A DNA stretch of 64,000 bases from Brachionus manjavacas (lineage: Eukaryota; Rotifera; Eurotatoria; Ploima; Brachionidae): assembly GCA_019054805.1 (NCBI GenBank), contig JAHQIY010000014.1, positions 1,178,001 to 1,242,000 of the forward strand. The letters are read 5' to 3'. Both the position numbers and the translations under genes were made by a program. Shown in pieces: positions 1 through 64,000 of the stretch. Position 1 is the first letter of the stretch, and each line of letters begins with the position of its first letter. The notes below the pieces were generated by a model. The model saw only the letters and a list, made by a program, of their open reading frames with translations, had not been told where the DNA came from and did not search any database.

Positions 1-1114
1 TCTTTAAAATGGTTGTTCTCAATGTCACTTTGGTTAAAACTTGCCGAAGTAAATTCTTTTTTCCGATTTTTCTCCCATTCGATGGTAGCTGATTTGAACG
101 ACTCGTTCAAATTAGAGACCGTACCGGGATTTGTCAAAACAGCTGGCTTGGTCAAATTGCTTGTTTTTAGAGCTAGCTCAATTGATTCCATCCAGATGTT
201 GCCGATTTTTTCCGATGGCGTCCGAAATATGAGATAAAAAGTGGGCAGTAGAATATACGGAACATTTATATTTATCTCTCCTGAAGGACCCTGTTATTAA
301 AAAAAATCAAAAATAATTTTAATAAAAATTTATTCAAAAAATTAATTTTATTTTTTAATTTTACTTTGGATGCCCAAATAGAGCGTTCAAGGGGATGAAA
401 AAGCTTGAAGCAAAATCCGTGTTTTTTGCTCGGTCTTTCCAGCAATTGGCACGAGTTGAGAATCACTGTCCCAACCCAATGACCAGACTTCATTTTGTCA
501 CTCTTGAATAAAAGCATAATGCCAGGTTTAAGTATAACGTACAGTTTGATCCAATTTTTTAGACTGCTCCGAACCTTCAGCCAGTCGGCAAGAATTATTA
601 TGCTCTCGTCCCTCATCACTGTGATTATGTCATTAGTAATCCGCTTTTTTTCTGTCAAATAATTCTCTTTTTGTTGCTTATAATTAGTTTCTTTTGGTAA
701 ATGGCTTATTGTGGCAGATTTGTTGATGGTGTCGGGCGAGTACTGGCTGATCGACTGGTTAGATGATGCATCCGGTTTGGACTGGGTTGATTCCGGGCTT
801 AGCGATGCTGAAACAAATGAGCATGAAGACGAGGACGCTGAGGAAGTTGACGAAGAGGATGATGTCGATGAGCACGAAAGTTTGGCTTCTTTTTCATCTG
901 GCTTGGAATTGTTTTTTATCGAATGAATCGAGTTGGTCGACGAAGAGGTCGACGACGATTTTATGCTCATTGTTTTCGAACTGGTGAATGTAGAACTAGT
1001 GCTACGGCTCCGGTTTTTGCCATCCGGGACACATAGCTTAAGTTAAAAATTTAAAAAAAAATTTCTTAAAAATTTTTTTACCTTGTTTTCATTTCTAGGC
1101 GTTCCAGAGTCCAT
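1..1114 (-). CDS. OSBPL8: ORP5/ORP8-type oxysterol-binding protein, N-terminal part (partial)
   Basis: Three exons are visible: 1082-1114 (start ATG at 1112-1114), 365-1036, and 1-290, which runs off the window. Introns 1037-1081 (45 nt) and 291-364 (74 nt) are phase 0 with GT-AG ends. After a Ser-rich acidic leader, the second exon carries a PH domain with the signature of vertebrate ORP5/ORP8 (WTKLYVILKPG-like strand, GHWVGTVILNSC, RPSKKHGFCFKLFHPLE). The third exon finishes the PH domain (YLIFRTPSE, WMESIELAL) and ends near a motif like the ORP8 NDSEIERQHFK segment. In the family the PH domain binds plasma-membrane PI4P/PI(4,5)P2 and the C-terminal ORD exchanges phosphatidylserine for PI4P at ER-plasma membrane contacts. 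The ORD and any C-terminal membrane anchor lie outside the window. Assignment to the ORP5/8 subgroup rests on recalled family sequence and is strong; choosing 5 or 8 is not possible here. Confidence 0.88.
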
Positions 1115-4100
1115 ATCAAATCTCAAGAATGCATTTAATTTTTTTTTAATCACACGTCTCTAAATATAAAGAAATAAAATTAAGGAAAATTAAAAAATAA
1201 AATAAAATTTGCATTTAATTATCATTCATGGACTAGAGTCTTAAAGTTAAGATTAGTTAAGCAAAAGCTCGAATTGAATAGAAAATCCAAGGCTCTCAAT
1301 GGGAACCATAAATGATAAATTAGAAAAAAAATATATTTTTATTCCTAATCTTTAGAAGCTAGTTGAATTGAGTTGATTTATTTTTTGTTGGTTTAGAAAT
1401 AAATCTTTGTTTAATTTTGCTATGAAATTCAGAGATTTTAAGTCGAACAATCTTTGACTGATAAATGAGCGATTTGGTCAGCCAAGTCTGGCTCACTCTA
1501 TTTTTATTTAGATTTCCAAGACTAACAAACTTGATCAAATTCTAAAATTAATAGGAAAAAAATTCGCTAAGTTAATAATTATTTTTGCTCATAATCAAAT
1601 AGAATAAAGACAAACAGAAATCTAGGCAATGAGACCCAAAGTTTCAATACATTAAAATCACCAATTTTATGTTCAAATGCATTATAGATTTTCGATTAAT
1701 TTTGAAAAAGAGTTAATGCATCACACGGTTTGAAAAGACTTGCGTAAATCATTTGAAAAAATATTAGTCTTAGATTCAAAGCTTCTTTTATAATCAACAA
1801 AATGTGGGTATTTGCCAGCTTGTTAGAAAAAGTTGGTTAATTAGCTTAGCCTTTGGAGCTATTGTTTAAAGTTTGAGGCATGTAGCCATTTTAAAATTAT
1901 CTAGCAAAATTTAAGTTCAAGACGAAATGTGCTCAAAATTTTTTTCTTAATTCTTTTCGAATTAAAAAACGTGCCTAAAAATATTCTAAACTTATCAATT
2001 TAACAAAATATTTGGAAAGGATTATTGTAATCCAAATTTATTGCTTTAAAAATTAAAATTTGAAAACGCCTCATGATAAATCTTGGTTTATCTTCTCTAA
2101 ACACCGAATCGGCTCAAATTCCTCTAAGCATTTACCTGATTTTATTGATTATTCAATCAAATTAATTAATTTTTTTCTAGCTGCAAATTTTGGGACATTA
2201 ACAACAATGATTTTATCTAATTTTGTTGGAATGAAAAAATTATTTTAATAACCCAATTTAAATTGAAAAATATGACAAAATTTTTTTATTATAACAAAAT
2301 TTAGTAAAATCCCTATTTTTCTAGCTGGAAATTTTTAAGGAGAAAAATAATCACACCAGTACTTTTTTTGATTATTGGCAAATCTCTGGAAACTTCGCTG
2401 TATAAAAGGCGCATGCTTTTGATTAAATAGATCTATTTAATGACGTAAATGCCAGTAAATTACTCTCTAGATAAGTCGTGTTGCAAATTTTACCTTGTTC
2501 AAATGGTGTATCTAGGAAGCTAATAATAGAACGCAATAATTTATGATTTTGAAATTTTTGAGATAAAATTTTATTAAATTAGGCAAAGTTTATCTTGAAA
2601 AAGATAGTATTATGCGTATTTTGTGAACAAAATGCGTTTTTTCAGTTCGAAAAATGGCCGAGCAAAAAATTTTCACCACATGGCCAACACCTGATTTTAC
2701 TAAGACTTTTTAAAAAAATTTATTATAATAAAATTTATCCTAGGATGCTCACAAAATGCCTAAAATAAAAAAAAAGGGAAAAATTATCTATGAATAATAA
2801 TGATTCATTTTCAAAATCGATAATGAGTCCTTGAAAATGATAATTTAAACAAAATTTGTTTTTAGATACTTCAAAAAAGTTCTTTTAGAAGGAAGTTTAT
2901 CAAATAATGTAATTTAGAAGCAAGAAGTATTAAAATAAATGAAATAATGTAAATATATTTATTGATTAATTATAAATTTTAGGTTATTTGAAATTTATCT
3001 TGAATGTTATGGAACCAGAAATTAAGGTGTCGAGATCAGAAGTATCAGAATGTTTTAATGCAGTAAACAAATTTAATCTTTATAAATTGACTTGTATAAT
3101 TTATCCTTTATTTACAAGATATCCAAAAGATGAGAAAAATTGGAAAAAAAAATTGCCATTTTAGACTTTTAACTGTGCTCAGTAAAAAATGTTCACAATT
3201 ATGATGAAAAGAGCATAATCGGTAATGATTATAATTATTTAAAGATTATCTTGATTAATACTTTCAAATAAAAAAAATGAAGGCAACAAAATTGTTTTAA
3301 GTTGATTGATGCTCAGAAAGATTAAATTTCCAAGAACAGAAAAATCAAATACCCTATGGGTCTAAAACGCTTCTAGCATTTAATATGAATTTTAAAAATG
3401 ATGGGAAAAAATGCAAGAATTTGAGATATATAATGCTTGAAAAATTTAATAAATAAAACTATTAAAAAGTCAAATTTAATAAAAATCCATCAATCACTAA
3501 ATCATACTTTTTTGAAAGAATTTTGTTTAGTAATTGATAAAAACATCCTAATATCGAACTTTCAGAACTCAATCCCATCGAAATAGTTGTTTTATTTTTT
3601 AATTTAGCAGCTTTTTCCACTTATTACCTTTTTTAATGTCAAGTTAAAGGCTAATTGCACAAAAATATGATTTATTATAAAAGTTTTTTACAAAAATTTC
3701 AAATGCTATATTTTAACTGAACTGAAGTCTATGCTTTTTTTACATAACACATTCATTCTTTTTTGAAAAAATTGATTTTTTCCTAAAAAATGATTAATGA
3801 AAATTAAGCTTTTAAACGAAAAAGAGAAGCTAATTTAAATCTATTCTCATTGAATTTCATTTCAAAATAAAAATAAATTTAATATCATTAATGTTACTAG
3901 TTGACTTAGAAAACAATATTTATCTAAAAATAGCTGCTATTTAATGTTTTGAACTTAATTTTAATTAAAACTCAAACAATTAACAACTTTAATTCAAAAG
4001 TGAGAGGTAAAAATTTTAACTTAATTAAAAAAGTTTACGATAATAGACTAATATATCCATTATTGAAATTAATAAAAAAATTTCACCCACTGATACAATC

Positions 4101-4611
4101 ATATTAAAATAAATGCAAAAATTAAAAATTGAACACTTTGTTCGAAAAATAAATTTTAACATTTAATTAAAAATTTTGTTTAACAAAATTGCATTTGATT
4201 AACCTTTTGCCAACAAAGACACCCACTTTAAGAAAATTATTTTCTGTTTTCTTCAAATAATCCAATAAATTTGATTTTTTATGACATTAAACCGATTGTT
4301 GATAGACACGTAAATAAAATATTAAATTTTTTGATGTTTCTAGATTTGTTGTCCATTTTTCTTATAGATCAAATTGATCCGAAGATTTTTACTGCACCTG
4401 AACCAATTTCTATTAAAAAATTAGAATTGAAAAAGTGTAGAAAATCTTGTTTAAAAAAATATGTTAAACTTGTTTTGAAAAAAATGCATATTTTTGGCTA
4501 ACCTCTAGTTTTAACTAAATCCCTAAATGTTGAACAAATATACCAAATGTATTATTAAAAAATCTATTTAATTGTGACAATAAACATGATGTTTTTATCT
4601 AGATATATTTA

Positions 4612-4745
4612 TTTTTATTTATTTGTATTTCTATACCGAGCTTAAGCTCCTTCAGATTAAAAAAAAAAGAAATAATCAAAATAAAGTCAAATAAAATAAA
4701 ATAAAATAAAAAATAAAGTAAAAACAGGAGATATATTAATATTAA
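4612..4745 (-). mobile_element. LINE 3'-tail copy 1 (short)
   Basis: Read on the minus strand, an AT-rich TTTTATT run is followed by CTGAAGGAGCTTAAGCTCGG and an A-rich TATAGAAATACAAATAAATA end. The same block order occurs at 4826-5005 (minus) and at about 59480-59690 (plus), where it follows a reverse-transcriptase fragment. This marks it as a truncated 3' end of the same non-LTR family. No coding sequence remains. Confidence 0.6.
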
Positions 4746-4825
4746 AATTAGATAAATTTAGATAGAGAGTAACAGAATACATATTTTAAATATTTGATGG
4801 TAAAGTAAAGCTAATTTATTTTTTA

Positions 4826-5005
4826 TTTTTTTGTTTTCTGTACCGAGCTAGAGCTCCTTCAGAATAAATTATAGAAAAAAATATAAAAATAGAGTTAATA
4901 AAATAAGATAAAATAAAAATAAAGTAAATAAGCTAAAAAAATGTAAAGAAAGTTTAAAAGACACATAATGAAAAGGTTGTTACATGTGATAGATGTTAAT
5001 ATTTG
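4826..5005 (-). mobile_element. LINE 3'-tail copy 2
   Basis: On the minus strand it starts with CACATGTAACAACC, continues through a TTTAAACT-type and T-rich stretch, and ends with TTTATTCTGAAGGAGCTCTA, GCTCGGTACAGAAAA and an A-rich tail. The plus-strand copy at 59480-59690 has the same elements in the same order: CACATGTAACAACC, TTTAAACTATCTTATT, CTGAAGGATCTCTAGCTCGG, TACAGAAAA. This is a 5'-truncated insertion, typical of target-primed reverse transcription. Confidence 0.7.
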
Positions 5006-5637
5006 AACTCTTATTTATTTAAGAATTATAGTCTTTTTTACCTTTTCGGTTTTGAGAATAAATTGCTAAGCCATCAGATTAATTAAATTAATTTTTTGGC
5101 ACAACTCTTTTAACGATCGCAAAGACCTATTATGCTAATCGACCCTTCTATTTAAAACTAGCATTCTAAGCTACAAAAATTATTATTATCATATTTAATC
5201 AATAAATTCAATTGATGAGTAAAAGTCAAATATAAGAAAATTGTCTTTTTTATAGTTTGAACTTAATTTTTGATGCTAATTTTAGCAACGATTTAGGCGC
5301 ATAAATGATATTAGTATTTTTTAGCAAAAATGTTAACCATCAATAGCCATCAATTTTCATGATCTTGGTTTAAAATTGGGCCTGTTAAAAAAATGTAGAT
5401 GTTTTTAATAAAATTACGCAAATTATAATAAAACCAAAAAATTTATTTCAACCACTATCAATAAATAAACAAAAATTTTTTTTTTTTTTTAAACCCAAAT
5501 ATTATTTTTTCACGAAGTCTATTTGGTCAAGCCCATTATCTTCATCTTGTCAATTTCTATTTATTTTTATATTTATCAATTCTCTAATCAAAAATACTGA
5601 ATTTTCTTAAATTTACTTAAACTTACAAAAGTAAAAA

Positions 5638-5826
5638 AACGTAAATTTACTAGATTTTACGTAAAATGTTCGAAATTTACCAAATTTTACGTAAATTTAT
5701 GCAAAAAAAAATGTCCAAAAATTGAAATAATTTGGCACTTTTTTAAAAAAAATAAATTTTTTTATCCTTCAATATTTATTTTCGAAATTATAAAAAAAAA
5801 AAAAATTACCATAATTTACGTAAATT
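5638..5826. repeat. Cluster of TTTACGTAAA palindromes
   Basis: Perfect or near-perfect palindromes built on TTTACGTAAA recur within about 190 bases: TTTTACGTAAAA at 5655-5666, AATTTTACGTAAATTT around 5690, ATTTACGTAAAT at about 5814-5825, plus half-sites near 5638 and 5935. CG dinucleotides are rare in the surrounding AT-rich DNA, so the recurrence stands out. Its role is unknown; it could be decayed repeat units or CREB/bZIP-like TTACGTAA sites. Confidence 0.5.
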
Positions 5827-6463
5827 TTGGTAGAATTTAATCAATTTAATAGTAAAAAATATTGAAAAATGGAAAAAAATGTTTAATTTAAAATTTAAAA
5901 TTAAATTGAAAAAAATTTTTTATTTACATTTTTTACGTTAAAAAAAATATCTTAAATAGTTATAATACTTTTTAATTGTTTGACCAACCTCCTTGATTTT
6001 CTACTAGTTTAATTATAATCTAGATTTTAATTTAAATTAATGATAATTTTATTTAATATTTTCAATTTCTACCTTTTTTAAAAACTTACAAGTTATTAAA
6101 TTTTATAGCATAAAATTGTTTGCTAAAGTATTAAACGATCAGTTCTATCGGTTTTTAGAATAGTTTTGGTGATGTATTCTCCCAATTTCCACTAAGGACT
6201 TCGGCAACTTTTGACATTAAGTATGTTTTTACTGAAATGATACCATTATACAGTCTTTTCCAAATGAATCATGGTTCTAAGTTTAATAAATTCTTTGTTT
6301 GAAAATTTTTTTGAAAGCAAAATTAAATTAATACAAATGACTCCAAAAAATTTTGAGTTGAGCCTAAATTCGACAATCTAAGATTAAAATAAAAAAATAT
6401 TTGATAAATATTTATTTGGCAAATTCTAAATCTAACTTTGATTTTTAATCTAAAAAAAATGAT

Positions 6464-8328
6464 CTAAAGCTTTCTAATTTGACCACAAGCTATAATTGGT
6501 CCTGAATTTCCATTTACTCTTGACTTTTCGCTTAAACCCTTTCCAAGATCGTCGCTATTCTCATGAATCGCAAAACTTCTATACATTAAACTAAACTTAC
6601 CAGGACTTGACAAGTTTACTAGACCATTTTGCAAAATTATATCAATGTTGGCTTTTCCATTCGCGTCTGATTCTATATTGCCTAAATCACCCAAATGCTT
6701 GCTTAAATAAGAATCAGCCACATTACCATGTATTTTAATTGAAAGTGGATCATAGTGTGAGCCCAGTCTATCACACTCAGAAGTTATGTCCCCATATTCA
6801 TGAATATGAAAACCGTGAAGACCATTTTTTTTCAAGCCTTCTATTTTTCCGCTTATTCTAATGGTATTTTCATCAAAATCTTCAACAGTCAAAAAGCCTG
6901 ACACATTTTTCCATTTACCATGATTGATTACTGCAATGGCTTTATTTTTTTCTTGGCACCTTGATGACAAATAATCTTGATAGCATTGTTGTGAACAAGC
7001 TTCGATCAGCTCAAACTTTCCGCTGGTCTTATCACAATTGTATAGTGAATTATGATCTGCAGAAAATTTGCAATAATTTTCCTTGGACCTTCTGTTAAGC
7101 AAATGTCCACACACTTTGCCACTATAAGGACAACAGTTTATTTTAGCTGGATTGTTGCATACTTTTTGTTCATATTCAGTCTTGGTTATTTCAATTAAAT
7201 CTTCAAAAGTATAATCTGATGTTGGATAGAAGCGCTTAAGATCGCCGCTATTAGGCAAAATGTAATTAAATGACTCCTCGTGGTTGTCAAAATCATTCAG
7301 ATGCGAGTAAGCTTGGATTGAAATAGCCGCTCTAGTACTATTCAAATTGGTCAATTTATGGGTTTGGTACATGTTCGGTGTTAACCAAGTTATTTGACCA
7401 GCATGTAGACTGGTAGTTTTGACCGGGTCCTGATAAATGTTATTGCTTTCAGTCAAAGGATTGAAATAATCAGAGATCAGTGATCCATCTAACAGCTTGA
7501 TTAATCCAACTGTATTTCCATGGTCGTGGATCGGACTAAAATGTCCTTTTGGCCAGATTTCTAGTACATAGGGCTGTCCTGGAGATGAACCATCAACGTA
7601 ATCAAATGTTACTCTTAAATAGCTTGTTTTTTGATTGCTACTACCAAAAGACTTTTTGGCTTTTTCTCTAAGCTTCATGTTCAAGGAACATCCCACACTT
7701 TCTATTGAATAATTGATGGCGTCCAGAACATCATTTCCCATGTCAATGCCTCTACTCCTAACTATGTCGTACAAACGCTTTCCTTCAACTGGCAAGTCTT
7801 CTTTGGTAGTTATTCTAGTGTTTAAATCATCGAACCCATCTCTATCTATGTCATATATTCTCACTGATGGATCCTGAATAACTGGCAAATCTTCAACTCT
7901 GCTTTCAATTACATTCACGCTTTCATCCAATTTTAAACTTTTGATACTGCGCAAAAAATTGTTTGCTTCTGTAGTCTGAGGCACAAATTGGCTCAGTGTG
8001 TTATTTACCATTGTGTATCCAATGCCAATTTTTAAAAAATTTTTGCTCATTTTGACCCGATCTAAGGAATAAACAGAAATCCAAATTATCAGTTCGTCTT
8101 GTTTGAAGTGTATAAGGTCTATGCATGGATATTTCAAGTCAATTTGCTTGAAGCCAAGCTTTTCCAAATCATTTGACCAAATTTTTCGATCGGAAATCAT
8201 TATTTTGAAATTTTCAAATTGAAAGGCTATTTCTGGAATTTCATTTTTCAATGGGGAGATTTTTAGATGAGTCGTAAATTTTTTAGATGGTAAATCAAAA
8301 GTGCTGTCTTCGTTTTTCTTTGGAATAA
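6464..8328 (-). CDS. Cysteine dioxygenase-like cupin fused to Cu/Zn superoxide dismutase
   Basis: One long exon, 595 codons down from 8251, with an open frame to an acceptor-like AG at 8329-8330; the 5' exon and start codon are unresolved. Counting from 8251, residues about 165-350 are a type I cysteine dioxygenase cupin: IHDHGN gives His242/His244, MYQTH gives His298 and AYSH gives Tyr315, the 3-His iron triad and catalytic Tyr. The Cys that crosslinks to this Tyr in mammals is replaced by Gly, as in many bacterial enzymes. Residues 365-432 are Cys-rich. Residues 440-595 are a Cu/Zn SOD with all metal ligands (His482, 484, 499, 508, 519, Asp522, His563) and the disulfide Cys493/Cys589. The active-site Arg (human Arg143) is Ile586. 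Expected chemistry is sulfur oxidation of Cys or a related thiol, plus superoxide dismutation. No signal peptide is seen in the part I can read. Confidence 0.85.
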
Positions 8329-8333
8329 CTTGT

Positions 8334-9170
8334 TAAAAATTAGAGTTAAATAATTAAATATTTTGAATTAAATAAAATTTAATAAAAAATTTATTTAAAA
8401 GATCTATTCTGTGATATAATGGGAGCTAAGCTGATATTAAAGAGAAATTTTTATAATATTATATAAGCGGTAATTCTATAGAGATTACTTCTTTTTTCTG
8501 GCTTTTTTGGGAAAGCATTTTTCTCTCAAATAAAACCATATATTTCCTGTTAATGTTAAGAAAATAAAAATTCATTAAATGGATTTACTGAAAAAAAGAC
8601 AAGTAGAATTAGTTCAAGCAGAATTTATATGTTTATTTTTGTCTCCATTATTAAAACCTAAAAGTAAACTGTCATTATGCAGCCCTTTTATCAAAAATTG
8701 CCGACAGTTAGGAATCAAAACAAATTAAAATCTTATCAGAATTTAATTCAAAAAATTTAATATTTAAATTGAAAATCTTAAATATTTTCTTGAAAATTTG
8801 AACAATTTAAAACAATAAATGGACATGTACACATGATCGTAAAATATATCATAGGCGGACGATTAATTAACAAATAATTTTTTTCTTTATAACTTAAAAA
8901 ATCAAAAAAAATGAATGCACATACTGAATTAACTCGAAATTTTGAACTACTTGATGGTTTTACACTTTTTTAATTTTTGAAGTTATTGTTAAGCATTTTA
9001 ATAAAACATAGCTTTTCTACTTATTTTCGTTTTAATACCATCTTTTAAATTTCAATGAATTTGTAAAAAAAGTTTTATATTTTGTTTATGATGATTCGGC
9101 AGTATAATAATTGTTTAGGAGAATAACTCAAATTTATATTCCTTAAAGTGATTTTTGATTATAAATTTTA
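8334..9170. other. Intergenic gap with possible 5' exon of the CDO-SOD gene
   Basis: No complete gene is visible. A 5' exon of the minus-strand CDO-SOD gene must lie here if its start is not in the main exon. One candidate frame begins with an ATG near 8540 (minus) and ends at a GTAATC donor near 8485, but its join to the main exon is not convincing. The rest is AT-rich and featureless to my eye. Confidence 0.35.
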
Positions 9171-9868
9171 CTAACCTGTTGGTGAAGAAATAATACCGCA
9201 AACAAGTTTAGAATTCGGTTTTGAGATAACATTTGTTTTTGTCACAAAACCTTGCTTCATCCAACATGTTCCTCCTAAATAATCACTCCATGTAAAATGA
9301 GTACATCCCGGAGTCTTGGAACACTCAGATCCACACAATTCTGGAACAATGATTTTGTTCTTTAAGTTATTGTCTTTCCAGTCACAGTCCATGGCCCAAT
9401 TGAGTTTAGCTTTTGCATCGTAGTTCCATTTAACTTTATTTTCTATTGTATTTCAAAAAAAAATTAAACTGAAAAAAATTAAATACCCGATTGACTTAAC
9501 AGGCCACAAACTGCACTTGGGTCGCTTGATACATAAGCTTTATCTTTTGAAACAGAATTTTTTTTCATCCAACAAGTTCCGCCAAGATAATTTTTCCAAG
9601 TAAAATGTGTGCAGTCAGGTAATTTAGCACAGGCTGATCCGCATAGAGATCCTTTGATGTGAACACTTTTAAAATCGTTTTCAGATGCAAAATCACACCC
9701 AGTGGCCCAAAAAATATTACTAGATCGATCATAATTCCACTGAAATGCTTCTATTTGACTTATGGCTTTTTTTAAATTTAAATTTTTAAACAAGATTTTT
9801 TAGCGTCCCTTAAAATTACATGCTATTAACATCAATACAAAAACTGTTGTTATTTTAAATTTAAACAT
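9171..9868 (-). CDS. Small secreted protein with two PAN/Apple-like domains
   Basis: The start ATG at 9866-9868 opens a hydrophobic signal-peptide-like leader (MFKFKITTVFVLMLIACN). A Cys-rich exon ending at 9487 and a last exon 9171-9442 follow; the phase-1 GT-AG intron 9443-9486 joins them cleanly and the stop is TAG at 9171-9173. Each exon encodes one domain of the same pattern: WNYD, then W-A-x-x-C-D, CGxxC, CTHFTW, YLGGTCWMK and a final VCG. This spacing suits PAN/Apple-type carbohydrate- or protein-binding domains, common in secreted invertebrate proteins. The join between leader exon and first domain is unresolved: a phase-0 GT donor would truncate the leader, while a GC-AG intron would keep it whole. 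It is transcribed in the same direction as the CDO-SOD gene, and I see no functional link between them. Ligand unknown. Confidence 0.72.
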
Positions 9869-11091
9869 CTTCAATTTAGGTCTTAATTCAAGTTGTTTAA
9901 TTTAGGTAAAATTATAAATGAATTATATAGTATTTTTTTATCAAGTTTTTTAAATTTATCTCAATTTAATCATTTCAAAAAAAATTTTAATTCCAAATTA
10001 AAATTCACTCTGTTATTTCAATCTTTAAAGTAAAATAAAAAAAAAAGATAAAACAAAAATAAAAATAAAAAGCAAATAAGAGCTGTTTTTAAAGTTTGAC
10101 AGGTTTTAATCATTTTAAAATTAAAAAAATATCTTGTCGATCATTCATAATTATTTAAATTATTTATATTATATGTGAGTTTTACAACATCAGTTGAAAA
10201 GGACCTCCTCATGGACAGCTTTTGAACATGAAATTGTAGATTTGATATTATTAATGCTCAAAGTTGGACTTTAATCTGATAAAAAAGTCAACTTTACAGT
10301 GGTGCTGATATATTTTTATAAATTTACGTGAAATTTAAATCAAAAATAAAAGAAAAAATCGATTGTTGAGAATTTTAGTGTATTTTTTTTTCAATTTCTA
10401 CTTGAATAAATAAATAAATGAAAATAATAAAAATCTTACAAAATATTTATAAATTAAAGGAAACATAAAAAGAAATAAAGAATTTTCTAAAATATGCCAC
10501 TTTTTCTTTGGCGATTTTAATTTATACGCAATTTTATGTAAAATACACTTAATGTATCACCACTGTATTCTAGACGAATTACGTAAATGTGGAGATTTTC
10601 TATAAGTTAAAATATTTTCAAGTATTCCACAGTGATTCTAAGAATATAAATTTAGAAAAATATGTTTTTTTCAAGATTTGTTTGTATTTTTTTGGACAAA
10701 AAGATCTCTATATTCTAAAAAAACAGTATTTCGAAAATCTTTTCAGTTTTTAATTTTTTTTTAATTTTTTAGTAAACGGTTTAGCTTTTTTTTGCATTTT
10801 AGCCAAAATTTGAAAAATAATTCCAAAAATGTGATATTTTTATTAAAACGGTCATTTAAATATTTTTATAAATTTATAAAATTTTTTCAACAATTCTTAG
10901 CCAAATGAACTCATTAAATTTCTTTTTACTTTTTTTCCTTTCTTTTCTATTGCAAGTATTTCATTTTATCTAGCTCCAAATTTGAGTTTTTTTATACACC
11001 TTTTGGAAATCTCATTTTATTTTATGTTATAATTGTGACGAAAAAATGATTATTTAAGTTTGAATCAAATTTAATCGCTTTTGAAACCAAA
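9869..11091. other. AT-rich intergenic region
   Basis: No gene seen on either strand. It contains the probable promoter side of the PAN-domain gene (next to 9868). Nothing else stands out. Confidence 0.5.
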
Positions 11092-11241
11092 ATGCCAATT
11101 CAAAGTCCCAAACTTTGTCCTATTAGTGAAGAATACAAAATAAAGGCTGTTTTTCTTCAAGTAAATCAAAAATCAAATTCCGAAATAGGGAATGAAATAA
11201 ACAGGTCCAAATCATTTGTAAAGAATATTAACAATCGATAA
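11092..11241 (+). mobile_element. Relic of a Tc1-like transposase N-terminus
   Basis: An ATG at 11092 opens 49 codons ending at TAA 11239-11241. The peptide has the helix-turn-helix pattern of Tc1/mariner transposases: LCPISEEYKIKAVFLQVNQK, then NSEIGNEINRSKSFVKNI, matching the usual order of basic start, S-E-E, gapped helix, S-x-x-E-I-A and R-S-x-x-x-V. Downstream to about 11340, broken frames continue with faint similarity. No catalytic DDE domain or inverted repeats are visible, so this is a dead fragment. Confidence 0.5.
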
Positions 11242-11966
11242 AATCACACAAATTCATGCGGCGATCGCCAATTAGTATGTTTGGCAAAAAATTGAGTCAA
11301 ATTACAGAAAGACATCAAATTGCCTGGTTAGACGAAGGCTTTTTGAAAAAAAAATCGAATGGAAATATGATTAATAATATCTCTTAGAAACCAAGTCCGG
11401 ACTAAAAAATTTATTTTCTAAAAAAAAATTCCACTTTTTTTTTCAATTTGCTAGATCAGGCTTAAAGTCAAAAAATTTTCAGAATTTTCTTGCAGTTTTA
11501 GCATAAAAGCCTTCAAAATTCTTCTTCAGTATTCAAAATTTTAAAGCCCTGACTTTGACTTGACTTGAGACTTGTCACTTTTAAACTACTCTGTTCACAG
11601 GTACATTAAGTGAATTAATAATTTTTATTTATACGTATTTTTATCTGAAAATTAGTTCACTTTTTGTTTTTGTCTTTTTTTTTAACTTGACATCGTCTTT
11701 AAGGTGTTTAGTGAATTAAAAGAAATGAAAATAAAACAATCCCAATTGAATTAAAAGCAAATTCTTTGGTGATGACTCATTTTGGAAAATTCTCAAAAAA
11801 TTCTAAACTAAGGAAAAAAATCAAGACATTTAATTCTTAAAACAAGTTTTTTTAACTAAAAAATATTTATTGCCTAAAAAATTAATAGCACCATAAAAAA
11901 CAATATTGATTAAAATAAACTCACTCACGACAAACTTAAATGAAAAAAAAAACCAAACAAAAATAT
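11242..11966. other. AT-rich spacer with 3' flank of dystrophin
   Basis: No gene seen. On the minus strand an AATAAA-type polyadenylation signal (TTTATT on the plus strand near 11866) lies about 100 bases past the dystrophin stop codon and probably ends its transcript. Confidence 0.5.
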
Positions 11967-12668
11967 TTAATTATTGTCCATAACCCCCATAGCATTGACC
12001 AGATTGTTCAAGTTATTTATTGCCTTGGTAATGTCTTCTACATTGAGGAACAAAGTGCTTATATTATTAACCGATGTTCTGTTGGCCGATTTTCTGACCG
12101 GCTCAAATCTGGTTTCTTTGAGCGAGTTTCTGTTCCGAGTTGGCGTCATGTGCAGCCTGTCCACAGAGGCTTCATTGCTTTGGTATTGACTATTTTTTAA
12201 TCTTGATCTAACTAACAAATTTTTTAAATTTTTCAATTGAGTATCTAACAGTCGATTATGGTTCTCTAGTATTTTCATTCTAGCTTCGAGCTTGCTGTCC
12301 TGTTGCCTAATGATGCTCGTATCCAAAAAAACATCTTTATCAATACTGAGCTTATCTCGACTTATGTCACATGTCATGTTTAAAAAATCATTGAATTCAG
12401 TGTAATGGCTAAATGTGCGACGATTGAGCAAATTTGTATTGTATGTTCTATATCTAGATACCGAGCCATACATGTCCCTGAGACTGTCATGGGTCTGTAA
12501 ATTGGACATTGACTTCATGTAAAAACTTCTTTCCTGGTTTGGCTCTTTTTCCTCTTTTATTTGAGATTTTAGTTGATCTTTTAGTTTATTGTACTCATCG
12601 ACCAAAATTATGTTTTCCTCTTCTAAGTCTTTAATCATGTTCTCAAGCTCCATTTGTTGATATGTTTC
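11967..12668 (-). other. DMD: Dystrophin exon 38: C-terminal coiled coils
   Basis: The last exon starts at the acceptor before 12668 and encodes two heptad segments: [20 protein letters not shown], and [20 protein letters not shown], the latter nearly identical to the vertebrate dystrophin/utrophin second coiled coil. In vertebrates these bind dystrobrevin, with syntrophin sites just upstream. The tail ends [20 protein letters not shown] and resembles the conserved C-terminal helix region of the family. Confidence 0.92.
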
Positions 12669-15600
12669 CTTAAATTAAATTAAGAACTTAATATCACGAA
12701 AAAACACAAAAAATATTTACCTCTATGGTTATTTTTTCATTGTTTTTAATGGTTTCGTTGTAAAGAGTACTGCAAATTTTGGCTATTAAAGCATGTTCGT
12801 CTTCGCTAAATAGTCCAAAATTAGTTGTCATTTATCTTTTATTCATTATTTACCTTTTGTCATTTTCGAAAGAAATGTGCAAGTTTCGTTTCGAATTGTC
12901 TTCATGGGGCTCTATCTTGTCAATTTTTATTTCTTTAACTATGGGCACAAGTTCCTGTTCATTTTGATTAATTTTCAGTCTATCACTGTCTGTACTTGGC
13001 TTGGATTCTTTTGTTTTTGGGGTTTTTTCTTCAACATCAGTCTTTTCAGAATCAATGCTAGATAAGATTAATTTTTAAATTCAAAATAAAAAAAAATTGT
13101 ATTTTATCACTTTAAAGACTGTTCTCTCTCGAGTAAAGATTGAACCGGCAGGTAGCCAAGTTTGCTTGATCTTCGACCTCGTTTTGGTTTGAATTTATTT
13201 TTAAAAATTTTGAAAAAATCTTTAATGTCATCAGATGACGATGTCTAAACAAAATTAAATTTTTTCTTTATTATTTTATTAGTTAATGAATTACCGGTGA
13301 ATAGTATTCAAGTAGTGGATGATCAAATTTGAAACCTTAAATCCAAAAATGAGAATTTTTTATTTTTGGAATTTTTTTAATTACCTTTAACTTTACGTCC
13401 AGAGAAAAAGCAATTTTGGCAAATGTCAAAATTAAAATGCTTCAATGATCGATACCTAAAGCCAATTATCGGGTATTCTTTGCAAATTGAGCATTTAGCC
13501 TCGTGTCGGGCCGATTCTGCGACAGATAGTCTATGTAATACCGGAAGCCACACAATAGATTGAGGCTCCAATTTTACCCAATTTAAAAATTGTTCCAAGT
13601 TTATAAACTCTTTTGCTTTTGTCTTTAATAAAGATAATTCAAATAGAATAAATTTCAAAATAATTCATTTATTTTACATATTCTAAGCAGCTTTTTACTG
13701 AAGGATCTACGTTTGAGCCACCAAAAGCTGCCACTTCACCTAGCTGTTTTGGTATCATAATCATATCGTATAATAAAGCACCCAGCTTTTTGGCACTACA
13801 CATTCCCTTCTCATCAGCCATCAAATTAAACAAGTCTTCATTTGAAAAGTTTATTTATTATAAAATTTAATTTTATTTATTTTTAAAAATTTATTTTTAT
13901 TCTAGTTTTTTAGAATCGAATAGCTATACTTGGGCTTGTCAAATTTGTTACAAGCCGGTCACATTTTTTACTTAAAAATTTCCTTTTGAAAAATTTTAGA
14001 TCAACTGGTCTTGAGAATATATTAAAAATGGCAAAATTCAAAAAAATCTAAATGAATTTTGAAATAAAATTTAATTCTAAAATAAAGTCAAGCTGTTGTT
14101 TTTACAGTTATTTTTTGGTTCTTTTTCTTGAATTAAATTTTAGAGGAATTTTGGATTTTATTTCGAGAGCTTTTTTAAAAATATTTTAAGAATTAAAATG
14201 GAGCGAAAATTAGACTTGATTTTAATTCGAGAATTAAGCAACCAAATGGACCTGAAAACATCTGAAATCTTCATATGGTCTTCATATGTTCTTTCAAATG
14301 ACGTAGCCTCTGATCATTCAAATCAAATAATTGTACTTTGTGCCAAACTATAGTTAATAAAGTCGAAAGCAAAAAGCTTACATTATGATTAATGATTAAA
14401 TATTTTATCCTTATTTACAAATTTCTAAATGTTATTTTAGCAAAAAAATAATTTGAAAAATTTGAATTTAAAATTTATTTTTTTTATCTTTCATATGCTG
14501 TCTCTTTAATTATATATTCTAGAGATTTTTGTAAAAATATTTATTAATTTTTTACCGTTAATAATAAATATGATAATTTTAGAGTAAAAATGTAACCAGC
14601 TGGTCAAAAATTAATAAAATTCTAAATGTTAAGTTGAAGCTCAAAAAATTTAACTAAATATTTTTTTCAGAGTTTTTTAAAATACTTACAAATATACTTG
14701 TCTTCTAAAGAACCATTTGATAGCAGGATAATAGCTATTTTAAGTGAGATGCTTTTAATTTGACCAAATCTTGATCTTTGAACAAAATTAGATTCAACTT
14801 TTTTTAAAAATTCAACCTACGGATCATAGACACTCAGCAGCCAATTTAGACTCAAATCAACTGCCAGAACCACGTCGATCATTTGCGATTCATTTGACTT
14901 GACCGAGGACTGAAATATTTGATTCAAACATTGAACAATTTGATTCGCATCAAGGCTCTTGTCACTTTGAAGTTTGTGGCCAAAATTATCAAAAACCGCT
15001 AGTGCATTACTCAACTCAACATAATCAACTAAAAAAATATTTTTTATTCAAGCAAAAATTAAAAATAAAATCTTCATTTTACGCCATAATCTTTTCTGAA
15101 GATTTCTTAATTTCATGGCTGTGCGGTAGGCACTAAAGCGAATATCGTTTAAATTGGCAAATGACTTGAACAATTCAATCATTTTTGGATGATCCCAAGT
15201 GGTTATTTCAGTCGAATGACTTTTTAAAAAAAAACTTAATTTTTTTTTTTTAAATAAAAATGTATCTACTTGATATAGTAAGGTATTTTATTTTTAGAGA
15301 TTGATCGTTGCCACGGAGGCTGAACACTAGCGGACAATTTGAAGAAAATATTTGACTCAGGCGTTTCAGCCAAGCTGTACAAGTTTAAAAAAATTTCCTG
15401 AATGTGCTGCTGTAAGCTGGTCCATCTGAGATTAAGATCATCGTATTTGTTTTGAATGTGATGAATTGAGTCCACATTTAGGTCCACTGTTTGGCCAAAA
15501 TATTGAATGTCTTGGGACAGATTGGCAAAATTTTTGTTCATTTCTTCAATTATTGGCTGCAATGATGTCACCGATATTTGGAATATTTTAACTTTTTCCA

Positions 15601-18600
15601 AATTGTCAGTCAATTGATTCTCATCTGATATTTCATTATGGTCTAAATTTGAGCTCAAAGTTTCCACTAGTGACTCGTTTTCTTCCAATTTTTGATTAAC
15701 GTTTATAAATGATTTGTTTAACAAAAGCAAATTTTGGTAAAAGCTGTAGATTTTTTGCTCAAAATTGACAAAGTATTTGTTCAAATTGAGCCATTTTTTT
15801 TCCAAATAGGCGACTTTTTTGCACATTATTAGATAGCTTGATGAACTATTCTGTTCCAAATCTAATTCAGAACCATCATTGCTTCCTGTATCATTGGAAA
15901 AATCATTGAATGATTTGGCTTTTAGAAAGGATCTGGCCGAATTGAGAGCATTTTCGACAACCGATTTTTTAAATTCCAAATTGGAACGAAAAACCTGTAA
16001 ATGAAAATCTTAATTTCAAAATTTTTTTCTAATTTAATGTTTAGTTACGTTTATTTCCTCGATTAGTTTCAGAATTAGATTTGGCTCTGGCTGAAGCTTT
16101 CGTCTCATGGCGTCTATCTCATTTAATTTTAGGATACACCAGTTTTTAAGATCTTCAAGTGATTTTAAAATTGTATCGCACTCAGCGTTATTATTTGTAT
16201 CAAGTCTGGACTTAATTTCCATTGATTTGATTATTAATGACTCCCATTTTTGATTTATCTCATTAAGCTTATTTTCCAGGGTTGCTTTGTGATCGTCATG
16301 TTTCAATGAGTCCAAAATTTTTTTCGAATTCTGCCCCAGGCTTGAGAATGTCACGCTATTTTTCTCAATGTCTTTTTGCAGTTCCTAAATTGATCCAAAT
16401 TAAATGGGAAAAAATATTTTGTTTAATTCTTTTAATAATTGAGAAATTTCTTAATCAAACAAATTTTATTAGTCCTTAGATAGCCTTTTGAGAAAATTAA
16501 ATTTTGTTTTGGAATCTAAATTTTTTAGAAAGTATAATTAAAAACCCTCAATGATTTTTCAAAATTGTATTAGCTTTCCACAATTAAGCTTTTTTGTAGC
16601 ATAATTTTAAAAAAAAATTGATCTTAAGTTAAAATTTCTTATCATAAAAAATTCTAATAATTATTTAGTTACTAATTGAATAACAAAATGAATTTTAAAA
16701 AATATCCAAAAGACACAAAAAAGAAGTTTAATAATTAATGAATTTACTTTCAATTCTTAGCATAAAATTTGATTCACTTATATTTAGAAAAAAATAGTTG
16801 GCTTAAGGCTTATCTCTAAGTTAAAATTATTGATTACACACGAGTGGTGAATGGGTAGAGAAATTCGAGTTGATTGATAAATTTGATAAAAAAGTATATT
16901 TGATGAAATATGAAGTGACTTAATTTTTTTATTTGACTTTAGAAATAAATAAACTTTTAATGATTGATTTTTTTTCAAAAAAAAATTTTAAATAAATACC
17001 TGACTTATTTCAAGCAAAGCTGAGTTCGAATCATTCGATTGATTTAGATAATCTTCCAAATAGTTTATATCTTTTTCGGTTTTTTCCAACCATTTCATAA
17101 ATTCCTCTAATTTATGCTCGAATTCGAACACAATTTTTCCAGTCTGATCTAAATTTTCAGCTCTATGCTTCAGCCTGTTACAAAAAATATTTTTTAATAA
17201 ATTTTCACCAAAAAATTGAGTCTTACCTGTCACTAATATCTTTAAAGCGAGATTCAATCCGGCTAAATTTTATTTCTATTTTGCTCAAATCCTCCGAAGC
17301 AAACTTTTCCATTAAAGTCTCATATTTTTCCTTTAAATCGTCATACAATTTGGTCAAAATTTCATAATCGATGATGACACTCTTATGGTCTATTTTTTGC
17401 CTTTGTAAAGTGCTTTCACCATAACTAATGTCACATTGTTTGAGCACTTTAGTTTCCAAATTGATAAAATTTTTGCAAAAATTTTCAAAAATGTCATCCA
17501 TTAACTGAGTTTCAGTCAGAATTGCCTCTAATTTATTTCTGTATTCTATCACCTGTAGTTTACTGTTATTCCACTCATTTGCTAAAGACATCACTTAAAA
17601 TTCAAAAAAAAAATTTTTTTATTATAAAAAAATCCTTAAAAATTACTTTTATTTTTGATTTCAATTGATTCTGATTTTAATAAACAATTCAATTTTTCTT
17701 CTTTTTTGTCTATTTCATCAATAATGCTCTTTAGATAAAAAACAATTAATATTCTAGACTTAAATTTGGTTAGTTTAGTTATTACATTGAATTTTTGAAT
17801 AGATAGTTGAGTTTCATCTATGTCGCCAACAGTGATTATTTGGGTGCTTAGATTGTGGTTAATCCAAAGCAACCAGTCGAATAATTCAGTGTAGAGCTCT
17901 TCATCAATGCTATTTGAATTAGTCACCTGCTTTGACTCATCTTCTTTCAGTGGTAATTTCGAAACAGAAGTATTATTATCTTTTAAGTTTATAACACTTA
18001 ATTCATTATCAGAAATGTCTTGGTTCTGAATTGGAGCATTCGGATTGAATTTTTCAATTTTGGTCTCTAATTTTTCACCAGAAATTCTCTTTTTATCATT
18101 AAGTATCTTGTTTAGGTCAACACATTTCCATATTTTGTCCAAGTCGTCAATAATTTTGTACATATTTTCATCCACCTTAAATTTTTGCCCTATACTTTGC
18201 TTCAAATCGTTGAAATTACTCTTTATTTTATCATATTTGTCAATTTTAACTTTAATTTCTTCTTCCGACAACTGAAATGATTAGAAAATTAGCTTAAAAA
18301 ATATTTTTTGTCAAAAAAAAGATTCTTACCTCTGTCAGGAAGAAGCCGTTTGATTTATTGCTGATCATCCAAGTTGTTAGTTCGTTGATATTTTGCTTTA
18401 TTTGTCTAAATCGCTTGTAAAATCGCTCAATTTCCTCTCTCTTTGTATCATATTTTTCAACAATCTTTTAAAAAAATCTGAGTTCTAATTTTTTTTTTCT
18501 AATTCAATTCATGTTAATCAAAATAATTGAGCAATTAAAAAATTAAATTTATTTAAGTAAAATCAGCTTTTATGAACATATCACGCAAACATTAGTATTT

Positions 18601-21600
18601 TTAGTAAAAAATTATTTTGATCTAAATCGACTTAAAAAATCAAAAAAGTAGCAAAAGGGTATGATCTAAAAATATTTTTAATTATTGATTTTATTCTCCA
18701 TATGGTTCTTTTTATAAAAAAAGCCGTAAAAGATTGCTACTCAATTTTTCTGCTATTTTCATTCAATTAATGGTAGACTTCAAAGCTTAAGAAAATTAAT
18801 ATCACGAGCCATATATGCTTCTTGATATTTATTAAGAGCGTTTGTAGTAACAACTTAAATCGATCATTAATCATTTATTAGTGATTATCTATGATTTCAA
18901 TTAATTGAATATTCTTTAAAAAATAATGTTTTTTTCTTTTTCTAAATTTCAGTAATTCTTAGAAATTAAAAAAATCAGTTTTAAGCTGTAATTCATGTTC
19001 GCTTAGGAAATTGCTTTTAAATACTATACTTAACAGAAAAATAAAAAAACTTAATATACTTAAGGATTATAAACTAGTAAACAATTTAAAAAAAAAGCAG
19101 AAATAAATTTTTAACATGAATTAATTTGGAAAAAAAGAAAAAAAATATTACTTGATCATATTTTTGAATTAAATTTGCTCCATTGGAACTCTCAATGTCG
19201 AATTTGGACTGAAAACTATTTCTCTGGCCCATAATCTCACAATATTTGGCCTAAATATAACTTTACTAATTTTATTTTCAAAACAAATTTAGAGAATACT
19301 TTTAATTCCAATATAACTAGTTCAATACTAAGCTCATTTTTAAAAACAAATTGTTTATTTAGATTTTCTTCATATTCATTCAATTTAATCCGGTAATCAT
19401 CCAGTTTAACACAAAATTGTTGCTCTTCTTGTCCATTTTCTTTTTCAACATTGGAGCCAAATCTAAAATTAATAAAATAATAAAGCCAAAAAGCAAATAA
19501 AATTTGTTTACTTCTTTTTTAGTTCATTCAAAAGCTCAACTAAACACTTCCATTCCTGATTTATAATGCTAAGCTTATCGTTCAAATACTTCGAGTCTGT
19601 CTCGTTTGATCTGGCCAGTATGAATTGACCATTGTGGTTTATTCGTTCCAACAGAAGCCGATTTTCAGCAATGCTGCTAACTCCTTTTAGAATGTCTTTC
19701 AGTTGATTTTCACTTGATTGCGTTTCGGTCAAGTCTTTTATTTTTGTAGATGAATCTTGTAGCCATTTTTGAAGAGAATTAAAGTCAGCGTTAAACTCGT
19801 TCCATTTTTCGGAGTTTTTGACAAAAGTTTCGCTCTTTTCCTTGAATCGTTTGACCACTGTTTGATGCAGCGAAACCAATTTGGTGATTATTTGGTCTAT
19901 TTTTTGGGCAGTTTCTTTATCTGAAGAGAGCATGATGGGCCTCTTGTGCAGAAGAGAAGTCTTTAGGGCAGCAGTCAACGACTCCAGCGTTTGTTTAATG
20001 GCCTTGAGTTTAAGCTCTTGCTTTTCAAAGTCAAAAAATTCCCTATTCAATCTCTGAATGTTTTCCAAGTGCTTCTCAACAGTTTCCGACGAAATAATCA
20101 GCTTTTCCACACACCGGATGAACTCGGTCGCATCGCCAGGCTCCCCTTTGGCAACTTTGTGCTCACTCGCATCTTTAACCATTTCCTCAAACAAGCACTC
20201 ACTTTGTTCCACCAAATCCTTCAAGTCGCTGCTAAAACCAACCAAATTTTTTAGCTTGGCAAAGAACGCGTGGCTTTTTTGATTTTTATGAACAAATTTC
20301 TGCCTCAATTCAATAGGCCCACTTGAAGCCGACACCACTTCGCTAATTAATAGCTCCAGCACACACAGATCTTGTATATTTCGAACAATACTTCTACCGA
20401 TTGATGCAAATTGCTTTAATTATTTTTTATAAAGAAAAGATAATAAAATTTGTTTGTTTACTAGGAATAGAGGGCTTAAGAGTTGAATTTTAAAATTCCT
20501 TTTTGATAATTGAGAAAATAGAGAAATCGTTCAATGAATTAATCAACAGATAGCGTTTTTCTTTTTTTTTAAAAGGAAAAATAATAAATTAAAAAACTAT
20601 AAAAATTTTTCAAACAAATTGCTTTATTTATGTTTACGTAACTTAAGCTTCTCTTCTTTGTTCTTTTATATTTTTATTTAATTTCTTTTAACTCTTTCTC
20701 TTTCTCCAACAACAAAAAAAAACAAAAAATGTTTTTTATACACATAAAAATTAAAACATAAAAATAAATTTTCTATTCTAATAAATCTAATTTCTTTGCA
20801 TATAAATTGGTAATTCAGTCGGAATCGAGTTTTCGTTTTTCATGTGATTTCCATGTCTCATGTGCCAATCGCTGTTATAGAACGAGTTAGCGTAGTCAAT
20901 ACAGGACGAGGCGGCCATGCCACTGCCTACATGCTTCTGTTCGCCACGGTATTCGTCAGTGCGAGCTCGATTCACGGCTGCCTGATTGTTCGACATGGCA
21001 TTCCTGGTGCTAAAGTATCGCATGGATGATGCCGACTGGTCTAGCTGAGTGTTGGACTTGTTGAAATTTTGATCAATGCATTGAGCTTGCTGAAAAGATC
21101 GCGGTATACTTGAGGATCTCATGTTGGAGCTGTTGGACACGTTCTCATTGTGATAGTACCGATTGGCCTCTCTGTGATACGCCTGTGGCATGGTCTGATT
21201 GGCACATTGGTCAAACGACTGGTTGCTGTTCTGAGAATTAAGCCTGTTGCCTGTGTACACCTGAGTGTTCAGTTGCTGGGGCATCACGTGATGTGTCGTT
21301 GTTGTTGTTTTAGTTGTCTTATATTTTCTAAAGGTCACTGGCTGACTTTGCTCGACCATTGGCATCAATTGTACAGGCTCGGATACCACTGACCTAGTGT
21401 CGTAGCCCTCTTGCACATTCTCGTTATAGTACATGGCTCCTTGATTGCTTATTTGCATAAAATCGCTTGGCTCATAGATAAAGTCGCTCGGTCCGTAAAA
21501 ATAGCGCGCATATTCCTTTGGGAACCGTGGTTTAATTTCAAATAGAATTTAAGTGTCCTCAGGTTTTATTGTTAAGTGCATGGTGCAGGTAGATTAGTTC

Positions 21601-24600
21601 AAAAGATTTAGTTTCGGATTAAACAGGTAGTAAAAAAATTAAAAAAAAAAAGGTGACATACGAACAAGCTTAGCATGCTTATTAATATAAAGAATAGTGG
21701 ATAGATAAGAGCGTTTTTAGCTGATAGATAGCAAAAGAGCACTAAAAGCCATTTGTTAGAATAGCTCAACAAAAGAACATTAAAAATGCGTTGATTAGAA
21801 CTCAAAGCAAAAAGGAATTTTAAATTAATTTTTTTTTTTTTAAATTTAATTTTTTCTTTTTGATTTCATAAATTTCAATTTTAAAAATTTATGAATCGTC
21901 AAGCAAAATTAACAAAAATAGCAAAAAAAACTAAAAGCAAATTAATAGTGATTTTAATTGATATTGTTAACAATACAACTTGGGGACATTTTGGTCAAAA
22001 CTTACCGATTCATCGTCTAATTGATGATCTTCTTGTAGTTTATTTATTGAAAACTCTTCCAGAATGTGAATTTGGTCATTAATGTTGTCTTCTTTTTCCT
22101 TGTATCTTTCGTACATTTTAGCCGATGATCGGCAAGAATTTCGGCGATGCTTTGTAGCTGTCCATCTTTGCTGAATTAACAAAAAAGAATTAGATTTTTT
22201 AAACTAAAGGAAAATAGACTAATTTTTTTTATGCAGAATTGTTAAAAATATTGCTGGTATCATTGAATTTCGAAAGCCCAAATGCAGAAAACTTCGGCAT
22301 TAGTTTCTTTAATACAAAGATATCAATTAATCTTGAGTAAAAATGTCTAAATGTTTTTAAATAAACAGTATTTTAATTAAATAAATTTTTTTCCCAATAA
22401 AAGAATATCTAGGAAATTTTTAAACAAATTTTTTTTAGAATAATCACGCTTTTGTAAAAAAAATTTTATGATAGAAAAAAAATTCTCTAAATTCTAATTT
22501 AAAATTTATAAAAATCTTATCAATAAAGCATTGCTGCCAACCATTCTAGAAAACGATTCTTTAAATAATTTTAGTAAATTCAAATATTTAACATACTAAA
22601 AGTATTCTAGAATATTTATATCTAAATTATAAGATAAATTTATCGAATTTAAAAGAAAATGATTATTTTATAATATTCTCCCGGTAATTGTACAGTCAAA
22701 CCTGATTAATCCGGACTAATCGTTAAAAAAATCAAAAATCATAGTCCGGATTAAGTTTTCTGACTTATCCTGTAAACCGTAATTTAAAAATTATCTGTAT
22801 TTTCCCAATTAGGAAGTCAGGAAGTATATTTCGAAAAAGATTAGTAAAAAATCAAAATTAAGTCAAATCAGTATATATATGCAAAAAAAAAAATTAATTA
22901 AAATTAAAAAAAGTGTCTAATGAAGGCAAATTGAAGTTCATGACCAAATGTAAATTTCAAATTAAAATTTTTAGTTTTTGATTTAAATTAAAAGATATTT
23001 TTTATCAATTTTTTAATTATAAATGACCAAACTTTTTTAAACATTATTTGTTTAATCAATAATTAGATAGAAAATTATATGAATTTTTTATCTGAAGTAA
23101 ATTGAATACTTAATCAATATTTTGAAATTTTAAAATACAAAATTTAACTTTGTCTCGCCGTAATATAATTTAACTGATATTAAAATATCATTTAAAGCGT
23201 TAATTGAGCCATAATTTGGATACCTAAATGTCGATTTTAAATTTGTATTTAAGGATTTCAAATTAAGATTTTGGAAGAAACAATTAAAGGTCAATTAGAG
23301 AAAAAAAGGTTTGTTTTTTTTTTAAATAAAATTTTAATCAATTAAATTTTGATCATTTGATTATGATCATGAATTTCAAGTTGCCTCTAATGAAAAATAA
23401 AATTTTTAAAAAAGTGACATCTTCAAATGCATGTTTTGACTCAAAAAATTTTAAAAAAATTCTGAAAAGATGTTTTAGCTCCTTCTAGGCCTCCTCTGCA
23501 TGCTCAGTTACTACATCTTCAAATTTATCGTTACGTCTAACTGTAACGAAATCAAGATTTCTGAAAAGTTTAGTTCTTTAAATTCTAATAAAATTTCCCA
23601 AGATGAAATCATTTTTAAATTTATTTCCTCTTTATTTATTTCTTTACAATCAAAAACCTTTCTCTATCTTTTCAATATATAAAAAAAAATAGAAAGCTTT
23701 CTATAAACCAAATTAATTGATTATTAGTAATAATAAAAAAAATTTGATGTATTACCTCTAGTCTATTGACTTTTTCTAATATTCGTCTGGCTCTTTCTGG
23801 ATTTGTGGCCTCGTGAAGTTCGGCAACTTGCCTGGCTTGTTGAATGACAAAGTCAATATCAATTGTAGAAAATTCCGATGTGTTTCTGGTGTAATGTTCA
23901 CTTGATTCCATGTTGACATCGTGTTGATTTTCTGCATTGTCCTGCAAGGGTATTTCGTCCAATATTCTCAAATAAGCCACTGCTCTCATGTACTTCTGTC
24001 TCAATTCGGAATCGAACACATCAGCTGATGAGTCGACCGATGATTCGGACGGAGACTTGGACCTCTTCGATCTGTAGTACTTGCTCTCTTGTGCATGTCT
24101 TGATTGCCTATAGGTTTCAGTTTGGGTGACAGTTTGATTGTCCTGTATGGGCTGAAAGTTGATTCTCTCCTGGGCCAAATTCAATCTTCTGTTCAAATCC
24201 TCGAAATTGGTGAGCAGAGTTCTTAGTTCTGTTTCGATTATTTTCGAATAGTGCTCCGATTTGGTGCACAATTCATTTCCTTGAGCCCTAACTGCTTCTA
24301 TGTCCGACAACAGCTCGTTCAACACTCTTTCTATTTCATTGTACTGTTCCCTTGATTGAACTCGTTCGGCTTCGATCAATCGATGCTGGAGCCGTTCAAT
24401 CTGAGCGACCAGTTCTCTATTTCTAACAATAAATGTGTCGTATAAATCATCTAGCGATTTAGCTTGTTGATTCAAAAATTCCTCTCTATCGTCAATTCTG
24501 ATGAGCAAATTTTGAATTTTTTGTTCGATCTCATTTATTTTCGAACTAGCTCTGGAATTCTCGCTAGCCACCTTTTTATTAGATAGTATTTCCTGAAGAG

Positions 24601-27600
24601 TCTTTTGATAACTTCTCAAATTGTTCATATTCAAGCTGTTCACTTTATTTATTTCAGCCTTGGTATTCTTGATCCAGTCCAGCTCGTCTGGATAGTTTTT
24701 ACTCAGAGGCTTCTGCTCGATTTTCTTGAGCTCGCCATCAATTTTGGACATAAAATCACTCAATAAATTGTATTCTTTCTTGAATTTTTTTGCCATCTTA
24801 AATCCTTTCTCCAGCTCATTTTTACTATTGGTGACTCTTGATCCCAAATCGTTGTATTTCTGCTTCAATGAGTCCAAATTGTGAGTCAATTCTTCCAAAT
24901 TGTCATCTTGTTTTTTGTCAACTATAGATCTACCCTGTTTCAGAACGGTCTCAATTTGAGGCTTTAGCTCAGACAGAGTCTTGTAAAATTTGATGCAATG
25001 CTCCAATTGAAGATGAATGGTGTCCGAGTCCTCACTGTTTATCTCAATCATGTACAGTGCTTGTTCGATTTCGTCCAGTTGTTTGGTGACTTTTTTCAAT
25101 TTTTGGTCAAAATCAGCTGGTTTCTGGAACTTTTTGAATTTACTATTCAAACCGTTCCAATTTGTTTTCAGAGCATGCAGACGCTGGCTTAGTCGAGAGT
25201 CATTGCTGGTCCTCAGCCTCTCATTTGACTCTTCCAATTCTTTTAGCAAGTATTCATTGCGCACAAATTCTTCCTGAACGCGTTGAAAATCGCCCGGAAC
25301 ATCGTCGGCATAAATGTCCTTGCTTATCCTGGCTGTCAAATATTTGTCCATGTACTCGATCCATTCCTGCACTTCCGAGTAATGTTTGTCCCATTTTTCC
25401 ACTTCATTCAATTGATACTCCAGACTTTTTATCTTTTTCTGGATTTCTTCATTTACCAAGTGATACTTGAATATGTATTCTTTGACATCGCTGTTGTTCA
25501 ATTGAATCAAAATATTTGACTCCACAAGCAAATTGGACAATTTTCCGATTCTTTCTTTAGAATCACTCGAATGATATTTGAACTGATTTTCCAGTGTCTA
25601 AAAATTTTTTAATAGAAAAAATATTTTTTTGCCAATTTTTATTTATCCTACACTTATCTGTTCACTTATTTCTTCGGCATCAGCGCCTTGCTCAAAAGTA
25701 TCAAGACGCTTTTGAACACTTTCGATCCAGTTGTTTTCTTGGTATATTAATTCTAGATAAGAAATAAAATTTTTTTAACTTTTTTTAATTTTTTTTGGTG
25801 AGTCAAAATTACGCCTTAATTCGCTGATGTAACTTTCTAGCTTGCTAAATTCTTTTATTTTGGAGTCAATTTTTTGATTCAGACAAGTCCAATTCGAGTT
25901 CAAGTTGGACATGTTGTTGGCAAGCTCCGTAATCGAAGCAATGCCTCCAGTGGCATTTTTTAGCATCTCATTTCCATTCTCAATAACATTTTTCACTTCA
26001 GCTGATTTTCTTTCTATTTCCGATTTAATTTGCTAAAAAAAAATAATTTACAATTCAAATTTATCTGCCAAAAATTAGCCAACTTTATATTTAATATTCC
26101 GCTGATCAAATTGTTCCTCAGTGATAATGACACCATCGTTTTCGAGTATTTCATTATTTTTTAATGAAATCCAATTTTCAATATCGTTTACTCGACTATC
26201 CACTTTGCTAGACTTGGTCAAAATATCCTTCAATTTCAAAAAATAAATAAAAATTTTAATCCTTGTCCTTGTTTGTCTTAATTTACTTCTAAATTAAATT
26301 TTTTATTGGCATAAGTGTTTTTAAGCTTGGAGAAATTTTCGTTCAAATCAAACAATTCTTGTTTGAGTTTGTTTTGAAAATTGCTGTCAATTGAGTGAGA
26401 GTATAGAAGATATTTTTTGGACAAGTCATTGAGATAGTTTATTTTTGCCGATAGCTGGTCAATTTCGTATTTAACCTGTTTGAGTACATTTAGTTGTTCA
26501 TTGAGAGTTTTCTCGAGGGCACTGTTTGATGTTGCATGATGTTCCACTTGAAGATTTGCATCTATTCGCTTGAGCTCGCTCAAAACTTTGCCAAATTCGT
26601 TTTGATATTTTTTCAGATCATCAATGGCATTTTGAATTTTATCAATTTTTTCTCTTATTACAGACTCGATTTTTTGTATTCTCATCTCGAAAAATTCGCT
26701 CTCATCTCTCAGTTGACTTGCTAAATCTTTGTTCGATTTAGCAAAGTTTTCCAAATTGGAACCGTAACTGTTGATCGAATACTTTTTCTCTTTTAACTCG
26801 CTTTGAAATTCCTTGAATAAATTAAAATTTAACAAGTAAAGAAAATGTTTTAATCTTAAACAGCATCTTGTTTGCATAAGTGATTCTTTTCTTTACCTGG
26901 CCATTCATTCCAGGTAGTTCATATTTATTTCAAGTATTTTTAAAAGGCTTGGTTTTTTGAATTAGAGTTTTATTGTTTAATTTTTTAAATTTTGAATAGA
27001 GCCTCATAACTATACAAAACAGAAAAATATTGACATAAATTTTTTCGGCCAAAATTCTCAAAAAGTTAATTTTGAACTAAAGCTGTTTGGGTTCCGATAA
27101 TAAGAAAAGCTTTCTTTTAAATTCTAAGACTTTGATCGGATTAAAAAATTTGAAATTCAAAAACCAAAGACTACAAAAGTGCATCATCATCATTATCAGC
27201 ATTTACTATTACATCAATAAAGATCTTACAATACAATTTTATTAAAAAAAAATAATAAGCATCTATTTAAAAAATTATTGAATCTAGATAAAATCAGAAT
27301 ATATTTTAGTTATCTTTTAAAAAAGATAATTTAATTTTTTTCATTTATCTTAAGTTTTTGTTTATTAAAATAAATTAAAATTAAAATCTTTTTTTTAATC
27401 TTTTAAATTATGAAAATTTTGGGTAATGCTGAAATGATGATTTCCGTTATCAATCTGTATATATAATTGCAAAATTTCCCCGCTGACTCTGATAAATTTT
27501 TGACTAGTCTGTTCTGAAAATTCAATTAACTGCCAAATCGATGAAAGATTATAGTTGAATCTTTTATCTTAATAAAAAATAGATCTAAAAACTCATCATT

Positions 27601-30600
27601 CTCTAGTATCAAAAAATTAGATCTTTTATAAAGAAAATTATATGCTCCAAAAAAAATATTTTTTTTAAATTGCCACTTAAAAAGTAAACTTTCTTGTCAA
27701 TCAATAATTTTATTAAAAGTCAAATATTTTATTTTAAAAAATTTGCACCATTTTGGATCAATTTAAGAACAACAAAAAATCAGAATAAATTTCAAATTAC
27801 TTATTTGTTTATCAATGATTCTTTAGAGTGTCAGATGAAAAATTCAATGATTTACTTTTCCAAGTTCAATTTCTGTAAAAGTGGAAAAAAGGTCCTCCTT
27901 TTTTTCTCTTTCTTTGTTATCTTTATTTTTTTGTATTTTCAAATTTTTATCAAAACCTTATATCTTTACTTCTCCTGACAAAGGTTCAATTGGCACAATT
28001 TACAGAGAGATTTTTTTTTAAATTTATGTCCTAAAATTCCCAATGCCCATTTAGGTAAATAAAATAAAAATAAAAATAAAACAAGTTTATTTTACTTGAA
28101 ATTGGCTTAACTTTTCCTCCAAAATGGGAATGGAATTAAGCTCCAGAGGCGCAAAATCAATTGATCTTTCCATTTTGCTGAGCCACTCGTTCAGTATTTG
28201 CTTTGATTCCCGGTACTGCTGTTCAATATGAGATTCAGTGGACTGGCGATTGTCTATAAATCAGTAAAAATGTTAGAAAAGAATGGGGAAAATGATGGCT
28301 GATTTTGGCCAAGTTTAAAAAACAGAACAAAAAGCTGGTGAAATTTTAGTGGGTTTAGTGTCAAGCAAGTTAAGGTGAGTGTGGTGCATCGAAAGCAGTG
28401 TTATTCGCAGGATTAATCGATGTGCTTTACCTTTGTGAGAAATAATGGGTATTTTGTTTTCAGTTCTGATTTGGTTAACTTTGCTGGATGATTTAAACAA
28501 ACCACTAGAGCCTTGATGCGACTCGGACTCATCCTGGCTCTCGTAAATCTCCACTATTGATTTTATTTGAAATTTAGACTTGGTCATAAAGCTCTCGCTG
28601 GTGGCCTTTTCAGTCAGAATAGAATAGCTATTCGTATCTATTGATTTGTGCCTGGCCTCGTGTGCCTCCTGTTCTGGCTTGCTCAAGTTTATCTTTATCT
28701 CATTCATCTTTTTGGACATGTCCGACTCGAGCTGGTCTATGCCAGATTGGTCAGTGCACGCTTTTTGCAGCGGGATGGTGTACACATTGGTGACCACATG
28801 CAGAACGTTTTCGTCGGAGCCCGAGTCCGACGAAAAGTTGTCATTGGTGGTGCCACCCGCACTTATCGTATAGCTATACTCACTTTTCTTACTGTTAATC
28901 ATATCTGAGCTCTGTTCTATTTTACTAATTTGTTCGTTGCGATTTTCTAAGAAGTTTAAATGATAAAAACTCTGTTATTTATTGTCTTAACTCCTACGGG
29001 TTTTTCAGAAATGGGAAACGTAGTGTTCAAGCTACTTAATTGCTGAAAGAAACAAAAATGGTTTATTTTTTTTGGTTTAGCTTGGAGCGAATGTCAGCTC
29101 CATAGACTAGATTGTTTGTGTATGATTAAATTGGAACATGTAAATGCCAAGTGAAGCAAAAAATTTACAAAAAATTTGTTGTCGAGCAGATAAAGCCAAG
29201 CTTTGTTCAAATAACACAGAGAAATATTTGGAACGGGCTCGTATTTCTGAAGCCAGCGAACACTTTTTATTTCTTTTTTTGTCAAACGATTTAAAAACAA
29301 GTTTATATTTATTCTTGGGATTGAGTAAAAAGTTTGCTTAAGCAAAAGCAGACTCAAACTATTCTTATTATTATTTTATTACTTGCTATAAAATAAAATT
29401 AAAAAATATTTTAACTATAATAAATTATCATAAGGTGAATTCTGTAGCAAAAAGCAATTATGTGCTTTTTTTTTATTTTGTATTTTATGAAAATGGTTTT
29501 TTGCCTAAAATTATGCTTAACCCAATAACAAAATCTTGATACTTATTCTAAAAAAAAATTTTGTATAATAATCTGCGATCCATCTCTAGAGCTTAAGCTC
29601 CTGCTTAAATATTCGCTTAACCTTTTAAACAAACACTTTTTTTTCGGATACTACAAAATGATAATTCCTCTTAATATTTACTTCTTTTATGACATGAAAT
29701 TTTTCATGATTATGTTTATAATCACTTTGTTCTTTTTGGATTAAAATTGGATCACTGTTTTAGAAGAAAAAACAAATAAACTCGATTTTGTGAACTGTTC
29801 ACAAACGTTCACAATCGCGAGGATGGTCTCGGACAAAAAATAAAATCACAAAATGTGGTTAATTTTGTCAATTCAAATAAAAATTAAAACTTAAAATATT
29901 CAAAGCTTTTGAAATTAAATTAATGACATTTTGATTTGATTTTTTCGGAATGGTTTGAAAATAAAGTAAACTTTTTCTATCGATAAACAAATATTTGCCA
30001 ATTTTGAATTAAAGCTTGCTTTTTTTTAAATTTGGCACTAACTTAAAAAAAAGATGTGATTTCAAAAGTTCCAAATTTAATTTATAGCGCTTTTAGGTCT
30101 AAAAGTCAATTAAAAAATTAGCAAATGACTTGGAATATTTTCATCATTAGCCTTAAAGAAAATAAGAAAATATTATTTTTATTTAAAAAAAATATTAGCA
30201 CTTTATTTCTTATTAATTTTTTAAAAAATTTTAATCATTCCTAATTTGTGGCCTAAAGGGAAACTTGAATACAACCTTGATTTTGTGAATTGTTAACAAA
30301 ATCGAGGTTTGCCAAAAAAAATTCTAAGTTTAATTCCTATCTGAAAATATTTTTGTTCATGCTACTTTTTTAACAGTTCACAGAGAGCCGAGATTTTTCT
30401 GGGAAAAAAAAATTACTGCAAAATTTATACCGAATTAATTTTTTAATTTCAATTAACAATTTGAGAATGCTTTTGGATTATTTCTGTCACTTACAATCGA
30501 GTCTTGTAGCCTAGAAACCAAAGCAAATTCTCTAATCCTATTGTCACTCAGACGTTCAATTAAAATATTGAAACCATTTAAAATCAAATTATTTCTAATT

Positions 30601-33600
30601 AGATTGAAAAATAAATTGTAATTCTAACCACATGAATAATTGATTATCTTTTGTTTTTCTCATTTTTCTAAGGTATACAAAAAAATTTCTATTTTTGTTG
30701 AGCTTTCTTCATAATAGTTTTAATCGAATGCTTGGTATCAATTAATTATTAAATTTCCAAAATTTAGGTCTCATTTATCAGCGCAAAATTTGCATTTTTT
30801 TTTAATTAAAAAAATAAGCTCAAAACACAAACTATTAATGATTTAAACAATGCTCCATTTTTTTGTCAAATATTTTTCTATGACATGCTCCAAGTCGAGG
30901 CGTTCATATATCACAGCTCAACTCGAAATAAAATGATTAATTTTTCAGCCCAAAATAATAGCTAGCTTTTAATCCGAGTTTTATTTTTTAATATTTTGCT
31001 TATGATAAAACTAATCCCGGGGCTATTTTACTTAAACAAAAGTTTCTTAATAAATTTAAAATAAAAGCGAATAGTCCATTAAAAAATAGTTCAGAGAATT
31101 ATTAAATTAGCCAAATCAGACTTTTGGGGGGTAAACAATAAATTTTTACTTATTAGCGCAAATGTATCCATCCATTTTGAATGAAATTTATCTATTTCAT
31201 TGACCAGATCTTTATTTTTGAGTTGGTTAGCCATCGATCTTAGCTCGTTCAGTCTAACCTCATAAGATTTCATTCCTTTTAGCTTTACCTTAAGCAAAAT
31301 AGTTCAATTTAAATCCAGATTAGGCCACTTGACTTTACTTTGTTGGTTTCCAGTTGCATTGAAAGCTTCTGAGTGTCATTCAGAGAAAGTTCCTCGGCAT
31401 TTTGAATGTATTTGTTGTAGCCGTCGTGAACGTCTCTCAGAGTGGACAGTTCTTCAATGGCCCTGCGCTCTAGATCGCGTCGGTCCGAGCTCGAGTTGAT
31501 TTCTTCAAGAATGCTCATGCTTTCATTCCATTTCATCTCTATAGTCTCCATCAGGTGACTTATATCAGTCGGATCGACACCATTTAGTTTCATAGTTGAG
31601 GTCATTCTACTTTCTAAAACTCTCATGCGTTGCAACGTTTCTTTTGATTGTGATAGCTCTGAGAAACACTTCTAGATATTTTAAAATTAAATAGAGAGAA
31701 ATTTGGATTTTTAAATTAGGACAATTTAAATAAATAGCAAATAAACTGGTTTTGAATTAAAAAAATTTGTTTACGCTATTAAATAATGAGTGTGAAGGAA
31801 GAATATTATTTTCTGAAATTCAACTCCCAATCCGGAATGAAAAGTGTAGAGATATTAATTAAGTTAAGTTGTAGGAAATTTAAGAATGTTACATAACATT
31901 TTTTCGTTACTCTTAATTAGAACCATATTGGGCTCAAGCTCTAGAGTTGCATTCAGTTCTACTGCAATTGAAATAACACTGTAAATTTTTGTAAATTTTA
32001 AGACATTCAATTTAATTTGATATAACTTTAACATAACTTCCACAATTAAAAAAAATATTACATCTTAATTAATCAAGTATGACCCTATGCTCCACAAGGA
32101 GTGAATAAGGAAAAAAATTATTTCAATGCAATTTTTTCTTTAATTTTTTTATTTAGATGAATTTAAATTTCCTGTTTTAGATAGATTGTCTCTTATTTAG
32201 ATAATTTTGATATTAATTTTAACATTGACATAAAATAAATAAAGACATTTGGAAATTGATTCTTTTTTTTTTAAATAAAATAAAAGAGAGTTGGATTTTT
32301 ACCATAATTTTTATGATTTTATTTTTAATGTTTTGATGAAAAAGCAAAAATGCCAAAAAAAGTATTTTACGGTAAAAAATTGATAGAATAAATTTGAAAT
32401 AAAATGTTTTGTTCTTCTTTGTCTTTACAAAAAAGGAAAATAATTACATAATTTTATTTTTACTGATCTGTGAAAAAAACTTGTTTCATTTTTTCATTAC
32501 ACAAAAATGACATCTTTGCTTTTATATGAATTTGAAAATTTTCAAAATGCATTAAATTTTTTCTTTTATTGTAGCTTAAAAAAATAAATCAAACACAAAT
32601 TTTATTTTTTATCTTGTTACTTTTGTACGCATTAATTAAAATAACTTTAATTTAAATTGAAAAAAAATTTATTTCTGTTTGTAATCTTTTTATATGCGTC
32701 AAAAGATGCCTTATAGAGAAAAAAACTTTATGAATATTCAGATTTATTTGGCTCCATTTCGTTAAAAATCACGAATCCTGAAATTTTTTTTAAAACTAAT
32801 TGAATAAATCAACATTGATTTAAGTGCATTTAACCTAAATAGAAAAATAAAATCACTCACTTTAAAGAGTTCGCTTTGATTGTCCAAATTGGACGAGTCT
32901 AAATTACAATTTTCGAACAAAACATTCATTTTATTTAGCAGGACATTAAATTCGTTGAGTTCATTTTCGATCAGGCTTTTAACTTTTTCCACTTCAGCAC
33001 TACTTTCATTCGGATCAAATTCAATTTTGATCTCATTCGAATTTTTTACTTCGGTCAATAAACTTTGCTTATTGTTCAATTCAAATTGCTGCTGTTCTGT
33101 TCCAACTTTGCTCAGATATTCCATTTGTTCTAGCAAAGTATTCCATTTAGCTTCCAAAATGTCCATTTTGTGGTTAATGGAAGCACTTAATTTTGGCGAA
33201 TTGTTAAGCTGGGTGCCTATCTGTTCTCCTATTTCATTCATGTCATTCAATTTCGAATGCATGGTCTGCATTTCAAGCTCAATTTCTTTCAGTATTTTAA
33301 TCAATTCCGAGCTGGTCAGGATCGGATCACTCTCAATATTGGCATATTCTTTTGGCAAAGTAATTTCCTTGTCAATTTTTAGCTTATTCTTGCTGATCAG
33401 AGATTTTGTTTTTACAATCAAAATATTCAACTCTGTTGTTTTGTTAGTTATCCATTCGTTCAGGTTTTCGAATTCGGAATCGATGGTTTTTAATTTGATT
33501 ATCAAGTCCTGGACTATGAACCATCGATTGCCCACAAACTTGCACACATTTGACCACCTGTCGCTCAAATTAGACAGCTTTGATTCCAAGTCATTGAAGG

Positions 33601-36600
33601 CCTGGTCGTCGGTGGTGTCGTCTACGACCACAATTATTTGCTTTAGACAGTCGACTGCTTCTTGTTCCTTGACCAAGTCGTCTTGAAGAGTGGACAGTTC
33701 TTCTTTTTGCTCCATTAGGCCCTCGAAAGAGTCAGCTAGTTGGTTTATGTTTTGAATTTTGCTTTCGGTGTTGGTCAGCCACAGATCCATCTGGTTCAAT
33801 TGTTCCATTTGAAGTTTCATTAGAATCTCGTGAAGCTTGGCTTGTCTCTCGACAGCCAACAATCTCAAATTTTCCCACATATCATTTAACAATTTCATTT
33901 GTTTGCGCACTTCCAGTTCGTCATCGCCAGTGACTAGTTTGTTACTGATGAGTCGATTTCCTTCCTGCAGGACAAGACCTACATTGTTCTGATGCTTGGT
34001 CAAATCAAGCATAAAATCCTTGAAAAAAAAATATTTTTTTTTATTATTTTTAAAATTTATAAACTTTTATTAAAAATAAATTAAATTTTTTTCTCACTTC
34101 ATGAGTTTGAAATTGCTGCTTGACTGTATTGACATCGTTGCCAACATGGCTTTGATTGTTGAGTAAACTCTCGGAATTAATAAGCCATTCGATGACTTTT
34201 TTGAGCTCGACCAAATAGGTGTCCAAAATTTCGGAAGACACCTCAGCTGAAGACGACGATGACATTTTTTTTGGCTTTTTCACAGCATCGACATCAACTT
34301 GGCCAATTTGGGCAGATATGTCTGGTAGGTTTTTGAGTGAATAGCTATGAGTGATTGTAGCCTTGTCTATTTTTGAGTCGACTACACTTAATTTCTACAA
34401 ATAAAGAAAAAATAAAATAAAATTAAATTCAGCTGCAATTAAAAACAAATTAATTTTGAGAAAATTTCATCGATGAACTTAAGATTTATGGCCAGCATAA
34501 ACAAAAAAGATTCTAGACTATTTTTATGGCTGAAGATAAGTTGGAATTTATGATAATGTTTAAAAAACAAACCGGTAGTGGCAAAACCAGAATTCAAACA
34601 AAGAAATAAAATATTCAACTGATCTAGAAAAATAGTCTAGAAATTTGATTAATATTTTCCTTTTTTTTCTTCTATTTTGCTTTTAAGGCATTCATTTGAA
34701 GCCTACTATTGAAAATAAACAATCATATCACTGTTTAAGATGTTAAAAAATAATTAAATCCGACTCATCTTCTAAATAATAATAATAAATTCGATTTTCC
34801 TTTAGAATAGATAAACATATTGATCTATTGAGAGTTTAAATTTCTCCAAGTTGGTGTAGGTCATGTTCTACTAATGTTAAAAGAAAAAATTATTAATTTT
34901 TTAATTAAATGTTTTTTAAATGAGTAAAATTCTGATTGTTTTGTCTACGGCCTAGAAATGCCAAGACACTTTAATTATAGGCGCGTGAATATTCATCGCC
35001 GAAATATTCCATCATTTTTATCTGCTTCAATCCATCAAAAACAATTGAAAAAGCTAAAACTAAACAAAAATGACAATTTTCTGATCAGCTTTGTTTTTTT
35101 TATTTTTGACATAAAATTGTCACTCGAAAATAAATAATTTTTTTTGTGATGATTTAAATATTTTGAATGAAATAAAAAATTTAAAACATATTCACAGGAT
35201 ACAAAGCATGACGAAATTTTTATAAAAAAAATTTGTCCAAAATTATTTTTTCTATTTTTAAACAAAAATTTAAATTAAAAAATTTTATCTCAGACTTATC
35301 ATTTAATAAAAATCCCACTTGAGTGTGTAATGAGTAATATGCAGGCTCTTCAATAAATTAAACTAAACGATAAGACAACTTATCAGTCAAAATTGCCAGG
35401 CGTAAAGGTACTTCAAACACAACTCCTTGAAATAATTAATTTAGAGAATTCTAACCAGCTTTTTTTAGATGAAAATTCAAACTAAAAATTCACGAAAATA
35501 CTTGTCTCGAACAAATTAGAAAATAATTTTTTCAAATTGACTCATTCAACTTGAATTATTTCGAAAATATTTTCCATTATTCCACTTAAAAAAGCTTTTA
35601 ACAATTTTCAAGAAACATTTGACGGTCCCCAGAATGTCAACTCTTAAATATGATCAATGACTGCGGGTCAGTTGCCGCTTATTCAAATGAGTATTATTTA
35701 ATAGGGAATTTTTGGCAACCAAATAGAAACAAAACAAAAACAAACCTGCAGCGTTAGTAAAATTTATGAAATTTTTTAAATTTTAAGATGAAAAAAATGA
35801 ACGAGTTGGAAAAGCATTAGTACACTTTTTGCTTTTCAATAAAAATATTGTTTCCTTATCATAATTTTTTTCTAATTTAAATATTTTTATTAGTTTACAA
35901 AACCATTTTATGTTTAGTAATCAACTGATATACAAAAAAAAGAGTATATGTGATGAGGAGCAACAAATCCTAGAGCATACACGAAAACTAATTTGATTAA
36001 ACTTGCATTTTCATTAAGAGAGAAAGAGAGAGAGAGATAGAGAAAGAGAAGCCTCCATTGGACTTAAATGAGCAAATTTTTTCTCTATATCATTCAAAAT
36101 TTGTAGATACTAGTATCTATTTGCATTTTGGCACACAAAGTAGATTACCAAATCACAAACATTCCGCAAAAATAGAAAAAAAAATGCAACCTTACCGTTT
36201 ATTTACCTGTGTGAAAAATTTTCATTTAACTAGCTTTGTTTTGTCAAAGTATTGTTAAGCATATTTCATTTTCGTAAATAGTTAATCGTGCATTAAATTT
36301 CCCATACCACTTTTAGGCAAATATTGCTAAAAAAATGAGTCACAACTAAATCCTTACTTGAGCTAATTTTTACTCATCAAAGTTGGACCAAAATTAAAAT
36401 TTTAAAAACAAAGTATCCAAGGAGGTATAGAAAAAATTAAAGAAAATATATACTAATTGATTTATATCAGTTTGAATCAATAAGTTTGCGGATTTGTTTA
36501 ATTAGCTATGACCCCGTATTAAGCCATAATACAATATTTAGATATCAGTCGGCCAAATTAGTCTTGATTAAATAAAGCCGAATATTAAAAATAGACAGTT

Positions 36601-37800
36601 TAATTATTCGTAATAGAAAAACTAGTTTAGAGATTTTATTTGGTTACCTCGACTTGGTATATTTGAGTCTTTGGCTTGGACAAGACTTGAAAGTAGCACA
36701 TAACATACATCATGATGGATTTCTTATCCACATTATCTGCCAACACATCTAATAATCAAAAAATTTAGATTGATTTTGTGCAAATGAGAAGACTTTCATC
36801 TCAAATACCTTCTAGATCTAGTAAGCGTTCGATAGAGAGATGCCTTTGAGCCATTTTGAATGCATGCTCGAGGAAATATTCAGCGCCTTGAGAGGATTTT
36901 TTGTTCAGCAAATTATCATAAGAAAATAAATCTGGTCGATATCTGTGAATAATGGCATTGAAGGCTAGGCCATCTTTCCAACTAGTGGTAAAATCGCTAA
37001 TTTTTACACCAGGATAGCTTGGCAACAAAATTAGAAAAAAAATTTACAAAATTATTTCTATTACTCTTTGGTCGAGTCTTGGCACCACTTTAGCAATGCT
37101 TTCTCAAGATTAGTGGCATGTATGTCATAGACTGCTTTTTTGAGGATGTCCCTCACTTGCCAATGCTGGATTATATTCCAAACAAGACCCAGGGTCAATT
37201 TCGGACTGCCTTCATTTATGTCATTTGAACTAATATTTATCAATCGAATCTAAAAAAATATCAGAATTTTTTTTAATTTTTAATTAAAAAATTCCTAACT
37301 TGATTGTCTTTTAAAGTTGACAAAACCAAATTTAAATTCAGTAAATGATGCATTTTGAGGTTTCCGATTTCCGGTTTCTTAAAAAATGAAATTTAATATC
37401 AGACAAACAATTTGAACCAAATGCTTACCAATTCTTTTCCGGTTAGCAACTCGAGAAGTTTGAGCAAAATGATTCCATCTTTTAAATCGTTGAACAGATC
37501 GTTTACTGGCCCATGGTCAATCTAATCAAAAAATAAGTAAAGGAAAATTTATTTTTATTTTTATTTACTTTAGCTAATTGAGAGTTGATCCATTTTGTAA
37601 AAGTTTTCTTTTGAACATCTTCCCTTTCGTCTAAATTGAAAAAAATTGAAAAAAAATATTTAAATAAAATTTATTCTACCTTTTCCTTTGCTGACTTTCA
37701 AGCTGTAATAAAAGGATGCAAATGATAAAGGAATTTCATTTGATTTATTATCATTTTCTTTATTGTTCGCATCGAATTCAGTCCGATTCAAAGATGACAT
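11967..37800 (-). CDS. DMD: Dystrophin, full length (38 exons, 3,988 aa)
   Basis: Start ATG at 37798-37800, stop TAA at 11967-11969. I traced 38 exons by GT-AG junctions and frame; summed lengths give 11,967 coding nt and every junction phase agrees. Order: paired calponin-homology actin-binding domain, Ser-rich hinge, long spectrin-repeat rod, WW, two EF-hand-like regions, ZZ zinc finger, and C-terminal coiled coils. Landmarks match recalled vertebrate dystrophin ([72 protein letters not shown]). In animals the protein links cortical F-actin to membrane dystroglycan through WW-EF-ZZ and recruits syntrophin/dystrobrevin by its C-terminus. Human Dp427 has 3,685 residues, so the rod and hinges here are slightly longer. 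Exon 12 encodes a Ser/Asp-rich hinge. Introns are 45-51 nt at both ends and up to 2.2 kb in the middle. Utrophin and dystrophin are not split outside vertebrates, so the dystrophin name covers both. Confidence 0.95.
12721..15994 (-). other. DMD: Dystrophin exons 28-37: WW, EF-hand and ZZ region
   Basis: Exons after 28: 15083-15219, 14821-15028, 14690-14775, 13678-13835, 13385-13622, 13295-13335, 13111-13244, 12854-13057, 12721-12805. The WW domain spans exons 28/29 ([17 protein letters not shown], then TTWDHPK). The EF-hand part carries [46 protein letters not shown] and [12 protein letters not shown]. The ZZ finger has CSIC and DICQNC, the zinc ligands kept in vertebrate dystrophin, and a Tyr where human has the extra Cys of [14 protein letters not shown] follows in exon 35. 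This block binds the cytoplasmic tail of beta-dystroglycan in vertebrates. Confidence 0.93.
15270..20413 (-). other. DMD: Dystrophin exons 20-28: C-terminal rod
   Basis: Exons: 19512-20413, 19300-19462, 19152-19250, 18330-18464, 17647-18271, 17227-17593, 17000-17174, 16049-16384, 15270-15994. Repeating amphipathic helices with conserved Trp positions ([44 protein letters not shown]) indicate spectrin repeats. The junction of exons 25 and 26 rebuilds a run like [15 protein letters not shown], and intron 16385-16999 is 615 nt. Exon 28 ends inside the WW domain. Confidence 0.85.
20787..21515 (-). CDS. Candidate alternative terminal exon of dystrophin (Ser/Asn/Gln-rich tail)
   Basis: An acceptor-like AAAG precedes 21515. 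The frame is open for 242 codons to a TAG at 20787-20789 and AATAAA signals on the minus strand follow (about 20625 and 20674). The exon is phase 0, so dystrophin exon 19 (ends 22006, phase 0) can splice to it or skip it to exon 20 (19512-20413, also phase 0). Using it would give a protein of about 2,391 aa with the actin-binding domain and first half of the rod but no WW-EF-ZZ or coiled coils. The tail is rich in Tyr, Ser, Asn and Gln with a Thr run ([11 protein letters not shown]). No known domain is recognised. Codon usage and GC content look coding, with more C/G than the flanking introns. Alternatively it is the last exon of a separate gene with unseen 5' exons. The splice model is inference; no stop-free continuation or GT donor was found inside. 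Confidence 0.6.
   Translation of the reverse strand, partial: EYARYFYGPSDFIYEPSDFMQISNQGAMYYNENVQEGYDTRSVVSEPVQLMPMVEQSQPVTFRKYKTTKTTTTTHHVMPQQLNTQVYTGNRLNSQNSNQSFDQCANQTMPQAYHREANRYYHNENVSNSSNMRSSSIPRSFQQAQCIDQNFNKSNTQLDQSASSMRYFSTRNAMSNNQAAVNRARTDEYRGEQKHVGSGMAASSCIDYANSFYNSDWHMRHGNHMKNENSIPTELPIYMQRN
22171..23755 (-). other. Dystrophin intron 18 with pogo-like terminus
   Basis: This 1.6-kb intron lies between exons 18 and 19. It contains an inverted-repeat terminus of a pogo/Tigger-like element at 22691-22755 (listed separately) and otherwise AT-rich sequence without a gene. Confidence 0.6.
22691..22755. mobile_element. Pogo/Tigger-like inverted-repeat terminus
   Basis: TACAGTCAAACCTGATTAAT begins a segment in which TTAATCCGGACT (22706-22717) is exactly complementary to AGTCCGGATTAA (22743-22754), separated by 25 nt. 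Ends of the type CAGTC-AACCT-TCCGGA with a nested inverted copy are typical of pogo/Tigger/jerky transposons. The opposite end and any transposase are not seen nearby, so this is a remnant or a solo end. Confidence 0.5.
26812..28095 (-). other. Dystrophin intron 13
   Basis: AT-rich intron of 1.3 kb between exons 13 and 14. Short chance frames only; I see no nested gene or repeat. Confidence 0.6.
28947..31149 (-). other. Dystrophin intron 11 with palindromic repeats
   Basis: This 2.2-kb intron joins phase-1 exons 11 and 12. It carries three related copies of a TGTGAACTGTTCACA-type palindrome (29781-29823, 30278-30307, about 30370-30395), listed as a repeat. No coding exon consistent with the reading frame was found in it. 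Confidence 0.65.
29781..30395. repeat. Three copies of a GATTTTGTGAACTGTTCACA palindromic repeat
   Basis: Copy 1 (29781-29823) has the perfect 15-nt palindrome TGTGAACTGTTCACA at 29789-29803, flanked by CTCGATT on one side and ATCGCGAG on the other, so it can fold as a hairpin. Copy 2 (30278-30307) reads GATTTTGTGAATTG then TTAACAAAATCGAGG. Copy 3 (about 30370-30395) is in the opposite orientation (TTAACAGTTCACAGAG then CCGAG). All lie in dystrophin intron 11 and may be pieces of one element. Confidence 0.5.
31672..32860 (-). other. Dystrophin intron 9
   Basis: A 1.2-kb AT-rich intron between exons 9 and 10. No gene or clear repeat seen. Confidence 0.55.
34395..36647 (-). other. Dystrophin intron 7 with GA-rich microsatellite
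   Basis: A 2.25-kb intron separating the actin-binding domain from the hinge. It contains a purine microsatellite (AGAGAGAAAGAGAGAGAGAG) at about 36016-36050. The size and position would suit an internal promoter for a short isoform, as in other animals, but no promoter motif is recognised. Confidence 0.5.
36016..36050. repeat. GA/GAAA microsatellite
   Basis: An uninterrupted purine run of about 35 nt made of AGAGAGAAAGAGAGAG-type units inside dystrophin intron 7. Confidence 0.8.
36648..37800 (-). other. DMD: Dystrophin exons 1-7: actin-binding CH1-CH2
   Basis: Exons: 37680-37800, 37569-37630, 37429-37521, 37300-37377, 37065-37249, 36809-37017, 36648-36748 (849 nt, 283 aa). CH1 shows [33 protein letters not shown] and [16 protein letters not shown]2 shows [33 protein letters not shown] and [16 protein letters not shown]. 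These are the canonical tandem calponin-homology motifs that bind F-actin. An in-frame TAG precedes the ATG, so the start is fixed unless a further 5' exon exists. The acceptor-like TTTAG lies only 6 nt upstream of the ATG. Confidence 0.93.
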
Positions 37801-39752
37801 CTCTTTCTAAATAAATTGACAAAAAATTTCATTTTATTCTAAATTATTTAAAAAAATAGCACTTCCTGAATTTTTTTCCATTTAAGAAAAATTTAGCTCA
37901 CAAAGCCGAAATGACTTTATCTCAATCAAAATAAATTTTAAAAGAAACACGATATTTATATTAGATATGAAATCGATTTTAGTTTTTTTTTTAATTGCTT
38001 AGAGAAATAACAAACTATAAAATTTTATTCTATTACAGGTCACAATTAAAAAAATCCACTAAAGATAAGCTAAAATGTGATCGTGTGCTAAACCATTGCT
38101 CGAAGCACTTTACGGAGCTCGAATCCGAGTCCAAATATCACCGAAATTTATTCAAAATCAACTTTATTTGCATGCCAAAAAAAATAACTCTAGTCATTTA
38201 TTTTACCTAAGTATTAAATGAATTCTAAACTTATGAATCTAGGACATTATTAGCCCATGTAGTTAATGATTTAAATTTTAACACGTTGAATAGAAATTTT
38301 TTATTATTTTTGTTAAAAAAACCAAGAATAATTTGTAAACATGATAAAAAATCTCTAAATTAAATTTTTCGCATCAGCGGAAGAAGAATTTCTAAAAGTG
38401 ACTTGAACCAGTTTAAAAACTGGGTCTAAAAAGCTAAATTTAAAAAGTGATAACTTTTTTCATTAAAACTTGATTTTTGCTTGCTATTTTTGATAATCTT
38501 GTTGGAGACTAATGCAATCTAGTTCATTAAATTCGATCGATTTTTCATTTCCTTTAATTAAGTTTCTAAGATAAATTGAAGTCTTGAGGCATACATAAGC
38601 ACTATTTAGCTCAATATTGTCTAATATTAAAACAGAAAAATTCTGCTTGAATTACTTGTGATCTTAGCTAAAAGTTTTAAGTTAATATTTATTTAGTGAA
38701 AAATTGACAATTTTTATTATAATTTGCCAGAAATATTATGATTCTGTGATACGAAAAAAACTTCGATAAAGTAAAAATTTAAATTTAATCAATGCGAATA
38801 AATCTTGCGATTAAAATAATTCTATTAATCATGTTTAATCAATATTAATGTCACTCGAATAGGTTAGAGCAGTTGGTATTTAATGTAATTGAAGCGCTCA
38901 TCATATTATAATTTGATTTGGATTTTAATTATAATTATTAATTTTAATTTTTTTAAACATTTGTCTAAACTCCGTAAGCACATTAATTTCATCTATTCAA
39001 GCTCATTTAAATTAGTATCATTTTGAATATCGATCAACAAAAAGAATAAAACACCTTTCAATCAAAGGTCTAAAAATTACCTTTATGAAAGAAAAATTGT
39101 CAATTGAGTGAGCGTTCACGAATTCTATTTAAAAAAAATAATAATTATCCAGCGTTCTCTAAATAATGTACCTAGAATCTAAATTATCTAAAAATAAAAA
39201 AGCTAAAAGATAAGAAAATTTTATTAGAGTCAAATAAACAATTCGTGGACCACTTGATCGAAAATAAATTTTTTTCTTAATTTTTTTTTAATTTTAAATT
39301 TTTTTTAATAATTATTGAACAAATATGAACTAAAAATATTATGATTATGATTAATTTTGAAATTAGATTAACAATTTATTTTAGAAAAAAATAATTACGG
39401 AATTTAAGCGTCAACAAAATTAGCTTTGAAAATATAGTGAAATTATTTCACTATTTTTGAAGGCGTAAAACGTTAATTAAAATTAATACTAATGATGTAT
39501 GCTATTAAACGAGGCGATTATAATATATATAATTAACTCTCGATTTAAAATAGCTAAAAAAATTTAATCTGTCAATAAATATTATAATAATCTTTTTTAT
39601 TAATTTAAAAATTAACCATAAATAAATATCTAAAAGTTAAGTTGGTTTTGACACATTAAAATTCAACAAAATTTAAATCATGCTTGTTTTTTTATATTTA
39701 AAATCCATAATTTGAATTTTATAAAAAATAAATTTGAGAATCCGAAAATTCT
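37801..39752. other. Intergenic region between divergent dystrophin and SRFBP1-like genes
   Basis: The flanking genes are divergently transcribed, so promoters of both probably lie here. I see no further gene. A frame near 37995-38210 has no splice partner or family match and is treated as chance. Confidence 0.5.
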
Positions 39753-40763
39753 ATGATACTCAATATGTCGGACAAAAATGACAAGGTAGATTTTATATTT
39801 TTTTTTTAATTCACTCACTTAAATTTAACATTTAGACTTTGAGTGAAACTTTATTCGCATTCAATAATAGGGTAAACAAAAAATTAAATTCCAATTGTCG
39901 GAAATAAATCAATTTTATTAAAGATCGTTTCTAGTAAAGATATCATTAAAAAAGCAAAAATATTCCAGAGCACCAAGATTGTTCGTCAAATAAAACTTTT
40001 GTCAAAGAAAAAGTGATTAGAGTGAAAAAATTTAAATTTTTTTTAATTTTAAATTTTTCAAGAGGAAATGAAGCTCAGCTTGAAAAAAATAAAAGAAAAT
40101 GTGAACATTTAAAAGAGGAAATTAATTACATAAAAGTATTTTTCTAAATATTTTTGCTTAATTTTTAGACCATTTTTTAATAAAGAAACAAAAATTTAAT
40201 GAAATAGCCATTTTTGCCTTTGATTATGACGAGACAACATTCGATCAGTTTATAAAAGCTAATAGCGTAATTTAATTTAAGAAAAATTAAATTAAATAAT
40301 TTTTTAATTTTATCTTAAAAGAAAAATTTGACCATAGAAAATATAGCCTTGGCTAGAGTGGCGTTTAGCAAGCCTATTCAAAAAGTTATTGAGGACATAA
40401 AAAATGATCCCAAGATTCCCAATTGGAAACAAGTGTTCATAAAATACAAGGCTCGATGTGAAAAGAGGAAAAATTGGAAAGAAAAAAATCGACTTTTGAA
40501 AGAAATCGAGACAAAACTAAAACCTGAAAACGAAAACAGCGACGAAGAAGTGCCAGTGCCAGAAGATATCAGCGAGACATTAATAGATAAGCCACTAGCT
40601 GAAAATATTTCTATAGAAAATAAAGCCAAAGTCGAAAAGATTACACATGATAGAAAAGAAATTATAAAGGAAAATTCTGAAAATGTTCTAGCAGAGGGAT
40701 ATGATAGTCATGATGATGATAACTGGAACGAAAAAGAAGAAGAAGAAGAAGAAGAAGAAGAAG

Positions 40764-40795
<32 letters not shown>

Positions 40796-41485
40796 GAAGA
40801 AGAGGATGTCCAAAGTCAGGAAGAGGAATCGGTTGATCTGAGCGAAAAATTTGTTTTTTCAAAATCAAATTTGGAGATTAAAAATGAAAATAAAGAAAAA
40901 AAATTAAAACCTTTGGTTATTGGTGACAAACCAGCTCATATGGTTATCAAGCAAATAAATTTGGATGAGGTAAAAGATTGTGAAGAGTTGTTGTTGGAAG
41001 ATACATCGAAAAATGTTGAAGTTGTTTCCCAAGAGACTAGCAAAGTTATACAAGATCCATTTTTTTTAGATCAAAACGGAAATGAAATTCAAGGAAATGA
41101 CAATTTAAGGTCTTTTAAACGATCCTTTAATTTTGACCACGAGCCAACTAGTTATTCAAGTTATGATAAATATAGAAATAAAGGTGATGGTTTTAGAGAG
41201 AGACGAAGAGAAATGGGAAGAAATTCGTTCAAAAATTCGCTGTCAAACGATAGCAGACCATATAGAAGGGACAATTATTTTGACAGGTCAAACACCGATT
41301 TCAAAACCCGGGACAGACCTCTGACTTATAAGCGACAATTTGAATTTAGCAAAAATTTTGACACTAAACCAAAAGAGGATATCACAAAACTGCATCCTTC
41401 GTGGCAAGCGAAAAAATTGGCCGAAGAAAAAGTCAAGTCTATGAAGTTTGAGGGGAAAAAAATAAAATTTGATGATGATGAATGA
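39753..41485 (+). CDS. SRFBP1: SRFBP1/BUD22-like nucleolar protein
   Basis: Six exons with agreeing phases: 39753-39785, 39836-39871, 39924-40012, 40063-40135, 40186-40266, 40322-41485. The start may be ATG 39753 or the in-frame ATG 39765. The N-terminal part is coiled, basic sequence (IVRQIKLLSKKKGNEAQL, then KRKCEHLKEEINYIK) and ALARVAFSKPIQKVIEDI. The C-terminus, LHPSWQAKKLAEEK then FEGKKIKFDDDE, matches the closing motif of human SRFBP1 (LHPSWEASRRR, FQGKKITFDD). The yeast relative BUD22 acts in small-subunit ribosome assembly in the nucleolus. Between these ends is a disordered acidic segment with a pure poly-Glu tract encoded by a GAA repeat, then an Arg/Ser/Asp-rich stretch. Family assignment rests on the two ends and is good. 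Confidence 0.8.
40733..40803 (+). repeat. GAA trinucleotide repeat encoding poly-Glu
   Basis: About 21 nearly perfect GAA units run to 40793 with a single GTA interruption, then GAAGAAGAGGAT. They encode the acidic tract of the SRFBP1-like protein. The purity at DNA level suggests recent slippage. Confidence 0.85.
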
Positions 41486-41789
41486 ATCATTTATTAACTA
41501 TTATTTTTTTTTTTTAAAATATTTTAGTGAAAATAAAATTTTAATAAAAAATAAATCTAAATTCTAAATTAATCTGATTAAGAATGGCCATATAATTAAG
41601 AAGATTAAATTTAAAAAATTAAAAAATTTATTTTTAATTTTCCATATTATCCGAGCTTAATGTTAGGTTTATTTTCACGAACTTGGCATGCGAACACATG
41701 CGCTCTTGATTTTTCTGCATTCAAATAAATTTATATACCTGAATTAAAATAAAAAAAAAACCTTATAATTTCAATTTTTTAGATCCAAA

Positions 41790-42451
41790 ATGAGACTAGA
41801 GCCTTGTTTTTTTTGTTCTTCAAAAATATATCCTGGTCATGGCGTGACATTTGTGCGCAATGATTGTAAAGTGTTCAAGTTTTGCCGTTCCAAGTGTCAC
41901 AGAGCCTTCAAAAAGAAGAGGAATCCGCGAAAATGCCGATGGACCAAAGCTTACCGTAAGTCAGCTGGCAAAGAGTTGGCTGTGGATAAAGTGTTCGAGT
42001 TTGAGCAGCGTCGTAACGAGCCTGTTAAGTATAGTAGAGAATTGTGGCAAAACACCATCCGTGCCATGGAAAGAATTGAAGAAATAAAACTTAGACGTCA
42101 GCGACAATTCATCATGAACCGTCTCCAAGTCGGCACAGACAACCGGACCGAGGATGATTTAAAAGAGATAACCAAGTACATGCATTTGATCAAAGCTCCA
42201 CATGGTAATTCAAAATTAATTGGCACCAAAATTGAAATTTTTTGATTTTGATTTATTTTCTTTAAGCCGTAAATCCAGATCTTGACGAAGTTCACGAATT
42301 GGCCAAGCAAAGACTTGAGGATATGAAGGTTAGCAAAGAAAAATTGGTTGCTTTGAAAAAAAGCAAAAAAATTGGCAAAAAAAGAGAAAAAGTCGAAGTT
42401 GTTATGGAAGAGACAAGCGAGCAAAATACTGCTGAATTGGAAGAAAATTAA
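41790..42451 (+). CDS. RSL24D1: RSL24D1/RLP24, 60S ribosome biogenesis factor
   Basis: Two exons, 41790-42204 and 42267-42451, joined in phase 1 (199 aa). The N-terminus [18 protein letters not shown] and the zinc ligands C6-x2-C9 with C32/C36 match the L24e-type zinc ribbon; [20 protein letters not shown] and [20 protein letters not shown] are near-identical to human RSL24D1. The protein occupies the eL24 site on pre-60S particles and is exchanged for eL24 in the cytoplasm after Drg1-type AAA-ATPase action. The tail is Lys-rich then acidic. An acceptor-like TTTTTTAG lies 7 nt upstream of the ATG, suggesting a 5'-UTR intron or a trans-splice site. It lies in the same orientation as the SRFBP1-like gene upstream and PARS2 downstream. 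Confidence 0.95.
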
Positions 42452-42569
42452 TATCTTTGTTTATAAATAAAAAATTATAAGAATTTTCTTTTTCTTTTAT
42501 TTACCCAATATGCTTTTAAGAGCATAAGAAAAAAATTTGATCCATAATTTTGTTAAGACTTGGTCTAGA

Positions 42570-44048
42570 ATGATTTTATATCCGCACAAAATTAGCTTAG
42601 TACTGACCCGATATGTTCATTTCAACCGAAGTGGTCTTCTTATACCAAATTATAAAGTAAATAAATCAAGAACAGAACTAAAAGACAATGAGACTAGTTC
42701 GGTTAGCCATGCCATTTTGGAAAACAATGGCTTCATATCCGACTCAGGCCCGGGATTTTCGACTTTTTTGCCACTCGGCAAAAGAGTTCAAAACAAAATA
42801 ATAAATTTAATCAGAAATGAGATGAACAAAATTGATGGCCAAGAGATCGAAATGCCCTCGTTGTCCGATTTAGCTGTGTGGTCGATGACCGGTCGCAACG
42901 AGCTAATCGGACACGAGCTATTTCGCCTGAGGGACCGCAAGGGCAAAGAATATTGCTTGTGTCCAACACATGAGGAAATTGTCACCGCTCTTGTGTCAAA
43001 ATATTCAAAATCAATATCATCTCACTGCATTGGTGACAATAGAGCCTTGCGGCTTTACCAAATAAGTAAAAAATACCGCGACGAATCCCGGCCTAAACAC
43101 GGCCTGCTCAGGTCTAGAGAATTTTTAATGAAAGATATGTACTCATTTCACACTAATGAGCAGAGTGTTGACGAAACATATGATGATGTGTGCCAGTCTT
43201 ATGAGACCATTTTCGAGCAATTAAATCTAAATTACAAAAAAGCCTTTGCATCTGTTGGTTCAATGGGTGGAAAACGATCTCACGAGTACCATGTGGAAGC
43301 TAGTGTGGGCGAAGACAGAATATTCACATGCCAAAAATGCTCTCAATCGGTCAGCATTGATCTAATCGATGCTGAAAAACAGGAAAATTTGACTCAAAAA
43401 AACCTATGCCAAGTGGCAAATTGTGCCAAAAATTTGACTGACAGAGATCTGAGTGAAAAAATTGAGTTTAAAAAGTGCATAGAGATTGGTCACACTTTCA
43501 TTCTAGGCGATCGATACACAAAATATTTCAGCATTAATTTGGATATGAGCTCCAAAGTAACCATGGGCTGTTACGGAATAGGTGTTTCAAGATTAATACA
43601 AGCTTGTGTTGAATCAAATAATGTGGATAAAATTTATCCAAATTGGCCATTGGATATAGCTCCGTTCAAGATTACAATTATACCGGCTAAGACCGGCAGC
43701 AAAGAGGAAGAAAAGAGCCAAATTTTGGTCAAGTATTTGACTGGTATGCTGGATGGTTCAGTGTTTAAAGATGATGTTTTAGTCGATGACAGGACTTGGA
43801 TGACTATTGGCAGCAGATTAATTGATTCCAAGTTGATCGGAGTGCCTTTTTCACTAGTCTTAGGCAAATGTATACATGATGAACAGATTGAGATTGTAAT
43901 CAATTCGGATTCATTGAGACAGACACTGGGCAAAGACAAGCTAAATTGCCACTCGAGAGAGACGGCTATTGTACTCAAACAATTGGTCAATGATTACTAT
44001 TATATGAAAAAGGACAAAAAAATTTTTAATTATTTCAAGAATATTTAA
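42570..44048 (+). CDS. PARS2: Mitochondrial prolyl-tRNA synthetase
   Basis: Single exon. I chose ATG 42570 because the next residues form a mitochondrial presequence (MILYPHKISLVLTRYVHFNR). The frame is open a little further up without an ATG. Class II motifs are clear: motif 1 region (IEMPSLSDLAVW), CPTHEEIVTALV, motif 2 RPKHGLLRSREFLMKDMYSF, and motif 3 GCYGIGVSRLIQA. A Cys-containing insert (CQKCSQSVSIDLI) and EIGHTFILGDRYTKYF follow the human mitochondrial enzyme closely. An anticodon-binding domain ends the protein (VLVDDRTWMTIGSRL). It charges mitochondrial tRNA-Pro with proline. Length of 492 aa is close to the human 475. The gene starts only about 120 bases after the RSL24D1 stop. Confidence 0.95.
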   Translation: MILYPHKISLVLTRYVHFNRSGLLIPNYKVNKSRTELKDNETSSVSHAILENNGFISDSGPGFSTFLPLGKRVQNKIINLIRNEMNKIDGQEIEMPSLSDLAVWSMTGRNELIGHELFRLRDRKGKEYCLCPTHEEIVTALVSKYSKSISSHCIGDNRALRLYQISKKYRDESRPKHGLLRSREFLMKDMYSFHTNEQSVDETYDDVCQSYETIFEQLNLNYKKAFASVGSMGGKRSHEYHVEASVGEDRIFTCQKCSQSVSIDLIDAEKQENLTQKNLCQVANCAKNLTDRDLSEKIEFKKCIEIGHTFILGDRYTKYFSINLDMSSKVTMGCYGIGVSRLIQACVESNNVDKIYPNWPLDIAPFKITIIPAKTGSKEEEKSQILVKYLTGMLDGSVFKDDVLVDDRTWMTIGSRLIDSKLIGVPFSLVLGKCIHDEQIEIVINSDSLRQTLGKDKLNCHSRETAIVLKQLVNDYYYMKKDKKIFNYFKNI

Positions 44049-45047
44049 AAAAATTGAATTGTTTAATTTTTTTATTATAGTAAAATAGTTCTACCTAATT
44101 AACAATATTTTCTAATTAAACGCTTTTAAAAACAAAATTAATTTTTTTTCTTCTAAAAGCCTTAATAATGCTGATTTTTTTTCAAAGAACTCATTATTTC
44201 TAAGAAGCTAATCAACACCTCAACAAGTTTTTTTAACCAGTTTAATTTCTTATCTAAAAATTCGAGTAGTTTTATTCTTTTTTTTTCATACGAAAATAAG
44301 AAAATATTTAATTTTTTTCATTGTGACTAAAAATAAATTTTAAAGTTAATTTAATCTGCTTTTCTATTTCATCACTTTTGCTTGTGTTCAATTCGACCTA
44401 GTAATTTGCGGTCAATTTAGGCCCATTTTTCGATTTTTTGCTTTTGATAATTTTGGCCCGGTAATAAAAGCCGGGACCTTAATTCCAAAATAAACATTGG
44501 TTTAATTAATAATTATAAAATAATCCTCGTTTTTGGTAAAAAAATAAAAATAAAATTTGATTTAATATAGGATGCGAACTAAGGATTTACAAAAGTAACA
44601 AAAAAAAACTAGTCTTATTAGTATGTAAAGCCTGCATAGAAAAAAATTTCGTGATCATTCGGATTTTTGACAAAAAATTATCCAAATAAAAAAAATTTGC
44701 ATTTTTAATTAATATTTAATGGCATTTAAAAAAATTAGAAGCGCAATTAAAGGTCCTTCTCTGTGACACTGGTGTATTTCCGATGTATTTTTTCAATTTT
44801 TTTGTCTCAGTCAATTCAAATATTTTCATTTGAAAAGCAATTAAAAAAATTCAATTATTTTAGATCTAGAGAAATATTCATCGGTTCAAATTGACTTTAA
44901 TTAAATATTAGATAAGAAAATTAAATTTCAGAAACGAAAGTTCAAATTGGGCAAATAGTCTCAATTACAATTGTTATTTAAAAATTTTAATAAATTTTGT
45001 TTTTTTATTTTTAGGGCTTTTATAAATTTAGAAAAAAAAATTCTCAA
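44049..45047. other. Spacer between PARS2 and septin
   Basis: AT-rich, no gene seen. It should hold the septin promoter, next to the first candidate exon at 45048. Confidence 0.5.
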
Positions 45048-47147
45048 ATGAGTGAAAAAGTATCGGTAAATTCTGAAACAAAGAACAAAAGCTCTCTCAA
45101 CAGACTGAAATATGATTTGGTAAGCAGCTTGTAAACAGCTTGAATCTTGTGTAGCCTATTTTTCGCGATACTCTAATAAATCTCGTCAAGCAACCCTAAA
45201 AGCGAAAAAAACTTGTTTCCAAGATATTCGAGCACTTGTAATCTCTACTAAAAAAATAAAACAATTCGAACAGGTTTAAACTTATTTTTTTAAATTAAAA
45301 AAAAGATAATTTTTGTAATTAAATAAGTGAGATTAGGTTTTTATGGTCAATTATTTTTGACATTTAGAAGAAAAAAAAGAAAAAAAATATTTCGGTCAAG
45401 CTTATTTGTTTAATAAAAAATTTTTATCCCACAATTTTATATCAAATTTCAGCTTTTAATCCTGGAAGTTCAATTAAATATTTAAATTTAAAGCTTTAAT
45501 TTCTCATGGCTCTACGAAGATTAAGTACGCGCAAGCGTAGATCCAAAGTCGTATGTCTTGGAAACTTGGCCAGCCCAAATTTTATCATTTTTCAAATCAT
45601 TTATTTTAGGAACATGTTGGATTTTCGAGTCTTCCTGAACAAGTTCACCGCAAAAGTCTCAAAAAAGGCTTCGAGTTTACTCTTCTAGTTGTGGGTGACT
45701 CGGGCATGGGCAAAAGTACTCTTGTAAATAGTCTTTTTATGACCGATCTTTATGCGGACAGAGTTCTGGACAAAGTTACAGGTATCTTTTAAATAATTGC
45801 TAGTTTTCTTTGGAATCTTTTATTAATAAAAAATAAAGATAAATATGAAAAAACTATATCTATTACAACCCGCACGGCTGAGCTTGAAGAAAAAGGTGTC
45901 AAATTGAAATTGACTGTAGTTGATACACCGGGTTTCGGTGATTCCCTCAATGCTTCTGAAAGGTTTTGTCTAATAAATAGAACAATTTGAAATAATTTTA
46001 AATTTTTATTAGTTGGAAGAAAATAGCTGAGTATGTTGATGAACAGTTTTATTCCTACTACACACACGAGTCCGGATGTGGCCTCGAAAGACGCCGACTC
46101 AACGACACCAGGGTTCATTGCTGTCTGTATTTTTTGCCACCTCATGTCCGAGGGTATTGTTTATTTTGGATTTTTTTAAATTCGATTTTTTAATAAATTA
46201 CTCAAGCTTGCGCCCAATTGATATAGAAACAATGAGATGTTTGCAGACTAGAGTGAACATTGTGCCTGTAATAGGCAAAGCAGATTCACTAACCAAATCT
46301 GAACTTGAAGCATTGAAAATTAAAGTAAAATTTATTTATTTGTTAAAATTTTAATAATTTAATATTTTCAAAAGATATTGAATGATATTGAAAGATATGA
46401 TATTAAAATTTATGAGTTTCCGGCTTGTGACTCTGATGATGATGAAGAATTTAAAAAAATAGATGAAAAAATTAAAGTAAACATCAATTATGGTAAAAAA
46501 ATAGCTGGAAATTTCAAAAATTTTAGAACTCAATTCCCTTTGGAATAATCGGAAGCAATACGGTAATGGAAGTTGGGGGCAAACGGATCAGGGGCAGGGC
46601 TTATCCATGGGGTATCATTGATATCGAGTCTGAGAGCTGTGATTTTTCTAAATTGAGAACTTTTTTATGCAGGTAAAAATTTGACAAACACCCTTTTATT
46701 AATTTAAAAATTTTTAAAAAATTTAAAATAAACAGTAGTCACATGCAGGACCTCAAAGACCTTACACATGATATCCACTATGAAAACTACAGAACTGAAC
46801 TAATAAAATCAACTACTCTTCGGGACAGTTCAAAAGAAAAGCATTCTAGAGATAACACTGAAAAATTACTTCAACAAAAAGAAGATGAATTGAAAAAACT
46901 GCAGGAATTGGTTTTTAAAATGCAGCAAAATATGACCAGCACCGATGAGCTGGATCAACGCAGGCAAAAATCTCTCAAAACCTTTGGGAAAAGTACATTC
47001 AATATAGCAAACACCAATTGCACAATTATTAAGCCCAAATCAAATGAGTTTTGTTCGGCGAACAAAAATACCTTAAATTATAATTTTAAACCCCAAACAA
47101 ATTTTCAAAATTTGAGCTCCTATCAAACGAGCTCAACTGCTATTTAA
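45048..47147 (+). CDS. Septin (SEPT2/SEPT4/5-like GTPase)
   Basis: Two alternative first exons fit: 45048-45119 ([13 protein letters not shown] start) and 45506-45550 ([14 protein letters not shown] start), both phase 0. Common exons: 45610-45781, 45839-45962, 46013-46153, 46207-46324, 46375-46476, 46527-46672, 46736-47147; all phases agree (428 or 419 aa). G1 P-loop [12 protein letters not shown]3 DTPGFGD, G4 GKAD, the polybasic start KSLKKGFEF and the septin unique element ([32 protein letters not shown]) are all present. A C-terminal coiled coil follows ([18 protein letters not shown]). Septins form GTP-bound hetero-oligomeric filaments at the cell cortex and cytokinetic ring. The subgroup cannot be fixed, but G-domain details fit the SEPT2/4/5 lineage (fly Sep1). 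G4 is GKAD rather than the common AKAD, which is conservative. Confidence 0.93.
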
Positions 47148-50100
47148 TAAAAATAAATTAATATAACCATTTATTGTTAACACCCACCGTTTCTTTTGTC
47201 AAAATTACTAAAATTAGAATAAACAAAGCTAGAACTTTTCAAACAAAATTAAACTTTTCTTTTTGAAGCTAATTAAATTTTTCGATTTAAATTTTGTGTA
47301 AATAAAAAGTAATTTTTTTTAAAGTTTTTAATTTTCCCCTTTTTTTTTCTAAAATTGATCCGATATTGTAAATGGGTCTGGATTTTGTTGTTTTAAGCAA
47401 GTAAAAATATTGATTCAAATTTTGAGGAAATTTAAATTTAGTTGATTTTGACATGGAGAAATCTTAATTAAGTTTCCGCGAATGCCGGAAAAAGCACAAA
47501 TAATAAATTCTACATTTTTTAAAATTTTTTTCGTGCCTGAATCAAACACATTTTTAATCTTGTTAAGCAGTTTATGTAGGATTTAGTTATAGACAGTATT
47601 AGGTGAGCGAACGCATCAAGCTTTAGTTTACGAGAATTAATTTTGATATTTTCATATTCAAATCAATTCTTTTCATAATAAGTTTTAATTTTGTTTAGTA
47701 GAAATTATTTTTCTTATTGTTTGAATATTAAAAATAAATTATTCAGCGGGGTTGGAGAAAAAAATTTTATTTTAGATAATCAAATTTGTTTTCTGATCTG
47801 AGAGCTTTTTTTTTGTTAATAGAATAATAAATTTTTTAGATCCTTTTCGCTATAGAATGCCAAAGGATTAGTAAAATTTTGAACTTGGAGTAAATGACTA
47901 AGAGTCTAATTATGCAAAATTATACTTTAAACAATTTTAATTTAATTTTTAAGAGCTGGAATATAATGGTTTAATTTTGTGGAAAAGTTAATCTTCAAAA
48001 ATTAATTTCAAAATGGCAAATTAATTTTTAGATTATGAGCCTTCGAATAGCATGAAAATGAAATGCTTCAAACATTTTGTTAAATGTCTTGATTAAAAAT
48101 AGATGAAAAGAGTGACAAACAAAATCAGTTTCACACTGAGCCAAAAATAATCAAAAAAATGTATTAAAAAATTAATTATTGTTTTTATTTTAAAATCAAA
48201 ATGATAATATAGAGGAAATTATTTTTTAATGCAGTACATGAATAAATTTGGTTTTTACTTTTTGCTTCATCAGCTGACAATTCATTATTTACGCTCTGGT
48301 TTCTATTTAAGTTTAGAACAAAATTGCCAACCAAGAGTGGGTTAATATTTTAATCTGGTTAAACATTTTATAACCGATTTGTTCATTGTTGCTAATGACT
48401 GACTGCTTTTTGAAAATCAATTTTATAAAAAACATATTTTAGTTCTATTTACTTAATCATTTATTATATCAAATGATTATTGTGTTTAATTTTTGTCAAA
48501 ATAATAAGTTTCAAAATCAATTCACATCAAAGTCAATTTTATTATTAATTCAAATTTAAATAAATACTACGAAATGAGACAACATTTTTTATATTTTAAC
48601 TATTTAAAAATTTATTTCTTAATTAGCAATAATTATTTTTTAAGTTAAATTCAAGGCAAAAATTTCTTCTAATAAATCCAGATTTTAATGACGCAATAAA
48701 ATAAAAATTAATCTTAATACAACCTTTTTTTTATTCAAGATAATGAATTTTGCTAAAGCACAGTTTAAGATTGTTTTTCTTACGAGAAGATAAAACAACC
48801 TAATCATTTTGTGTACCTACACAAAATCTATTGAGAAAGACTGTATATTAAGTCATATTGCAAAATCTTTATAAAAGATAAAAGAGCGAAAGTGTAGACA
48901 TTATGGTGCGAGCGAAAATACTCCTCTTGAAAAAAATGTAAAAAATTTCAAATTAAGGTTCACTTGAAATATCGAAAATGCTAATTATCAAATTCTTAAA
49001 AATACCAAAATTATACCGGCGCCTTTGAACGCTTTCTAGTTACGTAACAAAAACAAACATACATCTAAACATTTACATTATTATATGTCAAAATGCACGA
49101 TACATAAAGATATGTAATTGAATTAATGTGATTCTAAGTTCTTTTCATAAAATGATAAATTCTCTCTCAACTCTTTTTTTTATGATTCTTACTCTATTTA
49201 ATCATTATTATAAACTAAATTATTTTAATCATAATTTTTATCTTTTATTTCATTGATTTAGCCCAACACAAAAAAATAAAGTTATCAATTAAAGTGTATT
49301 TTTTTGGTATTTTTTTGATGAAAAAGAATTTTGTTGTTGCCAAAACATTAATGCATTCTCTAAGGTGTTTGAACGGAGGCGGAATTTCGAAAACTATTGC
49401 ACAACAGATCAATTAAATTAGGAATTTAATGTGACCAAGCGGAACCTACTCGCATCGAATTCAATTCAAAATTCTTCCTCCGGCTAATTCCTTTTGGATT
49501 TATTTTAGTTTAAAAATTAAATTCGCCCACAAAACAAGCTCTAATTGAAGTTTTCAGAATTTTTTAAATTTTAAAGCAAATATTTTCAGATTAATAAATT
49601 GTGACTAAGCGGTAACTAAAGTTTATTAGTGATAATCATTTTTTTTTAAATATGCGAAATTATTCAAGTATTTTATTTTGAAGAGCTAAGTTTATGGAAT
49701 TTTTTCATTCAAATTCTATAAACATTTTTTAAGTAGATTTTTCGATAAAAATGAATTTTAAACAAATCTTGTTCACTAGACAACCAGCAATGGGTGTCAC
49801 TCTCTTTTGACTCTTGCCACTAAAAGCAATAGATTCAGATAAGTAGAGAAAAAAAATATTTTCTCTCTTTGAAAAAAATTAATTTAATCAATTTTTAGTA
49901 GAAAATTTTAATTAATTTTTTTTTTAATTTTCAATTTAATTATTTTCAGTAAATCTTAAAATAATCAAAACATATGCACAAAAAGCACCGGTGTTTAGCA
50001 ATAAGATAAAAGATGAAAGATAGCTACATATCAAAGGGTTCAAATGGACCAAAAATGGTAATTATTTTAGACATTTTTTTAAATTTACTTGGCCACAATT

Positions 50101-50489
50101 GCTAAGAAAAATTTTTGATTTTTATCTATCTATATGTGAAAACAATGACACCTACGCCGAATAATTCCAAGGTTTAATAAAGTGGGTTGTATAGCTGAAC
50201 TGATCTTGGCAACATTTAAATCATTAATTTTGTTCATTTTGATTCGTGATGTCAGCTGATATCTTCTTACAGTTTGTACACAAATGTTCTCTCTTCATAG
50301 CATACAAACTTAAATTAGTTTTTTATTTTTTCATTAAGAAAAAACTTGGAAAAGATGCGTCTAAACGAAGCATTTACACTAGAAAATGCGTTCACTTAAT
50401 CTTTGAATAAATTTTATTTTAAAATTTTGTTTAGAATTTTTATTATTTTAAAAATATTCTTTGAAAACAAACAACATTAGGTTGATATA
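47148..50489. other. Long AT-rich intergenic region
   Basis: No gene recognised in 3.3 kb. A short motif GTGAC(C/T)AAGCGG occurs twice (about 49431 and 49600), and a weak inverted similarity involving GGAGGCGGAATTTCGAA lies near 49374-49495. Either may be a trace of a small decayed element. It probably includes the RSK promoter. Confidence 0.5.
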
Positions 50490-53400
50490 ATGCCATTAGC
50501 AGGCTTAAGCGATCCGTTTCTCAAAATTCAAATCAGACATGATTACAACTTAGACGTAAGTATTTTCTTGGTTTACCTGTTCTCGGCACTTGAGAGCTTT
50601 TTGAAGTCTTAGTCTCACAATTTTTTTTTTTGCCATTTTAAATATCGATTTAAAAAAATTAGAAATTATAATTTTTTATTATTATATAAGAATAAAAAAG
50701 ACGAAAATTTTCTACATTTTTTTTCATTCATTTTGTTCCTCCGTCTAATTCAAACATTACGTAATTTATCTATTTTTGTCTTTGTAGCAAAACGAATCAT
50801 CATCATCATCGTCAACAAACGATGAAGAAGACACTGTCCATGGCAAAAAGAAATTAATTGAGGCCAAAATGCAGCAGACAAAGCCTGATATGAACAATAA
50901 CTTGTTGAATAATGACGAAAATTTCGAGTACCAAGAGTACGATGCCGAGACCCAGCACGAAACTGAAATTGAGATAAAAAACATAACCAAAGAGGGTTCC
51001 GACAAGCCGACTCCATCTCATTTTGAGCTTTTAAAGGTGCTCGGCGAGGGCTCGTTCGGCAAAGTATTCCTAGTGCGTAAAATAACACAACCGGACGCCG
51101 GAACTCTATATGCAATGAAAGTACTGAAGAAAGCAACTCTTAAAGGTGAAAAATTGTCTTTATTTGTTTATTTTTTTATTAGGTTTTTTTTATTAAAAAT
51201 TTTATGAAAATTTTTTTTAAATTAATTTTGTTGTTTTTGTTGATTTAAGTCAGGGATCGTGAGAGGACTAAAATGGAAAGAAACATTTTGGCAAGCATCA
51301 ATCATCCGTTCATAGTTCGACTGCACTATGCATTTCAGACCGAGGGCAAGCTTTATTTGGTCTTGGATTTTTTGCGCGGTGGAGACCTGTTCGGCCGCCT
51401 GGCCAAGGAAATCATGTTCACTGAACAAGACGTCAAATTTTACATGGCCGAGCTGGTTCTAGCACTCGATCACTTGCACTCACTTGGTATTATTTACCGC
51501 GATCTAAAGCCTGAAAAGTATTTAATAAAATTTAGAAAAAAAATTTTTTTTTTTTTAATTTTTATTTAATTTTTCTCAAGTATTTTGTTGGACTATGATG
51601 GTCACATAGCGTTGACTGACTTTGGTCTGAGTAAAGAGTCTGTGTTCAAAGAAGAGGATAGAACCTTTAGTTTTTGCGGCACTGTAGAGTACATGGCGCC
51701 AGAAGTGGTGAGCCGCAAGGGTCATACCCATGTCTGTGACTGGTGGTCGCTGGGAGTTTTGATGTTCGAAATGCTCGTCGGCACACTACCCTTCTCGAAC
51801 AAGGACCGCAAGCAAACAATGACACAAATACTGCGCGCCAAGCTCAGGATGCCAGAATTTTTGAGTGCCGAGGCGCAGTCTCTGCTTCGCGCCTTGTTCA
51901 AGCGAAATCCCATCAATAGACTTGGAGCTGGACCCATGGGCTCAAAGGAAATAAAAATTCATCCATTTTTTGCCCAAATTGACTGGGAAAAATTGTACAG
52001 AAAAGAAATAAGTCCGCCATACAAACCTACCGTCCATTCGGATGAAACCTATTACTTTGACCGCGAGTTCACCTCGCGTACTCCTCGTGACTCGCCCGGC
52101 GCGCCGTTGAACAGTGCCGGTCACGAACTTTTCCGCGGTTTTAGTTTTGTAGCACCTATTATTTACAGTGAAACAAACAGCAATAATAGTGCCAATAATA
52201 CGCTGATATCTTCATCGTCGTCCAACTCGTCGTTTAACTCAATCTCCAAGCAGCAACAGACCGAAATGCCACCACCGATGGTACCTCCACTTCCAAAAGA
52301 TATCAGCCAAAAAAATATTCAAGCCATTAGAGAAAACTTGAGCCGTATTAGCCTCATTAAATTGGACAAGTTCGAAGATGAATATGTCATAAAAGAAGTA
52401 GATTTCCTTTCATTTTAATTTTCAATTTTTTATTAATAAACTTATTTTTTTAAACTAGAAAATAAACTCCGGTTCGTATAGTGTGTGCCATAAATGTCTT
52501 CATAAAAAAACAATGACCGAATTCGCGGTCAAAATAATGAACATATTGCAAAAGGACCCTCAAGAAGAAATTGAGATATTGCTGCGACATAGTTTCCATA
52601 CCAACATAGTATCATGTAGAGATGTAATTATTTTTTTTTTTAATTATTAATTGGATTTACATAATTCCCGAAAAAATGATTAGCAAAAGTTTGATCAAAG
52701 ATCAAATATTAGAAGTAACTTGGCCACGTTTGCCAAGTGAAATCTCTTTTTAGAGTGTTTTTTTTTTCTTTTTACTTTTCAACCACACCTGTTAATTTAA
52801 ATTTTAAATCAACACTAAAAGCAATTAAATTAAATAGTTTCCAAAACTGTAAATTTAGTTTTTTCTTGCTGATTCATGTGATCATGTGCCAATAATGAAT
52901 TCATTGAATTAAAAATTCACCAAAAATTTGCTTTAATTAATATTAAAATTTTTCTTTTTTGCATAAATAAATAATGAACAAAAAACTTGTTTTTCTTTTT
53001 TAATTCGGGAATTACTTATAAAGACAAATTTGAATTAAAAAAATTATATTTTAGATATTTCTGAATGGTTCAAAGGTTTATCTAGTTCTAGAGTTATGTT
53101 CAGGCGGTGAATTACTAGATAAAATAATAGCTAAAAAGTGTTTAACTGAGCGAGAAGCAGCTCAAATTCTAAAGGTAATCGTTAACGCAGTGGAATACCT
53201 GCATCGACAAGGCGTTGTGCATCGAGATCTGAAGCCATCCAACATCCTGTATGCAGACAATGGCGATAGACCCGAGTCACTAAGGATAATAGATTTCGGT
53301 TTTGCCAAGCAATTGCGCGATGCCAACGGTCTCTTGATGACTCCGTGTTACACTGCTCACTATGCAGCTCCGGAGGTCTTGAAAAAACAAGGATATGACG

Positions 53401-53888
53401 CTGCATGCGATATTTGGTCTCTAGGTGTCCTATTATACATTATGCTTTCAGGGTAGCATTTTAGATTAAAAAAAATTAAAATTTTAAAACTATTTATTAA
53501 AAGAAAAATGCCATTTAAAATGTCGCCAGGGGACTCTAGCGAGGAATTGTTATCACAAATTGGTGATTCAAAGCTCAATTTTGAGCATGGAAATTGGAAA
53601 TTTGTGTCCAATGAAGCCAAGGATTTAGTGCGAAAAATGCTCAACTTGGATCCAAGAATGAGAATTAGCGCTTACAGTATTCAAAGACACAGTTGGCTGA
53701 GCAACATTGATAGTCTACCTGATTTTAAATTGTCTATTCAAGATGGCGAAAGTGTTAAGGGTGCTTTGGCGGCAGCTTTCAAGCTTTTTAGCCCAGAGAA
53801 CATGCTCGGACCGATGCTTAATTTATCGCCGGTTGTTAGCTCCAGCTTGGCAAAGCGGCGAGCTAACAAATTAAACTCGAATGTGTGA
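50490..53888 (+). CDS. RPS6KA: p90 ribosomal S6 kinase (RSK), two kinase domains
   Basis: Seven exons with consistent phases: 50490-50555, 50788-51145, 51250-51517, 51581-52397, 52459-52623, 53055-53452, 53504-53888 (818 aa; human RSK2 is 740). It starts MPLAGLSDP like vertebrate RSKs. N-terminal AGC kinase: [29 protein letters not shown] and activation loop [12 protein letters not shown] (PDK1 site). The linker has the hydrophobic motif [10 protein letters not shown]-terminal CaMK-type kinase: [23 protein letters not shown] and [12 protein letters not shown] with the ERK-site Thr. The tail LAKRRANK resembles the ERK docking motif. RSK acts downstream of ERK and PDK1 on translation, transcription and survival targets. 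Oddities: the second kinase glycine loop reads INSGSYSV where human has IGVGSYSV, and the linker has a long Ser/Asn insert. The vertebrate PDZ-binding end is absent. Confidence 0.95.
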
Positions 53889-56282
53889 GTAAGAATCGAC
53901 AAAATGACATGCACATAAAAAAAGTTTATTAAACACTTATAAAAAAAAGAACAAAATTATTGATAATATTGTCTTTTTTCATACTTTGGAATTTTTTTTT
54001 TATTGTTTATTAAAAATTTGATTTTATTCTTTTATAAGTATGCCAAGAAAATAAAAATCCATTTTATTTTATCTTAAAAAAAAACTTTTTGCACCGATTA
54101 ACGAATATTTTGATTATTTTTTTTTATCGGGTCTCATCACGAAATGCTTTGAATTGTGTTGCTTTTTTTTTTCTATTTATTTTAGCAATTTTATTTTAAT
54201 ACTGTTATTATTTCCCTTCCTGTTTCTCTAAATCTTATATAAATAAAAGTTTGTTATTATTAAAAAATGACTTTTTTAATAAATTTATCAGACATTTTTC
54301 TAGATTGTGTTTCCAAAATTGAATTTTTGATAAATCAAAATCTCCATTATTGATTTAAATTGATTAAATTTTTTTTAATATTAGCGAAATCAATATGTTT
54401 CACTTGAAAATCCAATCAGCCTTAAATTAACTTAATGTATTTTTATTTCTATTTTTAATTCAAATTTTCTAAATTTCCATTTTTTAATTTATAATCGATG
54501 ATCGATGTGCTTAAAAAATTAAATTTTACTAGCCAATTTTATAGAATTGATTGCAAACGATAAAAATAGTATTTTGTTGGAACTTTTTATGATAACTAAA
54601 TAGTTTTGATGAAATTGAGTTTATTTTTTTAACAATATTAGGAATTACCCAACATAAATAAATAAATTTAAGTTTGAAACTTTGGTTTAATTCTAAATTC
54701 AATCTAAATTGAAGTAATTATTATTTGTTTGAATTGTTTGTTTTAGATTTTAAAATTTAAGTGAATATTTTTAATTTTTTTTAAAACAAAAGAGCAGAAG
54801 AAAGTGATTCACTAATTTATTAATATATTGAAAATTAATCTGTATTTTTTTTCAAATAAAAAAAATTTGAATGAAAAAAGTTGCTAAATCGTGTTAAAAT
54901 TTTCAAAAATTTCCAATGTTCAAATTTAAATCTAAATAGATTATTTGAATACTCCATTTATGATTTTTTCTCAATTAAGCACAATTAGAGTAGTTGAGAA
55001 CAAAAAAAGAATATAAGGATGTTTTAATTGTACATTAATTGTTTAATTTTGCCAGAAATCCTGCTTTTAAATTTTTAAAAATAAAAATCTAAAAAATTTC
55101 AATTTTTTTGGAATCGATCAATTCCACTAATTTTAGTTAAAAAAATAAAAACTTGCTTAGTTTTTATGTGAAAATAGCGTTGTTTGCTTAATAAAACCGA
55201 TTATCAATATAGAAAACATTTTAAATTCAAGTGTTTGTTTATTTGAAAAAATGAAAAAAAATATATTTTATTGTTTCACTTAAAGAATCATCTTTTTTTG
55301 TTCATTATGGTAGAAATAATTTAGAAACATGTTTCTTAGGCTTATTTAATTTTTAAAAATCATTCATTCAATTTCAAAAAAAAATATTTCACTTTTTTAT
55401 TAAAAAAATATGATTTTAAACGAGCTGAAAAAATTATCCTGTACTAAATTTTTTTTTTGGTTAATTTATTATTTTTGAGAGAATTTAAAAAAATTTTCAA
55501 ACAGCATCAAATAATCATTTGATGAAAAGAGTAATTTTTATCAAGTTGCTTCCTAATCAAGAAAATGTCACGCTCTTTATGAACACCATTTCTACAAGTG
55601 GTTAGGTAAGATAAATTAAGCAATTAGTTCGATGCGAAATTCAGACACGAAAACCCTTAAGAAAATTCCTCAAGTAACAATTTATTAATTCTCCTGAAGG
55701 TCTAGTTTGTCTATAATCTCAAATCTATATAATTTTTGCATAAACATGTGCTTCTTGGATTTATTTAAGGGTGTTGGAAAAATTTTATCTGCTTTCACAA
55801 CAAGAACATTACTAACTAAATTGATGTTCTCATCATTTAATTTTCAAAATTATTTTCAAAAGTTTGTATTAAAATGGCAACAATTTCCTTTTTAGTAATC
55901 AAAATACTCTAAATAAATACAAATGTTGATGTCATAGAACAGACTGTAGCCTGGTATTTGCTCTTCAAATGTGTTATCTCAAGTGATTTGATTGCAAAAC
56001 AAAAACTTAAAGGAAGCTTGTTAAAATTTTGTTCAATTAGCTTTCAGTTGATATAATCGATTTTACATTCAATTTAAACAAATTTAAACTCTCATTTATT
56101 TTAAACAGAATATTTTATTTCTCATTTTTTATTGTTATTCAATGGAATATTTTAAGATAATCTAAATTTTTGATTTTATCTATTTTGTTTTTATCATTCT
56201 GAAAAAAAAACAAAAATTTGATTTGAATTTTAATTAATTTATTAAATTTAGAAAAATGCTTAAAACTTAAAATTATTAAGAG
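53889..56282. other. AT-rich intergenic region
   Basis: No gene or clear repeat in 2.4 kb. An in-frame open stretch near 55707-55895 lacks any family signature and is treated as chance. Confidence 0.5.
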
Positions 56283-57323
56283 ATGCATAATTTAACTTCG
56301 AATCATTCAGTAATTGGTCACGGTCATGAGCATGACCCAACGATGGACTTTTTGGACATAACGATGAGAATGGCGAACCTCTTGGCCCAGATATTCTATT
56401 TTGTGGCCGTGATATTTCTAAAAGATCTGCAGTGCCTTCCCCAAGTGCCCATGCATCACACCAACGCCATAGGTCTAATTAATGCAATTCATTACTGTTT
56501 TTGGATCCAAGCCGATGAGCCAAATTTTGCCAGTGATTTTTTAAACGAGTTTTTTTGTACTTTGTCTGAAGTGCTTTGGGCAGTGACAAAATATGCGCGG
56601 GCCTACTCCATTTTAGCTGTAGCTGTATTCCGCTACATCGGCGTGACTAGGCTAACTTTGTACAAAAAAATGACTTCAGTTAAAATTATTATTTTTTCTA
56701 TTTTGATCAACTGGCTAATAGCAGCAGTTATTTTTCTAGTTTCTAAATTTTCTGCCAAAACAACTCATGGAACTATCTACTGCTACGATGGCTACTCATC
56801 TAACAGAGAACACAATTTGCTGTATTTTTTCCTAACTTCTTTATTTGGCTACGCGTTGCCATTGATTCTAGTCACAGTTTTCTACGCACTAATTCAAATT
56901 AAGCTGGTAAAATTATCAAAACATTTGAACCATGTGGAACACAATTCCAGAATGAAAATTTCGGCTCTAGAGGCCGAAGATTCGACTTGCCATAGAGAAA
57001 TGAAAAAAGAAGAGCACAAGTCTCATGTAAAAATGCACAAAAAAGAGAAAAAGCTGGCCCACCAATTTATTGTAATTAATGGTCTAGAATTTTGCAGCAT
57101 GGTATTTTTTATGATGTTATCTTTGAACAATTTGTTTCCAAATTTAAACTTTAATTTCTATTTTTTACGACAATTGTTCCGGATTGTAAATTTATGCTTT
57201 CAAACAGCAATTCCAATCACTTCCCTCCTGTTTCATCCACATCAAAATCTAGACCTTAAAATTCGTTTTAATCAATTGAAAAATTATTTTGTCATTAATC
57301 AATTCTTTTTTAAGCAGAAATAA
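56283..57323 (+). CDS. Orphan rhodopsin-like G protein-coupled receptor
   Basis: Intronless, 346 aa, ATG at 56283. Seven hydrophobic segments can be placed: about residues 30-48, 60-76, 88-120, 132-152, 178-210, 262-286 and 300-318. TM3 begins with Cys (FFCTLSEVLW) and ends in FRYIGV, the position of the usual DRY motif; a partner Cys lies in the second extracellular loop (TIYCYDG). The third intracellular loop is long, basic and rich in His (ending KKEKKLAH). TM7 reads AIPITSLLFHP in place of NPxxY. The short N-terminus has NLTSNHS, with two N-glycosylation sequons, and a His cluster (HGHEHD). This fits a divergent class A receptor, perhaps of a lineage-specific family. Ligand and coupling are unknown. 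An acceptor-like AAG lies directly before the ATG. Confidence 0.75.
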   Translation: MHNLTSNHSVIGHGHEHDPTMDFLDITMRMANLLAQIFYFVAVIFLKDLQCLPQVPMHHTNAIGLINAIHYCFWIQADEPNFASDFLNEFFCTLSEVLWAVTKYARAYSILAVAVFRYIGVTRLTLYKKMTSVKIIIFSILINWLIAAVIFLVSKFSAKTTHGTIYCYDGYSSNREHNLLYFFLTSLFGYALPLILVTVFYALIQIKLVKLSKHLNHVEHNSRMKISALEAEDSTCHREMKKEEHKSHVKMHKKEKKLAHQFIVINGLEFCSMVFFMMLSLNNLFPNLNFNFYFLRQLFRIVNLCFQTAIPITSLLFHPHQNLDLKIRFNQLKNYFVINQFFFKQK

Positions 57324-57483
57324 ACTATTCAAAATTGTATGTTTTAATTGTGAATTGTTAAAAATATATTTTTTATTAAGAAATTTAAATACTGATAAAA
57401 TTTTTGAAAAATTAGAAATTGATTGCACAATATGCCACAAATGAAGTTGTTTTTTAAGCTAAAGCTTTACTTAAATTCAAACA

Positions 57484-58164
57484 ACTGAAAACTTCCCCCC
57501 ACTTTTTTTAAAAAGCAAATATATTTTTAAAAGTTTTAAGGTGTCATTTATTTTAAAGATTTTTATTTTTTCATATTTTAAAAAACCTGATCCCCTACTG
57601 ATCCCCTAATTTCAAACGGCTCAGCCGCACCTCATTCCTAATTATTCTTGTAGAGAATTTCACGAACTTTCCAAAAATTTTCTAATTTTTTTCATGGAAG
57701 TATTAATTTTTAGATATTTCGAAAAATTTTTTAACTTAAAAAAAAAACTTAATTTTAATTGTGATAATTGATATTTTTTGTTTGTTTAATTTAAAAAATA
57801 GAAAATATTTCTTAAATATTTTAACATGAAAAAAATCTAATATATTTAAATGATAGGTACTTTTTTGTTTTTATGTTTGCTATCTCTTGCTTTTTTTGTC
57901 ATTTACGTAGCAAGTTATTACGAAGATAAACTAAACTTCCAGGTCCAAAACTAGACTTATTTTTGAAAATACTTAGCTTGTGAAATTCTCTACATAAATA
58001 ATGGGGGTTAAGCTGTAAGTGAGTGGTATAAAATTGCAATGTCAGTACGGAGTTAGGTTTTTAAAAATATAAAAAAAATCTTAATAAAAAAATAAAAGTT
58101 ACTTAATTTTCAAAAATATATTTGCTTTAAAAAAAAATTGGGGGTGAGGAAGTTTTCAAAATAA
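57484..58164. mobile_element. Foldback/MITE element with about 180-nt inverted repeats
   Basis: The left arm (about 57484-57660) and right arm (about 57972-58164) are imperfect inverted repeats along their whole length. Reverse-complementing the left arm gives, in order, GTGAAATTCTCTACA, AGGTTTTTTAAAA, AAAAATATATTTGCTTT and GGGGGGAAGTTTTCA; the right arm gives GTGAAATTCTCTACA, AGGTTTTTAAAAA, AAAAATATATTTGCTTT and GGGGGTGAGGAAGTTTTCA. The outer ends begin TGAAAACTTCC. The 310-nt centre is AT-rich and non-coding. No transposase is present, so it is non-autonomous. The right end abuts the tail of the RTE-like LINE. Target-site duplications are unclear. Confidence 0.7.
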
Positions 58165-58347
58165 ATCCATTATTCACTTCTTGTAGAGCATGTGGCCATT
58201 ACTTTTGATTTTCACTCAAATCGATTATTTGCTTTTATCCTTGCTTCTCCCCATGTCATTCCCATTTCGATGATCTCTTTAGTGATTGTTGAACTCCATG
58301 TTACTGCTTTTCGTCCTTACTTACGTCACCCTTGAGGTGTTTATTAA
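58165..58347 (-). mobile_element. RTE/L2-like LINE, extreme C-terminal fragment
   Basis: On the minus strand, allowing one frame change, the peptide reads IIEMGMTWGEARIKANNRFE, then KVMATCSTRSE, the closing motif of RTE/L2-type reverse transcriptases (MGMTWGQVxxxAQDRxxWRxxV). It is the continuation of the fragments at 58880-59150 and 59780-60850, displaced by the CR1-like insertion. Confidence 0.6.
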
Positions 58348-58368
58348 AGTAGTAGTAGTAGTAGTAGT
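58348..58368. repeat. AGT trinucleotide microsatellite
   Basis: Seven AGT units on the plus strand. On the minus strand this is an ACT repeat at the 3' end of the CR1-like fragment, as expected for CR1-type LINEs that end in microsatellites. Confidence 0.8.
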
Positions 58369-58878
58369 TAAACTGCAGTATAGATACTTCTATCTACACC
58401 AACGCACTGAGGCGTTTAGCCTTATCTAGTGTAAGGCTTTGGCAGTCTTTGTTTCTCACTAATCCAAACACTTCTTTGTCAACAGTTGCTTTGAAACAGC
58501 TGATTGTTTTCGCACTAATCGCATTTTTTTTCAAGCTGTTCCAATCCTTTTCCAAACGGTTTGTTAAAAAATTATATCTTGATGAACCTCTTCGATTTAT
58601 TTCACGGACAAGTAGTCGTGTGGTCTCCTTAGGTTTATTGTGCTTTTTTTAGTGTAGTTGATACCATTCATTAGAGATACTTTTTCTAGACCATTAACTA
58701 TTTTATACATATGAATTAAATCACCTCTCAGGCGACGATTTTCAAGGCTCATTAGGTTTAAGTCTTTCAACCTCTCTTCATACGGTTTTACTCTGGTAGA
58801 ATCTACAAGCTTTGTCGCTCTTCATTGAACTCTTTCTATGATCTTTACATCTATCTTTAAATAAGGGCGCTACATACT
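58348..58878 (-). mobile_element. CR1-like LINE fragment (reverse transcriptase C-terminus)
   Basis: The minus strand reads YVAPLFKDR, then, after disrupted sequence, [34 protein letters not shown] and LRRPHD, interrupted by stops and frame changes. [13 protein letters not shown] is the conserved end of CR1-type reverse transcriptases. A short 3' UTR and an ACT microsatellite follow. The piece splits the RTE-like LINE between its RALQ motif and its last domain, so it inserted later. Confidence 0.75.
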
Positions 58879-59150
58879 CACTGAAGGGCTCTCTTTTGTA
58901 TCCGTGATTCCTTTATTTTAAGTACATGCCCAAGCAATCGCAGTCTTTTGTTCTTAATGCACTGACTTAAGGGCTCTGAATTTGTTCTTGAGTATAGGTC
59001 AACATTTAATAGTGTCTCGCTGTACTGATGGTTCTTCCTAAGTATCTGAATTCACGCACTCGATTGTGTACCATCGATGGTAATCAGGGTATCCAATTTT
59101 GTTTTGATGCACATAACTTTTGTTTTGGCCCCATTTATTTTGAGTCCGAA
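58879..59150 (-). mobile_element. RTE/L2-like LINE, reverse transcriptase thumb fragment
   Basis: The minus strand gives NEFGLKINGAKTKVMCIKTK, then, after damage, NKRLRLLGHVLKIKESRIQK and RALQ. Both are hallmark motifs of the RTE/L2-type reverse transcriptase C-terminal half (GLKIN-KTKVM; RLRWLGHVLRM). The frame is broken. Confidence 0.75.
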
Positions 59151-59159
59151 TTCATTTTT

Positions 59160-59700
59160 AGAAAATAATATCAGAAAAAGCATGGAAAGCATGGAAAACA
59201 TTGAATATTAATATGATTAAAAAAAAGGCCTCTACTTTACAAGATCCTTCAAATTACAGACCAATTTGTAAAACTAGTTGTTTAGGAAAGTTACTGGAAC
59301 GTATAGTCTATTTAAGATTGTACAAATTTTTCGAATACCAAATACCAAATACTATAAACCAATGACCAATGACTATTGGTTATCAGACTAGTGGAGGAAT
59401 ACAAGCAAGGTTTCGAATCAAGATATATTGAATACCCAACTTTATTGTGTAACTGTTTCCTTTTTTTTCATGAAGCTTCAAGTATGTAAAAATCTGTCAC
59501 ATGTAACAACCTATTTCAATATATGTCTTTAAACTATCTTATTATTTTATTTTAATTTATTTTACTTTTTTTTTTACTTTTTTTTTACTTTTTTTTTGAT
59601 TTTATTTTTATTTTATATTTTTTTTAATTTATTCTGAAGGATCTCTAGCTCGGTACAGAAAAAAAGTAAAAATAAATAAATAAAAAAAAAGGTTTTTCTT
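59160..59700 (+). mobile_element. Second LINE fragment with 3' tail, inserted in opposite orientation
   Basis: The plus strand encodes KKASTLQDPSNYRPICKTSC followed by LGKLLERIVYLRLYKFFEY, the finger/palm start of a non-LTR reverse transcriptase (NYRPI, KLLERI). After an internal deletion and frame damage it goes straight to the 3' tail (CACATGTAACAACC to CTGAAGGATCTCTAGCTCGG, about 59480-59690) shared with the copies at 4.6-5.0 kb. It interrupts the minus-strand RTE-like LINE. Confidence 0.7.
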
Positions 59701-59779
59701 TGTTTTCATTTTATTTTCTATTTAAATTTTGTATATTTTATATTTTCTATATCATATTAATGGTATGACCCCAGTTGTT

Positions 59780-60850
59780 CAGGTTGAAAAAACTCTTTAA
59801 GTTCTGGTCTTTTTAGAACTTCTCTAAAGTGCTCAACCCTTCTTTGTCTTTGCTCTCTTTCAGTTACGACCTTCTTTGTCATTCACTAATGATGTTCTTT
59901 TCTGTGAAGAGTCACATATCGCATTATTGATCTTGTGCAATGGAGATTACCTTTCAAGCTGACTTCTTGGAGCATTTTCGCTTTTTTACCCCCTTTTCTA
60001 ACTATCAGTGTCCATCTCTAATCGAATATCCATATCTTCCTTTAGTGTTGTTAAAATTCCAGAACCTATTCTGCTGTTTTGCAGTAGGCTTCCCGAATTT
60101 CAAACCATCTTTTCTGTTTTTCTCGGTGTTCAAGTTTTTGGAGGCTCTTTCTAAGCTTTGTGCTGTATTCTGCTTTGCGTTTGGGATGATCTAGGCGTCC
60201 AATATTGTTTTTCTTTGCATTTCTCTGATATGCTTTACTCTGATAGACCACTATCTCTTATTGATGATGCAAATGCATTTGTCAAACCCATTGTTATCAC
60301 TGCCAACTTTCGCGTTCATGTCGCCAATGACAATCATAAGGTCATGTCGAGGCACTTAATTTTTTTAAATAGTTGTGTAATTGTTCGTAGCATTTAGATT
60401 TTTCATCGTAATTGGCTTTGTTAGTTGTGACATAGCATTGTAAAATGGACGTGCAACAATGCTGGCTCTTTAGTCATGTGCGAATCAGTCTATCACTTAT
60501 TAACTACCATTCCATCATCACATCCTTGGCATGCTTTGAAAGTATTATCCCTACGCCGTGTTGTCTTGCTTTTTCAGATTCAGAATACAGGAAGGTCCAT
60601 GTACTGTTGTTTATTTGTCCCGACCCAGTCCAACGACTTTCACATTTACCTAGCACCTCTAAGCCGTATTTATCTATGACCAGTGCGGCTTGAGCTAATC
60701 TTGATGTTTCGGACAGTTTCGACTCAAAATCTGTGTTTCGCAGTAAATATGCTACTTTTTTGCTTGAAAACTTTCCGTAGGTTTCCAGTTTCAAGGTTTA
60801 TGACTGACGCTGTGGAAGGACAAAAGAGAATTTTACAACCAGAGATCTTT
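59780..60850 (-). mobile_element. RTE/L2-like LINE, endonuclease and linker fragment
   Basis: From 60794 the minus strand shows an APE-type endonuclease: YGLEVLGKCESRWTGSGQIN, then QHGVGIILSKHAK, then VIGDMNAKVGSDNNG in another frame near 60330. The linker follows (KLEHREKQKRWFEIREAYCK near 60110; TEREQRQRRVEHFREVLKRP near 59830), matching the usual EEQRxRWxEHFxxLLNRP lead into the reverse transcriptase. Several frameshifts and stops make it inactive. Confidence 0.8.
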
Positions 60851-62952
60851 AGGTGATAAAGTTAAAAATTGCACATGAAAATGATAATGAAAAAAAAACT
60901 GAAAAATGGAATAAAATTTGGATTGTGAACATAGATTTTTTTTCTTAATTAGAATTGAATAATGAAGAACCAATAGTCATATTCTTAAACAAAGTCTGCA
61001 TTTTCAAAATTTTCCGTAAAAATTTATTTTTAGATTTGCATTGAAATCAAACATGAGATATTTAAACAGAATAAAAATTAAATAATATTCGGAATTATAA
61101 AAATTCAAATAAAGAATTAAGTATGATATTCAAGTTTGGTTGAAAATGAATTTTGAAATTTAAAACATTCCAAATATTCAAAATATCACTTAGTTGAATT
61201 CTATTTGAATATCTGATTACTGTAACCAATTGAGTCCTTACCTTAAAAATTAAAGCCACACTAAACATTTTTTGATGACATATTTATTAATTAATAGTAA
61301 AAAAAATTGTTGCGTAATTTTCAAGTATATTTCTCTTAAAATTTATGCTTCCAAAGTTTATGTTAAATTTGAATTAAAAATTTAAATATTTTAAAACTAA
61401 ATACGAACCTCAAAATTGTATTGTAAAACGGATCAAATTTTTTATATGGAATTAGGTTTGATTTATTTATTCAAATAATAAACAAGTTTCACTAAGCTCG
61501 AAAAAATAAAAACAGATTTTAATCGCAATACAATTTATTAAATAAAGAACAATTTGAAATTATTAAATTTTGTTTTGTTTCTTTTTAACATTTTTTTCAA
61601 AAATTAACTTTGATTAAAAAAATTTTCTCACATTAAACTCTCGTATTATTTTCTTAATTGACTGATTTTGTGCCGTTTTTTATAAATAAAAATATTCAGA
61701 ACCGAAAAAACTCATAAATTTTTTTGGCATTATATAAATTCTACGCTTATTTCTTTAACATATTTTTCATTTCTTATATCCAAAATAAAAATCCAAAATA
61801 ATTTTTTTTCTCTGTTTTTTATTTTCTAATCAAATATTTTCAACATAACTTTTGCTTTTTGTTAGATTATCGGAAGGAAATTTTAAATGTTAAAATATTT
61901 TTGAGTATTAAAAAAAACTTTTGCAAACTAAAATCAGTTAATTATTTCTTTTTATTGATACCAATGGTATAGTTTTAATTAATTTTTGTTGTTTATTTTA
62001 ATTTACTATAAATGAACGTTTAAACTGGTGATTTTAATCAAAAAAATATTTAAAAAATAATTTAAGTAGTATTTAAAAAATTTCTGTTTACTTTTCTGTA
62101 TCAAATTTTTTGCAATCCTGGGCTAATTTGATGTTTTAATATAAATAAATAATTTTATTGTTATCCCAAACAACCAAATTTTCCCATTTTCAAAATTTTT
62201 CATTTTATTTTTTCAAAATTATCTCTTGATCTAATTAAAATTGAATAAAATTTATAAAAAAATCTAGTCAATTACGTTTTGAAAAAAGATATACAAATTC
62301 ATAACAATTTTAATTTTATTTACAATCAAGATCACAAGAAATGATCAAATGAGCGTTTTATTTTATATTATACACGCGATGATGATGACAAAAAAATACT
62401 AATTTTAGAATAATTATATTAATAGATAGTTTTATTTAAAGTCAATTATCTCATTCAAATATTTATTTATATGTTTTTTTTAACTGATTCTTGATATTTT
62501 TACATGATTTATGGAAAAATAAGTTGCTGTCATTCGTTTCGCTTTGTGAAAATTTAACTTGATGAAGCATGCAGTCTGGATAGCAATAAACACATTAGAT
62601 ATTTTTCTAAAAAAATAAATAATAAGAAAACCCCTACACAAAAATAATTTTTCAAGATCGTTCAAGATTTGCTAAATTTGAGCAAATTCAGACAGAAAAA
62701 AACGTTTCTTTTTTTTTGTTTGCTTGCCAATTTTTAATTATCTAGAAAATAAAATACTAATTAAAAAATACGTCATTATTTTGTTGGTTATTAATTACCA
62801 AAAATGGCAAAATATCGTAAAAGACATGGCTCTAAATTAAAATGATAATTGTCTTTCTAGCTGAACCAGTATTTCCCTATTTATATCTGAGTACCAAACG
62901 ATTTTCTTATAGTACTGAAAATTTAGCCAAAAAATAAAATATAAAATCAAAA
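60851..62952. other. AT-rich intergenic region
   Basis: No gene recognised. A TATTTATAT stretch near 62878-62886 lies about 70 bases before the start codon at 62953 and could be the TATA box of that gene. Confidence 0.5.
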
Positions 62953-63327
62953 ATGGGTAGCAGAGCAAGTAAATGTTGTGGCACACAAAGACAATGTTGT
63001 CAAACGAATCAATGTGGCACCGGAGGCTTTGGAGGATTGGGCGCAGGAGGACTTAGCCCAGTCAGCTATGGTGGTATGGGAAGCTATGGTGGAATGGGAA
63101 GCTATGGTGGTATGGGAAGCCATGGTGGAATGGGAAGCTATGGTATGTCAAGTCTGGGTGGTTGTGGCATGAGTGGGCTTGGTGGCTACGGAATGGGAGG
63201 TCTTGGTGGCTATGGCATGAGCGGTCTCGGTAGCTCCGGCATGGGAGGTCTTGGTGGCTACGGCATGAGCGGTCTCGGTAGCTACGGAATGGGTGGCTTT
63301 GGTGGAATGAGACCATTAGGATGTTAA
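62953..63327 (+). CDS. Small Gly/Met/Tyr-rich protein with N-myristoylation context
   Basis: One exon, 124 aa. It starts MGSRASKCCG: Gly2 with Ser6-Lys7 fits the N-myristoyltransferase consensus, and the double Cys beside it is typical of palmitoylation, so the protein is probably membrane-anchored rather than secreted. After a Cys/Gln-rich stretch (QRQCCQTNQCG) come near-perfect repeats: YGGMGS units first, then 9-residue units of the form GLGGYGMSG/GMGGLGGYG. It ends PLGC. Aromatic-glycine repeats like these occur in cuticle, shell and phase-separating proteins. No family is recognised. A second gene of the same start type begins at 63852. AATAAA at about 63371 may end the transcript. Confidence 0.75.
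   Translation: MGSRASKCCGTQRQCCQTNQCGTGGFGGLGAGGLSPVSYGGMGSYGGMGSYGGMGSHGGMGSYGMSSLGGCGMSGLGGYGMGGLGGYGMSGLGSSGMGGLGGYGMSGLGSYGMGGFGGMRPLGC
63071..63300 (+). repeat. Coding tandem repeat (YGGMGS and GLGGYGM units)
   Basis: Four 18-nt units of the type GGTGGTATGGGAAGCTAT are followed by about seven 27-nt units with alternating AGTGG and GGAGG starts. Both encode Gly-Met-Tyr repeats of the small protein at 62953. High identity at third codon positions indicates recent expansion or conversion. Confidence 0.8.
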
Positions 63328-63851
63328 AATTACGATTGATTTTATTTTTATTTTATGTAAGAAAATTATAAAATAAAATTATTAATAATCAAATATTAGT
63401 TTTATTCTTAAATCCATACAATAAATTCTCTTTTTTTAGGTCTTTAAAAAAGTAAAAAGAGAGGAAAATAAATAAAAAAATACTTTATTTAAATATTTAA
63501 TTGTTAGTAAATCACACAAAATTATAAAAGGAAAATAATATAAATATGAAAAATAGGGAAAAAAGTGTTTTATGAGAATAAGATGAACCTTTAATGCGTC
63601 AGACATTTAAATGATACTGGAAAGGATGAAATCCGAGTGATTTCATTTTGTTTAGCTATTTTGGGAGCTGAAAGTTTTTTATTTATAAGTATATGGATTC
63701 TTTGTTTTTAGATTCAGTGAATTTTATACAGATGAGTTTATAATAACTTGAAAATTTTAATTAAAATTCTGTTTAAAACAAAAACAACCAATTTAAATAA
63801 ATTTAGGGTATTTAATTGAAAAGAATCAATTAATTATTCTTAAATGAAAGA
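63328..63851. other. Short spacer between the two N-myristoyl-type genes
   Basis: AT-rich, with no coding sequence seen. It holds the 3' flank of the Gly-rich gene and the probable promoter of the gene starting at 63852. Confidence 0.5.
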
Positions 63852-64000
63852 ATGGGTAATTGTGGAGCCAAATTCTGGAAGAGCAAAGATGATGATGATT
63901 GTGAAAAATGCTGTCCAGCCTATATTGTTAACAACAACCTTCATTGCTTCTATCCAATTTATCCTTCATGTAATTCGTTCGGATTCAGCCATCTTCAATT
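63852..64000 (+). CDS. Small Cys-rich protein with N-myristoylation context (partial)
   Basis: ATG at 63852 opens a frame that runs off the window: MGNCGAKFWKSKDDDDCEKC, then CPAYIVNNN and an aromatic/Pro/Cys stretch. MGNC with Lys7 is a classic myristoylation/palmitoylation start, as in the preceding gene at 62953, although the body differs (acidic patch, then hydrophobic with Cys). No family is recognised. It may be a tandem paralogue that shares only the anchor. Confidence 0.6.
   Translation, partial: MGNCGAKFWKSKDDDDCEKCCPAYIVNNNLHCFYPIYPSCNSFGFSHLQ

Follow-up and report, generated by a model that had tools for sequence, protein, structure and literature searches.

A single open reading frame of the rotifer Brachionus manjavacas encodes a thiol-dioxygenase-like cupin and a Cu/Zn superoxide dismutase (SOD) in one polypeptide. 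The frame, 622 codons from stop to stop, is located on the minus strand (positions 8332-6464) of the 64,000-nucleotide stretch of DNA analyzed here, hereafter the window. Pfam identified both domains in it: CDO_I, with an E value of 1.7e-9 (37.9 bits, cut-off 23), and Sod_Cu, with an E value of 1.8e-32 (113 bits, cut-off 28.9); in the 595-residue translation started at a TTG codon they span residues 215-316 and 450-592, respectively. When the same sequence was resampled 300 times (first order) and read in six frames, the longest run was 210 codons and the mean was 94. The fusion proposed in the initial annotation is real: both Pfam domains fall inside one 622-residue frame, and the frame between them is uninterrupted, as had been stated, in the window gene and likewise in a paralogue located on another contig. 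A literature search, with animal protein databases outside its scope, gave no description of a combination of cysteine dioxygenase (CDO) and SOD, in agreement with the earlier statement that no established family carries this fusion. There may be orthologues in other animals that are annotated but have received no discussion.

From position 8328 to position 6464 (minus strand) the frame codes for an orphan N-terminal domain, the cupin, a module with nine cysteines and the SOD, followed by the stop codon. Its first ATG is found only at about residue 57, within the conserved orphan domain. Position 8328, which the initial annotation took as the start, is likely a 3' splice site instead: the sequence at this point, TTTTTAACAAG followed by TT, is compatible with a phase 1 acceptor. 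Since no ATG precedes the conserved part, and the matching part of the paralogue starts right after its signal peptide, a 5' exon is needed; judged from the sequence, the 622-codon frame is probably the last exon (exon 4 below) of a larger gene. Residue numbers follow the 622-residue frame throughout.

The SOD domain (positions 6467-6943, minus strand) was assigned by its Pfam match, by matches to SOD1 entries of the PDB and by alignment. The metal ligands His509, His511, His526, His535, His546, His590 and Asp549 are kept, as are the disulfide cysteines Cys520 and Cys616. In the alignment, human Arg143, a residue of the active site that is not a metal ligand, is replaced by Ile613. Changes of Arg143 slow human SOD1 without abolishing its activity. 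The domain has in common with the extracellular Cu/Zn SODs (PF00080) all metal ligands, the disulfide cysteines and a probable secretion, but differs from them in being the C-terminal part of a multidomain protein and in the loss of Arg143. Five other places in the genome scored above the Sod_Cu cut-off, at least one of them with a clear signal-peptide-like, single-exon form. In a separate observation, the first of the tandem Cu/Zn SOD copies on contig 2 (region L064, approximately 7390432-7391751) likewise lacks the Arg143 equivalent, with Pro in its place.

The cupin (positions 7163-7795, minus strand) was identified by Pfam, with a match far weaker than that of the SOD, by a phmmer search of the PDB (best match 4ubg, E 6.5e-8) and by an eight-row alignment. 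Besides the window cupin, the rows came from the paralogue, from the CDO of the same genome (joined from two exons), from two unannotated CDO-like frames of Vibrio, from an MDO of Sphingobium and a CDO of Acinetobacter, and from a fragment of a rat chain that has Gly at position 93. PF07847 (PCO_ADO) was not among the Pfam matches of the window protein up to an E value of 1. The three iron ligands, His269, His271 and His325, are kept, together with Ser338 and Tyr342, the equivalents of Ser153 and Tyr157. The metal ligands of both halves are thus those claimed at the outset: the three iron histidines and Tyr342 (the Tyr315 of the earlier, 595-residue count) in the cupin, the six histidines and Asp549 in the SOD.

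Other residues of the CDO active site have been replaced. By alignment, rat Tyr58, Arg60, Cys93 and His155 correspond to Val241, Phe243, Gly276 and Gln340; the Ser-His-Tyr (SHY) motif is absent, both the alignment and the PDB match giving Ser338-Gln340-Tyr342. Two alignments and the PDB match agreed in placing Val241 and Phe243 at the Tyr58 and Arg60 positions. A single-sequence structure prediction of the 622-residue exon alone had a mean pLDDT of 29.3 and was discarded as unusable, so the reading of Arg60 as Phe rests on alignment; if the register shifts, Arg240, three residues before Phe243, could substitute for Arg60. The two best PDB matches were CDO1 chains, 4ubg (Gly at 93) and 5efu (Gln at 155). 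The Gln printed at position 155 of 5efu means that the His155-to-Gln change has already been made in rat CDO; the literature search found no paper on CDO H155Q.

Passages of PMC8503633 describe a salt bridge between CDO Arg60 and the carboxylate of cysteine. They place Val85, Tyr87 and Gly119 of human ADO at the positions of rat Tyr58, Arg60 and Cys93, explain the missing Arg, as a presumption, by the lack of a free carboxylate in ADO substrates, and give a hydrophobic-Asp-hydrophobic sequence in place of SHY in ADO and PCO (PMC8503633). According to the sections of PMC10966181 concerned, small-molecule thiol dioxygenases conserve the His and Tyr of SHY; replacement of the His by Asn in MDO made kcat approximately 20-fold lower and lowered O2 coupling, and CDO H155A lost about two orders of magnitude in kcat. 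The same sections credit the Cys93-Tyr157 link with better coupling in mammalian CDO and note its absence from bacterial MDO, which works (PMC10966181); Gly276 alone is therefore no predictor of poor coupling. Elsewhere, part of PMC8050391 describes the SHY residues as enhancing, not required.

The window cupin shares with CDO1 the CDO_I match, the three iron histidines and the Ser153 and Tyr157 equivalents, but it is fused, probably secreted, and altered by alignment at Tyr58, Arg60, Cys93 and His155. With ADO and PCO it has in common an aliphatic residue, an aromatic residue and Gly at the Tyr58, Arg60 and Cys93 positions, the pattern of human ADO: those enzymes have no carboxylate-binding Arg and carry Gly or Val at the Cys93 place, which Phe243 and Gly276 fit by alignment. 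It differs from them in keeping the Ser and Tyr of SHY, with Gln where ADO and PCO have Asp. MDO has the same Gly at the Cys93 place, belongs to the same Pfam family and appeared as weak PDB and plasmid matches; however, no counterpart of MDO Arg168 was seen in the alignment, and the SHY His is lost. Because Tyr58, Arg60 and the SHY His are replaced by alignment, free cysteine is unlikely to be the substrate, and the name cysteine dioxygenase given by the initial annotation was overstated. Its residues suggest that the domain belongs to CDO_I but has a changed pocket that in part resembles that of ADO; it may be slow, poorly coupled or dead.

The remaining parts of exon 4 could not be assigned to known families. 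The orphan N-terminal domain (positions 7805-8299, minus strand; approximately residues 12-176) is shared with the paralogue, at 27% identity over the aligned stretch, and gave no convincing match in Pfam (best E 0.11) or in a PDB profile search (best E 0.1). Between the two enzymes lies the nine-cysteine module (positions 6953-7159, minus strand), with Cys392, Cys400, Cys401, Cys408, Cys421, Cys433, Cys446, Cys450 and Cys459, all nine of which are aligned in the paralogue; the window copy had no Pfam match up to an E value of 10. PDB matches of these orphan modules to CD3-gamma (E 0.02) and MCM8 (E 0.1) were taken as chance, as was a weak hit for the nine-cysteine module (contig 8, E 0.008) that contains two stops and lies opposite a long frame. 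By eye, that long frame looks like a receptor. In the same search the paralogue's own module had a worse score (E 0.019) and was therefore assigned from the alignment over the whole length.

A genome search with the window protein yielded seven matches: the gene itself, the five SOD-only places and one paralogue on contig 3 (326668-327696, E 1.5e-30, 32% identity), the match spanning the orphan domain, the cupin and the cysteine module. The paralogue is an uninterrupted frame of 641 codons (contig 3, 326440-328362; region L002, 1273-3195) with its own signal-peptide-like start. Aligned over the full length, the two proteins are 28% identical and have the same order of orphan domain, cupin, nine-cysteine module and SOD-like region, the paralogue adding a C-terminal domain without a convincing PDB match (best E 0.12). 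By alignment, the HDH of its cupin has become QDN, the third His Phe and the Tyr Leu, and in its SOD-like region the six histidines and the Asp are unmatched. Pfam recognized neither enzyme domain in it (best E 0.49, to an unrelated family), so its SOD-like part is known by alignment alone. These replacements suggest that the paralogue is a pseudoenzyme whose scaffold has been retained. The same order in an intact second gene identifies a two-member family, not a mis-assembly. Contamination or a mis-join was rejected, since the paralogue on another contig shares the order and the window contig carries a relative of NMDA receptors.

Candidate 5' exons were found upstream on the minus strand. 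The inferred exon 1 (positions 9820-9868) comprises an ATG and the hydrophobic, signal-peptide-like MFKFKITTVFVLMLIA, ending at a GTAATT donor in phase 1. The inferred exon 2 (positions 9487-9765) would encode a first PAN domain, with Pfam scores below the cut-offs (PAN_4, E 4.7e-5, 23.8 bits against 27; PAN_1, E 2.7e-4, 21.2 bits against 21.4). The inferred exon 3 (positions 9176-9442) would encode a second one, also below the cut-off (PAN_4, E 1.2e-5, 25.7 bits against 27), and ends in CAG/GTTAGT, phase 1. Joining 9868-9820, 9765-9487, 9442-9176 and 8328-6464 gives 819 residues with no stop; the introns, of 54, 44 and 847 nt, are all GT-AG and all in phase 1. The order in this model is signal peptide, PAN, PAN, orphan domain, cupin, nine-cysteine module and SOD, and such a fusion protein would probably be secreted. 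A two-PAN gene on contig 12, which has a further open frame downstream of its second PAN exon, carries a donor at the corresponding place, equal in phase to the donor after the second PAN domain of the window and at most one codon away from its position.

We consider it likely, on these sequence features, that the PAN exons are spliced to the cupin-SOD exon. The open frame in itself is weak evidence for this link, since the frame stays open in 5 of 12 donor-acceptor pairs near the PAN and exon 4 sites, including donor 9196 and acceptor 8307. The alternative, which we judge unlikely, is two separate genes, the PAN-PAN gene ending at the TAG just past 9176 and the cupin-SOD gene having its own first exon within 8329-9175. 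The second PAN frame does run into a stop immediately beyond its donor, and a scan of the gap for first exons with phase 1 donors found a single strongly hydrophobic peptide with an ATG start and a phase 1 GT behind it, at 8852. In addition, an ATG at 8575, 8539 or 8518 joined through a GTAATC donor (phase 0, as worked out by hand) to a phase 0 acceptor at 8317 gives an open frame. However, the 8852 donor, GTTCAA, is poor, and the peptides starting at 8575-8518 are weakly hydrophobic (0.59-0.67, compared with 2.72 for exon 1). The GTTAGT donor of the second PAN exon is better and matches the related two-PAN gene in phase and nearly in position. Separate genes would be compatible with any functional reading of the protein. 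The residues E-D-S-T occur near the start of the exon after the second PAN domain both in the window (8328-8290) and in the contig 12 gene (region L041, approximately 7388-7402), and may be a shared linker or chance.

The PAN module had 16 matches in the genome, including the two of the window (the exon 2 query found 15 further ones, one being exon 3). Seven regions were inspected, holding 12 of the 14 others; the two weakest, on contig 3, were left out. Pfam was run on seven frames from these regions: GH16 follows PAN in L043 and L045, a Thaumatin frame adjoins the PAN exon in L044, L042 and L047 have PAN only, and two L041 frames had no match. Other proteins that look secreted, glycoside hydrolases among them, thus also carry this module in front. 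The window protein shares the N-terminal PAN module with the PAN-GH16 proteins of the same genome, but the partner is a redox pair in the former and a glycoside hydrolase in the latter. L046, outside the Pfam scan, seems to be nearly a copy of L045, and on contig 12 two very similar two-PAN genes form an inverted pair.

The assembly (114 Mb, 61 contigs; the window sits in a contig of 2.4 Mb) is that of an animal genome, with seven Wnt matches at three loci and none in 14 control genomes. A CDO with the standard residues is encoded separately, on contig 1. No ADO/PCO match (PF07847) was found in the genome up to an E value of 1, searched exon by exon; the 14 control genomes gave one PF07847 match, below the cut-off, so that this null result is no strong proof of absence.

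We propose, with a probability of about 0.36, that the gene encodes a secreted, PAN-carrying two-metal redox protein that couples leaky oxidation of carboxylate-free thiols to a tethered SOD. The PAN domains, with a putative binding role, and the nine-cysteine module would keep the protein attached to a glycan or protein surface outside the cell. The cupin would bind ferrous iron via its three histidines and oxidise a thiol without an adjacent free carboxylate, such as cysteamine or the N-terminal cysteine of a peptide, not free cysteine. With the SHY His155 replaced by Gln and no Cys93-Tyr157 link possible, O2 coupling would be poor and part of the O2 would be released as superoxide; the tethered SOD would turn this superoxide, and that from thiol autoxidation, into H2O2. 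We infer the substrate class, the superoxide leak and the role of the SOD. The lowered coupling after replacement of the SHY His by Asn in MDO (sections of PMC10966181) suggests a job for a tethered SOD and, together with the better coupling that the Cys93-Tyr157 link gives mammalian CDO, lends limited support to a leak from the cupin; since the sections concerned report lower coupling, not superoxide release, the superoxide step is the weakest in the mechanism. The self-protection within the cell suggested by the initial annotation was probably placed in the wrong setting, the protein being probably secreted with PAN domains.

It is also possible, though somewhat less probable, that only the SOD works, the protein being an extracellular SOD whose cupin is a scaffold or a metal-binding platform without dioxygenase activity. 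The cupin scores far lower than the SOD and, by alignment, has no equivalents of Tyr58, Arg60, Cys93 and His155; as CDO H155A is about 100-fold slower (sections of PMC10966181), the Gln variant may be nearly dead. As the paralogue indicates, a member of this family can do without the iron site, and a full CDO is already present in the genome. Yet the iron histidines, Ser338 and Tyr342 are all kept in a far-diverged cupin, in the copy with intact SOD ligands, and the SHY residues are described as enhancing, not required (part of PMC8050391).

A thiol-driven H2O2 generator, in which the cupin would mainly reduce O2 with thiols and the SOD would make H2O2 for extracellular defence or digestion, is quite unlikely. 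Two features tied to good coupling in studied relatives are altered (sections of PMC10966181), and the PAN partners in the genome include GH16, but sulfinate production may still dominate, the SOD without Arg143 may be slow and MDO works without a Cys-Tyr link (same sections of PMC10966181). Slightly less probable again is that an extracellular, poorly coupled CDO_I-family dioxygenase of carboxylate-free thiols and its SOD yield controlled H2O2, the search of this animal's genome having found no ADO gene. That the SOD protects a genuine cysteine dioxygenase, as the initial annotation proposed, is very unlikely, despite the CDO_I family match and best PDB matches to CDO1 entries: by alignment, other residues stand in place of Arg60 and Tyr58, which bind cysteine; secretion is probable; and a standard CDO is found elsewhere in the genome.

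If both sites work, as in the two-metal redox protein that we propose, the gene would be a natural example of a superoxide dismutase tethered to a non-heme iron oxygenase. It would offer a direct way to ask whether thiol dioxygenases leak superoxide, and it would place the chemistry of thiol dioxygenases in the extracellular space of an animal. The natural changes of SHY to SQY and of Arg60 to Phe are informative about the role of these residues, and the ligand-less paralogue provides a natural inactive comparison.

Relatives were also searched for outside the genome. A scan of viral contigs gave 4 stretches fitting the pattern, and two scans of bacterial and archaeal contigs gave 93 and 56; no relative was confirmed among them, and the prokaryote scans, with two short patterns each, do not show absence. 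In tblastn searches of 72,556 plasmid records, the whole protein matched six, all over the SOD part only, and the cupin matched eight records up to an E value of 1, the best at 0.005.
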